Source: a bacterium (GTDB lineage: Bacteria > Elusimicrobiota > Elusimicrobia > Elusimicrobiales > UBA9959). From it: a stretch of DNA of 38,977 nucleotides. A program made the position numbers and the translations under genes. Positions 1-38,977 of the stretch are shown here, in pieces. Below the pieces are notes generated by a model. The model was not told the origin of the DNA. It saw only the letters and a program-made list of their open reading frames with translations, and searched no databases. The stretch's first letter is position 1, and each line of letters begins with the position of its first letter. The stretch covers positions 1 to 38,977 of the forward strand of contig JAJZOZ010000006.1 of the NCBI GenBank assembly GCA_021811405.1. The letters run 5' to 3'.

Positions 1-2
1 AT

Positions 3-1127
3 CTGCCAGCCTACAACGTCATCCACAACCGCAGCCTGCGGTTCGTGGACTACCAGGTTTTCTTCATAGTGGCTATACTGCTGATGCTGGGCCTGGTCTC
101 GCTGTTCTCGGCCAGTTCGCTCTACGCCGTCAACAAGGGGCTGGGCTCGCTTTTCTACCTGAAGAAGCAGGCGCTTTACGTGCTGCTGGGGCTGGGCCTG
201 ATGGCCGCGGCGGCCAAGACGGACCTGGAGCGGGTACGCCCGCACATCAAGCCGGCTTTCCTGGTCACGCTGGCCCTGCTGGGCGTGACGCTGCTGATGC
301 CGCGCGTCGCCGGGGTGCACAGGTGGATACCGCTCGGCTTCATGAAGCTGCAGACCAGCGAGTTCGCCAAGATAGTCCTGGTGCTCTACCTGGCGGACTT
401 CTTCGACCACAACGCCAGCCGCGCCCTCGCCGACTGGCGCGAGCTGCTCAGGCCGTTCATCGCCGCCGTCGTCATGCTGGCTCTTATCGCCGCCGAGCCG
501 GACCTCGGCACGCCCACGCTGCTCTTCGGCGTGATGCTGGGCATCTTCTTCGCCGCCGGGGTGAGGCTGCGCTACCTGCTGGCGCCGGTAGGAGCCGGCG
601 CCCTGGTCTTCGTCGAGGAGCTTATCCGCAAGCCCTACCGCATCGCGCGCCTCAAGAACTTCCTCTCGCCCTGGTCGGACGCCTCCGGCACCGGCTACCA
701 GCTGGTCCAATCGCTGCTGGCGGTGGGCTCCGGCGGCTGGTTCGGCAAGGGCCTGGGGGCGTCGAAGCTCAAGCTGATGTACATCCCCGAGCCCCATACC
801 GATTTCATCTTCCCCGTGATAGCCGAGGAAATGGGCCTCGTCGGCGGCCTGCTGATCGCCGGCCTGTTCGCCGCGCTGCTGCTCCGGGGGGCCAGGATAG
901 CGCGCGGCGCGCCCAGCCAGTTCACCGCGCTGGCCGCCCTGGGTCTGACGCTCACCATAACCCTGCAGGCCTTCTTCAACCTCTCGATGGCCATAGGCCT
1001 GATCCCCACCAAGGGCATCCCGCTGCCGTTCTTCTCGTACGGGGGGTCCTCCATACTTTCCTCGCTGATCATGGTCGGCTTCATACTGAACGTTTCCGGA
1101 CACAGGAGCTCGACGTCAGGATGGTAG
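3..1127 (+). CDS. ftsW: FtsW/RodA/SpoVE-family lipid II polymerase, 5' end cut by window
   Basis: SEDS-family multi-pass inner-membrane glycosyltransferase that polymerises lipid II into peptidoglycan, usually with a class B penicillin-binding protein. The sequence shows family landmarks: HRWIPLG...LQTSEFAK in the first third, a GTGYQ...GSGGWFGKGLG loop, PEPHTDFIFPVIAEE and the C-terminal IPTKGIPLPFFSYGGSS block, with about ten hydrophobic segments between them. The frame is open to the window edge (LPAYNVIHNRSLRF precedes the GTG at 45), so the true start probably lies upstream and this entry is partial. The stop overlaps the murG start by 7 bases, and the FtsW-MurG pairing favours FtsW over RodA. 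Division-specific role is inferred from the neighbour, not from the protein alone. Confidence 0.9.
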   Translation: MPAYNVIHNRSLRFVDYQVFFIVAILLMLGLVSLFSASSLYAVNKGLGSLFYLKKQALYVLLGLGLMAAAAKTDLERVRPHIKPAFLVTLALLGVTLLMPRVAGVHRWIPLGFMKLQTSEFAKIVLVLYLADFFDHNASRALADWRELLRPFIAAVVMLALIAAEPDLGTPTLLFGVMLGIFFAAGVRLRYLLAPVGAGALVFVEELIRKPYRIARLKNFLSPWSDASGTGYQLVQSLLAVGSGGWFGKGLGASKLKLMYIPEPHTDFIFPVIAEEMGLVGGLLIAGLFAALLLRGARIARGAPSQFTALAALGLTLTITLQAFFNLSMAIGLIPTKGIPLPFFSYGGSSILSSLIMVGFILNVSGHRSSTSGW

Positions 1128-2245
1128 ACAATAAACGCGTCATAATCGCTTCCGGCGGTACCGGCGGCCATTTCTATCCCGGCTTCGCCCTGGCCCAGGA
1201 ACTGCGTTCGCGCGGCTGGCAGGTCCTGTTCCTGGTAAAGAAGGACGACATCGCTAGGCCCGCCCTCGACGAGGCGGACTTTCCCTACGCCGAGCTGGAC
1301 ATGGCGGCCCTGCCGCGCTCCCTGAACCCGCTGGCCCACGCCGCCTTCCTCGCCAAACTCCTGCGCTCCGCGGCGCTGGCCTTCCGGGCCGCCGCCGACT
1401 TCGGCCCGGCCGCCGTGTTCGGGACCGGCAGCTACGTGGCCTTCCCGGCGGCCCTGGCCGCCGCGCTGAGGGGGATCCCGGTGTTCATACACGAGTCCAA
1501 CGCCAAGCCCGGCCTCGGCAACCGGCTTGCAGGCCTCTTCTGCCGCAAGGCCGCCCTGGGGCTTCCGTCAAGCTACGCGGCTTTCAGGGGGAGGTCCGTC
1601 CTGTCCGGCACGCCCGTCAGGGCCGACTTCGGGGACGCGCGCCAGGCGTCCGGGGCGCGCAAAACCCTGGGACTGGACCCGGACCGCTTCACGCTGCTGG
1701 TCTTCGGCGGCAGCCAGGGGGCCAGGCGCCTCAACGCCGCCTTCATCTCGGCCGCCCGCCAGCTCAGGACCGACATACAGGCCGTGCACCTAACCGGCCG
1801 CAGGAACTACGCCGAGGTGAAGGCGGCCTACGCCGCCGCCGGTATGGAGGACTGGCAGGGGCTGAAGCTTTTCGACTACCGGGAGGACATGCCGGCCCTC
1901 TACGCCGCCGCCGACCTGGTGATCGCCCGCTCCGGCGCCAGCACCGTGGCGGAGCTGGCCCAGCTGGAGAAGCCTTCGATACTAGTGCCGCTGCCGTCCT
2001 CCGCCGGCGGCCACCAGAAGGCCAACGCGCTGGTACTGGCCTCGGCGGGCGCGGCCGTCTGCGTGGAGGAAGGGGACGATTTCGACGCGCGGCTCTCCGC
2101 CGCGGTGCGCAATTTCATAGGAGAGCCCGGGCGCGCCCGGGAGATGCGGGACTCATTCGCGCGGGCGGGCATCCCGAAGGGCCTTGGCGCCGCCTCGGCC
2201 CTGGCGGACCTGCTCGAGAGCGAGACCATACGGAGGCGTAAATGA
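1121..2245 (+). CDS. murG: UDP-GlcNAc:undecaprenyl-PP-MurNAc-pentapeptide GlcNAc transferase (MurG)
   Basis: GT28-family enzyme on the inner face of the membrane that adds GlcNAc to lipid I to make lipid II, the substrate of the FtsW-type polymerase encoded just before it. The 374-residue length fits the family. The N-terminal glycine-rich loop reads ASGGTGGHFYPG, followed by FGTGSYVAFPAALAA and HESNAKPGLGNR. The second Rossmann-like half has VFGGSQGARRLN, then RSGASTVAEL and PSSAGGHQKANA, the UDP-GlcNAc-binding signature. The start is the ATG at 1121, preceded by AGGAG at 1104-1108. The longer open frame upstream lies inside ftsW and is a shadow. The stop overlaps the next start as ATGA, suggesting translational coupling. 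Confidence 0.95.
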   Translation: MVDNKRVIIASGGTGGHFYPGFALAQELRSRGWQVLFLVKKDDIARPALDEADFPYAELDMAALPRSLNPLAHAAFLAKLLRSAALAFRAAADFGPAAVFGTGSYVAFPAALAAALRGIPVFIHESNAKPGLGNRLAGLFCRKAALGLPSSYAAFRGRSVLSGTPVRADFGDARQASGARKTLGLDPDRFTLLVFGGSQGARRLNAAFISAARQLRTDIQAVHLTGRRNYAEVKAAYAAAGMEDWQGLKLFDYREDMPALYAAADLVIARSGASTVAELAQLEKPSILVPLPSSAGGHQKANALVLASAGAAVCVEEGDDFDARLSAAVRNFIGEPGRAREMRDSFARAGIPKGLGAASALADLLESETIRRRK

Positions 2246-3357
2246 AACAGGAAAAAGGGCTCAAGTGGGTCAAGGCGGACCTGCTGGAAAGGTTCATGAA
2301 GGACGTTTTCAAGGGGCTCGGCGTGCCCCCGGCCGAGGCGGCCGTCTGCGCCGATGTGCTGATCACGGCCGACAAGCTGGGCATTGAGTCCCACGGGGTT
2401 TCCAGGCTGAAGCCCATCTATTACGACCGCATAAAGGACGGGATACTCTCTCCCCGCACCCGCTTCGAGATAGTGCGCCAGGGGCCGGCCGTCGCGGTGG
2501 TGGACGGCCACAACGGCATGGGCCACGTCATCGGCAAACGCGCGATGGAGCTGGCCATTCGCAAGGCCAGGCGCTGCGGCATAGCGATGGTGGCCGTGCG
2601 CAACTCCACCCATTACGGCATAGCGGGCTACCACGCTCTGCTGGCCGCCAAGGCCGGCATGATAGGCCTCACCGGCACCAACGCCAGGCCCTCGGTGGCG
2701 CCGACGTTCGGCGTGGAGGCCATGATGGGCACCAACCCCATCACGTTCGCGATCCCCACCGACGAGAAGTTCCCTTTCCTGCTGGACTGCGCCACCTCCA
2801 TCACGCAGCGAGGCAAGATAGAAGTGCTGGCCAAGCTCGGGCAGAAGATGCCGAAGGGCTGGGTCATAGGCTCCAGGGGCGAGGCCAAGACGGATTCCCT
2901 GGCCGTGCTCAACGACATCATCGCCGGCACGGCCGCGCTGGTCACAGTCGGCGGGATAGGGGAGGAGATGGCCGGCTACAAGGGCTACGGCTACGCCACC
3001 GCGGTCGAGATCCTCTCCTCCGCGCTGCAGCAGGGCGCCTACATGAAGATGCTTTCCGGCAGGGACGCGAAGGGCCGCAAGATCCCCTATCCGATAGGCC
3101 ACTTCTTCATAGCCATCGACGTCGCGGCCTTTACCGCCCCGGCGGCCTTCAAGAGGACGGCGGGCGCCATCCTGCGCGAGCTGCGCGCCTCCAAGAAGAT
3201 GCCGGGAGCCAGGCGCATCTACACGGCCGGCGAAAAAGAGCACCTCGCCCTGCTGCGCGCCCGGAAGAAGGGCGTGCCGCTGAACGAGGAGACGCAGCGC
3301 GAAGTGCTGGCGATGCGCGAGGAACTGGGGCTGTCGAAGTACAAGTTCCCGTTCTGA
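2242..3357 (+). CDS. Ldh_2-family malate/L-lactate (2-hydroxyacid) dehydrogenase
   Basis: NAD(P)-dependent oxidoreductase of the Ldh_2 (YlbC/malate-lactate dehydrogenase type 2) family, normally a soluble dimer that oxidises malate, lactate, ureidoglycolate or similar 2-hydroxyacids. Visible signatures are KLGIESHGVSRL with the conserved His, VVDGHNGMGHVIG, VAVRNSTHYGIAGYH with the second conserved His, and MGTNPITFAIPT followed by LLDCATS. Length is 371 residues, close to the usual 330-370. The ATG overlaps the murG stop by four bases, with GGAGG at 2232-2236, so it is probably co-transcribed with the cell-wall genes. Substrate cannot be read from the sequence. Finding this gene where murC or murB is often placed is unusual. 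Confidence 0.85.
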   Translation: MKQEKGLKWVKADLLERFMKDVFKGLGVPPAEAAVCADVLITADKLGIESHGVSRLKPIYYDRIKDGILSPRTRFEIVRQGPAVAVVDGHNGMGHVIGKRAMELAIRKARRCGIAMVAVRNSTHYGIAGYHALLAAKAGMIGLTGTNARPSVAPTFGVEAMMGTNPITFAIPTDEKFPFLLDCATSITQRGKIEVLAKLGQKMPKGWVIGSRGEAKTDSLAVLNDIIAGTAALVTVGGIGEEMAGYKGYGYATAVEILSSALQQGAYMKMLSGRDAKGRKIPYPIGHFFIAIDVAAFTAPAAFKRTAGAILRELRASKKMPGARRIYTAGEKEHLALLRARKKGVPLNEETQREVLAMREELGLSKYKFPF

Positions 3358-3377
3358 CGGGGGGAACAGGGGGAGAG

Positions 3378-4334
3378 ATGTTCGGAGAGGACTTCCGGGC
3401 CAAGGCGTTCCTGTACCTGGGATTTTTCCTGACGCTGTTCGGCTACGCGGGCCGCTTCTTCGCCGTCGAGCCCGTGCATAACCTGTTCTTCCCGTTCGCC
3501 GCCTGGAGCTATGTCCTGCTGGCGGACAACCTTTCCTGGCGCATCAAGGGCTCTTCCGCGCTGGTCTCGAGGACGGAGGAATTCCTCTACGCGGCGGCCG
3601 GCTCCGTAGCGTTGGCCGCCGCCGCGGAGCTGCTGAACCTGCGCCTGGACGCCTGGCATTACTTCGACCAGAGCTCCGTGCTTTCCACGCGCTGGGCGGG
3701 CAGGCTGTTCGGCTGGGGCGCGGCGCTTCCGTCCATCTTCGCTACCTGCGAGCTCCTGTCCGCTTTCGGCCTCTTCCGCTCCGCCAGGTCCCGCCCCTTC
3801 CGCCTGCGCCCGGGACTGCCCAAAGCGCTGGCGCTTTCCGGAGGGGGCGCGCTGGCCGCGGCCGCGGCCTATCCTTCCGCTCTCTGGCCTCTGGCCGTAC
3901 CGGCCCTGCTGCTGCTCTCGGAAGCGCTGAACCTGCGCCTCGGCCTGCCGTCCCTGTTCCGGGAGCTGGCGGGCGGCCTGCCGGCCAAGACCCTCCGGCT
4001 GGCCGCGGCCGGGCTCATATGCGGGCTTCTGTGGGGGTGGTGGAACAGGGGCTCAGGCGGCAACTGGCAGCTCTCGCTGGAGGCTTTCCCGGGAGCCCTG
4101 CGCTACCTGCCGGCCGTTTTCCCGCTGCTGGGCCCGGCCGCCTATTCTTTTTACAGCCTGGCGTCCTGGCTGCGCGCCGGGAAAAGCTGGGAGGATATCC
4201 CCTGGACCATGCCTGGCAGGCCGCCAGGGGGCCGGGTGCGCCTGGCGGCCCTGCTGATAATTATCATTACCTCTTACACAGCCCTGCGGGCGGTAGACGC
4301 CTATACCGTACGCATGTACCTGGGCTGGCTGTAG
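3378..4334 (+). CDS. multi-pass membrane protein of unknown function with repeated N...W motifs
   Basis: A 318-residue protein with roughly eight hydrophobic segments and short polar loops; I do not recognise a named family. Residues 84-95 (E-x2-N-x5-W-x-Y) and 219-230 (W-x-W-W-N-x6-W) look like two versions of one motif, each followed by a hydrophobic stretch containing a conserved-looking Pro (LPSIFA and LPAVFPL). A third, shorter match is SEALNLRL at 181-188. This suggests an internal duplication, as seen in some small uncharacterised membrane families with an E/W-x-x-N...W-x-Y signature. The gene starts 20 bases after the dehydrogenase stop, with a GGGGGAGAG ribosome binding site, and is the likely end of the operon because a hairpin follows. 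Confidence 0.75.
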   Translation: MFGEDFRAKAFLYLGFFLTLFGYAGRFFAVEPVHNLFFPFAAWSYVLLADNLSWRIKGSSALVSRTEEFLYAAAGSVALAAAAELLNLRLDAWHYFDQSSVLSTRWAGRLFGWGAALPSIFATCELLSAFGLFRSARSRPFRLRPGLPKALALSGGGALAAAAAYPSALWPLAVPALLLLSEALNLRLGLPSLFRELAGGLPAKTLRLAAAGLICGLLWGWWNRGSGGNWQLSLEAFPGALRYLPAVFPLLGPAAYSFYSLASWLRAGKSWEDIPWTMPGRPPGGRVRLAALLIIIITSYTALRAVDAYTVRMYLGWL

Positions 4335-4362
4335 GCATACCCCGACCAGCTCCCGTTGCCCG

Positions 4363-4388
4363 AAGGGCCCAGATCGAGCTGGGCCCTT
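4363..4388. terminator. perfect 10-bp inverted repeat, probable terminator
   Basis: AAGGGCCCAG and CTGGGCCCTT form a perfect 10-bp stem around a 6-base loop, 28 bases after the stop of the membrane protein and before the next promoter. No T tract follows, so it may be a weak or factor-dependent terminator, or a structural 3' end. Confidence 0.55.
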
Positions 4389-4418
4389 AGTCCGATATCC
4401 GCCTGGGCCCACCGGCTA

Positions 4419-4447
4419 TTGACATTCGTCAACCTCTGCTGTATAAC
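4419..4447 (+). promoter_or_regulatory. near-consensus sigma70 promoter with a dyad over the -35 box
   Basis: TTGACA at 4419-4424, a 17-base spacer and TATAAC at 4442-4447 match the housekeeping consensus almost perfectly. The -35 box lies in an inverted repeat, TTGAC-ATTC-GTCAA (4419-4432), a possible operator. The -10 lies 34 bases before the protease ATG. The minus-strand paralogue has a similar promoter at 24593-24621. Confidence 0.75.
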
Positions 4448-4481
4448 ATAGCGGCAGAACATGAGGAGCAATGGAGGAGTT

Positions 4482-5483
4482 ATGAAAAACCTTAATACAA
4501 CCCTGACCGCGGCCGTCGTGCTGCTGCTCCCGGCGCTCTCCTTCGCCGGCGGCAAGAGCATCTACGGGGAGGACAACCGCGTGGACTACTTCGCGGCCTC
4601 TTCCGACATGCAGACCCTTTCCAATTCCGTGGTCTCGCTGTGGAAATCCGCCTCCGTCACCTCAGAAGGCGGCGCGATGAAGCTGACGACGATGAACTTC
4701 GGCGACAGGCTCAACCTCTGCCCCGATGAGAAGTTCCGCGAGCAGCCCATAGGCGCCTTCTGCTCGGGCTCCCTGGTCGGTCCCGACCTGGTGATGACCG
4801 CCGGCCACTGCATCAAGACCGAGGCCCAGTGCAAGGACACCAAGTTCGTCTTCGGCTACAAGGTCGGCCGCGCGGGCGGCGACGCCGCTACCTCCATACC
4901 CGCCGGCGACGTGTACGGCTGCGGCAAGATAGTCAAGCGCTTCCTCGGCGGCGAGCCCGGCTCCACTAATCCCGCTGGCCAGAGCCTCGGCCCCGACTTC
5001 GCGCTGGTGCAGCTCGACCGCCGCGTGACCGGGCACACCCCGCTGCCCATCGACCGCTCCGACAGCCTCCGCAAGGGAGACTCCATCTTCGTGATCGGCC
5101 ACCCCGTGGGCCTGCCGCTCAAGGTAGCCGGCGGCGCCACCGTGCGCGACTACTCCAAGGTGGGGTACTTCGTGGCCGACCTCGACACCTTCGGCGGCAA
5201 CTCCGGCTCTCCCGTCTTCAACGCCCGCAGCAAGAAGATAGTGGGCATCCTGGTCCGCGGCGACACGGACTTCACGCAGAGCCCCGCCGGCTGCACCACG
5301 ATGGCTACCTACGAGCAGACCGGCGGCCGCGGCGAGGACGTCACCAAGGTCTCCGCCCTCTCCTCCAGCATACCGAGGCTGGCCGGCGAGAAGGCGGCCG
5401 AGCCCCAGGAGACCATGTCGGCGGCCGCCCCGGACGTGAGCGAGCCCTCGGCTGTCACCTCCAAGGTCATCTCCTTCGAATAG
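4482..5483 (+). CDS. secreted V8/glutamyl-endopeptidase-like serine protease
   Basis: Trypsin-fold (PA clan, S1B-like) protease of 333 residues with an N-terminal Sec signal peptide (MKNLNTTLTA..., hydrophobic core, cleavage near SFAGG). The triad is visible: His109 in VMTAGHC, Asp172 in PDFALVQLD and Ser241 in GGNSGSPVF. An IGHPVGLPLK segment is typical of V8/HtrA-like proteases that lack the eukaryotic disulfide pattern. A proline/serine-rich tail of about 70 residues follows the catalytic domain. I chose ATG 4482 over 4461 because GGAGG at 4473-4477 is correctly spaced and the signal peptide then begins properly. It has its own promoter and terminator, so it is monocistronic. A close paralogue lies at 23448-24434. 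Cleavage specificity is not evident. Confidence 0.88.
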   Translation: MKNLNTTLTAAVVLLLPALSFAGGKSIYGEDNRVDYFAASSDMQTLSNSVVSLWKSASVTSEGGAMKLTTMNFGDRLNLCPDEKFREQPIGAFCSGSLVGPDLVMTAGHCIKTEAQCKDTKFVFGYKVGRAGGDAATSIPAGDVYGCGKIVKRFLGGEPGSTNPAGQSLGPDFALVQLDRRVTGHTPLPIDRSDSLRKGDSIFVIGHPVGLPLKVAGGATVRDYSKVGYFVADLDTFGGNSGSPVFNARSKKIVGILVRGDTDFTQSPAGCTTMATYEQTGGRGEDVTKVSALSSSIPRLAGEKAAEPQETMSAAAPDVSEPSAVTSKVISFE

Positions 5484-5500
5484 GAACGCGGTCCCGGCAC

Positions 5501-5542
5501 GGGCCGCCCGCGGGGAAACCCCGGGCGGCCCGCGCTTTTTTT
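5501..5542 (+). terminator. strong intrinsic terminator
   Basis: GGGCCGCCC (5501-5509) pairs with GGGCGGCCC (5523-5531), continued by GGGG/CCCC around an AAA loop with a 2-base bulge, and a run of seven T residues at 5536-5542. It ends the protease transcript. Confidence 0.85.
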
Positions 5543-5595
5543 GCCGGGAGCCGCGGGAATTATACACCCCGGGGAAAAATTTGTATCCTTATCCG

Positions 5596-7083
5596 ATGCG
5601 CGGACGCCTGACGCTATGCCTCGCCGCGGCGGCCCTGGCCGCCTCGGGCTGCTCTTCTCTCAAGGGGAGGCTGCTGTCCGCCGACCCGTCCGTCAGGGCG
5701 GAAGCCCTGCAGGCCGCGGCACGGGCCGGGGAGCCCGAGAAACGCTCCCTGGTAAGGGAGCTGAAGAAGAAGCTCTCCTCGCGGGATACCGACACCCGCA
5801 TCTACGCCGCCGGCGCGCTCGAGGACATAGGCCCGGAGGCCGCGGCCGCGGCGCCGGAGCTGGCCAGGGCGCTTTTCGACCCGGAACAGGCCGTCGCTCT
5901 CTCGGCCGAGCGCACGCTGACCAAGCTGCCCGCCGCCGCTCCCTATCTTTCCGGCCTGCTCGCCTCGCAGGAGCCGGAGCTCCGCCGCAAGGCGGCCGCC
6001 ATCCTGGTAGCCCAGGGGGACGCCGCAGCCCCGGCCGTAGCGGCCAATTTCGAGAAAAGCGAGAAGCGGCTCGCCATCGAGTCAATAGTAGTGCTGGCGC
6101 GAATGGGCCCGGCCGCCGCCCGCGCCGTCCCCGCGCTGGCCAGCGCGGCCGTCAGCAGCGACGCGGAGATCAGGACCCTGGCCTCTTCGGCCCTATCCGA
6201 TATAGGCGCGCCCGCGGGAGCCTGGCTGGCCGGCATGCTGCGCTCCCCTAACCCGCGTTACCGCTACGGCGCCTCCAAGGTGCTCGCCGGCATGCTCCGC
6301 CCGCCTCCGGAGGCGCTTGACAACCTGGCCGGCGCCGTCTGGGACGAGGAGGAGAAGGTGCGCATGAACGCGGCGACGGCGCTGACGGCTTACTCCGCCG
6401 CGGCCATAGCGGGCATACCGGACGACCGCGTTCCGGGCCTGGTCACTGCGGCTTCCGGAGAGGACGCGGTGGCGCCGCTGGCCGCCCGCGCGCTGATCAA
6501 CAGCGGCAAGGCTGGGACCGACTGGCTGGCGCGGCAGCTCCTGGCCCGCAATCCCGCCGTCAGGCGCGAGGCCGCCGCGGCCATAGCCGGGATGGACGCC
6601 CCGCCGCCGGAGACGGCACCCGCGCTGCTCAAGGACCTTAAGGACCCGGACCTGGAAGTAAGGGCCTGCGCGGCCAGGGCTCTCTCCAGGTTCTCGGTCA
6701 ACGCGGCGGCGGCTTTCCCGGAAGGCTCCGCCCGCCAGCTCTACTCCGCTCTGGATAATACCGACGCCGGGGTAAGTCTGGCGGCGCTCACCGCGCTGGG
6801 CCGACGGGCGCACACCGACGCCCAGGCCCTGTCCTACCTGGTCTCGGCCCTCTCGGCCAGGGACCTGGACGTACGGGTCGCGGCGGCCGGTCAGCTGGAG
6901 ACGCTGCGCGGCAAGGCAGCGGCCGCCGAAAAGCCGCTTTGGAAGGCTTTCGGGGCGGGGGACTGCCGGCTGCAGGTAGCCGCCGCGAAGGCCCTGGCGG
7001 CCATAAACCCCAGGTTCAAGAGGACCCCGGCCGTAGCCAGGGCCATGCGGAGATTGTGCCCCGCGCCGCCGGCCGGGAAATAA
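5596..7083 (+). CDS. HEAT-repeat lipoprotein
   Basis: Protein of 495 residues with an N-terminal lipoprotein-type signal (MRGRLTLCLAAAALAASGC), suggesting lipid attachment at Cys19 and an envelope location. The rest is a run of alpha-helical HEAT/PBS-lyase-type repeats of about 30-35 residues: recurrent R-x-x-A-A-x-A-L-x-x-[IL]-G patterns such as DTRIYAAGALEDIG, VRMNAATALTAY, VRREAAAAIAGM, VRACAARALSRF and VRVAAAGQLETL. Such solenoids are protein-binding scaffolds, and no catalytic motif is visible. ATG 5596 is preferred to the in-frame TTG at 5581 because the signal peptide then begins normally. No Shine-Dalgarno sequence precedes it. A TATACA at 5561-5566 could be a -10 box. Partner unknown. 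Confidence 0.82.
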   Translation: MRGRLTLCLAAAALAASGCSSLKGRLLSADPSVRAEALQAAARAGEPEKRSLVRELKKKLSSRDTDTRIYAAGALEDIGPEAAAAAPELARALFDPEQAVALSAERTLTKLPAAAPYLSGLLASQEPELRRKAAAILVAQGDAAAPAVAANFEKSEKRLAIESIVVLARMGPAAARAVPALASAAVSSDAEIRTLASSALSDIGAPAGAWLAGMLRSPNPRYRYGASKVLAGMLRPPPEALDNLAGAVWDEEEKVRMNAATALTAYSAAAIAGIPDDRVPGLVTAASGEDAVAPLAARALINSGKAGTDWLARQLLARNPAVRREAAAAIAGMDAPPPETAPALLKDLKDPDLEVRACAARALSRFSVNAAAAFPEGSARQLYSALDNTDAGVSLAALTALGRRAHTDAQALSYLVSALSARDLDVRVAAAGQLETLRGKAAAAEKPLWKAFGAGDCRLQVAAAKALAAINPRFKRTPAVARAMRRLCPAPPAGK

Positions 7084-7092
7084 GGAGGAGCC

Positions 7093-7614
7093 ATGAAGAA
7101 GCCTTTTCCGCTTTCCAGGGTCTACACCCTGCTCGAGCCGGGACCGGTGATCCTGGTCAGCACGGCGCACAAGGGCAGGCGCAACGTGATGCCGATGTCC
7201 TGGCACACGATGATAGATTTCGACCCGCCGCTGGTGGGCTGCGTGATCGGCGACGGGAGCCTGACCTTCAGGCTTCTGAAGGCTTCACGCGAATGCGTCA
7301 TAAATATCCCCACCCGGGAGATCGCCGCGAAAGCGCTGGCCTGCGGCTCCGTCTCCGGCTCCAGAACGGACAAGTTCGCGAAGTTCGGGCTTACCCCGGA
7401 GAAGGCCTCCTCGGTGAAGGCGCCAATGGTGAAGGAATGCTACGCCTCGCTGGAGTGCCGGCTGCACGACGCGAGGCTGGCGGGGAAGTACGACCTGTTC
7501 ATCCTGAAGGTGGTGAAGGCCTGGGCGGACCCGTCGGTGAAACAGCCGCGGACGCTTCATCACCGGGGCGGCGACAACTTCGTCGTCGCCGGGAAAGCCG
7601 TGAAGCTGGGCTAA
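7093..7614 (+). CDS. flavin reductase-like FMN-binding protein (DIM6/NTAB type)
   Basis: Cytoplasmic split-barrel flavoprotein of 173 residues, typical length for the flavin reductase-like family, which binds FMN and often passes electrons from NAD(P)H. Visible family features: PGPVILVSTAHKGRRNVMPMSWHTMIDFDPPLVG near the N terminus (R/N-x-M-x-x-S-W substrate/flavin loop), CVIGDGSLTFRLLKASRECVINIP, and the late E-C...L-E-C-R segment. AGGAGG precedes the ATG by a few bases. It follows the HEAT lipoprotein by 9 bases, so the two may be co-transcribed although no functional link is evident. It converges on the cupin gene with only four bases between stop codons and no hairpin. The physiological acceptor is unknown. 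Confidence 0.82.
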   Translation: MKKPFPLSRVYTLLEPGPVILVSTAHKGRRNVMPMSWHTMIDFDPPLVGCVIGDGSLTFRLLKASRECVINIPTREIAAKALACGSVSGSRTDKFAKFGLTPEKASSVKAPMVKECYASLECRLHDARLAGKYDLFILKVVKAWADPSVKQPRTLHHRGGDNFVVAGKAVKLG

Positions 7615-7618
7615 CGGC

Positions 7619-7999
7619 CTAGTAAGGCTTTTTGGTCTCGCCCTCGCGGCGCACCGTCTCGAAGGAAAAAGCGGGCAGGCAGACGGATATGTACTCCGCG
7701 CCCCCGGCTTCCGGGGTGGAATAGCGCACCCGCTCGCCCGGGCTGGTGATGACGGCCTGGCCGGCCCTGACCTCGAGCGTCCCCCCCGGGGATTCCACCC
7801 GCAGCATACCCTTCAGCACCACGGTATACTCGGAGAAGAGCGGCTGCTGCTGCGGCTCCTCCCAGCCCGCCGGGCTGACCATGCGGGCCACGCTTATAGT
7901 GTTGGTGCCGGAACTGGCGCGCCCTATGTATTCCTCTATGACCTTCGGCTTGTTGCCGGAGGCCTCCACAAGCCTGGGTCTATCTATGAATTTCGGCAT
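7619..7999 (-). CDS. cupin-domain protein lacking the usual metal-binding histidines
   Basis: Small 126-residue single-domain cupin. The double-stranded beta-helix motifs are recognisable as FSEYTVVLKGMLRVE and VRAGQAVITSPGERVRYSTPE, followed by a YISVCLPAFS C-terminal strand. In the first cupin motif the histidines of the G-x5-H-x-H pattern are replaced (EEPQQQPLFSEY), so a canonical metal site is unlikely. This His-less form is found in a widespread family often labelled EutQ-like. Function unknown; possibly a small-molecule-binding or non-metal enzyme. On the minus strand a TAGAAT at plus positions 8028-8033 could serve as its -10 box. It is divergent from the CstA gene. Confidence 0.78.
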   Translation of the reverse strand: MPKFIDRPRLVEASGNKPKVIEEYIGRASSGTNTISVARMVSPAGWEEPQQQPLFSEYTVVLKGMLRVESPGGTLEVRAGQAVITSPGERVRYSTPEAGGAEYISVCLPAFSFETVRREGETKKPY

Positions 8000-8061
8000 A
8001 GCGCTCCCCTCGTCCTCTTTACCGGATATTCTACCAAAACCGGCGGCGGGGGGGCCGGCGA

Positions 8062-8091
8062 TTGAAAGACCTGCCTCCTATTTTCTAGGAT
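8062..8091 (+). promoter_or_regulatory. probable sigma70 promoter for the CstA gene
   Basis: TTGAAA (8062-8067), an 18-base spacer and TAGGAT (8086-8091), 27 bases before the ATG at 8119. Both hexamers are near consensus. Confidence 0.5.
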
Positions 8092-8118
8092 AGTGGCATC
8101 CCCCCTGACGGAGAGACC

Positions 8119-9924
8119 ATGAACGCGCTCACGCTGCTGATAATAGCACTATTGCTGTACGCCCTCGCCTACCGCTTCTACGCCGGTTTCATCATCGCGA
8201 AGGTCCTGGCCTTCGACCCGAAACGCCGCACCCCGGCCTACGCCAGGGAGAACGGCTACGACTACAAACCCACCAACCGCTGGGTGGTGTTCGGCCACCA
8301 TTTCGCGGCGATCGCCGGCGCGGGCCCGCTGGTGGGCCCGGTGCTGGCGGCGCAGTTCGGCTATATGCCGGGCTTCCTCTGGATACTGATAGGCAGCGTG
8401 CTGGCCGGCGCGGTGCACGACATGGTCATACTCTTCGCCTCGATGCGCTACGACGGGATGTCGCTGACCGAGATAGCCAGGCGCGAGGTGGGCAAGGTCA
8501 CCGGCGGCGCCACCGGCGCGGCCGTGCTGTTCATCATCATCACCGCGCTGGCCGGCCTGGGCATGGTGGTGGTCAACGCGCTGGCCGAGAGCGCGTGGGG
8601 GACGTTCTCGATAGCGGTGACGATACCCATCGCCGTTTTCGTCGGGCTGTACATGAACAACCTGCGGCCGGGGAAGATAACGGAAGCCTCGGTCATCGGA
8701 GTGACGCTCGTCGTGCTCGGCATCGTGGCCGGCGAGCCGCTCTCGCGCGGGCCCTGGGCGCATTACTTCCTGCTCTCGAAGCACAGCCTCTCTATCGTCC
8801 TCGCCGTCTACGGCGCGCTGGCGTCGATCCTGCCGGTCTGGCTGCTGCTGGCGCCGCGCGACTACCTGAGCTCGTACATGAAGATAGGCACGATAGGCCT
8901 GCTCGCGCTGGGAATACTCTGGGTGCATCCCTATATGGCCGCGCCGGCCTTCACCTCCTTCGTGAACGGCGGCGGACCGATAATACCGGGCAAGGTCTGG
9001 CCCTACGTCTGCATCACTATAGCCTGCGGCGCCATCTCCGGCTTCCACTCGCTCATCGGCTCCGGCACCACCCCCAAGATGATCATGAACGAACGCGACA
9101 TCCGCATGATAGGCTACGGCGCCATGCTGACCGAAGGCTTCGTTTCGCTGATGGCGCTGATAGCGGCCTGCGTGCTGCTGCCCGGCGACTACTTCGCGAT
9201 CAACGTGCCGCCGGCCGTGTTCCAGAAACTGGGCCTGACGGTCACGAACCTGCCGGCGATGGCGCAGGCCGTAGGCGAGCAGCTCGAGGGCCGCGCCGGA
9301 GGGGCGGTGTCGCTCGCCGTCGGCATGGCGCAGATCTTCGCGTCCATACCGGGGCTCAAGCACCTGCTGTCCTACTGGTACCACTTCGCCATCATGTTCG
9401 AGGCGCTCTTCATCCTGACTACGATAGACGCGGGCACCCGCGTGGCGCGCTACCTGACGCAGGAGGTGCTCGGGACGGTCTACAAGCCCTTCCGCGACAC
9501 CGGCTGGTGGCCGGGCGTCATCCTGACGAGCGCGCTGGTCAGCGCGGCCTGGGGAGGAATGCTGCTGGCCGGCAACGTGACCACGATCTGGCCGATGTTC
9601 GGCGTGGCCAACCAGCTGCTGTCGGCCATAGCGCTGGCCATCGGCACGACCTTCATCCTCAAGCGCGCGGCCCGGCCCGTTTACGCCCTGATCACGTTCG
9701 CGCCTTTCGTCTTCATGCTGGCCACCACGGCGGCCGCCGGCGTGATGAACATCTTCGGCAACTACCTGCCCCGCGGCGACGCGCAGGGCTACATCAACGT
9801 GGCGCTGACAGTCGTAATGCTGGCGCTGGCCTGCGTGATAACGCTGGCCTCGGCCGGTTCCTGGCTGAAACTGCTGCGGGGCGGCCGGGCGCCTGAGCTG
9901 CGGCCGGTCCAGGAAGAGGCGTAA
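8119..9924 (+). CDS. cstA: CstA-family carbon starvation transporter
   Basis: Inner-membrane transporter of 601 residues with about sixteen hydrophobic segments. CstA proteins import peptides and, in studied enterobacteria, pyruvate during carbon limitation. The family signature is clear: [33 protein letters not shown], then [29 protein letters not shown] and [16 protein letters not shown]. It is shorter than the roughly 700-residue E. coli protein, mainly at the C terminus, as in many environmental homologues. A GGAGAG ribosome binding site precedes ATG 8119. It appears to be a single-gene transcript with its own promoter and a hairpin after the stop. No two-component sensor lies next to it. 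Substrate (peptide versus pyruvate) cannot be decided here. Confidence 0.92.
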
Positions 9925-9927
9925 AAG

Positions 9928-9949
9928 GGGCGGACCACCTGGTCCGCCC
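9928..9949 (+). terminator. hairpin terminator after the CstA gene
   Basis: GGGCGGACC-ACCT-GGTCCGCCC forms a perfect 9-bp stem with a 4-base loop directly after the stop. No strong T tract follows. Confidence 0.6.
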
Positions 9950-9956
9950 GTTGCAC

Positions 9957-9999
9957 GGGTCCCTACTGTACTTTACTTCCCACGCCCGGGGAGGGACCC
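9957..9999. repeat. 8-bp inverted repeat with 27-base loop
   Basis: GGGTCCCT (9957-9964) is complementary to AGGGACCC (9992-9999), followed by TTTCCCC. It lies between the CstA terminator and the sigma-factor gene. It may be a second weak terminator or the end of a short transcript; nothing else supports an RNA gene. Confidence 0.3.
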
Positions 10000-10095
10000 T
10001 TTCCCCTGTTATGTTGTAGCTCCAAAAAACGCTTTTTTCAAGGGTCTTTCGGCCCGGAATTTCAGGCTAGCCCGGGGCCTGACTTCCAAATTAAG

Positions 10096-10101
10096 TAGAA
10101 T
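10096..10101 (+). promoter_or_regulatory. possible -10 box giving a leaderless sigma-factor mRNA
   Basis: TAGAAT ends 8 bases before the ATG at 10110, so transcription would start at or within two bases of the start codon. No Shine-Dalgarno sequence precedes the ATG. No good -35 box is visible at the right distance. Confidence 0.3.
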
Positions 10102-10109
10102 GAAATGCG

Positions 10110-10673
10110 ATGACTGACGGGAAGAAAGGCCTTCCGGAGGACTTCGACCTGCTGGCGGAATTCAATTCCGGCGACGGCGGGGCTTTTACCCGCATAGTCG
10201 AGAAGCATTCCGGCAGGCTGGTCAACTTCCTGTACCGCTACACCCTCGACAGGGGGGAGGCGGAAGATCTCGCCCAGGAGGCCTTCCTGCGGCTGTACAA
10301 GGCCGCGTCCGCCCTCACCCCCGGGGCGAAGCTTTCCACCATCCTCTTCAAGTTCGCCTACAACCTGGCGGTGGACCACGCCCGCAGGAAAAAGAGCCGC
10401 GGGGCGCCCGCCGGGGAGGGGAACCTGGACCGCGCGCCCGAGCCCGCGGACCCGGCCGGGGCCCCGGACAAGGCGTACGAGGCCTCCCTGCGCGAAAAAG
10501 AGGTCTCCGCCGCGCTGGCGGAACTTCCTGACACGCAGCGGCTGGCCCTGCTCCTGAAAGTCTACGAGGACCGCTCCTACGCCGAGATCGCCGAGATCAT
10601 GGAAGTCTCCGTGTCCTCCGTGGAGTCCCTGTTGTTCCGGGCCAGGCAATCCCTGGCCAAAAAGCTGGAATAA
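10110..10673 (+). CDS. ECF-type RNA polymerase sigma factor
   Basis: Sigma-70 family, extracytoplasmic-function class, 187 residues. Region 2 spans roughly residues 20-95 with FTRIVEKHSGRLVNFLYRYT and AEDLAQEAFLRLYKA (-10 recognition), then a charged Pro/Ala-rich linker. Region 4 spans about 125-185 with LPDTQRLALLLKVYEDRSYAEIAEIMEVSVSSVESLLFRARQSL, the -35-binding helix-turn-helix. It is followed by a membrane anti-sigma factor and then a Cus-like efflux operon, so it probably directs expression of that pump in response to an envelope metal or redox signal (inference by analogy with CnrH/CnrYX-type systems). The start is taken at 10110 because upstream DNA holds a -10-like box. Confidence 0.9.
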   Translation: MTDGKKGLPEDFDLLAEFNSGDGGAFTRIVEKHSGRLVNFLYRYTLDRGEAEDLAQEAFLRLYKAASALTPGAKLSTILFKFAYNLAVDHARRKKSRGAPAGEGNLDRAPEPADPAGAPDKAYEASLREKEVSAALAELPDTQRLALLLKVYEDRSYAEIAEIMEVSVSSVESLLFRARQSLAKKLE

Positions 10674-10726
10674 GGACCGCAAGTTTTCGGCGGTTCCAGC
10701 GTTAAAGGGTATAAGAGGAAAAACTT

Positions 10727-11314
10727 ATGCCCCCGGAACCCTGTCGAGAATTCGCCCAAAAGCTCTCCGCCTACCTGGACGGAGAACTGCCCTCCCGCGA
10801 GCGCGGGGCGCTGGAAGGCCACCTGGCCTCCTGCCCGGCCTGCTCGGAGGAACTGAGAGCGCTGCGCGTGGCCGACTCCGCCCTGCTGGCGCTGCCGGCC
10901 ATCGAACCCTCTCCGTTCTTCGCCGCCAGGACCGCCGCGGCGGCGAAAGCCATGGACGCCAGGGCGCCCCTGCTCCGCTTCCTGCGTTTCCCTCTGCCCG
11001 CTGCCGCGGCCCTGACCGCTTTCATCTTCATCAACATCTTCGCTTTCGCGCGGAACATCGACGCCATGGAGACGGGGCCGCGCCGCGAGCTGGCGCAAAA
11101 GGTGATAGCGCAGATGATAAAGCCGTCCACGCTGATAAACCCCGTAGCCGTGGCGCGCCTCTGCGCCGACTGCGCCGACTACATGTGCCGGTGCATGCAT
11201 GAGGCCGGCAAACGGAGCGTCTGCCCCTGCAAGGACTGCAGCATGCACAGGGCGGGGACGGAGCAGGACGGGCAAGCTCCCGCCCGGGATATGGAGGCAG
11301 ATCATGTCGACTAA
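10727..11314 (+). CDS. membrane anti-sigma factor with zinc-finger N terminus and Cys-rich external tail
   Basis: 195 residues. The N terminus carries a zf-HC2/ZAS-type anti-sigma motif, H32-x3-C36-x2-C39 (GHLASCPACS), which in this family holds zinc and binds the cognate sigma factor. A single hydrophobic segment at about 90-108 follows, so the remainder should lie outside the cytoplasm. That tail ends in an unusual cluster: Cys146, 149, 154, 156, 166, 168 and 171 with Met153, Met157, His158, Met173 and His174. Ordinary ZAS anti-sigma factors lack this. Given the downstream copper/silver-type pump, I infer that the tail is a metal sensor. The ribosome binding site is AGAGG before ATG 10727. 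The end overlaps the next start by 11 bases. Confidence 0.82.
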   Translation: MPPEPCREFAQKLSAYLDGELPSRERGALEGHLASCPACSEELRALRVADSALLALPAIEPSPFFAARTAAAAKAMDARAPLLRFLRFPLPAAAALTAFIFINIFAFARNIDAMETGPRRELAQKVIAQMIKPSTLINPVAVARLCADCADYMCRCMHEAGKRSVCPCKDCSMHRAGTEQDGQAPARDMEADHVD

Positions 11315-11558
11315 ACTGGCCGCCGCGGCCCTGGCCATGGGCCTGCTGTCTTTCGTCCATCTCTTCGGCATCGAGAAGGCGGCGCTGGCCGTAGCGCTGG
11401 GGGTGGCGGCCCTTAAAGACCCGGCGCTTACAGCGGCGGGGAGGAAGATGGCTTTCGCCGCGATAACCGCCGGACTGCTCTACCTGCTGGTCCTGGCCGC
11501 CGTGTTCACCACGCACCTGCCGCTGCTCAACGACCTGGCCGCCAGGCTGGCCCACTGA
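11304..11558 (+). CDS. small two-helix membrane protein
   Basis: 84 residues starting MSTKLAAAALAMGLLSF, with two or three hydrophobic segments (about 5-30 and 47-75) and no cysteines. ATG 11304 is chosen because GGAGG at 11293-11297 is well spaced; a longer reading would run inside the anti-sigma gene. It overlaps the anti-sigma stop by 11 bases and ends 4 bases before the outer-membrane factor gene, so it belongs to the same operon. I do not recognise a family. A role as an accessory subunit of the sensor or pump is only a contextual guess. Confidence 0.65.
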   Translation: MSTKLAAAALAMGLLSFVHLFGIEKAALAVALGVAALKDPALTAAGRKMAFAAITAGLLYLLVLAAVFTTHLPLLNDLAARLAH

Positions 11559-11562
11559 CCAT

Positions 11563-12789
11563 ATGAACTTCCCGGCCGCCATCCTGCTCCTGCTGTCCGC
11601 CCCCGCCGCGGCCGGGGAGGCCCCGCGTCTCGGCCTGGACGCCTACCTGGCAGAGGTGAGGGCCGCCAACCCCGAGATAGCGGCCGCCGCCGCGCTGACA
11701 AAAGCCTATTCCGAGAGGACGAAGCAGGCAGCGCTGCCGATGGACCCGACGGTGGAGTTCGAGCGCATGTACGGGGACAACGCCTTGAGCGGCGGCGCCA
11801 GCGAGAGGAATCTCCTGGTCCGCCAGGAATTCCGCAACCCCTACAAGTACAGCCTGCAGAAGAAGGCGGCCCGCGCCGACGGGGAGAACTACGCCGCGCG
11901 GCGCGCCGACCGCGTCAACAAGGTGCTGGCCGACGCCCGCGCGGCCTTCTACGACTACGCGCTGCTGTGGAAGACCGAGCGCGTGTATACCGAGAACCTC
12001 GACCTGCTAAAGCGCTTCTCGCGCATCGCCGAGACCCGTTACGCCGTGAACGAAGGCGCGCAGAGCGACGCGATCAAGGCGCAGGTGGAGCTCTCCAAGG
12101 CGCTGAACATGCTGATTACCGTGCAGCAGGAGAAGGAGACGGCCGCCGCGCGGCTCAACGCGCTGCGCAACAGGCCGCCGGAAGCCCCGCTCGGGGAACC
12201 GGAGGAGTTCGCGGTAAGCCCGTCCTCCGCCGACTACAAGACCCTCGAGGCCGCCGCGCTGGAGAAGAACCCGTCGCTGGCCGCGCTGGCGGCCGGCGTA
12301 AAGGCAGCCGAGAGGAGGGCTTCGCTGGCGAAAGCGGAGTACGCGCCGGACTTCATGCTCAGCTGGCGCCGCCGCCGCTCCGACGCCGCGGAGATGAACG
12401 GCACCTACGACCTGTCGCTGGGCCTGAGCGTACCGCTGTGGTTCGCGCGCAACAAGGCCATGGTCGGCGAGGCGAAAGCGGAACGCGACATGGCCGCAGC
12501 CGAATACGACGCCGGCCGCAACATGCTGCTGCTGGAATTGAAGGAAGCCTCGGTGAAGCTGAATTACTATGGGCGTCTCGTCGAGCTTTATTCCGGCACC
12601 GTGCTGCCGCAGGCGGAACAGTCGCTGAAAGCCGCCGAAGCCGGCTACCAGGCCGGAAAGACCGACTTCCTGGACCTGGTGGACGCCGACCGCACGCTGC
12701 TGGAGACCAGGCGCGAGTTTTACGAATACAGCGCTGGCTACGCCGCCTGGCTGGGCCGGGTGAGCGCGCTGACCGGAGAAGGTCTATGA
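11563..12789 (+). CDS. TolC-family outer-membrane efflux protein (CusC-like)
   Basis: Outer-membrane channel of a tripartite heavy-metal efflux pump, 408 residues with an N-terminal signal peptide (MNFPAAILLLLSAPAAAGEA). Two repeats of the OEP domain are recognisable: long amphipathic helices such as LDAYLAEVRAANPEIAAAAALTKAYSERTKQA, and the second repeat TLEAAALEKNPSLAALAAGVKAAERRASLAKAEYAPDF with LSLGLSVPLWFARN. It ends AGYQAGKTDFLDLVDADRTLLE, a typical OEP C-terminal motif. It lacks an obvious lipobox, unlike E. coli CusC. The stop overlaps the CusB-like start as ATGA. Metal specificity comes from the neighbours. Confidence 0.88.
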   Translation: MNFPAAILLLLSAPAAAGEAPRLGLDAYLAEVRAANPEIAAAAALTKAYSERTKQAALPMDPTVEFERMYGDNALSGGASERNLLVRQEFRNPYKYSLQKKAARADGENYAARRADRVNKVLADARAAFYDYALLWKTERVYTENLDLLKRFSRIAETRYAVNEGAQSDAIKAQVELSKALNMLITVQQEKETAAARLNALRNRPPEAPLGEPEEFAVSPSSADYKTLEAAALEKNPSLAALAAGVKAAERRASLAKAEYAPDFMLSWRRRRSDAAEMNGTYDLSLGLSVPLWFARNKAMVGEAKAERDMAAAEYDAGRNMLLLELKEASVKLNYYGRLVELYSGTVLPQAEQSLKAAEAGYQAGKTDFLDLVDADRTLLETRREFYEYSAGYAAWLGRVSALTGEGL

Positions 12790-13940
12790 ACAAGAACCTG
12801 CTGATAGCCGCGCTTGCGGCCGCCTTAACGATAGGCGGAGGCATAGGGACGTACGTGCACTTTCACGGCGGGCACGGCGCCCACGCGCAGGCGGAGGTCT
12901 ACTACTGTCCGATGCATCCCGACTACACCTCCGACCGCCCCGGCGACTGTCCCATCTGCGGCATGCACCTGGTAAAGCGCGTGAAGGCCAGTGAGGAACA
13001 GGCCCGGACCGAACCCGGGGTGAAATTCTACCGCAGTCCCATGAACCCCTCGGTCACGTCCAAAGTGCCGATGAAGGACGAGATGGGCATGGATTACGTG
13101 CCGGTGTACGAGGAGAATGGTTCCGGCCCGGAGGTGGCCGGTCACGGCACGGTGAAGATCTCCCCGGAGAAGCAGCAGCTAATAGGCCTGCGCACCGGCA
13201 AGGCCGCCTACCGCCGCCTTGCCAAGACCGTGCGGGCCTCCGGCAAGGTGGCCTACGACCCGGAACTCTACAGGGCCATCACCGAGTACAGGGAGGCCCT
13301 GGCGGCCTACGCCAAGATCAAGAACAGCACCTGGCCCGACGCGGTGGAGCGCGCGAAGGCCGTGGTGGAATCCTCGAAGATAAAACTGCGCCAGATGGGC
13401 TTCGGCGACGAGCACTTCCCGGACATCGACAAAGACCCCGCGCATTACGAGAACCTGCTGCTCCCCGAGGACAAGGTCTGGGTTTACGCGCAGGTGTACG
13501 AATACGAATCCGCCGCCGTGAAGCCGGGGCAGGACGCGGCCGTAACCTCCAGAGCCTACCCCGGCCGCACTTTCCGCGGCGTGGTGCGTTCGCTGGACCC
13601 GATCTTCTCCGAGGAGACCCGCACGCTGCGCGCCCGCCTGGAGGTGGAGAACCCGGGCCGGGAACTGCGCTCCGAGATGTACGTGGAAGCCGAGATCAGG
13701 GCCGACCTGGGCACCGTCCTCGCCGTCCCCGTCTCCGCCGTGCTCAACACCGGCGAGAAGGAGATAGTGTTCGTGATGAAGGGGGAAGGCACCTTCGAGC
13801 CGCGCGAGATCAGGACCGGCCGCCGCAACGAAGATTACGCCGAGGTCCTGTCCGGACTGCGGGCCGGCGAGAGTCTGGTGGTCTCGGCCAATTTCATAGT
13901 GGACTCCGAATCGCGCATGAGATCCGCCCTGGGCGACTGA
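12786..13940 (+). CDS. cusB: RND efflux periplasmic adaptor with N-terminal heavy-metal-binding domain (CusB-like)
   Basis: Membrane fusion protein of 384 residues linking the CusA-like transporter to the outer-membrane channel. An N-terminal signal/anchor is followed by His-rich residues 25-33 and a heavy-metal-binding domain, Y40-C-P-M-H-P ... C55-P-I-C58-G-M60. A second degenerate copy (residues about 79-106, SPMNP...PMKDEMGMDYVPVY) has lost its cysteines but keeps methionines, as in CusB proteins. Barrel-sandwich and beta-barrel parts follow: VRASGKVAYDPE, VWVYAQVYEYESAAVKPGQDA, SRAYPGRTFRGVVRSLDP and LAVPVSAVLNTGEKEIVFV. The start is the ATG overlapping the cusC stop. The Met/Cys-rich sites point to Cu(I)/Ag(I) (family knowledge). 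Confidence 0.92.
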   Translation: MNKNLLIAALAAALTIGGGIGTYVHFHGGHGAHAQAEVYYCPMHPDYTSDRPGDCPICGMHLVKRVKASEEQARTEPGVKFYRSPMNPSVTSKVPMKDEMGMDYVPVYEENGSGPEVAGHGTVKISPEKQQLIGLRTGKAAYRRLAKTVRASGKVAYDPELYRAITEYREALAAYAKIKNSTWPDAVERAKAVVESSKIKLRQMGFGDEHFPDIDKDPAHYENLLLPEDKVWVYAQVYEYESAAVKPGQDAAVTSRAYPGRTFRGVVRSLDPIFSEETRTLRARLEVENPGRELRSEMYVEAEIRADLGTVLAVPVSAVLNTGEKEIVFVMKGEGTFEPREIRTGRRNEDYAEVLSGLRAGESLVVSANFIVDSESRMRSALGD

Positions 13941-13941
13941 G

Positions 13942-16900
13942 ATGATCAAGAAGCTCATAGCTTTTTCCGCCCGTAACCGGGCGCTCGTCCTGGTGTTCGC
14001 GCTGGCCGCGGTGGCCGGCGGCTGGTTCTGCGCGAAGAACATCAACCTCGACGCGATACCGGACCTCTCCGACACGCAGGTCATAGTCTATTCCAAGTGG
14101 GACCGCTCGCCGGACATCGTCGAGGACCAGGTCACCTACCCTGTCATCACGGCGCTGCTCGGCCTGCCCAAGGTCAAGACGATACGCGGCTTCTCCGACT
14201 TCGGCTTCTCGTACGTCTACGTCATCTTCGAGGACGGCACGGACATCTACTGGGCGCGCTCCCGCGTGCTGGAGTATCTGAGCAAGATCCTGCCGCAACT
14301 GCCGGAGGGCGTCAAGACCGAGCTGGGCCCGGACGCCACCGGCGTGGGCTGGGTGTACCAGTACGCCCTCGTCGACAAGACCGGCAGGCACGATCTTTCG
14401 CAGCTCCGCTCCTTCCAGGACTGGAACCTGCGCTACCAGCTGCAGTCGGTGCCCGGCGTGGCCGAGGTGGCCGCCATAGGCGGCTTCCAGAAGCAGTACC
14501 AGGTGAACCTGAACCCCAACGCGCTGGCCGCCTACGGCGTCTCCATCGACAAGGTGCTGACGGCCGTGCGCGACGGCAACGAGGAAGTGGGCGCCCGCCT
14601 GATCGAGTATTCCGGCGCGGAGTACATGATCCGCGGCAAGGGTTACGCCAGGTCCATAGCCGATATAGAGAACATCGTGGTGGCGCGCGGCGCCGGCGGC
14701 ACGCCGGTGCTCCTCAAGAGCCTCGGCACCGTGACGGCCGGCCCGGAGATACGCCGCGGCGTCTCGGACCTGGACGGCGAGGGCAACGCCGTGGGCGGCA
14801 TCGTGGTGATGCGCCACGGCGAGAACGCGCTGAACGTTATAGAGCGCGTCAAAGAGCGCATAGAACAGCTAAAGGCGTCGCTGCCGGAGGGGATGGAGAT
14901 AGTCACCACCTACGACCGCTCCGACCTGATAAAACGCGCTATCGCCACCCTGAAGCGCCAGCTCACCGAGGAAATGCTCATCGTCAGCCTGGTGATCCTG
15001 CTCTTCCTCTGGCACATACCTTCGGCCATAATCCCCATCGTCACTATCCCCATCTCGGTGCTGCTGGCCTTCATCCCGATGTACTTCGCCGGCATCAGTT
15101 CAAACATCATGTCGCTGTCGGGCATAGCCATCTCCATAGGCGTACTGGTGGACGGCGCGATAGTGGAAGTGGAGAACGCCTACAAAAAACTGGAGCACTG
15201 GGAGTCCGGGGGCAGGAAAGGGGACTTCCATGCCGTGCGGCTGGAGGCCCTGCAGGAAGTGGGCCCGTCGGTGTTCTTCTCGCTGCTCGTCATCGCCGTG
15301 GCCTTCATGCCCATCTTTACGCTGGTGGACCAGGAAGGCCGCCTCTTCAGGCCGCTCGCCTACACCAAGAACCTCACGATGTTCGTGGCGGCCATACTGG
15401 CCATCACGCTGGACCCGGCGCTGCGCATGATGTTCACGCGCATGGACCACGTCCATTTCAGGCCGGCCTGGTTCTCCGATATCGTTAACACGGTCGCCGT
15501 CGGGAAGTACTACCCCGAGGAGAAACACCCGATCTCGCGGCGGCTCTTCAAGGTCTACGAGCCGGTCTGCCGCTGGTCTCTGGAGCACCCGAAGAAGGTG
15601 ATAGGCGCGGCGCTGTTCCTTATACTCACGGCCATCCCGGTCTACCTCAGGACCGGCTCCGAGTTCATGCCGCCGCTCAACGAAGGCACGATACTCTACA
15701 TGCCGACCACGCTGCCCGGCATCTCTGTGACCGAGGCGCAGCGGCTGATGGAGACGCAGGACAGGATACTCAAGTCCGTCCCCGAGGTGGAACGCGTCTT
15801 CGGCAAGGCCGGCCGCGCCGACACCTCCACCGACCCGGCGCCTTTCTCCATGATGGAGACGGTGGCCGTGCTCAAGCCGCAGGACGAGTGGCGCAAGAAG
15901 GACCGCTGGTACTCGTCGTGGACGCCCGAGTTCGTCCAGAAACTGCTGCGCCACGTCTGGCACGACCGGCTGAGCTGGGACGAGCTCATAACTGATATCG
16001 ACTCCAAGATGCAGTTCCCCGGCGTCTCCAACGCCTGGACCATGCCGATCAAGGCGCGCATAGACATGCTGACCACCGGCGTGCGCACGCCGGTGGGCAT
16101 CAAGATCTTCGGCGCCGACCTCAAGAAGATAGAGGAGACCGGCGTGGAGGTGGAAAAGATCGTGCGGCAGGTGAAAGGCACCCGCAGCGTCTATGCCGAG
16201 CGCACCGCCGGCGGCTACTTCCTGGACTTCGAGCTCAGGCGCGAAGCGCTGGCCCGCTACGGGCTGACCGTCAAGGAAGCGCAGATGGCGCTGATGACGG
16301 CCATCGGCGGCCAGAACCTGACGACGACCGTAGAAGGCCGCGAGCGCTACTCCGTGAACGTGCGCTACGCCCGCGACTTCCGCGACGACGTGGACAAGCT
16401 GCGCCGCGTGCTGGTGACGGCAGAGAACGGCGTCAACGTGCCCCTGGGGCAGATAGCGGACATCGTCTTCCGCCAGGGCCCGGCGATGATCCGCGACGAG
16501 AACGGCCTGCTGTCGGGCTACGTCTACGTGGACATAGAAGGCGTGGACGTGGGCACCTACGTGCACAACGCCAAGCAGCTGGTGGGGGAGAGGCTCAAGC
16601 TCCCGGCCGGCTACAGCCTGCAGTGGAGCGGCCAGTACGAGAACATGCTCCGGGTGCGCGAGCGCCTGAAGTTCGTGCTGCCGCTGACGCTGTTCCTCAT
16701 CTTCCTGCTCATCTACATCAACACGAAATCGGCGGTAAAGACCTCCATAGTGCTGCTCGCCGTGCCGTTCTCGCTCATCGGCGCTGTCTGGTTCGTCTAC
16801 CTGCTGGGCTACAACATCTCCATAGCGGTCTGGGTGGGAATGATAGCGCTGATGGGCCTCGACGCCGAGACCGGCGTGTTCATGCTGCTCTACCTGGACC

Positions 16901-17184
16901 TGGCCTACGACGACGCGGCGAAGGCCGGGAAGATGAACAACGCCGCCGACCTCGAAGAAGCCGTGATCCACGGCGCGGTAAAGCGCGTGCGGCCGAAGAT
17001 GATGACGGTGATGGCGGCCTTCATGGGCCTGGTGCCCATCATGTGGGCGCTCGGCACCGGCTCCGACGTGATGAAGCGCATCGCGGCGCCGATGATCGGC
17101 GGCCTGTTCACCAGCTTCGCGCTGGAGCTGCTGGTCTACCCGGTCATCTTCTTCCTGTGGAAGAAGAAGGAGCACTCTTTCTAA
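13942..17184 (+). CDS. cusA: CusA/CzcA-family heavy-metal RND transporter, probably Cu(I)/Ag(I)
   Basis: Proton-driven inner-membrane RND pump of 1080 residues, close to the 1047 of E. coli CusA. It begins with the family N terminus (MIKKLIAFSARNRALVLVFAL, then DLSDTQVIVYSKWDRSPDIVEDQVTYPV). The TM4 region reads SGIAISIGVLVDGAIVEVEN, with the acidic residues needed for proton relay. Both periplasmic loop pairs and twelve TM segments can be traced. The segment NAWTMPIKARIDMLTTGVRTPVGIKIFG matches the CusA methionine-site region, favouring monovalent copper/silver over Co/Zn/Cd. It starts 1 base after the adaptor stop and is the last gene of the sigma/anti-sigma/cus cluster. The end is KKKEHSF. 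Confidence 0.95.
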   Translation: MIKKLIAFSARNRALVLVFALAAVAGGWFCAKNINLDAIPDLSDTQVIVYSKWDRSPDIVEDQVTYPVITALLGLPKVKTIRGFSDFGFSYVYVIFEDGTDIYWARSRVLEYLSKILPQLPEGVKTELGPDATGVGWVYQYALVDKTGRHDLSQLRSFQDWNLRYQLQSVPGVAEVAAIGGFQKQYQVNLNPNALAAYGVSIDKVLTAVRDGNEEVGARLIEYSGAEYMIRGKGYARSIADIENIVVARGAGGTPVLLKSLGTVTAGPEIRRGVSDLDGEGNAVGGIVVMRHGENALNVIERVKERIEQLKASLPEGMEIVTTYDRSDLIKRAIATLKRQLTEEMLIVSLVILLFLWHIPSAIIPIVTIPISVLLAFIPMYFAGISSNIMSLSGIAISIGVLVDGAIVEVENAYKKLEHWESGGRKGDFHAVRLEALQEVGPSVFFSLLVIAVAFMPIFTLVDQEGRLFRPLAYTKNLTMFVAAILAITLDPALRMMFTRMDHVHFRPAWFSDIVNTVAVGKYYPEEKHPISRRLFKVYEPVCRWSLEHPKKVIGAALFLILTAIPVYLRTGSEFMPPLNEGTILYMPTTLPGISVTEAQRLMETQDRILKSVPEVERVFGKAGRADTSTDPAPFSMMETVAVLKPQDEWRKKDRWYSSWTPEFVQKLLRHVWHDRLSWDELITDIDSKMQFPGVSNAWTMPIKARIDMLTTGVRTPVGIKIFGADLKKIEETGVEVEKIVRQVKGTRSVYAERTAGGYFLDFELRREALARYGLTVKEAQMALMTAIGGQNLTTTVEGRERYSVNVRYARDFRDDVDKLRRVLVTAENGVNVPLGQIADIVFRQGPAMIRDENGLLSGYVYVDIEGVDVGTYVHNAKQLVGERLKLPAGYSLQWSGQYENMLRVRERLKFVLPLTLFLIFLLIYINTKSAVKTSIVLLAVPFSLIGAVWFVYLLGYNISIAVWVGMIALMGLDAETGVFMLLYLDLAYDDAAKAGKMNNAADLEEAVIHGAVKRVRPKMMTVMAAFMGLVPIMWALGTGSDVMKRIAAPMIGGLFTSFALELLVYPVIFFLWKKKEHSF

Positions 17185-17258
17185 GGTGAACCGGGCATGA
17201 AGCGCGTTCTTCGTAACGCATACGTCCCGGGCGCCGTATTCTCTTTCTAGGAGCCGAC

Positions 17259-18647
17259 ATGAAAAAAAACGACACCGTACTCGACCTCATAGGGAATACC
17301 CCGCTGCTCAAGGTCAGGAACCTGAATACCGGTCCCTGCGAGCTGTTCCTGAAGCTCGAATGCCAGAACCCCGGCGGTTCCATCAAGGACCGGATAGGCC
17401 TTTCGATGATAGCCGCCGCCGAGAAGGAGGGGAAGCTGAAGCCCGGAGGCACGCTGGTGGAGGCCACCGCCGGCAATACCGGCCTGGGCCTGGCGCTGGT
17501 GGCGGCGAGCAAGGGCTACAAGCTTATACTTGTAATCCCCGACAAGATGAGCCAGGAGAAGATCTCCCACCTCCGCGCGCTGGGCGCCACCGTGGTCATG
17601 ACCCGTTCCGACGTGGAAAAGGGCCATCCGGAATACTACCAGGAGATGGCCGAGCGCATAGCCGGGGAAACGCCGGGCGCCTTCTACGTGAACCAGTTCG
17701 CCAATCCGGCCAATCCGGCCGCGCACGAGGAGCATACCGGGCCCGAGATCTGGGAACAGATGGAACACCGGGTGGACGCGCTGGTCTGCGGAGTCGGCTC
17801 CGGGGGCACGCTGACCGGGCTGTCGCGCTACTTCGCCAAAGTCTCGCCCTCCACCGAGTTCGTGCTGGCCGACCCGGCCGGCTCGGTGCTGGCCGGCTAC
17901 GTCAAGGACAAGACGCTGGGGAAGGCCGGCTCCTGGTTCGTGGAGGGCATCGGCGAGGACTTCATCCCGCCGATAGCCGACCTCTCGCGCGTCGCGAGGG
18001 CCTACACCGTCACCGACGCGGAGAGCTTCGCGGCCGCGCGGGAGCTGCTGCGCGCGGAAGGAGTGCTTGGCGGCTCCTCCACCGGCACGCTCCTGGCCGC
18101 GGCACTGCGCTACTGCCGCGAAAGCCAGGCCCCGAAACGCGTGGTCTCGCTCGTGCCGGACACCGGCGGCAAGTACCTCTCCAAGATGTACAACGACTTC
18201 TGGATGGCCGACCAGGGCTTCCTGAAAGGCGAGGGGAAGGGCGACCTGCGCGACCTCGTCGGCAGGCCTTACGGCGCCGGCGCGGTCTGCTCGGTGAAGC
18301 CGGACGACACGCTGATGACGGCCTTCAACCGCATGCGCCTCTACGAGTACGAGCAGCTCCCGGTGATGGAGGGCGGCAAGGTCGTAGGCATCATCGACGA
18401 ATCCGACATCCTGCTGGCCGTCAACGGGGACGCGGGCAAGTACGATTCCAGGGTCAGCGCCCACATGACCCAGAAGCTCGTGACGGTCTGCCCCGAGACC
18501 CCGATGTCGGAGATGGCGGCCCTGCTGGGCAGGGGCCTCGCGGGCATACTGCAGTGCGACGGGAAGTTCCACGGGCTTATAACGCGCGTGGACCTGCTCA
18601 ACCACCTGCGCCGCAAACTGCTGGCGCCGAAGGAGAACGCGGAATGA
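17259..18647 (+). CDS. cystathionine beta-synthase with C-terminal CBS domain pair
   Basis: PLP-dependent fold-type II enzyme that joins serine (or acetylserine) and homocysteine to make cystathionine, the first step of reverse transsulfuration, and can release H2S. The N-terminal catalytic part holds IGNTPLLKV, the PLP lysine Lys43 in PGGSIKDR, EATAGNTGLGLA (substrate loop) and the phosphate-binding GVGSGGTLTG. Residues about 335-460 form two CBS motifs (VKPDDTLMTAFNRM...LPVMEGGKVVGIIDESD and MSEMAALLGRGLAGILQCDGKFHGLITRVDLL), which bind adenosyl ligands in homologues. At 462 residues it lacks the haem N terminus of animal CBS. The ATG follows TAGGAG. Its end overlaps the next gene as ATGA. 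Confidence 0.92.
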   Translation: MKKNDTVLDLIGNTPLLKVRNLNTGPCELFLKLECQNPGGSIKDRIGLSMIAAAEKEGKLKPGGTLVEATAGNTGLGLALVAASKGYKLILVIPDKMSQEKISHLRALGATVVMTRSDVEKGHPEYYQEMAERIAGETPGAFYVNQFANPANPAAHEEHTGPEIWEQMEHRVDALVCGVGSGGTLTGLSRYFAKVSPSTEFVLADPAGSVLAGYVKDKTLGKAGSWFVEGIGEDFIPPIADLSRVARAYTVTDAESFAAARELLRAEGVLGGSSTGTLLAAALRYCRESQAPKRVVSLVPDTGGKYLSKMYNDFWMADQGFLKGEGKGDLRDLVGRPYGAGAVCSVKPDDTLMTAFNRMRLYEYEQLPVMEGGKVVGIIDESDILLAVNGDAGKYDSRVSAHMTQKLVTVCPETPMSEMAALLGRGLAGILQCDGKFHGLITRVDLLNHLRRKLLAPKENAE

Positions 18648-19783
18648 AATTCGAAACGGCGCTCATACACGCCGGGCAGGAGCCCGACAGGCAGACAGGC
18701 TCGGTCAACGTGCCAGTCTACCAGACCTCCACCTACAAGCAGGACGGGATAGGCAAGGACCGCGGCTGGGAATATTCCCGCACCGGCAACCCGACGAGAA
18801 AGGCCCTGGAGGAATGCATAGCCGCGCTGGAAGGGGTAAAGCACGGCCTGGCCTTCGCCTCGGGCCTCGCCGCGGAGACGGCCGTGCTCGGCGGCCTGCT
18901 GAAGAAGGGCGACCACGTCGTGGCCGGGGACGACCTGTACGGCGGCACCTACCGCCTCTTCGAGAAGGTGTTCCGCAACTGGGGATTGGACATCGCTTAC
19001 GCCGATTCCAGGGACCCGGCCTCGTTCCGCAAGGCCATGCGCCGCAACACCAGGCTGGTCTGGGCCGAAACGCCCACCAACCCGCTGCTCAACATCACCG
19101 ACATCGCCGCCGTCGCGGAGATCGCGCACAAAGGCAAGGCGCTGCTCGCGGTGGACAACACTTTCGCCACTCCGTACTTCCAGCGGCCCGCGGAGCTGGG
19201 CGCGGACATCGTGGTGCACAGCTCCACCAAGTACCTGGGCGGCCACAGCGACGTCATAGGCGGCCTGCTGGCGATAAAGGACAAAGGCGTCTTCGAAGCC
19301 GTAAAGTTCTACCAGAACGCCGCCGGGGCGGTGCCCGGGCCCTGGGACTCCTGGCTGACGCTGCGCGGCATCAAGACCCTGGCGGTACGCATGAAGGCCC
19401 ACGAGGCCAACGCCTTCGCCCTGGCCGGCTTCCTGCGCGGCCACCCGGCGGTCTCGAAGGTCTTCTACCCCGGCCTCGAGGAGCATCCCGGCTACACGCT
19501 GGCCTCGGAACAGATGGAGGGCTTCGGCGGCATGGTGAGCTTCGAGCTCGGGGGAGGCAGGGCCGCGGCGGACCGTTTCTTCCGCAAGCTCAGGGTCTTC
19601 TGCCTGGCCGAGAGCCTCGGCGGCGTGGAGTCGCTGGCCTGCTACCCGGCGGCCATGACTCACGCGTCGATACCCGAGAAGCAGCGCCTCGCCCGCGGCA
19701 TTACCGCCGGCCTGGTGCGCCTGTCCGCCGGCATAGAGAATTCCGAGGACCTGCTGCGCGACGTGGAGGGGGCGCTGGACTGA
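18644..19783 (+). CDS. cystathionine gamma-lyase (Cys/Met-metabolism PLP enzyme)
   Basis: Fold-type I PLP enzyme of 379 residues. With the preceding synthase it would complete conversion of homocysteine to cysteine by splitting cystathionine. Family landmarks: YQTSTYKQ, YSRTGNPTRKALEECIAALEG, GDDLYGGTYRLFEKV, ETPTNPLLNITDI, VDNTFATPYFQRP and the PLP lysine Lys196 in HSSTKYLGGHSDVIGG. The C terminus has SLGGVESLACYPAAMTH and IRLSAGIE-like LVRLSAGIEN. Gamma-lyase is preferred to gamma-synthase because of the CBS neighbour, although the sequences are hard to separate by eye. ATG 18644 overlaps the CBS stop; the longer frame upstream is a shadow inside the CBS gene. Confidence 0.9.
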   Translation: MKFETALIHAGQEPDRQTGSVNVPVYQTSTYKQDGIGKDRGWEYSRTGNPTRKALEECIAALEGVKHGLAFASGLAAETAVLGGLLKKGDHVVAGDDLYGGTYRLFEKVFRNWGLDIAYADSRDPASFRKAMRRNTRLVWAETPTNPLLNITDIAAVAEIAHKGKALLAVDNTFATPYFQRPAELGADIVVHSSTKYLGGHSDVIGGLLAIKDKGVFEAVKFYQNAAGAVPGPWDSWLTLRGIKTLAVRMKAHEANAFALAGFLRGHPAVSKVFYPGLEEHPGYTLASEQMEGFGGMVSFELGGGRAAADRFFRKLRVFCLAESLGGVESLACYPAAMTHASIPEKQRLARGITAGLVRLSAGIENSEDLLRDVEGALD

Positions 19784-19784
19784 C

Positions 19785-20879
19785 ATGACGCTGACGAAAG
19801 AGGAACTGGTCCGCTATTCGCGGCAGCTGGTGGTGCCGGAAGTAGGCCCCGAAGGCCAGCTCAGGCTCAAGTCCGCCAAGGTCGCGGTCGTCGGCGCCGG
19901 CGGCCTGGGGAACATGGTGCTGGCCTGCCTGGCCGGGGCCGGCGTGGGGGAACTCGGCATCTTCGACTCCGGCCCGGTGGAACTCTCGAACCTCCACCGC
20001 CAGTTCGCGTACGGGACTTCCGACGTGGGAAAGCTGAAGACGGCATTGGCCGCGGCGCGCCTGCGGGAGATCAATCCCGGGATCGAAGTGACGGCGCGGG
20101 AGGGCCTGCTCACGGCGGCGAACATGAAAGGGGCGCTCGCCGGCTACGATCAGATAGCCGACTGCACGGACAATTTCCAGACCCGCTCCGCCATAAACCG
20201 CGCCTGCCTGGAGCTGGGAAAGACCTACGTGCACGCCGCGGTCTACCGTATGGAGGGCCAGCTTGCCGTATTCGAACCGGGCAGGGGGCCCTGCCTCGGC
20301 TGCCTCAGCCCGCTGGAAGCCGGGGACGAAGCGCAGGCCTGCGCCGAGGCCGGCGTCCTCGGGCCGGCGGCGGCGGCCGTGGGAGCGCTGCAGGCCCTCG
20401 AGGTCATCAAGCTCATACTCGGCCTGGAGACGCTGAAAGGACGCTTCGCGATGCTGGACTTCGGATCGTCCCGCTTCTCCGTGGCGGAACTGCCTCGCTG
20501 GGAGGACTGCCCGGTCTGCGGCAAGGACGCTGCGAAAGCCCGGCCGGCCCCGGCCCTCCGGCCGGCCTACATCACGCCGGAGCAGCTCAAGGCCAAACTG
20601 GCCGAGGGCGCGCGGCTGCGCGTGCTCGACCTGCGCCAGGACTGGGAACACGACCTTTGCCATATCCCCGGCGACCTGCGGGTGGAGCCGGAGAAGCTGA
20701 CGGGCGCCGCGCCGGGGTTCCGGAGGGGCGAACTGCTGGTACTCTACTGCAAGGGCCAGAGCAAATCCACTTCCGCCTGGCGAGCGCTGAAAGCCAAAGG
20801 TTTCGAAAAGGTTTTCGTGCTCGAAGGCGGCATCGACGCCTGGGCGGAAAAGATCGACAAGAACATGACCAGGTACTAG
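19785..20879 (+). CDS. ThiF/MoeB-type E1-like adenylyltransferase fused to a rhodanese domain
   Basis: 364 residues. Residues 1-250 form an E1-like domain that adenylates the C terminus of a ubiquitin-like sulfur carrier: RYSRQLVVPEVG, nucleotide loop G37-A-G-G-L-G, SNLHRQFAY, DCTDNF, zinc cysteines C170/C173 and C242/C245, and the MoeB-like CAEAGVLGP with Cys187. Residues about 262-360 form a rhodanese domain with the persulfide cysteine in LYCKGQSKS (Cys322). This MoeZ/Uba4-like layout activates a carrier and loads sulfur onto it. It lies 1 base after the cystathionine lyase, so cysteine sulfur may feed this enzyme. No ThiS/MoaD-type carrier is visible nearby, so the final product (thiamine, molybdopterin, tRNA thiolation or cysteine) is open. 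Confidence 0.88.
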   Translation: MTLTKEELVRYSRQLVVPEVGPEGQLRLKSAKVAVVGAGGLGNMVLACLAGAGVGELGIFDSGPVELSNLHRQFAYGTSDVGKLKTALAAARLREINPGIEVTAREGLLTAANMKGALAGYDQIADCTDNFQTRSAINRACLELGKTYVHAAVYRMEGQLAVFEPGRGPCLGCLSPLEAGDEAQACAEAGVLGPAAAAVGALQALEVIKLILGLETLKGRFAMLDFGSSRFSVAELPRWEDCPVCGKDAAKARPAPALRPAYITPEQLKAKLAEGARLRVLDLRQDWEHDLCHIPGDLRVEPEKLTGAAPGFRRGELLVLYCKGQSKSTSAWRALKAKGFEKVFVLEGGIDAWAEKIDKNMTRY

Positions 20880-20887
20880 GAGGAGAA

Positions 20888-21088
20888 ATGGAAAAGACCA
20901 CCCAGGCGCACATGTGCGACATGGCCGGCAAGAAGGAGAACTGGGAGGAGCTGAAGAGCGCCGCCGGCGCGCGCTGGATCTGCTCCGCCTGCGGCCGGGC
21001 CGCGGCGGAGCCGGAAAGGCTCTGCGCTCCGGAGACCCTGGGCCCCGCCGACGGAAAAGCTCCGGGGCCTGGCTGCTGCGGACATTGA
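20888..21088 (+). CDS. small Cys-rich protein, probable metal or zinc-ribbon type
   Basis: 66 residues, no signal peptide, with cysteines in HMCDM, WICSACGRAAAEPERLC and a GPGCCGH end. The pattern I-C-x2-C-G-R-A-A...L-C-x-P resembles small proteins of anaerobic and metal-cycling bacteria that probably bind zinc or iron, but no function is established. A strong AGGAGG before ATG 20888 decides the start; the longer frame upstream is inside the ThiF-rhodanese gene. It sits between the sulfur-transfer gene and the secreted YHS protein and shares their operon. Confidence 0.7.
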   Translation: MEKTTQAHMCDMAGKKENWEELKSAAGARWICSACGRAAAEPERLCAPETLGPADGKAPGPGCCGH

Positions 21089-21108
21089 ATCAAGGAGGAC
21101 TCGTGATC

Positions 21109-21642
21109 ATGACGAAAAGAATAACAGCCCTTATACTGCTGCTGCCGCTGCTCGCGGCCGGCACCGCCGCCATGGCGGGGGAGCAGAGCGGGGGCCATCA
21201 GACCATGCAGATGAAGGACGGCAATAAGTTGGAAACCGGGGTCAAGCTGCGCAAGGTCGGCAAGGACGAGATAGGCAAGAAGGCCGTCTGCCCTGTCACA
21301 GGAGAGGGACTGACGGTGGACGCGAAGACCGTCTCGGCCTCTTACAAAGGGCATATCTACTACTTCTGCTGCCCAGGCTGCGACAAGACCTTCGCCAAGG
21401 CCCCGGAGAAATACGTGGGCAAGAAAGCGGCGCAGGAGACAGTATACGTCTGCCCCATGGGCCACTATCAGAGCGACAAGCCCGGCAAGTGCCCCAAATG
21501 CGGCATGAAGCTGGTAGAGAAGAAGGCGGAGAAGAAACAGGAGCAGGCCCACAAGAGGTACGTCTGCCCGATGGGCGACTACGAGGGCGACAAGCCCGGC
21601 AAATGCCCGAAATGCGGGATGAACCTCGTGGAGAAAAAATGA
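21109..21642 (+). CDS. secreted YHS-domain protein with two heavy-metal-binding repeats
   Basis: 177 residues with a signal peptide (MTKRITALILLLPLLAAGTAAMAG). A YHS domain at about 58-103 has C61-PVTG and YYFCCPGCDKTFAKAPEKY (C87, C88, C91), a fold known to bind copper or other soft metals. Two heavy-metal-binding motifs follow at 113-136 and 151-174, each Y-V-C-P-M-G...KPGKCPKCGM-x-L-V. They read CPMG where the usual motif has CPMH. A short Lys/Glu-rich linker separates the copies. An AAGGAGG lies at 21092-21098; GTG 21103 is an alternative start two codons earlier. Probable periplasmic metal buffer or chaperone working with the Cus-like pump; this is inference from domains and proximity. 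Confidence 0.85.
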   Translation: MTKRITALILLLPLLAAGTAAMAGEQSGGHQTMQMKDGNKLETGVKLRKVGKDEIGKKAVCPVTGEGLTVDAKTVSASYKGHIYYFCCPGCDKTFAKAPEKYVGKKAAQETVYVCPMGHYQSDKPGKCPKCGMKLVEKKAEKKQEQAHKRYVCPMGDYEGDKPGKCPKCGMNLVEKK

Positions 21643-21699
21643 GGATTTCCGGACACGCTGCAAGCCCGGAAGAAGTGAACAAGTGAACGGAGGTAACTA

Positions 21700-21789
21700 A
21701 TGCTGTTCGAGGAACACCATGAAGTAGCGGTTGCCGTCGTGAGCAAACCTCACTGTCCCGAGACCGGTTGTGACGAACCCGGGAACTAG
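21700..21789 (+). CDS. possible 29-residue leader peptide
   Basis: ATG 21700 is preceded by GGAGGT at 21689-21694 with correct spacing and opens a 29-codon frame (MLFEEHHEV..., with one His and two Cys near the end, stop TAG at 21787). The DNA around it can form alternative hairpins: GTGAG 21739-21743 or GTGAG 21790-21794 with the same CTCAC at 21749-21753, plus TCCCG/CGGGA at 21756-21760 and 21780-21784. A large hairpin follows at 21815-21862. It could be a regulatory leader ORF, a microprotein, or chance. The rest of 21643-22041 shows no larger gene. Confidence 0.35.
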   Translation: MLFEEHHEVAVAVVSKPHCPETGCDEPGN

Positions 21790-21814
21790 GTGAGAATGCA
21801 GTGAAAAAAGAGGA

Positions 21815-21862
21815 GCAGCCTCTGCATCGGTCGGCGCTAACAAACCAACGTGCAGAGGCTGC
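21815..21862 (-). terminator. 12-bp stem hairpin, probable bidirectional terminator
   Basis: GCAGCCTCTGCA (21815-21826) is a perfect complement of TGCAGAGGCTGC (21851-21862) with a 24-base loop. On the minus strand it is followed by TCCTCTTTTTT, a good U tract. On the plus strand it is followed by a weaker pyrimidine-rich run. It may end the plus-strand YHS operon and catch minus-strand read-through from the protease genes. Confidence 0.6.
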
Positions 21863-22041
21863 CCTCCCAATATTTAACTTTTCTTCCCTATTTAAGGGCA
21901 AGAGGCTGCAGTTTCCCCGGGGCCGTTCTTCCACGCTCTCTCTTGCCGGAGATACTCTTCCTTCCGCCGGGCCCCCATCGGAAAAACGCGGGATAGGGCC
22001 GGGAAAGCACGGCGGAACCCGGCCGCCGGCTACTGGAACCG

Positions 22042-22563
22042 ATGACGACGAACGCCTTTCACTCCCGCATAGCCGGCCTTCTCGCCGAAGGCCGGTCCTT
22101 CTGCTGCGCCACCGTGGTCTCGTCCCGGTTCCCCGGCCTTCCGGCCGGGGCGAAGGCGCTGATCTTCTCCGATGGCGGGACTGAAGCGGCCGGCTGGCCG
22201 GAAGAGCCTCTGCTGGCGCTGCGCGCGCCGGCCATGGAGACGCTGCGGCGGCGTCTTGCCCGCTCGGTGGAGGTCCTGTCCGGCGTCCGCGTCTTCTTCG
22301 ACGCGCTCGGCCCCGCGGCGGAACTGATAGTCTGCGGCGAGAGGCGGGCGAAAAGCGCCGCCCTGCGCCGCCTGCTGCGCGGCGGGGGGCCGGAACTTCT
22401 GGAGATAAGCCTCGCCGACGACTTCGGCAATAAGGGCGGCGACGTCTGCGGGGGCACTATAACGGTCTTCGTGGAGCCCGCCGGAGTCGCAAAACGCCGT
22501 CCGGAAATAAAGGTCCCCGCGGGGCCGAGGCCGCAGCCACAGTCTCGGCACCCGCGGGGTTGA
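22042..22563 (+). CDS. short XdhC/CoxI-like protein
   Basis: 173 residues. The opening IAGLLAEGRSFCCATVVSSRFPGLPAGAKALIFSDGG resembles the XdhC/CoxI N-terminal motif (LLAEGR...ATVV...PGAKMLV..DG), and GGDVCGGTITVFVEPAG matches its later M-x-CGG-x-x-x-V-F-x-EP segment. XdhC proteins help insert sulfurated molybdenum cofactor into xanthine-dehydrogenase-type enzymes. The usual GGGCxE stretch is not present (EAAGWPEE instead) and no Rossmann domain follows, so it is a short or divergent member. No molybdoenzyme gene is in the window. Only a weak ribosome binding site precedes ATG 22042. The last codons lie in a strong hairpin (22515-22559). Convergent with the trypsin gene. Confidence 0.6.
   Translation: MTTNAFHSRIAGLLAEGRSFCCATVVSSRFPGLPAGAKALIFSDGGTEAAGWPEEPLLALRAPAMETLRRRLARSVEVLSGVRVFFDALGPAAELIVCGERRAKSAALRRLLRGGGPELLEISLADDFGNKGGDVCGGTITVFVEPAGVAKRRPEIKVPAGPRPQPQSRHPRG
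22515..22559. terminator. 15-bp stem hairpin shared by converging genes
   Basis: CCCCGCGGG-GCCGAG (22515-22529) pairs with CTCGGC-A-CCCGCGGGG (22544-22559), one bulged A, 14-base loop. It overlaps the end of the XdhC-like frame and lies 35 bases past the trypsin stop. On the minus strand ACCTTTATTT follows, so it probably ends the protease transcript. Confidence 0.55.
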
Positions 22564-22593
22564 TCTGTTCGCACGCCGGCCACGCCGCCGGGA

Positions 22594-23412
22594 TTATTTC
22601 GCCGTCTCCTCTATCCAGCCCAGCACGGAACTCACCTTCGAGTAGACGCCGTATTTGTCCGGCCTGGCGCAGCCCTGTCCCCAGCTGACCACGCCAGCCA
22701 ATACGCGCCCGCTCCCCGAGCCGGCCAGCAGCGGCCCCCCGCTGTCGCCCTGGCAGGAGTCCTTGCCGCCTTCCGGCAGCCCGGCGCAGAGCATGCGGTC
22801 GGTGATGCTGCCGGGATAAGAAGCGGAGCAGGCCTCAGCCGGGACCAGCGGCACCGTGACTTTCCTCAGAACGTTCGGGATCTCGCCGTTCTCCTCGGTA
22901 TAGCCCCAGCCGGCCGTGACCAGAGGGGTTCCGGCCGCCAGCTCGGCCCGATTCAGTGATATCGGGGGATACTTGGAAGGGCTCTTCAGGTGTACAAGCG
23001 CGAAGTCATAGTCCTGCGGCCGCGTATCGTACTCCGGATGCGCAATTACTTCCCCAGCTTCCAGTTTTTCCGCCTCCCCGGGCTGGCTCTGGTCGTAAAG
23101 ACCGGCCACCACGGTTTTTATGCCGCCGCGCATACAGTGGGCGGCGGTCAGCACCCAGTCGGGCTTTATCAGCGAGCCGCCGCAGAAATGACTGCCCCAG
23201 CTCTGCAGCGAAACTATGAACGGGAACTCTCCCTTGCCGGCCTCCGTGCCGCCTACTATCTTCTCCGACGCGAACGCCGACGGGACCGGTACGCTGGGGG
23301 AAAGGACGGACCCCAGGTCCTTCTTTCCCAGCGAATTCAATTCGGCCGCGGCGCCGGCGGCAACGCATAACGGCAGCAGCGCGAGCGCCGCAAGTATCCT
23401 GGCAGTTTTCAT
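22594..23412 (-). CDS. secreted trypsin-type serine protease, zymogen form
   Basis: Chymotrypsin/trypsin family S1A, 272 residues, with a signal peptide (MKTARILAALALLPLCVAAGAAA). A propeptide of about 28 residues ends S-E-K51 before the mature N terminus I52-V-G-G, so activation by a Lys-specific cut is expected. Triad: His92 (LTAAHC), Asp136 (YDFALVHL), Ser224 (GDSGGP). Asp218, six residues before Ser224, equals Asp189 of trypsin, and SWGQGCARPDKYGVYSKV keeps the glycines of the S1 pocket, so cleavage after Arg/Lys is predicted. Six cysteines fit disulfides 42-58, 168-182 and 191-220. ATG 23412 is chosen over 23451 because GGAGG precedes it by 8 bases. It follows the V8-like gene by 35 bases in one transcript. 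Confidence 0.92.
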   Translation of the reverse strand: MKTARILAALALLPLCVAAGAAAELNSLGKKDLGSVLSPSVPVPSAFASEKIVGGTEAGKGEFPFIVSLQSWGSHFCGGSLIKPDWVLTAAHCMRGGIKTVVAGLYDQSQPGEAEKLEAGEVIAHPEYDTRPQDYDFALVHLKSPSKYPPISLNRAELAAGTPLVTAGWGYTEENGEIPNVLRKVTVPLVPAEACSASYPGSITDRMLCAGLPEGGKDSCQGDSGGPLLAGSGSGRVLAGVVSWGQGCARPDKYGVYSKVSSVLGWIEETAK

Positions 23413-23447
23413 TTTTCGTTCCTCCTGAAGCATTAAGTTCCTTAAGT

Positions 23448-24434
23448 TCATTTCGACATCGCTCCTGAAAGTGTCCGGAGCAGAGCCTGCGCTCTTTCCG
23501 GCTCCTCGGGCGCGACAGCCGGGGCCGGCAGCGGCACGACTTCTCCGTTCGCGGCCGCCGCGGGTATAGCGCCGGCCAGAGCAGAAACCTTCGTCACGTC
23601 CTCCCCGCGCCCGCCGTCCGAGGGGACCACGTTGGAGACGCGGCAGCCGTCCCGGTAGACGAAGTCGTTCTCTCCGCGGACCAGGATGCCCTCTATCTGT
23701 CCGGTCCTCGCGCTGAAGACAGGCGAGCCGGAATTCCCGCCGTAGGTGTCCAGGTTGGCCACGAAATAGCCGTCCGGGGAAGGATCCCGCACGGTAGCCC
23801 CGCCTGCCACCTTCACCGGCAGTCCGGACGGGTGGCCGACGACGAACATCGGGTCGCCCTTGGCCGGCCCCGCGCCGCGGTTTATCCCCAGCGGCTGGCG
23901 TCCTTCAGCCGGACGGTCCAGCCTCACCAGGGCGAAATCAGGCCCCAGAGCGCCGTAGCTCTCGTTCAGATAGCGCTTCACTATGGTCTTGCAGGAATAG
24001 ACGTCGCGCGAAGCCGCGCCTGAAGGCGCGTCGCCAGCGCTCTTCAGCGCGAACCCGAAGACGAACTTCGTCCCGGAACAATCCTCTTCGCTCCTTATAC
24101 AGTGGCCGGCCGTCATTACCAGGTCCGGCCCCACAAGCGATCCGGAACAGAAGGCACCTATAGGCTGCTCGCGGAAAGGCTCGTCCTGGCACAGCCCCAT
24201 GGACTCTCCGTAATTCTCGGTGGAAAGCCTGAAGCCGCCGGCGGCCGGCGTAACCTCGGAAGCGCGCCAGAGCGACACCACGGAATCCGCCAGTTTCCGC
24301 ATGTCCGGGGCCGCCTGGAAATAATCCAGCCTGTCGTCGACGCCGTAGATCACTTTGTCGCCGGCGGTCTTTTGCGCCGCCGCCGCGGGCAGGGCCGAGG
24401 CCGGCAGCAGCAGCGCGATCAGCAGTTTCTTCAT
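23448..24434 (-). CDS. secreted V8-like serine protease, paralogue of the gene at 4482-5483
   Basis: 328 residues with a signal peptide (MKKLLIALLLPASALPAAAA). His111 in VMTAGHC, Asp166 in PDFALVRLD and Ser235 in GGNSGSPVF form the triad. Long stretches are nearly identical in pattern to the plus-strand protease: FREQPIGAFCSGSLVGPDLVMTAGHCI, KVAGGATVRD and GRGEDVTKVSALA. A Pro/Ala-rich tail of about 60 residues follows. AAAGGAGA precedes the ATG. A promoter at 24593-24621 and a structured leader at 24501-24584 lie upstream, and the trypsin gene follows. Both products are probably exported, perhaps to digest protein outside the cell. Whether this enzyme activates the trypsin zymogen is unknown. 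Confidence 0.88.
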   Translation of the reverse strand: MKKLLIALLLPASALPAAAAQKTAGDKVIYGVDDRLDYFQAAPDMRKLADSVVSLWRASEVTPAAGGFRLSTENYGESMGLCQDEPFREQPIGAFCSGSLVGPDLVMTAGHCIRSEEDCSGTKFVFGFALKSAGDAPSGAASRDVYSCKTIVKRYLNESYGALGPDFALVRLDRPAEGRQPLGINRGAGPAKGDPMFVVGHPSGLPVKVAGGATVRDPSPDGYFVANLDTYGGNSGSPVFSARTGQIEGILVRGENDFVYRDGCRVSNVVPSDGGRGEDVTKVSALAGAIPAAAANGEVVPLPAPAVAPEEPERAQALLRTLSGAMSK

Positions 24435-24500
24435 ACTCGGGTATCTCCTTTAGGGAAAGCGGGATCTTTGCGGCCGCCGCGCCTGCGACACCGGCGGCGG

Positions 24501-24584
24501 AAAAAAATAGCGCCTCAACCTCGCTCTTCCCGCCTCTCACCCTTTCCGGGGTAACGTCCGGGAAGCCGCATAAGGTCGGCGCTA
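24501..24584 (-). ncRNA. structured 5' leader with nested helices and U tract (candidate attenuator)
   Basis: On the minus-strand transcript three nested helices can be drawn. P1 is TAGCGCC (24584-24578) with GGCGCTA (24514-24508), extended by GACC/GGTT. P2 is CTTCCCG (24565-24559) with CGGGAAG (24532-24526). P3 is TTACCC (24554-24549) with GGGTGA (24542-24537), closing a CGGAAA loop. Seven U residues (24507-24501) follow P1 at once. The leader begins close to the predicted transcription start and lies 67 bases before the protease ATG. Closing P1 would make a terminator, so it may control read-through. It does not match a riboswitch class I can recall. Confidence 0.5.
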
Positions 24585-24592
24585 ACGAAAAA

Positions 24593-24621
24593 AGTATACG
24601 GAAGAACTTGACAGATGTCAT
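24593..24621 (-). promoter_or_regulatory. sigma70 promoter of the minus-strand protease pair
   Basis: Read on the minus strand: ATGACA (24621-24616), a 17-base spacer and TATACT (24598-24593). A dyad, ATGAC-ATCT-GTCAA, covers the -35 box, as in the promoter at 4419-4447. Confidence 0.65.
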
Positions 24622-24637
24622 GGGCCTTAAGGCCCAT
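24608..24637. repeat. tandem dyads: TTGAC-N4-GTCAT followed by an 18-bp perfect palindrome
   Basis: TGACAGATGTCA is a small inverted repeat, and ATGGGCCTTAAGGCCCAT (24620-24637) is a perfect palindrome. The pair resembles the segment at 32139-32166. It overlaps the -35 region of the protease promoter, so an operator role is possible. The rest of 24638-24770 shows no gene or strong signal. Confidence 0.5.
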
Positions 24638-24777
24638 AGTTCGCCTAGGCATTTAAGTCCGCCCCCGGAAGCGGAGCGGAGATCGTACGATGCCAGAATG
24701 CCGTCTCGGTGTCCCGCCGCGCAGGACCACGCTGAGCAGGAGACGCCGCGTATTCGCTCCGGAACGGCTTAAATTTA

Positions 24778-24783
24778 TATAAT
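24778..24783 (+). promoter_or_regulatory. TATAAT -10 box in an AT-rich patch
   Basis: A consensus TATAAT lies in a 25-base AT-rich run (about 24768-24792) that stands out from the GC-rich surroundings, 67 bases before the metal-binding protein gene. No good -35 box is visible at 16-18 bases. Confidence 0.45.
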
Positions 24784-24850
24784 TTAATTATGGCTGCCGT
24801 TGAGCGACCACGGCCGGACCTGAATTCTGACGTAGCCAAGGAGAGTTCCG

Positions 24851-25453
24851 ATGAAAAATATCCTCATATCGGCGGCGGTTATCCTGGCCCTCGGGGCCGC
24901 GGCGGTCCGCGCGGGCGACTGCCCGATGGGCGGCAAGGGCGTCCAGCAGAAACAGGCCGCGGCCAAACACAAGTGCGACGACTGCGCCATGCACAAGCAG
25001 GCCGGCGCCAAGAAATGCGGCGGCATGACCTGCCCCGAGAAGCTCGACGGCGCCAAGACCTCCGCGAAGAACATCGGGAACGGCGTGGAAATAACCGTGA
25101 CCTCCTCCAGCCCCGAAGTGGCCGAACATATCCAGGAACTGGCCCTCGTCCATTACAGCCCTCATGCCGAAAAGTGCCAGGACTGCCCCACCGCCGTGCC
25201 CGGGGCCAAGACCGAAGTGCAGAACACCTCCGACGGCATCAAGGTAACGGTAACCGGCAAGGACCCCGCCACGGTCCGCAAGATACAGGAGGCCTCGGCC
25301 AAGGAACACCCGGCCGCGGCCGAAAAGCCCGCGGCAAAGGGCGCGAAAAAGGTAGCGATGGCCCATAAGTACGCCTGCCCGATGGGCTGCGCTGAGTCCG
25401 ACAAACCGGGCAAGTGCCCCAAGTGCGGCATGCAGATGAAGGAGAAGATCTGA
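24851..25453 (+). CDS. secreted Cys/His-rich metal-binding protein with duplicated central domain
   Basis: 200 residues with a signal peptide (MKNILISAAVILALGAAAVRAG). The mature N terminus has a Cys/Met/His cluster: C24-P-M, C42-x2-C45-AMH, C56 and C61. Two 42-residue repeats follow without gaps, residues 67-108 and 118-159, sharing GAKT...N...G...TVT...P...IQE...AEK (16 identities). The C terminus is a heavy-metal-binding motif, Y-A-C176-P-M-G-C180...KPGKC189-PKC192-GM. AAGGAG precedes the ATG. It stops 1 base before the Crp/Fnr gene, so the two are co-transcribed. Likely an envelope metal-binding protein; the metal and the role of the repeats are unknown. Confidence 0.75.
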   Translation: MKNILISAAVILALGAAAVRAGDCPMGGKGVQQKQAAAKHKCDDCAMHKQAGAKKCGGMTCPEKLDGAKTSAKNIGNGVEITVTSSSPEVAEHIQELALVHYSPHAEKCQDCPTAVPGAKTEVQNTSDGIKVTVTGKDPATVRKIQEASAKEHPAAAEKPAAKGAKKVAMAHKYACPMGCAESDKPGKCPKCGMQMKEKI

Positions 25454-25454
25454 C

Positions 25455-26120
25455 ATGGTCACGGGCATACTCAAGCAGGTATCCTTCTTCAGCGGCCTCG
25501 GCTCGGCCGACCTCAACAAGGTCCTCTCCATCGCAGGGGTCAAGAAGTACACGGCCGGCCAGATGGTCTTCGCCAAGCAGGACCTCGGCAACAACTTCTT
25601 CATCGTGAAGTCCGGCCGCATCAAGATCTTCACGACCGTAGGCGGCAAGCGCAAGATCTTCGCCTTCCTGAAGAAGGGGGAGTTCTTCGGCGAGATGTCG
25701 CTGCTGGGCGGCCGGGTCCGCTCCGCCTCGGCGCAGGCCGTGGCCGACAGCGAGCTCTTCGTGATCTCCAAGAAGAACTTCCGGCGCCTGCTCTGCGAGA
25801 ACCCGGAGTTCTCGCTGAAGCTGCTGCAGACGCTCGCCGAGCGCCTTTCCAAGGCCAACAGGGACGTCGAGTCCATGCTGTTCCATAATATCCTCGGCCG
25901 CCTGGCGGAGGCCATCCTGGACCTCTCCCGCGACACGCGCGCCAAGCCGGTCAAGATGGCCATAGACCAGAACGAGCTGGCGCAGTACCTGGGCACCACC
26001 CGCGTCCCCGTCTGCCGCGCCATCAACACCCTCAAGCGCAGCGGCATCATAGACTACCGCCGCGGCGAACTGGTCATCCTGAACCAGGCCAGGCTCAAGT
26101 CCATGGCCGGGGAAGCCTGA
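25455..26120 (+). CDS. Crp/Fnr-family transcriptional regulator
   Basis: 221 residues, usual family length. Residues about 10-120 form a cyclic-nucleotide-binding-type beta-roll (VKKYTAGQMVFAKQDLGNNFFIVKSGRIKIFTTVGGKRKIFAFLKKGEFFGEMSLLGG), then a dimer helix and a C-terminal winged helix-turn-helix (MAIDQNELAQYLGTTRVPVCRAINTLKRSGIIDYRRGELVIL). The GEFFGEMSLL segment is the usual phosphate-binding cassette position, but the arginine that contacts cAMP cannot be assigned with certainty. No FNR-type N-terminal Cys cluster is present, so it is not an iron-sulfur oxygen sensor of that kind. Coupling to a metal-binding protein gene suggests metal or redox control, which is inference. Its stop overlaps the hisS start by one base (TGATG). 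Confidence 0.9.
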   Translation: MVTGILKQVSFFSGLGSADLNKVLSIAGVKKYTAGQMVFAKQDLGNNFFIVKSGRIKIFTTVGGKRKIFAFLKKGEFFGEMSLLGGRVRSASAQAVADSELFVISKKNFRRLLCENPEFSLKLLQTLAERLSKANRDVESMLFHNILGRLAEAILDLSRDTRAKPVKMAIDQNELAQYLGTTRVPVCRAINTLKRSGIIDYRRGELVILNQARLKSMAGEA

Positions 26121-27370
26121 TGGCGGCGCACTCCCTGCGGGGCTTCCGCGACCTGCTGCCGCCCGACTCCACGCTCTTCACCGCGATAGAGGCGGCGGCC
26201 CGCGGGATCTTCGCGCTCTACGGCTACAGGGAACTGCGCGTCCCGACCATAGAGTCCAAGGAGCTTTTCGTCAAGTCCACCGGGGAGACCACGGACATAG
26301 TAGAGAAGGAGATGTACGCCTTCACCGACGGCGGCGGCCGCGAGGTGGCCGTGCGGCCGGAAGGCACACCGGGGGTCGTGCGCGCCTACATAGAGCAGAA
26401 CCTGTCCCAGAGCGGCCGCAACGCCAAGTTCTACTACATCGGCAACATGTTCCGCGCCGAACGGCCGCAGGCCGGGCGCTTCCGGGAGTTCGAGCAGGTA
26501 GGGGCGGAGTACATCGGCAACGCCTCGCCCTTCGCCGACGCCGAAACCATCGCCATGCTGCTGAAGTTCCTGGAGAAGGCCGGCCTGCCCGGCTGCTCCG
26601 TGGACCTGAATTCACTCGGCTGCGCGGAATGCCGCAAGAACTACAGGCAGACCCTGCTGGCCTACCTGCGCGGCTGCTCGGAGAAGCTGTGCGAGCCGTG
26701 CCGCGGCCGCATAGAGCGCAACCCTCTCCGGGCTCTCGACTGCAAGATAGACGGCCCCTGGCTGGCCGAGACCGCGCCCAAGCTCACGCTCTGCCCGGAC
26801 TGCTCCGCCCATTTCTCGCGCGTCCAGGACCTGCTGAAGCTCTCCGGAGTGAAGTTCAGCGTCAACCCGGGCCTCGTGCGCGGCCTGGATTATTACACCC
26901 GCACGGTTTTCGAGGTGCGCAGCTCCGCGCTGGGCAGCCAGGACGCAGTCTGCGGCGGCGGCCGCTACGACGACCTCGTAAAGTCCATGGGCGGCCCGGC
27001 CGCGCCGGCCATAGGCTGGGCGCTGGGAGTTGACCGGCTGGCCATGCTGCTCAAGGACAAGCACGCGCTGGACGATTCGCCGAAAGCCTTCGTGATCGCC
27101 GCGGCCAAGGAGGCGGGGGACAAGGCCTTCGAGCTCCTTTCAGCCCTGCGCGACGCCGGACTGGCCGCCGACTTCTCCAATTTCGAGCTGAGCCTGAAGT
27201 CGCAGATGCGCTCCGCCGACAAGAGCGGCGCCGCTTTCGCCCTGCTGATCGGCGAGGACGAGCTCAAGGCCGGCACGGTCACCCTGAAGCCGCTGAAGGA
27301 GAAAGGCGACCAGCGCACCATCCCTTTCTCCGAAGCTCCCTCAACCCTCCATACGCTTTTGAAGGGTTAA
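26120..27370 (+). CDS. hisS: histidine--tRNA ligase
   Basis: Class II aminoacyl-tRNA synthetase that charges tRNA-His; 416 residues, standard length. Motif 1 region: LRGFRDLLPPDS and YRELRVPTIESKELFVKSTGETTDIVEKEMY. Motif 2: VRPEGTPGVVRAYIE and FYYIGNMFRAERPQAGRFREFEQVGAE. HisRS-specific motifs: GLVRGLDYYTRTVFEV and CGGGRYDDLVKSMGG. Motif 3: PAIGWALGVDRLAMLL. A four-cysteine insert (CAECRK...LCEPCRGR...LDCK...LCPDCSAHF) occurs in many bacterial HisRS and may bind zinc. The C-terminal anticodon-binding domain starts near residue 315. It overlaps the regulator stop by one base. Confidence 0.96.
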   Translation: MAAHSLRGFRDLLPPDSTLFTAIEAAARGIFALYGYRELRVPTIESKELFVKSTGETTDIVEKEMYAFTDGGGREVAVRPEGTPGVVRAYIEQNLSQSGRNAKFYYIGNMFRAERPQAGRFREFEQVGAEYIGNASPFADAETIAMLLKFLEKAGLPGCSVDLNSLGCAECRKNYRQTLLAYLRGCSEKLCEPCRGRIERNPLRALDCKIDGPWLAETAPKLTLCPDCSAHFSRVQDLLKLSGVKFSVNPGLVRGLDYYTRTVFEVRSSALGSQDAVCGGGRYDDLVKSMGGPAAPAIGWALGVDRLAMLLKDKHALDDSPKAFVIAAAKEAGDKAFELLSALRDAGLAADFSNFELSLKSQMRSADKSGAAFALLIGEDELKAGTVTLKPLKEKGDQRTIPFSEAPSTLHTLLKG

Positions 27371-27371
27371 G

Positions 27372-27383
27372 AGCACATGTGCT
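27372..27383. repeat. 12-bp perfect palindrome after hisS
   Basis: AGCACATGTGCT lies one base after the hisS stop. It could be an operator or a minimal 3' hairpin; no T tract follows. Confidence 0.35.
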
Positions 27384-27407
27384 GCAATTTACCACAGGGA
27401 ACCCGGA

Positions 27408-27543
27408 GGGGCTGCGGCGGGGTATGGGATCGGAGGGTCGTCGCGGACCGAAGCCGCTTGCGTAGCGCGGCGAGGGAGTGACGAGGGGCGAGCACGGTGT
27501 GCGAGACCCCGTGCCCGACGAGCCCATACCACCGACAAGCCCC
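27408..27543. other. highly structured GC-rich intergenic element between hisS and aspS
   Basis: GGGGCT (27408-27413) pairs with AGCCCC (27538-27543), and GGTATGGG (27421-27428) with CCCATACC (27523-27530), closing a domain of about 95 bases. Inside are GCGG-ACCGAAG-CCGC and GCACGG-(11 bases)-CCGTGC hairpins. No reading frame looks coding. It may be a structured RNA, a leader for aspS, or a GC-rich repeat element. It lacks the SRP RNA, tmRNA and RNase P signatures I would look for. A TAGAAT at 27548-27553 just after it could be the aspS -10 box. Confidence 0.45.
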
Positions 27544-27575
27544 GACATAGAATCTCGCTGCACTGGACAGATCTT

Positions 27576-29366
27576 ATGACGCAAACCACCACAACCAATA
27601 CCCCTTCAAAAGCCACCGCCCTCCGCACCCACACCTGCGGCGAGCTCAACGCCTCCAACTCCGGGCAGACCGTCACGCTCTGCGGCTGGAACGACTCCAA
27701 GCGCAACCACGGCGGCGTCCTCTTCATCAACCTGCGCGACCTCTACGGCGTAACTCAGGTAGTCGTCGCCCCGGACAGCCCCGTCTTCAAGACCGCCGAG
27801 GAGGCCAAGAGCGAGTACGCTCTGCGCGTCACCGGCAAGGTGCGGCTCCGCCCCGGCGCCAACGCCAACAAGAACATGCCCACCGGCGAGATAGAGCTGG
27901 CAGCCGCGGCTGTCGAAGTGCTCAACGTCTCCCAGCCGCTGCCCTTCGACCTCGGCGAACACGCCGGAGTCTCCGAGGAGACCCGCCTCAAGTACCGCTT
28001 TCTCGACCTCCGCCGCCCCAGGATGGCGAAGAACCTGGTCCTGCGCAGCCGCCTCTCGCGGATAATTCGGGACTACCTCTACGACCTGGACTTCAACGAG
28101 ATAGAGACCCCGATGCTCACCCGCTCCACCCCGGAGGGCGCCCGCGATTTCGTTGTGCCTTCCCGCAACAGCCCCGGCGAGTTCTACGCGCTGCCGCAGT
28201 CGCCGCAGCAGTTCAAGCAGGTGCTGATGATGAGCGGCATGGACCGCTACTTCCAGCTAGCGCGCAATTTTCGCGACGAGGAGCTCCGCGCCGACCGCCA
28301 GCCCGAGCACACGCAGATAGACCTCGAGATGTCCTTCGTGGACGAACAGGACGTCGCCAAGGTGGTGGAGGGCATGATGAAGGCCGTCTTCACCGGCCTG
28401 GGCGAGGAGATAGCCGCGCCGTTCCCGGAGATGGAATTCTCCGACGTTATGCTGAAGTACGGCTCGGACAAGCCCGACCTGCGCTACGCGCTGGAGATAA
28501 AGGACTGCTCCGACGTCTTCAAGGCCTCCGGCTTCAAGGTCTTCTCCGGCGCTCTGGCCGAGGGCGGCGTGGTCCGCGCGATAAAGGGCGAAGGCGGCGC
28601 CGCCTTCAGCCGCGGGGACATGGACAAGCTTACCGAGCTCGTAAAGAAGCTGGGCGCCAAGGGCCTGGTCTGGCTGCGCTTCAAGGACGGCAAGTGGGAA
28701 TCGCCGACGCTGAAGTTCATAAGCGAGGCCGAGCAGGCCGCGCTGAGGGAGCGCCTCGAGGTGAAGGACGGCGACGCCGTCTTCATTGCCGCCGACAAGG
28801 CCGCCGTCGCCGCCCCCTGCCTGGGGGCGCTGCGCAACGAGCTGATAACGCGGCTCAAGCCCGCCAAGCTCAAGAAATGGGCCTTCCTCTGGGTCCGCCA
28901 CTTCCCGCTCCTCGAAAAGGACGCCGACACCGGGAACTGGACCTTCACGCACAACCCCTTCACCGCTCCTCTCCCGGAAGAGGTGCACAAACTGGACACC
29001 GACCCCGGCGACGTCCGTTCCTGCCAGTATGACCTGGTGCTCAACGGCGTCGAGCTGGGCAGCGGCAGCGTCCGCAACCACAGCCGCGCGATGCAGGAGA
29101 AGATCTTCGGCCTGATGGGCTACGACAAGGAACAGGTGCAGCGCCGTTTCGGCATGATAGTCAACGCCCTCGACTACGGCGCCCCGCCGCACGGCGGCAT
29201 AGGCATAGGCTACGACCGGCTGGTCGGCATCATCTGCGGCACGGACTCCATCCGCGACGTGATAGCCTTTCCCAAGACCACCAGCGGCGCCTGCCCCATG
29301 AGCGAGGCCCCGTCGCCGATAGACGACAAGCAGCTCAAGGAACTCCACCTGAAGATTACCGAGTAA
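27576..29366 (+). CDS. aspS: aspartate--tRNA ligase, bacterial type
   Basis: Class II synthetase of 596 residues with the bacterial domain order: N-terminal OB-fold anticodon-binding domain (GELNASNSGQTVTLCGWNDSKRNHGGVLFINLRDLYG), catalytic core with motif 1 (DFNEIETPMLTRSTPEGARDFVVPSR), LPQSPQQFKQVLMMSGMDRYFQLARNFRDEELRADRQPEHTQIDLEMSF (motif 2), a GAD insertion domain at about 290-415, and motif 3 (APPHGGIGIGYDRLVGIICG). The end is FPKTTSGACPMSEAPSP. An AsnRS gene is also in the window, so an indirect Asn-tRNA pathway through this enzyme may not be needed. The start has no clear Shine-Dalgarno sequence. Its stop overlaps the lipA start (TAATG). Confidence 0.96.
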   Translation: MTQTTTTNTPSKATALRTHTCGELNASNSGQTVTLCGWNDSKRNHGGVLFINLRDLYGVTQVVVAPDSPVFKTAEEAKSEYALRVTGKVRLRPGANANKNMPTGEIELAAAAVEVLNVSQPLPFDLGEHAGVSEETRLKYRFLDLRRPRMAKNLVLRSRLSRIIRDYLYDLDFNEIETPMLTRSTPEGARDFVVPSRNSPGEFYALPQSPQQFKQVLMMSGMDRYFQLARNFRDEELRADRQPEHTQIDLEMSFVDEQDVAKVVEGMMKAVFTGLGEEIAAPFPEMEFSDVMLKYGSDKPDLRYALEIKDCSDVFKASGFKVFSGALAEGGVVRAIKGEGGAAFSRGDMDKLTELVKKLGAKGLVWLRFKDGKWESPTLKFISEAEQAALRERLEVKDGDAVFIAADKAAVAAPCLGALRNELITRLKPAKLKKWAFLWVRHFPLLEKDADTGNWTFTHNPFTAPLPEEVHKLDTDPGDVRSCQYDLVLNGVELGSGSVRNHSRAMQEKIFGLMGYDKEQVQRRFGMIVNALDYGAPPHGGIGIGYDRLVGIICGTDSIRDVIAFPKTTSGACPMSEAPSPIDDKQLKELHLKITE

Positions 29367-30247
29367 TGCCTGCCCTCCCGGAGTGGATACTTAAGGAAGC
29401 GCGCAGGAACAAGGCCGGCCTGCGCGGCTCCTCCGCCGCCGGCACGTCCGCGCGCCTTTCCCAGCTCTCGCTCCATACGGTCTGCGACGAGGCCCGCTGC
29501 CCCAACAAAGGCAAGTGCTTCTCCGAGGGGGAGGCGACGTTCTTGATATTGGGAGACATCTGCACGCGCGGCTGCGCCTTCTGCGCGGTGAAGAAGGACA
29601 AGCCGCTGCCCCCAGATCCCGGAGAACCGCGCCGCATAGCAGCCCTCTGCCTAGAGTGGAAACTCAAGTACGCGGTCTTCACCTCGCCCACCCGCGACGA
29701 CCTGCCCGACGGCGGCGCAGCCCATTTCGCTGAGACCAACCTCCTGATCAAGAAGCTTTCTCCCGGCATACGCACCGAGCCGCTGGTCCCGGACTTCCGC
29801 GGCGATATGAGCGCCCTGGAGGCGGTGCTCGCCTCGGGGCCTGACGTGCTGGGACACAACCTTGAGATGGTCTCCGGCCTTTACTCCGGGGCCAGGGCCG
29901 GCGCCGATTACGGGCGCTCGCTGTCCCTGCTGGCCGGCGCCAAGCGCTTCAGGCCCGATATCCTGACCAAGTCCGGCATAATGCTGGGCCTGGGAGAGAA
30001 GCCGGAGGAACTGGAGCGCGCAATAGACGACCTGGCCGGCACAGGCTGCGACCTGCTGACGCTCGGGCAGTACCTCGCCCCGTCGAAAACCCACCGGCCG
30101 GTGCAGAAGTACTACACCGAGGAAGAGTTCGCCTCCTGGGGGGACAAAGCCAGGGCCGCCGGGTTCAAAGCCGTCATGTCCGGCCCGCTGGTGCGCAGCT
30201 CCTACCGCGCCAAAGCCCTTTACGAGGAGGCCCATGCGTCCCGTTGA
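29366..30247 (+). CDS. lipA: lipoyl synthase (radical SAM)
   Basis: Inserts two sulfur atoms into octanoyl groups on lipoyl-dependent proteins, using two iron-sulfur clusters and SAM. The auxiliary-cluster cysteines are C40-x4-C45-x5-C51 (VCDEARCPNKGKC), the radical SAM triad is C66-x3-C70-x2-C73 (CTRGCAFC), and the RSSY motif is present near the C terminus (VRSSYRAKALY). FLILGDICTRGCAFC and TLGQYLAPSKTHRPVQKYYTEEEF are family-typical. Length 293 is normal. No lipB or lipoyl-enzyme genes are nearby. It overlaps the aspS stop by one base, and its 3' end overlaps the next gene by 14 bases. Confidence 0.95.
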   Translation: MPALPEWILKEARRNKAGLRGSSAAGTSARLSQLSLHTVCDEARCPNKGKCFSEGEATFLILGDICTRGCAFCAVKKDKPLPPDPGEPRRIAALCLEWKLKYAVFTSPTRDDLPDGGAAHFAETNLLIKKLSPGIRTEPLVPDFRGDMSALEAVLASGPDVLGHNLEMVSGLYSGARAGADYGRSLSLLAGAKRFRPDILTKSGIMLGLGEKPEELERAIDDLAGTGCDLLTLGQYLAPSKTHRPVQKYYTEEEFASWGDKARAAGFKAVMSGPLVRSSYRAKALYEEAHASR

Positions 30248-30938
30248 TATGGACAGGGCGGCGGTCTCCTGGTTCACCGGGGCCTGGGACGACTACGTCT
30301 CCCGCCTGCCGCTGGTCCTCGCCGTAACGCTCACCCAGGCCGCGCTTTCGGCCGGCACCTTCCTGATAATCAGCCGCACGCACACCATGCTGACCTCGCT
30401 GCCGTACATGCTGCTGGTCATCACACCGGTAACGGTAGGCGCCAACCTGGTCTACATCAAGATAGCCCGGGGGACCGGCGGCGCCTACGGGGACCTTTTC
30501 AGCGCTTTCCCGGTCTACCACCGGGCCGTGGCCGTGAGCCTGCTGCTGGGCCTAGCCACCACGGGCGGGGCCCTGCTGCTGGTGCTGCCGGGTGTGATCG
30601 TCTACCTGACCTACATGTTCTCGGAATTCGCCGTCGTGGACCTGCGCGGCGGCGTCAAGGAATCCTTCGCCGTGAGCGCCGCGGCCACGGACGGCTGGAA
30701 GGTGCGCCTGTTCCCGCTGCTGATGGCCACCGCGGCGATAAACTTCGTCGTGCCGGATATCTACGTGATCAAAGGCTTCAGGCATTCCCAGGCCTCGCTG
30801 GACCTCAGGCCCTGGACCGTGACCGCCTCCGTCCTGAAGGACCTGGTGTTCCTGCCCTGGCTGAACATGGCCGCGGCGAGGGCCTACGCCTTCCTGCTCC
30901 CCGCCGCGCTCAGGACCGGCCGTCCGGCGGCCGAATGA
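30234..30938 (+). CDS. multi-pass membrane protein (DUF975/YciC-like pattern)
   Basis: 234 residues with about six hydrophobic segments. The segment LLLVLPGVIVYLTYMFSEFAVVDLRGGVKESFAVSAAATDGWKVRLFPLL follows the pattern L-P-G-[IV]-x3-Y-x-F-[AS]-x-F-x-V-V-D...E-[AS]-[LF]-x-x-S...G-x-x-x, seen in uncharacterised DUF975/YciC/GlpF-like membrane families. Family assignment is by pattern only. It overlaps lipA by 14 bases and its stop overlaps the radical SAM start as ATGA, so it is a middle gene of this operon. Function unknown. Confidence 0.7.
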   Translation: MRPVDMDRAAVSWFTGAWDDYVSRLPLVLAVTLTQAALSAGTFLIISRTHTMLTSLPYMLLVITPVTVGANLVYIKIARGTGGAYGDLFSAFPVYHRAVAVSLLLGLATTGGALLLVLPGVIVYLTYMFSEFAVVDLRGGVKESFAVSAAATDGWKVRLFPLLMATAAINFVVPDIYVIKGFRHSQASLDLRPWTVTASVLKDLVFLPWLNMAAARAYAFLLPAALRTGRPAAE

Positions 30939-32146
30939 AGGTACGGGCGGTATTCTACTACAGCCGCGAGAACCGCTGCAGCATTAACGCACTCGCGGGA
31001 GCGCTCGAGCCCTCCCGCGCCGAAGGCGTCTCCGCGCTTTTCCCTGCCACGTCCCGCGGAATGGCCTCCGCCCTCCGCAGGACCTCCGCGGAAGGACTGC
31101 GGGCAGCGGCCTGCTTCTCCTTCTTCTCCTGCCAGCGTGAATCCACGGCCGCGATAGTCCGGGTACTCAGGGCGCAGACCCCGGGCGCCGTTTTCATAGC
31201 CGGGGGGCCGCATGCCAGCGCCCTCCCGGAGGACGCCCTTTCGATGGGCTTCGACTACGCTGTGGCGGGGGAGGGAGAGAACGCCCTGCCACGGCTGCTC
31301 GCCGCCATCGGGACTGGGGCCAGGCCCGCGGGCCGCGTCATAAAGGGCGCCCGGGCGGACCTCTCCGCCTTCCCGCCGCTCTCGCCGGAGTACGGGCTCT
31401 TCGGCCCGATAGAGATCACCCGGGGCTGTCCTTACGCCTGCACCTACTGCCAGACCTCCTTTCTTTTCGGGGGCAGGCCCCGGCACCGCCCGCTCGGGCA
31501 GATACTGGCCCTGATGAGCACGATGTTCTCCCGCGGCCTCAGAGACATACGCTTCATTACCCCGGACGCCTTCGCCTACGGCTCGCGGGACGGCCGCGGC
31601 GTGGACCTGCCGGCCCTCACCGAGTTCATGCGCCGCGCGGGTGAGCTGGCGGACAGGAAGGGGGGGCGGATCTTCGTCGGGTCGTTCCCCTCCGAAGTGC
31701 GCCCGGACCACGTCACTCCGGAAACGCTGGCCCTGGTGAAGAAGTACGCGGCCAACCGCCGCCTGATAATCGGGGCGCAGACGGCCAGCCCGCGCGCCCT
31801 CGGCGCGGTGAGGCGCGGCCACGGCCCGGAGGAGATCTACTCAGCGGCCCGGCTCTGCAAGGAGTTCCGCATCACGCCGTACCTGGATTTCATCTTCGGC
31901 CTGCCGGGCGAAACGGCGGAGGACGAGGAAGCCTCGATGGAGATGATATCGCGCCTCTCGGCGATGGGAGCCATGATACATACCCACGCCTTCATGCCGC
32001 TGCCGGGCACGCCGCTGGCCGGGGCGCCCGGTGCCAGCATCAGCCCGCGCGTACGCCGCTTCATACAGGCAATGGAAGCCAGGGGGAAGGCCTTCGGGAA
32101 ATGGCGGGCCCAGCTCCAGGCTCCCCGCCGCTGGAAGGTTGACTAA
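30935..32146 (+). CDS. B12-binding-like/radical SAM protein (MJ_1487-like)
   Basis: 403 residues. An N-terminal Rossmann-like segment of about 140 residues ends in VFIAGGPHASALPEDALSMGFDYAVAGEGENALPRLL, the typical cobalamin-binding-domain edge of B12-dependent radical SAM proteins. The radical SAM core follows with the cluster motif C165-x3-C169-x2-C172 (GCPYACTYCQT), then FITPDAFAYGS and YLDFIFGLPGETAEDEE. The overall style resembles the MJ_1487 radical SAM family with no assigned product; methyltransfer or another alkylation is possible. The DXHXXG motif for base-off cobalamin is not obvious, so B12 binding is uncertain. Its stop lies inside the dyad element at 32139-32166. Confidence 0.82.
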   Translation: MKVRAVFYYSRENRCSINALAGALEPSRAEGVSALFPATSRGMASALRRTSAEGLRAAACFSFFSCQRESTAAIVRVLRAQTPGAVFIAGGPHASALPEDALSMGFDYAVAGEGENALPRLLAAIGTGARPAGRVIKGARADLSAFPPLSPEYGLFGPIEITRGCPYACTYCQTSFLFGGRPRHRPLGQILALMSTMFSRGLRDIRFITPDAFAYGSRDGRGVDLPALTEFMRRAGELADRKGGRIFVGSFPSEVRPDHVTPETLALVKKYAANRRLIIGAQTASPRALGAVRRGHGPEEIYSAARLCKEFRITPYLDFIFGLPGETAEDEEASMEMISRLSAMGAMIHTHAFMPLPGTPLAGAPGASISPRVRRFIQAMEARGKAFGKWRAQLQAPRRWKVD

Positions 32147-32166
32147 AGTCATAGGCCTTACGGCCT
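32139..32166. repeat. tandem dyads resembling the element at 24608-24637
   Basis: TTGAC-TAAA-GTCAT (32139-32152) is followed by TAGGCC-TTAC-GGCCTA (32152-32165). Compared with 24608-24637, base changes in one arm are matched in the other (TGACA..TGTCA against TGACT..AGTCA; GGGCC..GGCCC against AGGCC..GGCCT). It may act as a 3' hairpin of the radical SAM gene or as a regulator site for the next gene. Confidence 0.4.
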
Positions 32167-32249
32167 ACGCCGCGTACGGCCCTTCAGCCCTTCTTGCGGC
32201 GCGGCTTAAAATATAGAATCTAGGTAACATTTAAGCGCAGGAGGTATTA

Positions 32250-33119
32250 ATGAAGAAATTAGCGATAGCAGCGGCGGCCCTTTTCAGCGCCGGCGCCCTC
32301 TACGCGACGGAGCTCAACGGGATCTCCGCCGCCGACATCAAGGTCCCCGAGTCCGCCCTGCCGGCCCCGGCCTTCGTCCAGGAGGACGGCGCGAAGTGCG
32401 GCCACTACTCCGGCGAGATCACCGCCAACATGCACCTCTACGCGCAGGCTTCCAAGAGCCGGCTCTTCACCTACGCCAAGACCGAGGCCGAATTCAAGGA
32501 GTTCGTCTCCTTCTGGACGCCCATCATCGGCAAGTTCGGCATTAAGGTCGTCTCCACCGAGTACAAGGCCGATATCGGCTACGGCTTCCTGAAATACGAG
32601 TCCGCCGACGGCCGCGTGATACGCATGTTCAACGGCGACGGCATGAACTACGACGCCCTCAGCCAGGAGGCCATGAAGAAGGAGCAGCACATGCTCCTCG
32701 AGGCCCTCGAGCGGGAAGAGATGACGCCGGTGGCCGCGTTCATGATCAAGAACGACGTCTTCCGCCCCACCTTCAACGTCTACTACCTGACGCAGCCCGA
32801 CGAGAACGAGGACCACGAGGTCCAGCTGCGCCAGCTGAAGAACGGCGACGACATCGACTTCGACCTCCTGACCGGCAAGGTCGCGCTGGTGGAGAAGGAC
32901 GCCTCCTTCTCGCTGGTCTACATAGGCAAGCTGCTCGGCATGAAGTCCAAGATAGCGGCGGACGAGGCCGGCATCGCGCAGAAGCTCGAAGACTACAAGA
33001 AGTTCCTGTCCGAGAACAAGAAGGAGTTCATCGCTTCCAGGACTTTCAAGCTCGACAAGCCCTTCGCGGTAGGGGACCAGACCTACAACTACGCGGCCAA
33101 CATCTACTTCTTCCAGTAG
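32250..33119 (+). CDS. secreted protein of unknown function
   Basis: 289 residues with a clear signal peptide (MKKLAIAAAALFSAGALYA). The mature part starts TELNGISAADIKVPESALPAPAF, a short linker-like stretch, then mixed alpha/beta sequence rich in Lys/Glu with one cysteine (KCGHYSGEI). I do not recognise a domain or catalytic motif. GGAGG lies a few bases before the ATG, and a TATAGAAT -10-like box lies at 32212-32219. A strong terminator follows, so it is a single-gene transcript. The opening ELN plus short linker is also seen in the trypsin zymogen here, but this is too weak to imply homology. Confidence 0.72.
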   Translation: MKKLAIAAAALFSAGALYATELNGISAADIKVPESALPAPAFVQEDGAKCGHYSGEITANMHLYAQASKSRLFTYAKTEAEFKEFVSFWTPIIGKFGIKVVSTEYKADIGYGFLKYESADGRVIRMFNGDGMNYDALSQEAMKKEQHMLLEALEREEMTPVAAFMIKNDVFRPTFNVYYLTQPDENEDHEVQLRQLKNGDDIDFDLLTGKVALVEKDASFSLVYIGKLLGMKSKIAADEAGIAQKLEDYKKFLSENKKEFIASRTFKLDKPFAVGDQTYNYAANIYFFQ

Positions 33120-33137
33120 ACTCCGCCTCCACCAAGG

Positions 33138-33168
33138 AAAAACCGCCGGCAAAACCGGCGGTTTTTTT
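33138..33168 (+). terminator. strong intrinsic terminator
   Basis: AAAAACCGCCGG - CAAAA - CCGGCGGTTTTTTT: a GC stem of 7 bp extended by A/T pairs and a seven-T tail, 18 bases after the secreted protein stop. Confidence 0.88.
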
Positions 33169-33189
33169 AGTCTGTACTCAACAGGCTAT

Positions 33190-33204
33190 TGACCGCACCG
33201 GTCA
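33190..33204. promoter_or_regulatory. inverted repeat upstream of the sensor kinase
   Basis: TGACCG-CAC-CGGTCA is a perfect 6-bp dyad with a 3-base centre, followed by an AT-rich run (TATATATTAA). A TTGACC -35-like box overlaps it, but no good -10 lies at 16-18 bases. Possible regulator site for the kinase gene. Confidence 0.35.
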
Positions 33205-33304
33205 TATATATTAACCTTGAGTCAGGGGAAGGGAATTCATCGTTACAGTGGTTTTCACGCCGCGCGTCGGCGCGGTCTTGCGACGCCAAGTCCGGGGGGG
33301 GGCT

Positions 33305-35113
33305 ATGCCGGGGATAACCCGCGCGATAAAGGTGCTGCTGATCGAGGACAACCCTCACGACGCCGAGGTCGTGGAGGGACTCCTCGGCTCCGGGATGCCA
33401 GCGCAGTTCGAGGTATCCGAAGCCGGGTCGCTGGAACAGGCCGGCTCCAGGGACAAGGAGGACAGGTCCGACGTGATACTGCTGGACCTGAACCTGCCGG
33501 ATTCCTTCGGCGCCAAGACCCTGATAGCCGCCCGCGACATGTTCCCGGACAGGCCCATCATAGTGATGACCGGCCGCTACGAGAAGACGCTGGGCGTGCA
33601 GCTGGTCAAGAAAGGCGCGCAGGACTACATCGTCAAGGGATCGCTCACGGCCCCGGGGCTGTCGTACGCCATACGCTTCGCCATAGAGCGGGCCCGCAAC
33701 GAGACGCGCGCCAAACAGGCCGAGGCCGGCCTGCGCGCCCTTCTCGAAAAGCTGCCGGAGGGAATACTCGTGGTGCGCGGCGAAGGCTCCGTAGTCTTCG
33801 CCAACCTCGGGGCGAGGACGCTGCTGGGAAGGGACCTGGACTACCTGCTCTCAAATCCCTACTCTCTGCCGCAGGCCAAGGACGCCCCGGCCGAGTTCGA
33901 CCTGCTGCGCCAGGACGGCCGGAAGATACCGCTGGAGATACGCGAGACGGATATAGACTGGGCCGGGGAACCCTGCCGCCTGGTGATGCTGCGCGACCTT
34001 ACCGCGAGGCGCGAGCTGGAGTACAACCGGGGAGAGTTCATCTCCCGCGTCTCCCACGAACTGCGCTCGCCGCTTACCATAGTGCGGGAATCCATGGACC
34101 TGATATACGACGGAAGCACCGGAGAGGTGACCTCTCAGCAGAAGGAGCTGCTGCGCATGGGGCTGGACAACGTTTCAAGGCTGAACGGCCTGATAGACTC
34201 GCTTCTGGACATCACCAAGATGGAGGCGGGCGTGATGCCGATGGACGTGGCCGAGGCGGACCTCCGCGCGCTGCTCGCCTCCACGGCCGACGACTATGTC
34301 AGGCTCGCGGCCGAGAAGGGGATAAGGCTGGAGCGCAGCCTGCCGGCCGGGCCAATGGCGGCCTACTGCGACGCGGATAAGCTGCGGCAGGTCCTGGACA
34401 ACCTCGTCTCCAACGCCCTGAAGTTCACACCGGACGGCGGCAGGATAACCCTTTCCCTTGCGCACCTGGACAACCAGGCGCTGTTCTGCGTGGAGAACAC
34501 CGGCTCCGGCATACAGCCGGAGGACCTGCCCAAGCTTTTCGGCAAGTTCACCCAGCTCAACAATACCGGCTCCGCCGGGATCAAGGGGACCGGGCTGGGG
34601 CTGGCCATCAGCCGCGGCATAATGGAGATGCACGCCGGCAGCATCTGGGCCGAAAGCGCCCCGGGCAGCTGGTGCAAGTTCTTCGCCCTGCTGCCGCTGC
34701 ACGCTTTCGAGGACTCGGCCCGCCTGCTGGTCAGGCGCGAGCTGGCGGCGGCCTCCGGCAAAAAGCGCTTCTGCGCCCTGGCCCTCGCGCTGCCGGAGAA
34801 CGTGCGGATAGCGGCGGAAAGGTCCGCGGGAAAAGGCGGCGGCGTCTGCGCCTCCATCAAGAATTCGCTGCGCAGCTCGCACGGCAGGGTGACCGGAGGG
34901 GAATGGGACCTGCTGGTCTTCCTTCCCGAAAGCGGCCCAAAGGAATCCGCCAAGGCGCTGGCCTTCGTGCAGGGCGCCCTGCAGAAAGCCGGCGGCCTGA
35001 CCCCGCAGCAGGCCTCCGCGAGGATAGCCACGCTGCTGTACCCTGATGATTTCACCGGCGAGGACGGCTTCATAGCCGCCCTGCGCGGCGCGAGGGGGAG
35101 GATCTATGCCTAA
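33305..35113 (+). CDS. hybrid sensor kinase: REC - PAS-like - HisKA - HATPase - degenerate GGDEF-like
   Basis: 602 residues, no membrane segment, so a soluble signalling protein. A receiver domain comes first (IEDNPHD, phospho-Asp61 in ILLDLNLPDS, MTG and K111). A PAS-like segment follows at 140-235, then HisKA with His251 (SRVSHELRSPLT) and a HATPase domain (DNLVSNALKFTP, ENTGSGIQPEDL, GTGLGLAIS). The last 120 residues resemble a GGDEF domain whose signature reads GGEW (about 531-534), followed by LLVFLPESGPKESAKAL and LLYPDDFTGEDGFI; it should be catalytically inactive. The start is uncertain: ATG 33305 follows a nine-G run, and GTG 33248 is the alternative. The end overlaps the response regulator by 8 bases. 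Confidence 0.85.
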   Translation: MPGITRAIKVLLIEDNPHDAEVVEGLLGSGMPAQFEVSEAGSLEQAGSRDKEDRSDVILLDLNLPDSFGAKTLIAARDMFPDRPIIVMTGRYEKTLGVQLVKKGAQDYIVKGSLTAPGLSYAIRFAIERARNETRAKQAEAGLRALLEKLPEGILVVRGEGSVVFANLGARTLLGRDLDYLLSNPYSLPQAKDAPAEFDLLRQDGRKIPLEIRETDIDWAGEPCRLVMLRDLTARRELEYNRGEFISRVSHELRSPLTIVRESMDLIYDGSTGEVTSQQKELLRMGLDNVSRLNGLIDSLLDITKMEAGVMPMDVAEADLRALLASTADDYVRLAAEKGIRLERSLPAGPMAAYCDADKLRQVLDNLVSNALKFTPDGGRITLSLAHLDNQALFCVENTGSGIQPEDLPKLFGKFTQLNNTGSAGIKGTGLGLAISRGIMEMHAGSIWAESAPGSWCKFFALLPLHAFEDSARLLVRRELAAASGKKRFCALALALPENVRIAAERSAGKGGGVCASIKNSLRSSHGRVTGGEWDLLVFLPESGPKESAKALAFVQGALQKAGGLTPQQASARIATLLYPDDFTGEDGFIAALRGARGRIYA

Positions 35114-35462
35114 GATACTGCTGATAGAGGACGAGCCGCAGCACGCCGCCCTCGTAAAGATGCGGCTGGAGGCCAACGGGATGCAGGTATTCTGTTCCCG
35201 TACGGCCGCGGGCGGGGCGGCGGCGGCCCTGAAAGACCGTCCGGACCTCGTGCTCCTGGACCTGCTCCTGCCGGACATGCGCCCGGAAGAAGCGGTGCAG
35301 GCTGTCTCCCGAGCCTCGGACAGTCCCATCCTGGCGCTTACGGCGCTGGACCTGGGCGAGATACACCGCCGGAAGCTGGACTCGCAGGTCGCCGGCATAG
35401 TAACCAAGCCCTACGATCCAGCCGTGCTCCTCGAAGAGATCCGGAGACTTACCGCGAAATGA
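35106..35462 (+). CDS. single-domain response regulator
   Basis: 118 residues, a stand-alone receiver domain: acidic pocket IEDEPQ, phospho-acceptor in LVLLDLLLPD (about Asp51), ALTA (Thr/Ser position) and KPYD (conserved Lys). No output domain, so it acts by protein contact or as a phosphate relay or sink. The start overlaps the kinase stop by 8 bases, and the kinase is its obvious partner. The stop TGA abuts the convergent HD-gene stop (TGATCA), with no hairpin between them. Confidence 0.92.
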   Translation: MPKILLIEDEPQHAALVKMRLEANGMQVFCSRTAAGGAAAALKDRPDLVLLDLLLPDMRPEEAVQAVSRASDSPILALTALDLGEIHRRKLDSQVAGIVTKPYDPAVLLEEIRRLTAK

Positions 35463-36020
35463 TCAGAGCCCCAGCTCTCCCGCTATGCCGCGCATAGCGG
35501 AAAGAGCCACCTCGACGAACTCGTCCAACTTCAATCCCAGGCGCTCGCATTCCATTATTATCGACCTGTCCACCGAGGCGGCGAAGCGCTTGTCCTTCAT
35601 GCGCTTGACCACGGAAGAGGTCTTGACGCTGGCCAGTTTCCTGTCCGGGTAGACCAGCGCCGTGGCGGTGATCAGGCCGGTGACGGTCTCGGCCGCCGCC
35701 AGGGCGTGATGGAAAAGCCCGGCGCGCTTCTTCCCGGGGTGGGCCGCCTCGTTGTGCAGGTTCACGGCCTCTATCAGGGGCTCCGGCAGCCCGCTGCCGC
35801 GCAGGAGCTTCTCGGCCTCGTGAGTGTGCCGCGAGATGTCGCCGGCGGTAAGCTCAACGTCCACGTCGTGCAGCAGGCCCGCGAGGCCCCAGAGCCCGCG
35901 GTCCTGCCCCAGGCGGTCCGCGAGGGCCTTCATCACGGCCTCGGAAGCCAGGCAGTGCTTTATCATGTTCCCGTTGCTGACATGCCGCCTAAGCAGCGCC
36001 AGCGCGCCGTCTCTTTCCAT
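35463..36020 (-). CDS. HD-domain protein, predicted phosphohydrolase
   Basis: 185 residues when started at ATG 36020 (MERDGALALL), preferred because GGAGG precedes it; the longer GTG start at 36038 lacks a ribosome binding site. Metal-binding HD residues: His22 (MIKHCLASE), His51-Asp52 (AGLLHDVD), His65/His67 in SRHTHEAE, and His in VNLHNEAAH. This fits the YfbR/HDIG-like group of small HD hydrolases acting on nucleotides or cyclic nucleotides; the substrate is unknown. A -10 TATAAT lies upstream. It ends head-to-tail against the response regulator gene. Confidence 0.85.
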   Translation of the reverse strand: MERDGALALLRRHVSNGNMIKHCLASEAVMKALADRLGQDRGLWGLAGLLHDVDVELTAGDISRHTHEAEKLLRGSGLPEPLIEAVNLHNEAAHPGKKRAGLFHHALAAAETVTGLITATALVYPDRKLASVKTSSVVKRMKDKRFAASVDRSIIMECERLGLKLDEFVEVALSAMRGIAGELGL

Positions 36021-36043
36021 GTTCCCTCCGTAACTCACGTAAG

Positions 36044-36073
36044 ATTATAGAGAATATCCGCCCCGGCGGTGAA
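36044..36073 (-). promoter_or_regulatory. promoter of the HD-domain gene
   Basis: On the minus strand TTCACC (36073-36068), 18-base spacer, TATAAT (36049-36044). A plus-strand TAGAAT at 36080-36085 faces the divergent gene, so two promoters overlap here. Confidence 0.5.
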
Positions 36074-36100
36074 ATTTTATAGAATACTCCGGGAGGCGCG

Positions 36101-36655
36101 ATGATCAAATATTACGCCAAAGTCTTCGCGATAACGGGCCTGGTGTTCTTCCTGGGGATGTATTTCTCGGACCTGAACATCATGCCGGCGGCCCGCGCCT
36201 TCGCCGACGCGGCCGCGAACGCGATAGTTTTCGCCGCCGCGCTGTCCCTGATCATGGGCACCCTGCACGTGGTAAAGGCCAGGAAGGCCGCCGCCGGAGA
36301 GACCGGCGGGGACATCTACGCCGTCAGGCAGTCGCGCAGCTTCGAGAGCCCTCTCGGGCGCGACCGTCTCTTCGCGGCTGCCTCCGGCTACCTCAGGGGC
36401 AGCCTCGGCTGCGTCATCACGGAGAGCGACCCTTCCGCGGGGAGTCTCTGCGGCCGCACCCCGATAGACCTCGCCACTTTCGGCAGCAGCGTCAGCGTGA
36501 GCTTTCAGGGAACCCCCGAAGGCCCGACCCTCGTCACCGTTGTCTCCAGGCCTTTCCTGTTCTTCATGCTGGCCGATTACGGCGAGAACCTCCGCATCTC
36601 CAGGGGCCTGGAACGGCACCTCCGCGGCCTCGCCGCCGCCTCAGGCCAGGAATAA
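36101..36655 (+). CDS. membrane-anchored protein of unknown function
   Basis: 184 residues with two hydrophobic helices (about 6-25 and 37-58) followed by a soluble domain of about 120 residues that begins GGDIYAVRQSRSFESPLGRDRLFAAASGYLRG. The soluble part is probably cytoplasmic (positive residues follow the second helix). It has two cysteines (GCVITES, SLCGRT) and no motif I recognise. GGGAGG precedes the ATG. It is divergent from the HD gene and convergent with asnS across a hairpin. Unknown function. Confidence 0.7.
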   Translation: MIKYYAKVFAITGLVFFLGMYFSDLNIMPAARAFADAAANAIVFAAALSLIMGTLHVVKARKAAAGETGGDIYAVRQSRSFESPLGRDRLFAAASGYLRGSLGCVITESDPSAGSLCGRTPIDLATFGSSVSVSFQGTPEGPTLVTVVSRPFLFFMLADYGENLRISRGLERHLRGLAAASGQE

Positions 36656-36661
36656 AAGAGA

Positions 36662-36685
36662 AAGGCCGGGGAGGGCCCCGGCCTT
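36662..36685. terminator. bidirectional hairpin between converging genes
   Basis: AAGGCCGGGG-AGGG-CCCCGGCCTT, a perfect 10-bp stem with a 4-base loop, 6 bases after the membrane protein stop and 20 bases from the asnS stop. A short A-rich run precedes it and a T-containing run follows. Confidence 0.7.
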
Positions 36686-36705
36686 ACCTTTGGCTCCCCG
36701 AGCGC

Positions 36706-38103
36706 TCAGAACTCGGCGTAGCCCGGCACGCGCGGGAAGGCGGTCACGTCGCGGATGTTGGCTATGCCGGTGACCAGCATCATCATGCGCTCGAAGCCCA
36801 TGCCGAAACCGGAATGAGGCACGCTGCCGAAGCGGCGCAGGTCCAGGAACCACTGGTAGTCGTCCACCTTCATGTTCAGCTCGCGCATGCGGGCTTCCAG
36901 CACGTCCAGCCTGTTCTCGCGCTCACTGGCGCCTATCAGCTCGCCGATACGGGGGACCAGCACGTCCATGCCGCGCACGGTCCTTCCGTCGTCCTCGAGG
37001 CGCATGTAGAACGAAGCCACCTCTTTGGGCTTGTGGTGCATCATCACCGGCTTCTTGAAATACTGTTCCACCAGGAAGCGCTCATGCTCGCTGGCCAGGT
37101 CCACGCCCCACTTCACCTTAAGCTCGAAGCGGTCGTTGACCGGCTCCAGGATCATCACGGCGTCGGTGTAGGCCAGCCGCTCGAAGACGTTGTCCGTGAT
37201 GTTGCGGAGGTTGTCCATCAGCGCGGGCTCCACGAACCTGGCGAAGAGCTCAAGGTCCGAAGGGCATTTCTCCAGGATGTCGCGGACGAGGGACTTGGTT
37301 AAGTCCTCGGCCAGGTCCATGTCGTCGGAAAGCTCGTAGAAGGCCATCTCCGGCTCTATCTGCCAGAACTCGGCGCAGTGGCGGTAGGTGTTGGAGTTCT
37401 CGGCGCGGAACGTCGGGCCGAACGTGTAGATCTTGCCGAGCGCCAGCGCCAGCGCCTCGCCCTCCATCTGCCCGGAGACGGTCAGCCCGACCTTCTTGCC
37501 GAACAGGTCCTTGGAGAAGTCTATCTCGCCCGCCTCCGTCTTCGGGAGGTCCTTCACCTTCGTAAGGTCGAAGGCGGTGGCGGTGAACATCTGGCCGGCG
37601 CCCTCGCAGTCGGACGCGGTGAAGATCGGGGTGTGGACGTAGGTGAACCCGTTGTTCCTGAAATACGTGTGTATCGAGTAGGCCAGCTCGGAGCGGACGC
37701 GAAGCATCGCCGCGTACTTGTTCGTGCGGGGGCGCAGGTGAGCTACCGTGCGCAGGAACTCGTCGGAAGTCTTCTTCTTCTGGATCGGGTACTTCTCGGG
37801 GTCGCAGGGGCCGAAAACGCGGACCTCCCTGGCCTTCAGCTCCACCTTCTGGCCGGCGGCCGGGGAGTGGACAAGGTCCCCCTTTATCGCCACCGCGGTC
37901 CCGGTGGTAAGCTGCGGCAGCACCGCCGAGAAATCTCCGTTCTCCGGCGAGATCACGACCTGGAGGCTCTCGCGGCAGGAGCCGTCGTTCAGCTCGGCGA
38001 AGGAATGCGACTTAGAATCCCGGCGGGTCTTTATCCAGCCGCGGGCTTCCGCGCCCTGGCGCGGCTCTCCCCGCAGCAGCTCTTTTATGGTCGGTGATGC
38101 CAT
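36706..38103 (-). CDS. asnS: asparagine--tRNA ligase
   Basis: Class IIb synthetase of 465 residues that charges tRNA-Asn directly. The N-terminal OB-fold reads ARGWIKTRRDSKSHSFAELNDGSC, typical of AsnRS. The catalytic core has HTPIFTASDCEGAGQMF, LTVSGQMEGEALALALGKIYTFGPTFRAENSNTYRHCAEFWQIEPEMAF (motif 2, AsnRS-like) and the C-terminal SGFGMGFERMMMLVTGIANIRDVTAFPRVPG (motif 3). It lacks the GAD insert of bacterial AspRS, which is a separate gene here. Its start is 18 bases after the stop of the upstream small gene on the same strand, so the two probably share a transcript. Confidence 0.96.
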   Translation of the reverse strand: MASPTIKELLRGEPRQGAEARGWIKTRRDSKSHSFAELNDGSCRESLQVVISPENGDFSAVLPQLTTGTAVAIKGDLVHSPAAGQKVELKAREVRVFGPCDPEKYPIQKKKTSDEFLRTVAHLRPRTNKYAAMLRVRSELAYSIHTYFRNNGFTYVHTPIFTASDCEGAGQMFTATAFDLTKVKDLPKTEAGEIDFSKDLFGKKVGLTVSGQMEGEALALALGKIYTFGPTFRAENSNTYRHCAEFWQIEPEMAFYELSDDMDLAEDLTKSLVRDILEKCPSDLELFARFVEPALMDNLRNITDNVFERLAYTDAVMILEPVNDRFELKVKWGVDLASEHERFLVEQYFKKPVMMHHKPKEVASFYMRLEDDGRTVRGMDVLVPRIGELIGASERENRLDVLEARMRELNMKVDDYQWFLDLRRFGSVPHSGFGMGFERMMMLVTGIANIRDVTAFPRVPGYAEF

Positions 38104-38121
38104 CTGGACTCCTGTAAGCGG

Positions 38122-38649
38122 TTATTTCCTGCCCTTCTTCTTCTCCTCGGGGACCTGGGAAACTGCCAGCAGCTCCAGCTCGCAGGTCTTATCCTCGCCG
38201 TTGTACTCCTCGAGTATGTAGCCGACGCCAGGCGCGTAATAGCGTACCGATTTGCCGGCGTCGCCGCCGCCGAGCATCGTCACCACCTTCATGCAGCTGG
38301 CGAACTTTCCGGCCTTTATGGAGACCTTGTCGGAGAGGGAGACTACCTCGCTGGAATCCGGGTACTCGTCCCATTTCACGCCCTCTTTCGGAGGGAGCGG
38401 GAACTCGCGGCGGCCCCCGATTATCACGCCGTCGGCGGTGGTCAGCCACTTGGCGTCCCGGGTTATCAGGTACTGGGTGGTGTGGGAATCCCTCAGTTCG
38501 AAGATCATCCTGGCCTCGGCGACGGTCTTGGCGGCCTTCTTCTTAACCGACAGAATGTCGATGAGGACGCGGGCCGTGCCGTCGAACTCGGTGCTGGTGA
38601 ACTTGTATTCGAAGCGGGTCTTCTCTTTCAGCGGGAAATAGTCTGCCAT
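38122..38649 (-). CDS. conserved-looking hypothetical protein
   Basis: 175 residues without a signal peptide or membrane helix. It begins MADYFPLKEKTRFEYKFTSTEF and is rich in beta-strand pattern, resembling the D-Y-F-P-L-x-x-G/E-x-x-W/F-x-Y start of small beta-sandwich domains, often found as lipoprotein domains in other bacteria. Two cysteines near the C terminus (ASCMK, KTCELELLAV). The end is very basic (EEKKKGRK). AGGAGA precedes the ATG (plus positions 38654-38659). It is probably co-transcribed with asnS. No function can be given. Confidence 0.72.
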   Translation of the reverse strand: MADYFPLKEKTRFEYKFTSTEFDGTARVLIDILSVKKKAAKTVAEARMIFELRDSHTTQYLITRDAKWLTTADGVIIGGRREFPLPPKEGVKWDEYPDSSEVVSLSDKVSIKAGKFASCMKVVTMLGGGDAGKSVRYYAPGVGYILEEYNGEDKTCELELLAVSQVPEEKKKGRK

Positions 38650-38708
38650 AGGGTCTCCTTAACAGCGGCCTCTGATTAATTTTACAAATTATTGCGCGAA
38701 GATACGCA

Positions 38709-38835
38709 GGAAAGGGAGGCATCGAACCCCTGAGCGCTGGGGTGTCCGCCGCGGCGCGGGATGCGAAGCCCGCTTCTCGTTGCAGCCGCTGAGACTCAGG
38801 GCCTCGTTCGCAACTCGCGCCGTCGAGCCCTTTCC
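38709..38835 (-). other. tRNA-like segment, possibly a degraded or interrupted tRNA
   Basis: On the minus strand GGAAAGG (38835-38829) and CCTTTCC (38715-38709) could form a 7-bp acceptor stem. A TTCGAT T-loop-like motif (AGGGGTTCGATGCC) lies near the 3' end. The interior of about 110 bases is GC-rich, has no clear D arm or anticodon arm, and the T stem is imperfect. No CCA follows. It shares CGCGAGTTGCGAAC and AGGGGTTCGAT with the next segment. Confidence 0.25.
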
Positions 38836-38839
38836 GTTA

Positions 38840-38874
38840 CCAAACACAAAAGCCCCTCGCGGGGCTTTTGTGTT

Positions 38875-38877
<3 letters not shown>
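38840..38877. terminator. 17-bp perfect inverted repeat (terminator)
   Basis: CCAAACACAAAAGCCCC (38840-38856), loop TCGC, and its exact complement (38861-38877). It starts at the CCA end of the downstream tRNA-like 3' end and looks like its terminator. AT-rich flanks make it functional in either direction. Confidence 0.8.

Positions 38878-38977
<100 letters not shown>

What the first reader, a model, noticed from the sequence alone, without database searches (positions are those of the whole stretch)
24501..24621. Nested three-helix leader with a U tract in front of a secreted-protease operon
Directly downstream of a good minus-strand promoter, the transcript can fold into P1 (7 bp plus extension), P2 (7 bp) and P3 (6 bp), and P1 is followed at once by seven U residues. 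The helices nest without conflict. This is the architecture of a regulated terminator, and I cannot match it to a riboswitch class I know. The signal and ligand are unknown, and the structure could also be a long constitutive terminator with read-through. Helices and U tract are seen directly; the function is inferred.
Basis: partly seen in the sequence, partly recalled or inferred. Interest (0 to 1): 0.65.

Follow-up and report, generated by a model that had tools for sequence, protein, structure and literature searches.

The report
Conserved leader of secreted-enzyme genes
The RNA hairpin with a U tract is real, but it is the window's altered copy of a promoter-plus-leader cassette that sits in front of several secreted-enzyme genes in one genus (placed in Elusimicrobiota); its terminator-like half matches the start of a protease gene that the nearest relatives still have at this spot.

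Summary
Minus-strand 24584-24508 folds into the nested hairpin described (-42.2 kcal/mol for the first 82 nt; 0 of 300 shuffles as stable), followed at once by seven U (24507-24501), and starts at the predicted +1 (24586) of a sigma70-like promoter. Ten further copies of the promoter and first ~22 transcribed bases (GTTAGCGCCGACCTTATGCGGC) were found in seven related genomes, each before a predicted secreted hydrolase (subtilase, trypsin, PAD-type deiminase, endonuclease I). In two relatives the same helix and U7 exist, but the 3' arm and U tract are codons 4-13 of a subtilase signal peptide; in the window that gene is absent and its start and ribosome site are degraded. Rfam finds nothing; nothing points to a ligand. 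Best reading: a genus-level promoter/5'-UTR cassette for secreted hydrolases, here in a rearranged copy whose hairpin may terminate or stabilise the transcript. The promoter belongs to a wider class before exported-protein genes, also in a probable E. minutum genome.

The parts
24621..24636 (-). 16-bp palindrome TGGGCCTTAAGGCCCA, predicted operator centred near -43 and abutting the -35 hexamer
   Evidence: Sequence; conserved in 10 aligned cassettes and in the broad promoter alignment A2; window hit R2 E=1.2e-8
24609..24620 (-). TGACATCTGTCA palindrome overlapping the -35 (family consensus TTGA-N6-TCAA, FNR-box-like in letters only)
24593..24621 (-). sigma70-like promoter ATGACA-17-TATACT
   Evidence: 10 of 12; -10 kept as TAnACT/TAAAAT in 10 cassettes
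24565..24586 (-). conserved 5' RNA element GTTAGCGCCGACCTTATGCGGC (+1 to +22)
   Evidence: Found with 0-3 mismatches in 6 of 32 genus genomes; aligned in A1
24565..24580 (-). hairpin A, GCCG-ACCUUAUG-CGGC (24580-24577 with 24568-24565), mutually exclusive with P1
   Evidence: Paired in all 7 distinct sequences, 2 of 4 pairs changed on both sides, 3/500 shuffles; first structure of the growing transcript
24501..24507 (-). U7 tract directly after P1
   Evidence: matches signal-peptide codons of the subtilase in G017
24501..24521 (-). relic similar to codons 4-13 of the relatives' S8 subtilase (AGGTTG--AGGCGCTATTTTTTT); reading frame broken
   Evidence: Local alignment score 33, best of 500 shuffles 26
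23448..24434 (-). first gene of the operon: secreted S1-type protease (Trypsin_2), 70-71% identical to the orthologues in G017 and G019
22594..23451 (-). second gene: secreted trypsin (PF00089)

Best explanation
The feature is one copy of a genus-level regulatory cassette for secreted hydrolases: an operator palindrome, a sigma70-type promoter, and a transcript that begins with the conserved element GUUAGCGCCGACCUUAUGCGGC. Shown from sequence: the cassette occurs before subtilase, trypsin, deiminase and endonuclease genes; in the closest relatives the base of the long helix pairs the 5' end of the mRNA with the start of the subtilase coding region. Inferred: the nascent RNA first forms hairpin A; once about 70-80 nt are made, the 5' end re-pairs with the start of the coding region, closing the initiation region, and a ribosome at the start codon would prevent this. 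In the window the subtilase gene has been lost between leader and trypsin-like gene, leaving the helix and former signal-peptide codons as a terminator-shaped relic; it would lower or insulate transcription of the protease operon, or only stabilise the RNA's 5' end.
For: Cassette copies and their genes. 3' arm and U7 match subtilase codons. Gene order in G017 and G019: subtilase then the orthologue of the window's first protease; the window goes straight to that protease. G000 keeps two other S8 genes (60-61% identity), neither with the element. Fold significant in the window, G017, G019a and G026c, weak in G019b, absent in the other leaders tested. Hairpin A covariation; change from hairpin A to long hairpin in the growing-chain fold.
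Against: Only 11 cassette copies, several close kin. P1 and P2 pair counts do not beat column shuffles, and own 5' ends pair no better with own than with other leaders' downstream regions overall (p 0.30). Sequence conservation of +1 to +22 could be a DNA site. Loss of the subtilase is parsimony from few genomes. The +1 and all transcription are predicted.
Confidence: 0.55

Rival explanations
1. A working attenuator in this copy: the long hairpin plus U7 stops most transcripts at about 24501, giving a short RNA of about 86 nt, and read-through expresses the proteases; control may come from translation, an RNA-binding protein or another signal.
For: Hairpin directly followed by U7, rare in the window; very stable; the same basal helix plus U7 in G017 and G019a.
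Against: U tract missing in G019b and G026c, and the helix missing in the other leaders; hairpin much longer than the one canonical terminator of the window (span 77 against 23).
Confidence: 0.25
2. The conserved +1 to +22 stretch is a DNA site (downstream operator or initially transcribed sequence preference), and RNA folding is incidental.
For: The element is conserved by sequence where no long fold exists; upstream neighbours are clear DNA elements; many broad-class promoters start with GTNAG.
Against: Two-sided changes that keep hairpin A.
Confidence: 0.3
3. A new ligand-binding riboswitch.
For: Conserved sequence with alternative pairings before related genes; no Rfam match.
Against: Core of only ~22 nt with one short stem; no conserved expression platform; the genes are diverse secreted hydrolases, not a metabolic pathway.
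Confidence: 0.04

Closest known systems
Intrinsic-terminator attenuators in 5' leaders (general class, from own knowledge)
   Same: GC-rich helix directly followed by a U tract between promoter and gene
   Different: The 3' arm and U tract appear to derive from coding sequence, are not conserved among cassette copies, and no antiterminator is conserved apart from hairpin A
Leaders that pair with the start of the coding region to control translation (general class, from own knowledge)
   Same: In the subtilase and endonuclease copies the 5' end pairs with early codons just past the initiation site
   Different: Trypsin and deiminase copies do not show a significant long pairing; in the window the coding region itself is gone
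2'-dG-II riboswitch (RF03165)
   Same: Occurs behind the same broad promoter class, before an exported protein, in sister genomes
   Different: No match in the window leader at gathering score; different sequence and structure

Membership tests
Intrinsic-terminator attenuator | GC-rich helix followed at once by a U tract in the 5' leader | tested here: met
   P1 24584-24508 and U7 24507-24501
Intrinsic-terminator attenuator | helix plus U tract conserved in homologous leaders | tested here: not met
   Only the window, G017 and G019a of 11 copies
Intrinsic-terminator attenuator | premature RNA 3' ends that respond to a signal | not testable with these tools
   No RNA data
Riboswitch of a known class | match to an Rfam model at gathering score | tested here: not met
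   relaxed search gave only chance-level matches away from the hairpin
Structured RNA element in general | pairs kept through changes on both sides in relatives | tested here: inconclusive
   Hairpin A 2 of 4 pairs, 3/500 shuffles; P1 1 of 8 pairs, 94/500; P2 not above shuffles
FNR-type promoter | TTGAT-N4-ATCAA box bound by a Crp/Fnr regulator | tested here: inconclusive
   Letters fit in several relatives but the box lies on the -35, not at the usual activator position; regulator not identified

The most novel reading that the evidence does not exclude
A phylum-wide promoter class (AAGGnCCTA-N7-ATAGGCCTTTTGGCCC-TTGA-N6-TCAA-N8-GTAAACT) runs much of the exported proteome of Elusimicrobiota, and one genus has added to it a 5' RNA switch in which the mRNA's first 20 nt either form a local hairpin or pair with the signal-peptide codons of secreted hydrolases, tying transcription to translation initiation.
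Probability: 0.15. Interest if true: 0.7.

Novelty: new member of a known kind. Interest (0 to 1): 0.4.

Why it matters
It turns a single odd hairpin into a testable cassette: ten related copies, a predicted start site, and a rearranged copy suggesting how a terminator-shaped leader can arise from leftover coding sequence. The wider promoter class could give a handle on how a mostly uncultured phylum controls its secreted enzymes; I found no description of it in the paper library searched.

Tried and rejected
Known riboswitch or Rfam family: no match. Multi-copy repeat in the own genome: single copy. General coadaptation of 5' and 3' arms across all copies: not supported (swap test p 0.30). 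Whole-cassette RNA including the upstream palindromes: rejected because the conserved -35/-10 and nearly constant 17-nt spacing explain them as promoter DNA. Genome-wide scan for the element outside the genus: only two chance hits. Papers on Elusimicrobiota promoters, regulons or riboswitches: none found whose listing describes this (titles and abstracts only were looked at).

Full report
Observation. The minus strand from 24586 reads GTTAGCGCCGACCTTATGCGGCTTCCCGGACGTTACCCCGGAAAGGGTGAGAGGCGGGAAGAGCGAGGTTGAGGCGCTATTTTTTT. The narrower interval was chosen after folding, so its z is flattered. The promoter ATGACA-17-TATACT is the only sigma70-like match in 22300-25500. A stem of at least 7 pairs followed by six or more T occurs twice in the window against 0.3 in shuffled windows.

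Relatives. The window is a contig of a 2.8-Mb, 234-contig assembly. The DNA from 24634 to 24555 matches other genomes of the genus, and the first 22 transcribed bases recur with up to 3 mismatches in 6 of 32 genus genomes, the own one included. A sequence model of 122 positions (R1) finds 11 strong matches in the family, counting the window, one of them in another genus (E 5.5e-13; all others E < 1e-18; ten of the 11 built the model), then a long tail of matches to the promoter half only. A scan of 84,980 species' genomes for the exact element gives only contigs already seen plus two chance hits inside unrelated sequence. Named records among the hits are MAGs, one labelled Elusimicrobiales; a genome of the same order is one contig of 1,643,562 bases, which from memory is the size of Elusimicrobium minutum Pei191 (identification inferred).

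Genes behind the cassette. They encode S8 subtilases (G017, G019 twice), trypsins (G026, G006, G027, G080), PAD-type deiminases (G018, G026) and an endonuclease I (G026) (the Pfam search was run on one of each kind, the rest assigned by similarity of the translations). All have N-termini that look like signal peptides. In the window the genes are two trypsin-type proteases.

What the 3' arm is. In G017 and G019a the leader continues ...AGGAGGAAGTT GTG AAA ACT ATA AGG TTG TTC GGC GCT ATT TTT TTA... (G017; G019a has GTT for ATT), so the partner of the 5' end, and the U7, are codons of the subtilase signal peptide. The window's AGGTTG--AGGCGCTATTTTTTT aligns to that stretch (score 33; best of 500 shuffles 26), while the Shine-Dalgarno and GTG are no longer recognisable and the frame is shifted by 2 nt. 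The downstream protease gene is orthologous (70-71% identity) and in both relatives lies behind the subtilase. The likeliest history is loss of the subtilase in the window's lineage; with so few genomes the reverse order is not excluded. The own genome has two other complete S8 genes without the element.

Structure across copies. The long pairing is significant by shuffling in the window, G017 and G019a and moderately in G026c (z -5.1, -4.1, -3.3, -2.3), weak in G019b (-1.4), and absent (z near 0) in the trypsin and deiminase copies tested. In G026c, a different gene, the 5' arm GCACCGA pairs with UCGGUGC, a two-sided change from GCGCCGA/UCGGCGC. Counts for P1 and P2 do not beat column shuffles (94/500 and 167-291/500), and a swap test over nine copies is not significant. 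Hairpin A, formed by +7..+10 and +19..+22, is paired in all 7 distinct sequences with two pairs changed on both sides (3/500); it uses bases of P1, so the two cannot coexist. One further copy (G080) was left out of that count because its helix lies in another register. In the growing window transcript hairpin A is in the minimum-energy fold from 25 to 60 nt and is replaced from about 70 nt.

Promoter class. Aligning 34 promoters gives AAGGnCCTA-N7-ATAGGCCTTTTGGCCC-TTGA-N6-TCAA-N8-GTAAACT. A model of it (R2) has 25, 27 and 42 matches at E<=0.3 in the own genome, G018 and the probable E. minutum genome, some of them reverse-strand matches at the same palindromes. Directly downstream, 18 of 19 naively called genes have signal-like N-termini against 13 of 43 other ORFs in the same loci (Fisher p 3e-6); an earlier looser caller gave 29 of 44. 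The test leans on a hydrophobicity rule of mine, on hits that include promoters used to build the model, and on nearest-gene calls, so it is a strong lead rather than a proof.

Judgement. The regulated-terminator and riboswitch reading is not carried by the relatives. The best account is a cassette of operator, promoter and short 5' RNA element, with long pairing into the coding start in one subgroup, and a relic of that pairing in the window that happens to look like, and may act as, a terminator.

Noticed in passing
window 4390-4446 (+): The broad promoter class also lies in front of the window's other S1 protease (4512-5447, +), R2 E=0.0037.
   Followed up: partly
L109, L111, L112, L114, L117, L118, L123, L125: The same promoter class drives a leader shared by all eight, mostly seen before an exported protein of about 330 aa; the two scanned with Rfam (L111, L112) match the 2'-dG-II riboswitch at 79.6 and 83.6 bits, and most of the leaders carry a stretch complementary to the Shine-Dalgarno.
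   Followed up: partly
L107 1450-1549 (-), L108 1450-1549 (-): A TTGACA-N6-TCAA-like promoter followed by a probable small RNA with a C-rich loop (CCUCCCUCACCCUACCCCCC) and a terminator-like end, in two genera of the family; no Rfam match.
   Followed up: no
window 25455-26120 (+): A Crp/Fnr-family regulator gene lies one gene beyond the divergent neighbour of the protease operon; whether it binds the TTGA-N6-TCAA site is unknown.
   Followed up: no
window 33162 (+): Canonical intrinsic terminator (9-bp stem AACCGCCGG/CCGGCGGTT, then T7), a useful yardstick for terminators in this genome.
   Followed up: no

Follow-up and report, generated by a model that had tools for sequence, protein, structure and literature searches.

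A histidine kinase with a putative degenerate GGDEF tail in a genus of Elusimicrobiota

The kinase gene, its domains and its neighbours

The window (the whole stretch of DNA that was analysed, 38,977 nt, GCA_021811405.1, contig JAJZOZ010000006.1) comes from a bacterium of the Elusimicrobiota (UBA9959). It carries a gene for a histidine kinase with an N-terminal receiver domain (REC) and, directly behind the catalytic domain, a tail that resembles a degenerate GGDEF domain. A response regulator gene follows. The features are:

33305..35113, + strand, REC-PAS-HisKA-HATPase-pseudoGGDEF histidine kinase, 602 aa plus stop
33332..33640, + strand, REC domain, residues 10-112 (Pfam PF00072, E 8e-14)
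33731..33844, + strand, marginal PAS match, residues 143-180 (Pfam PF13188, 22.4 bits, cut-off 21.8)
34028..34231, + strand, HisKA dimerisation/phosphoacceptor domain, residues 242-309 (Pfam PF00512, E 3.5e-12)
34370..34699, + strand, HATPase_c catalytic domain, residues 356-465 (Pfam PF02518, E 2.2e-28)
34700..35110, + strand, putative degenerate GGDEF domain, residues 466-602, GGDEF-aligned over about 470-593 (hhalign with controls; model)
35106..35462, + strand, single-domain (receiver-only) response regulator, 118 aa (PF00072, E 1.6e-13)

Both PF00512 and PF02518 were above their cut-offs, which classifies the protein as a histidine kinase. The catalytic residues H251, N366, N370, G428, G430 and G432 were invariant in 24/24 orthologs, as was Asp61 of the REC domain. 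The reading frame, the domain order and the letters agreed with the original prediction, including GGEW at residues 531-534, LPES at 540-543 and YPDD at 579-582. The extent of the tail had to be revised: it had been started at position 34,745, and the homologous region was found to begin directly after HATPase, at about residue 468-470, some 33-39 nt earlier. A membrane-like segment was not apparent in the kinase (the highest 19-residue Kyte-Doolittle mean was 1.09), suggesting that REC probably receives its phosphoryl signal from another kinase.

The regulator gene overlaps the kinase gene by 8 nt, and the two were classed as a two-component pair. The regulator adjoined the kinase in 19/24 genomes, while a contig end prevented the call in one (G003). 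In G022, G027, G029 and G013, where adjacency only was examined, it was not found next to the kinase. Because the tail is kept in these four without the regulator alongside, the idea that the adjacent regulator is the obligatory partner of the tail was rejected.

The kinase is flanked by the gene of a 289-aa protein (32250-33119) and, on the opposite strand, by genes for an HDIG protein and for a tRNA synthetase of class II (D/K/N-type). This order recurred across the fetched neighbourhoods as far as the contig reached. The HDIG-domain protein gene (35463-36038, - strand) is convergent with the kinase-regulator pair, and its product was 68-79% identical where found in the genus. Ten genomes (L202, L208, L209, L212-L216, L239 and L240) had about 3 to 3.6 kb extra between the 289-aa gene and the kinase. 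A B12-binding radical SAM protein (TIGR04013, 398.8 bits, cut-off 251) is encoded at 30935-32146 (+ strand); some of the fetched neighbourhoods, but not all, had its gene at the same place.

Distribution of the kinase and the tail

A search with the last 123 residues of the kinase matched 25 of 101 genomes, comprising 24/32 genomes of the genus (the window's own included) at E values of 3.8e-7 or below and one further genome of the same family. The match in the latter (L031, E 0.004) and a second match in G020 (L032, E 0.006) lay in short frames that contain no kinase sequence, and both were set aside. A profile built from 23 orthologous tails (L018, truncated at a contig end, was left out) was then applied to 340 genomes of the phylum, with at most 12 candidates scored per genome. 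It matched 27, namely the same 24 and three outsiders beyond the genus; these three were weak (E 0.001-0.007), their loci (L137-L139) contain GGDEF proteins, and they were rejected. A search with the REC-PAS part gave 24 matches above 200 bits, all in the genomes already counted; among the 32, no other match exceeded 91 bits. Since the REC-PAS and tail searches matched the same genomes, kinase and tail co-occur wherever they were seen. All 24 orthologous kinases carried the tail, one of them truncated at a contig end, with 46-52% identity to that of the window. The same fusion, which the original prediction proposed to look for in relatives, was thus found in 24/32 genomes of the genus. In a scan of contigs with the full-length alignment, which supplied diverse GGDEF sequences and the L051 kinase described below, the best segments of the top 80 loci did not exceed 39% identity, and no ortholog-like locus was among them.

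Neither kinase nor tail was found in the other 8/32 genomes of the genus, which are drafts of 63-100% estimated completeness. In four of these (G006, G018, G004 and G021) the flanking genes are direct neighbours, their open frames separated by 74-81 nt as measured from stop to stop. The fetched stretches of G002 and G011 gave no HDIG gene, that of G026 ends at a contig end, and only a divergent copy of a flanking gene was recovered from G031. A tree of the two flanking proteins, midpoint-rooted only, covered 27 genomes, of which 20 have the kinase and 7 lack it; G001, G008, G019, G023 and G031 were left out. Six of the eight kinase-less genomes formed one clade nested among the kinase-bearing ones with modest support (0.74), which points to loss of the whole kinase gene and favours such a loss over a late gain.

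Ancestry of the tail and its lost residues

The resemblance to GGDEF had been judged by eye. When the window tail was used alone (last 137 residues), no Pfam family matched at E≤10, and its score against the GGDEF HMM was 1.1 bits, with 5.9 bits for the best shuffle. Across the family, 22/23 tails scored against this HMM, and 10 of them exceeded the best of 460 shuffles (5.9 bits); the window tail was the second-weakest. PF00990 was matched at E≤10 by 4/23 tails, the best at 6.3e-5. A comparison set was prepared from 25 non-redundant GGDEF domains of the fetched loci, less L006 and L051, and the exact GG[DE]EF was present in 18 of the resulting 23. The profile of 23 tails was aligned with these 23 domains by hhalign at 96.6% (P 4.9e-10) over 125 columns. 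REC, PAS, HisKA and HATPase controls reached at most 2.9% against GGDEF, 50 column shuffles at most 6.1%, and the reversed profile 0.6%. Homology to GGDEF is unprovable from the window sequence alone and evident profile against profile, and it is the family comparison, not the window sequence, that excludes chance. These results bear out the judgement by eye and indicate that the last ~135 residues of the kinase descend from a GGDEF domain.

The reverse search gave a similar picture. The fetched loci, a set enriched for GGDEF (100 ORFs), comprise 7506 ORFs, and the tail HMM matched 119 of them. Among the matches, 95 also had a HATPase domain; these were not itemised, and family genes had been fetched several times over. 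The other 24 were all GGDEF proteins of at least 167 bits, with weak tail E-values of 1e-4 to 0.09. A profile search of the PDB with the tail was topped by the GGDEF domain of DosC at a weak E-value of 0.0055, and unrelated proteins appeared from rank 3.

The fold of the tail was also predicted. AlphaFold without an alignment returned an all-helical model with a pLDDT of 53, too poor to use. The second model was given 14 rows, 13 GGDEF domains and the L051 tail, in a MAFFT alignment that placed the motif region otherwise than hhalign did. It showed a GGDEF fold with a pLDDT of 86 and a pTM of 0.77, a result that is partly circular because GGDEF rows served as input, so that the model indicates compatibility and not independent proof. 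In Foldseek, a Thermotoga GGDEF domain ranked first (E 7.6e-4, TM 0.61) and was the sole match below 0.001; non-GGDEF folds appeared from rank 18 on. The VIA-align rows shown were titled GGDEF, cyclase or related c-di-GMP proteins, the best being a GGDEF protein (Z 12.4, rmsd 2.8, 119 aligned). PelD of Pseudomonas aeruginosa (PDB 4dmz, 4dn0) also matched the model (Z 10.0, rmsd 3.8, 120 aligned). PelD is a degenerate GGDEF protein that is not known to have cyclase activity and binds c-di-GMP through its I-site; unlike the window protein, it is not a kinase. An unrelated predicted fold had been named beforehand as the result that would speak against the homology. The only confident model was GGDEF-like, but it had been fed GGDEF sequences, and the model without them was unusable. 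That the tail is some other fold with a similar spacing of strands and helices is in our view hardly credible: the missing Pfam match of the window tail and the helical single-sequence model would fit it, but the controlled hhalign comparison and the reverse HMM search argue against it, as does, weakly, the DosC match.

We were particularly interested in which GGDEF signatures the tail has lost and which residues it keeps. The relevant positions are:

34871..34882, + strand, former I-site RxxD, R523-S-S-H526 (Arg in 22/24 orthologs, Asp in 0/24)
34898..34912, + strand, positions equivalent to GG[DE]EF, G532-E533-W534-D535-L536 (hhalign and ortholog alignment)
34943..34945, + strand, Glu547, invariant in 24/24 orthologs (ortholog comparison)
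35039..35053, + strand, Y579-P-D-D-F583, family motif [YF]PxDF, with P580, D582 and F583 invariant in 24

The GGEW of the window had been read as a relic of the motif. The ortholog alignment and hhalign both put GG[DE]EF on residues 532-536, so GGEW is one residue out of register and was rejected as the relic motif; no other ortholog shares its GG at 531-532. A GG dipeptide at motif positions 1-2 was found in 0/24 orthologs, the window reading GEWDL, and position 4 was acidic in 21/24. The Asp column of the I-site held His in 20/24. The metal-site Asp columns of beta-1 (residues 495 and 497, columns from hhalign) held Asp in 1/24 and 0/24 orthologs, and Ala and Pro in the window; a different beta-1 Asp, two residues ahead of the first of these columns, was present in 7/24. 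A conserved counterpart of the guanine-binding stretch K-x-x-N-D / G-H-x-x-G-D was not found in the tail by hhalign, and the C-terminal AD-x-ALY-x-AK-x-x-GRN stretch falls outside the alignment. The LPES and YPDD segments were aligned with their GGDEF counterparts, as had been proposed. The metal- and guanine-binding roles of these positions follow PMC7288161 in part.

The loss of signature residues (GG 0/24, I-site Asp 0/24) indicates a dead cyclase, and cyclase activity of the tail is excluded for practical purposes. The description of the tail as a dead GGDEF domain thus agrees with the profile homology, the lack of GG at the motif in 24/24 and the unrecognisable guanine-binding stretch. 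The further suggestion that it could bind c-di-GMP or GTP found no support in the residues, and c-di-GMP binding through the I-site seems unlikely, its Asp being missing in 24/24.

The conservation of the tail was compared with that of the other domains. Mean pairwise identity was 40% for the tail, 64% for REC, 56% for PAS, 73% for HisKA and 67% for HATPase, making the tail the fastest-diverging domain; moreover, its first loop varies in length. Tail dN/dS in the eight closest pairs, which share members and hence are not independent, was 0.10, 0.56, 0.14, 0.15, 0.25, 0.19, 0.21 and 0.17. The tail is under purifying selection, weaker in one pair. Could the tail be a decaying remnant, which merely caps the catalytic domain and is kept since truncation destabilises the kinase? 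The rapid divergence, the variable loop and the one close pair at 0.56 fit such a remnant, but the tail is present on 24/24 kinases of the genus at 46-52% identity to the window, E547, P580, D582 and F583 do not vary and R523 and L577 hardly do, and 7/8 pairs lie at 0.10-0.25. We consider a remnant unlikely.

Possible role of the tail

Known systems were compared with the window kinase, and in the open-licence literature that was searched only SgmT and DdpA resemble its design. SgmT of Myxococcus xanthus is a histidine kinase whose C-terminal GGDEF domain binds c-di-GMP by its I-site, and it is sequestered by c-di-GMP (PMC3509222). This domain serves localisation: c-di-GMP had no significant effect on autophosphorylation or phosphotransfer, and removal of the domain did not change expression profiles significantly (PMC3509222). 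Both kinases have a C-terminal GGDEF as regulatory module and a separate response regulator, DigR in the case of SgmT (PMC3509222). Of the systems compared, SgmT is the closest precedent of the window kinase. Unlike in SgmT, the tail of the window kinase stands directly after HATPase and lacks the I-site Asp, and the receiver lies at the N-terminus. DdpA of Bordetella bronchiseptica, which an active cyclase requires, combines a degenerate GGDEF domain with a predicted kinase domain; unlike the window kinase, it is membrane-associated, carries a degenerate EAL domain in addition and has a known cyclase partner (PMC12805831).

A similar arrangement was found in the L051 kinase of an Omnitrophota MAG (CAIJHQ010000010.1, 3-1613, + strand), in which PAS-HisKA-HATPase are directly followed by a degenerate GGDEF domain with KDDKA at the motif. 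It was the only ORF of the fetched loci matched by both the GGDEF and the HATPase HMM. Unlike the window tail, its GGDEF domain passes the Pfam cut-off (31.6 vs 23.8 bits). Because the ORF begins at a contig end, it may have lost another domain at its N-terminus. Its kinase core comes no higher than 8th among the non-family kinases, and this does not establish that the two fusions share an origin. With the L051 tail as query, 42 of 334 genomes of the window's phylum were matched; the 30 loci fetched from these contain GGDEF proteins of at least 159.9 bits, and no kinase domain was seen in the fetched stretches of those 30.

Six GGDEF matches were counted in the window's genome, three above 150 bits and three receiver-GGDEF proteins with GGDDF at 48-58 bits, along with 2 PilZ and 4 MshEN matches above cut-off as possible c-di-GMP receptors. 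These matches make c-di-GMP signalling plausible in the organism. Among these findings, nothing ties the kinase tail to it. Such a host, with its three high-scoring GGDEF domains and its possible receptors, would suit a receptor of the SgmT kind, in which c-di-GMP would bind to the tail at a new site or by way of the I-site Arg that is left, and the kinase would thereby be localised or tuned, as SgmT is sequestered through its I-site. Arg523 is kept in 22/24. However, the Asp is missing in 24/24, with His instead in 20, RxxD is the receptor motif (PMC7288161), and SgmT with the I-site mutation R763A neither bound c-di-GMP nor clustered any longer (PMC3509222). This reading is improbable.

Alternatively, the former active site could still detect a nucleotide such as GTP, with no cyclisation, and the tail could pass this information on to the kinase. 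According to a review, one degenerate GGDEF domain binds GTP and thereby activates its EAL neighbour, and another has ATPase activity (PMC7288161). An acidic residue stands at motif position 4 in 21/24, which together with the I-site Arg in 22/24 leaves some room for nucleotide binding. The lack of a conserved guanine-binding counterpart, with the AD-x-ALY-x-AK-x-x-GRN stretch lying outside the alignment, and the near-absence of Asp from the metal-site columns (1/24 and 0/24) count against a nucleotide sensor, which we regard as quite improbable.

The pseudo-GGDEF domain fused to this histidine kinase is real and well supported. GGDEF ancestry, signature loss, co-occurrence with the kinase, purifying selection and gene pairing were established computationally. 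The signatures are lost, yet the tail is kept by all related kinases found in the genus, suggesting that it is probably a contact or positioning module. Our preferred reading, held with moderate confidence, is a nucleotide-independent module of this kind, carried by a kinase that is ordinary in other respects and has the neighbouring regulator as its target; a contact role was among the options that the original prediction named. In this reading a GGDEF descendant devoid of cyclase activity and of the I-site stands directly behind the catalytic domain. The N-terminal REC would be phosphorylated by another kinase, the signal would run from REC through PAS to HisKA/HATPase, and His251 would phosphorylate the adjacent single-domain response regulator. 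The pseudo-GGDEF would probably bind a protein partner, which may be its own second copy, a genuine diguanylate cyclase or a scaffold at a cell site, perhaps via the surface on which E547 and the [YF]PxDF motif lie, and the contact would position the kinase or restrict movement of the catalytic domain. Should the tail pair specifically with the GGDEF domain of a genuine cyclase through the E547/[YF]PxDF surface, the kinase might report the oligomeric or bound state of that cyclase and not c-di-GMP; we consider this variant a long shot. Against a contact module stand the fastest divergence (40% vs 56-73%) and the one pair at 0.56, as a mere packing remnant might show, and also the four genomes with the tail but without the adjacent regulator. 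In IsmP, moreover, a defect in the degenerate GGDEF domain had little effect on partner contact (PMC10904736), which counts against a general contact rule.

Degenerate GGDEF domains are often assumed to be c-di-GMP receptors. Given that catalytic and I-site signatures are both gone here while the tail stays with its kinase across the genus, this family offers a clean case for the role of such domains without the messenger. Such domains can escape notice, since the single sequence has no Pfam match and the family profile is plain.

A separate observation concerns other GGDEF proteins. L004, L005 and L006, on contigs C5, C182 and C205 of the window's own genome, each have at least one receiver domain followed by a divergent GGDEF domain with H-x-GGDDF, and similar lower-scoring matches recur across the genus.
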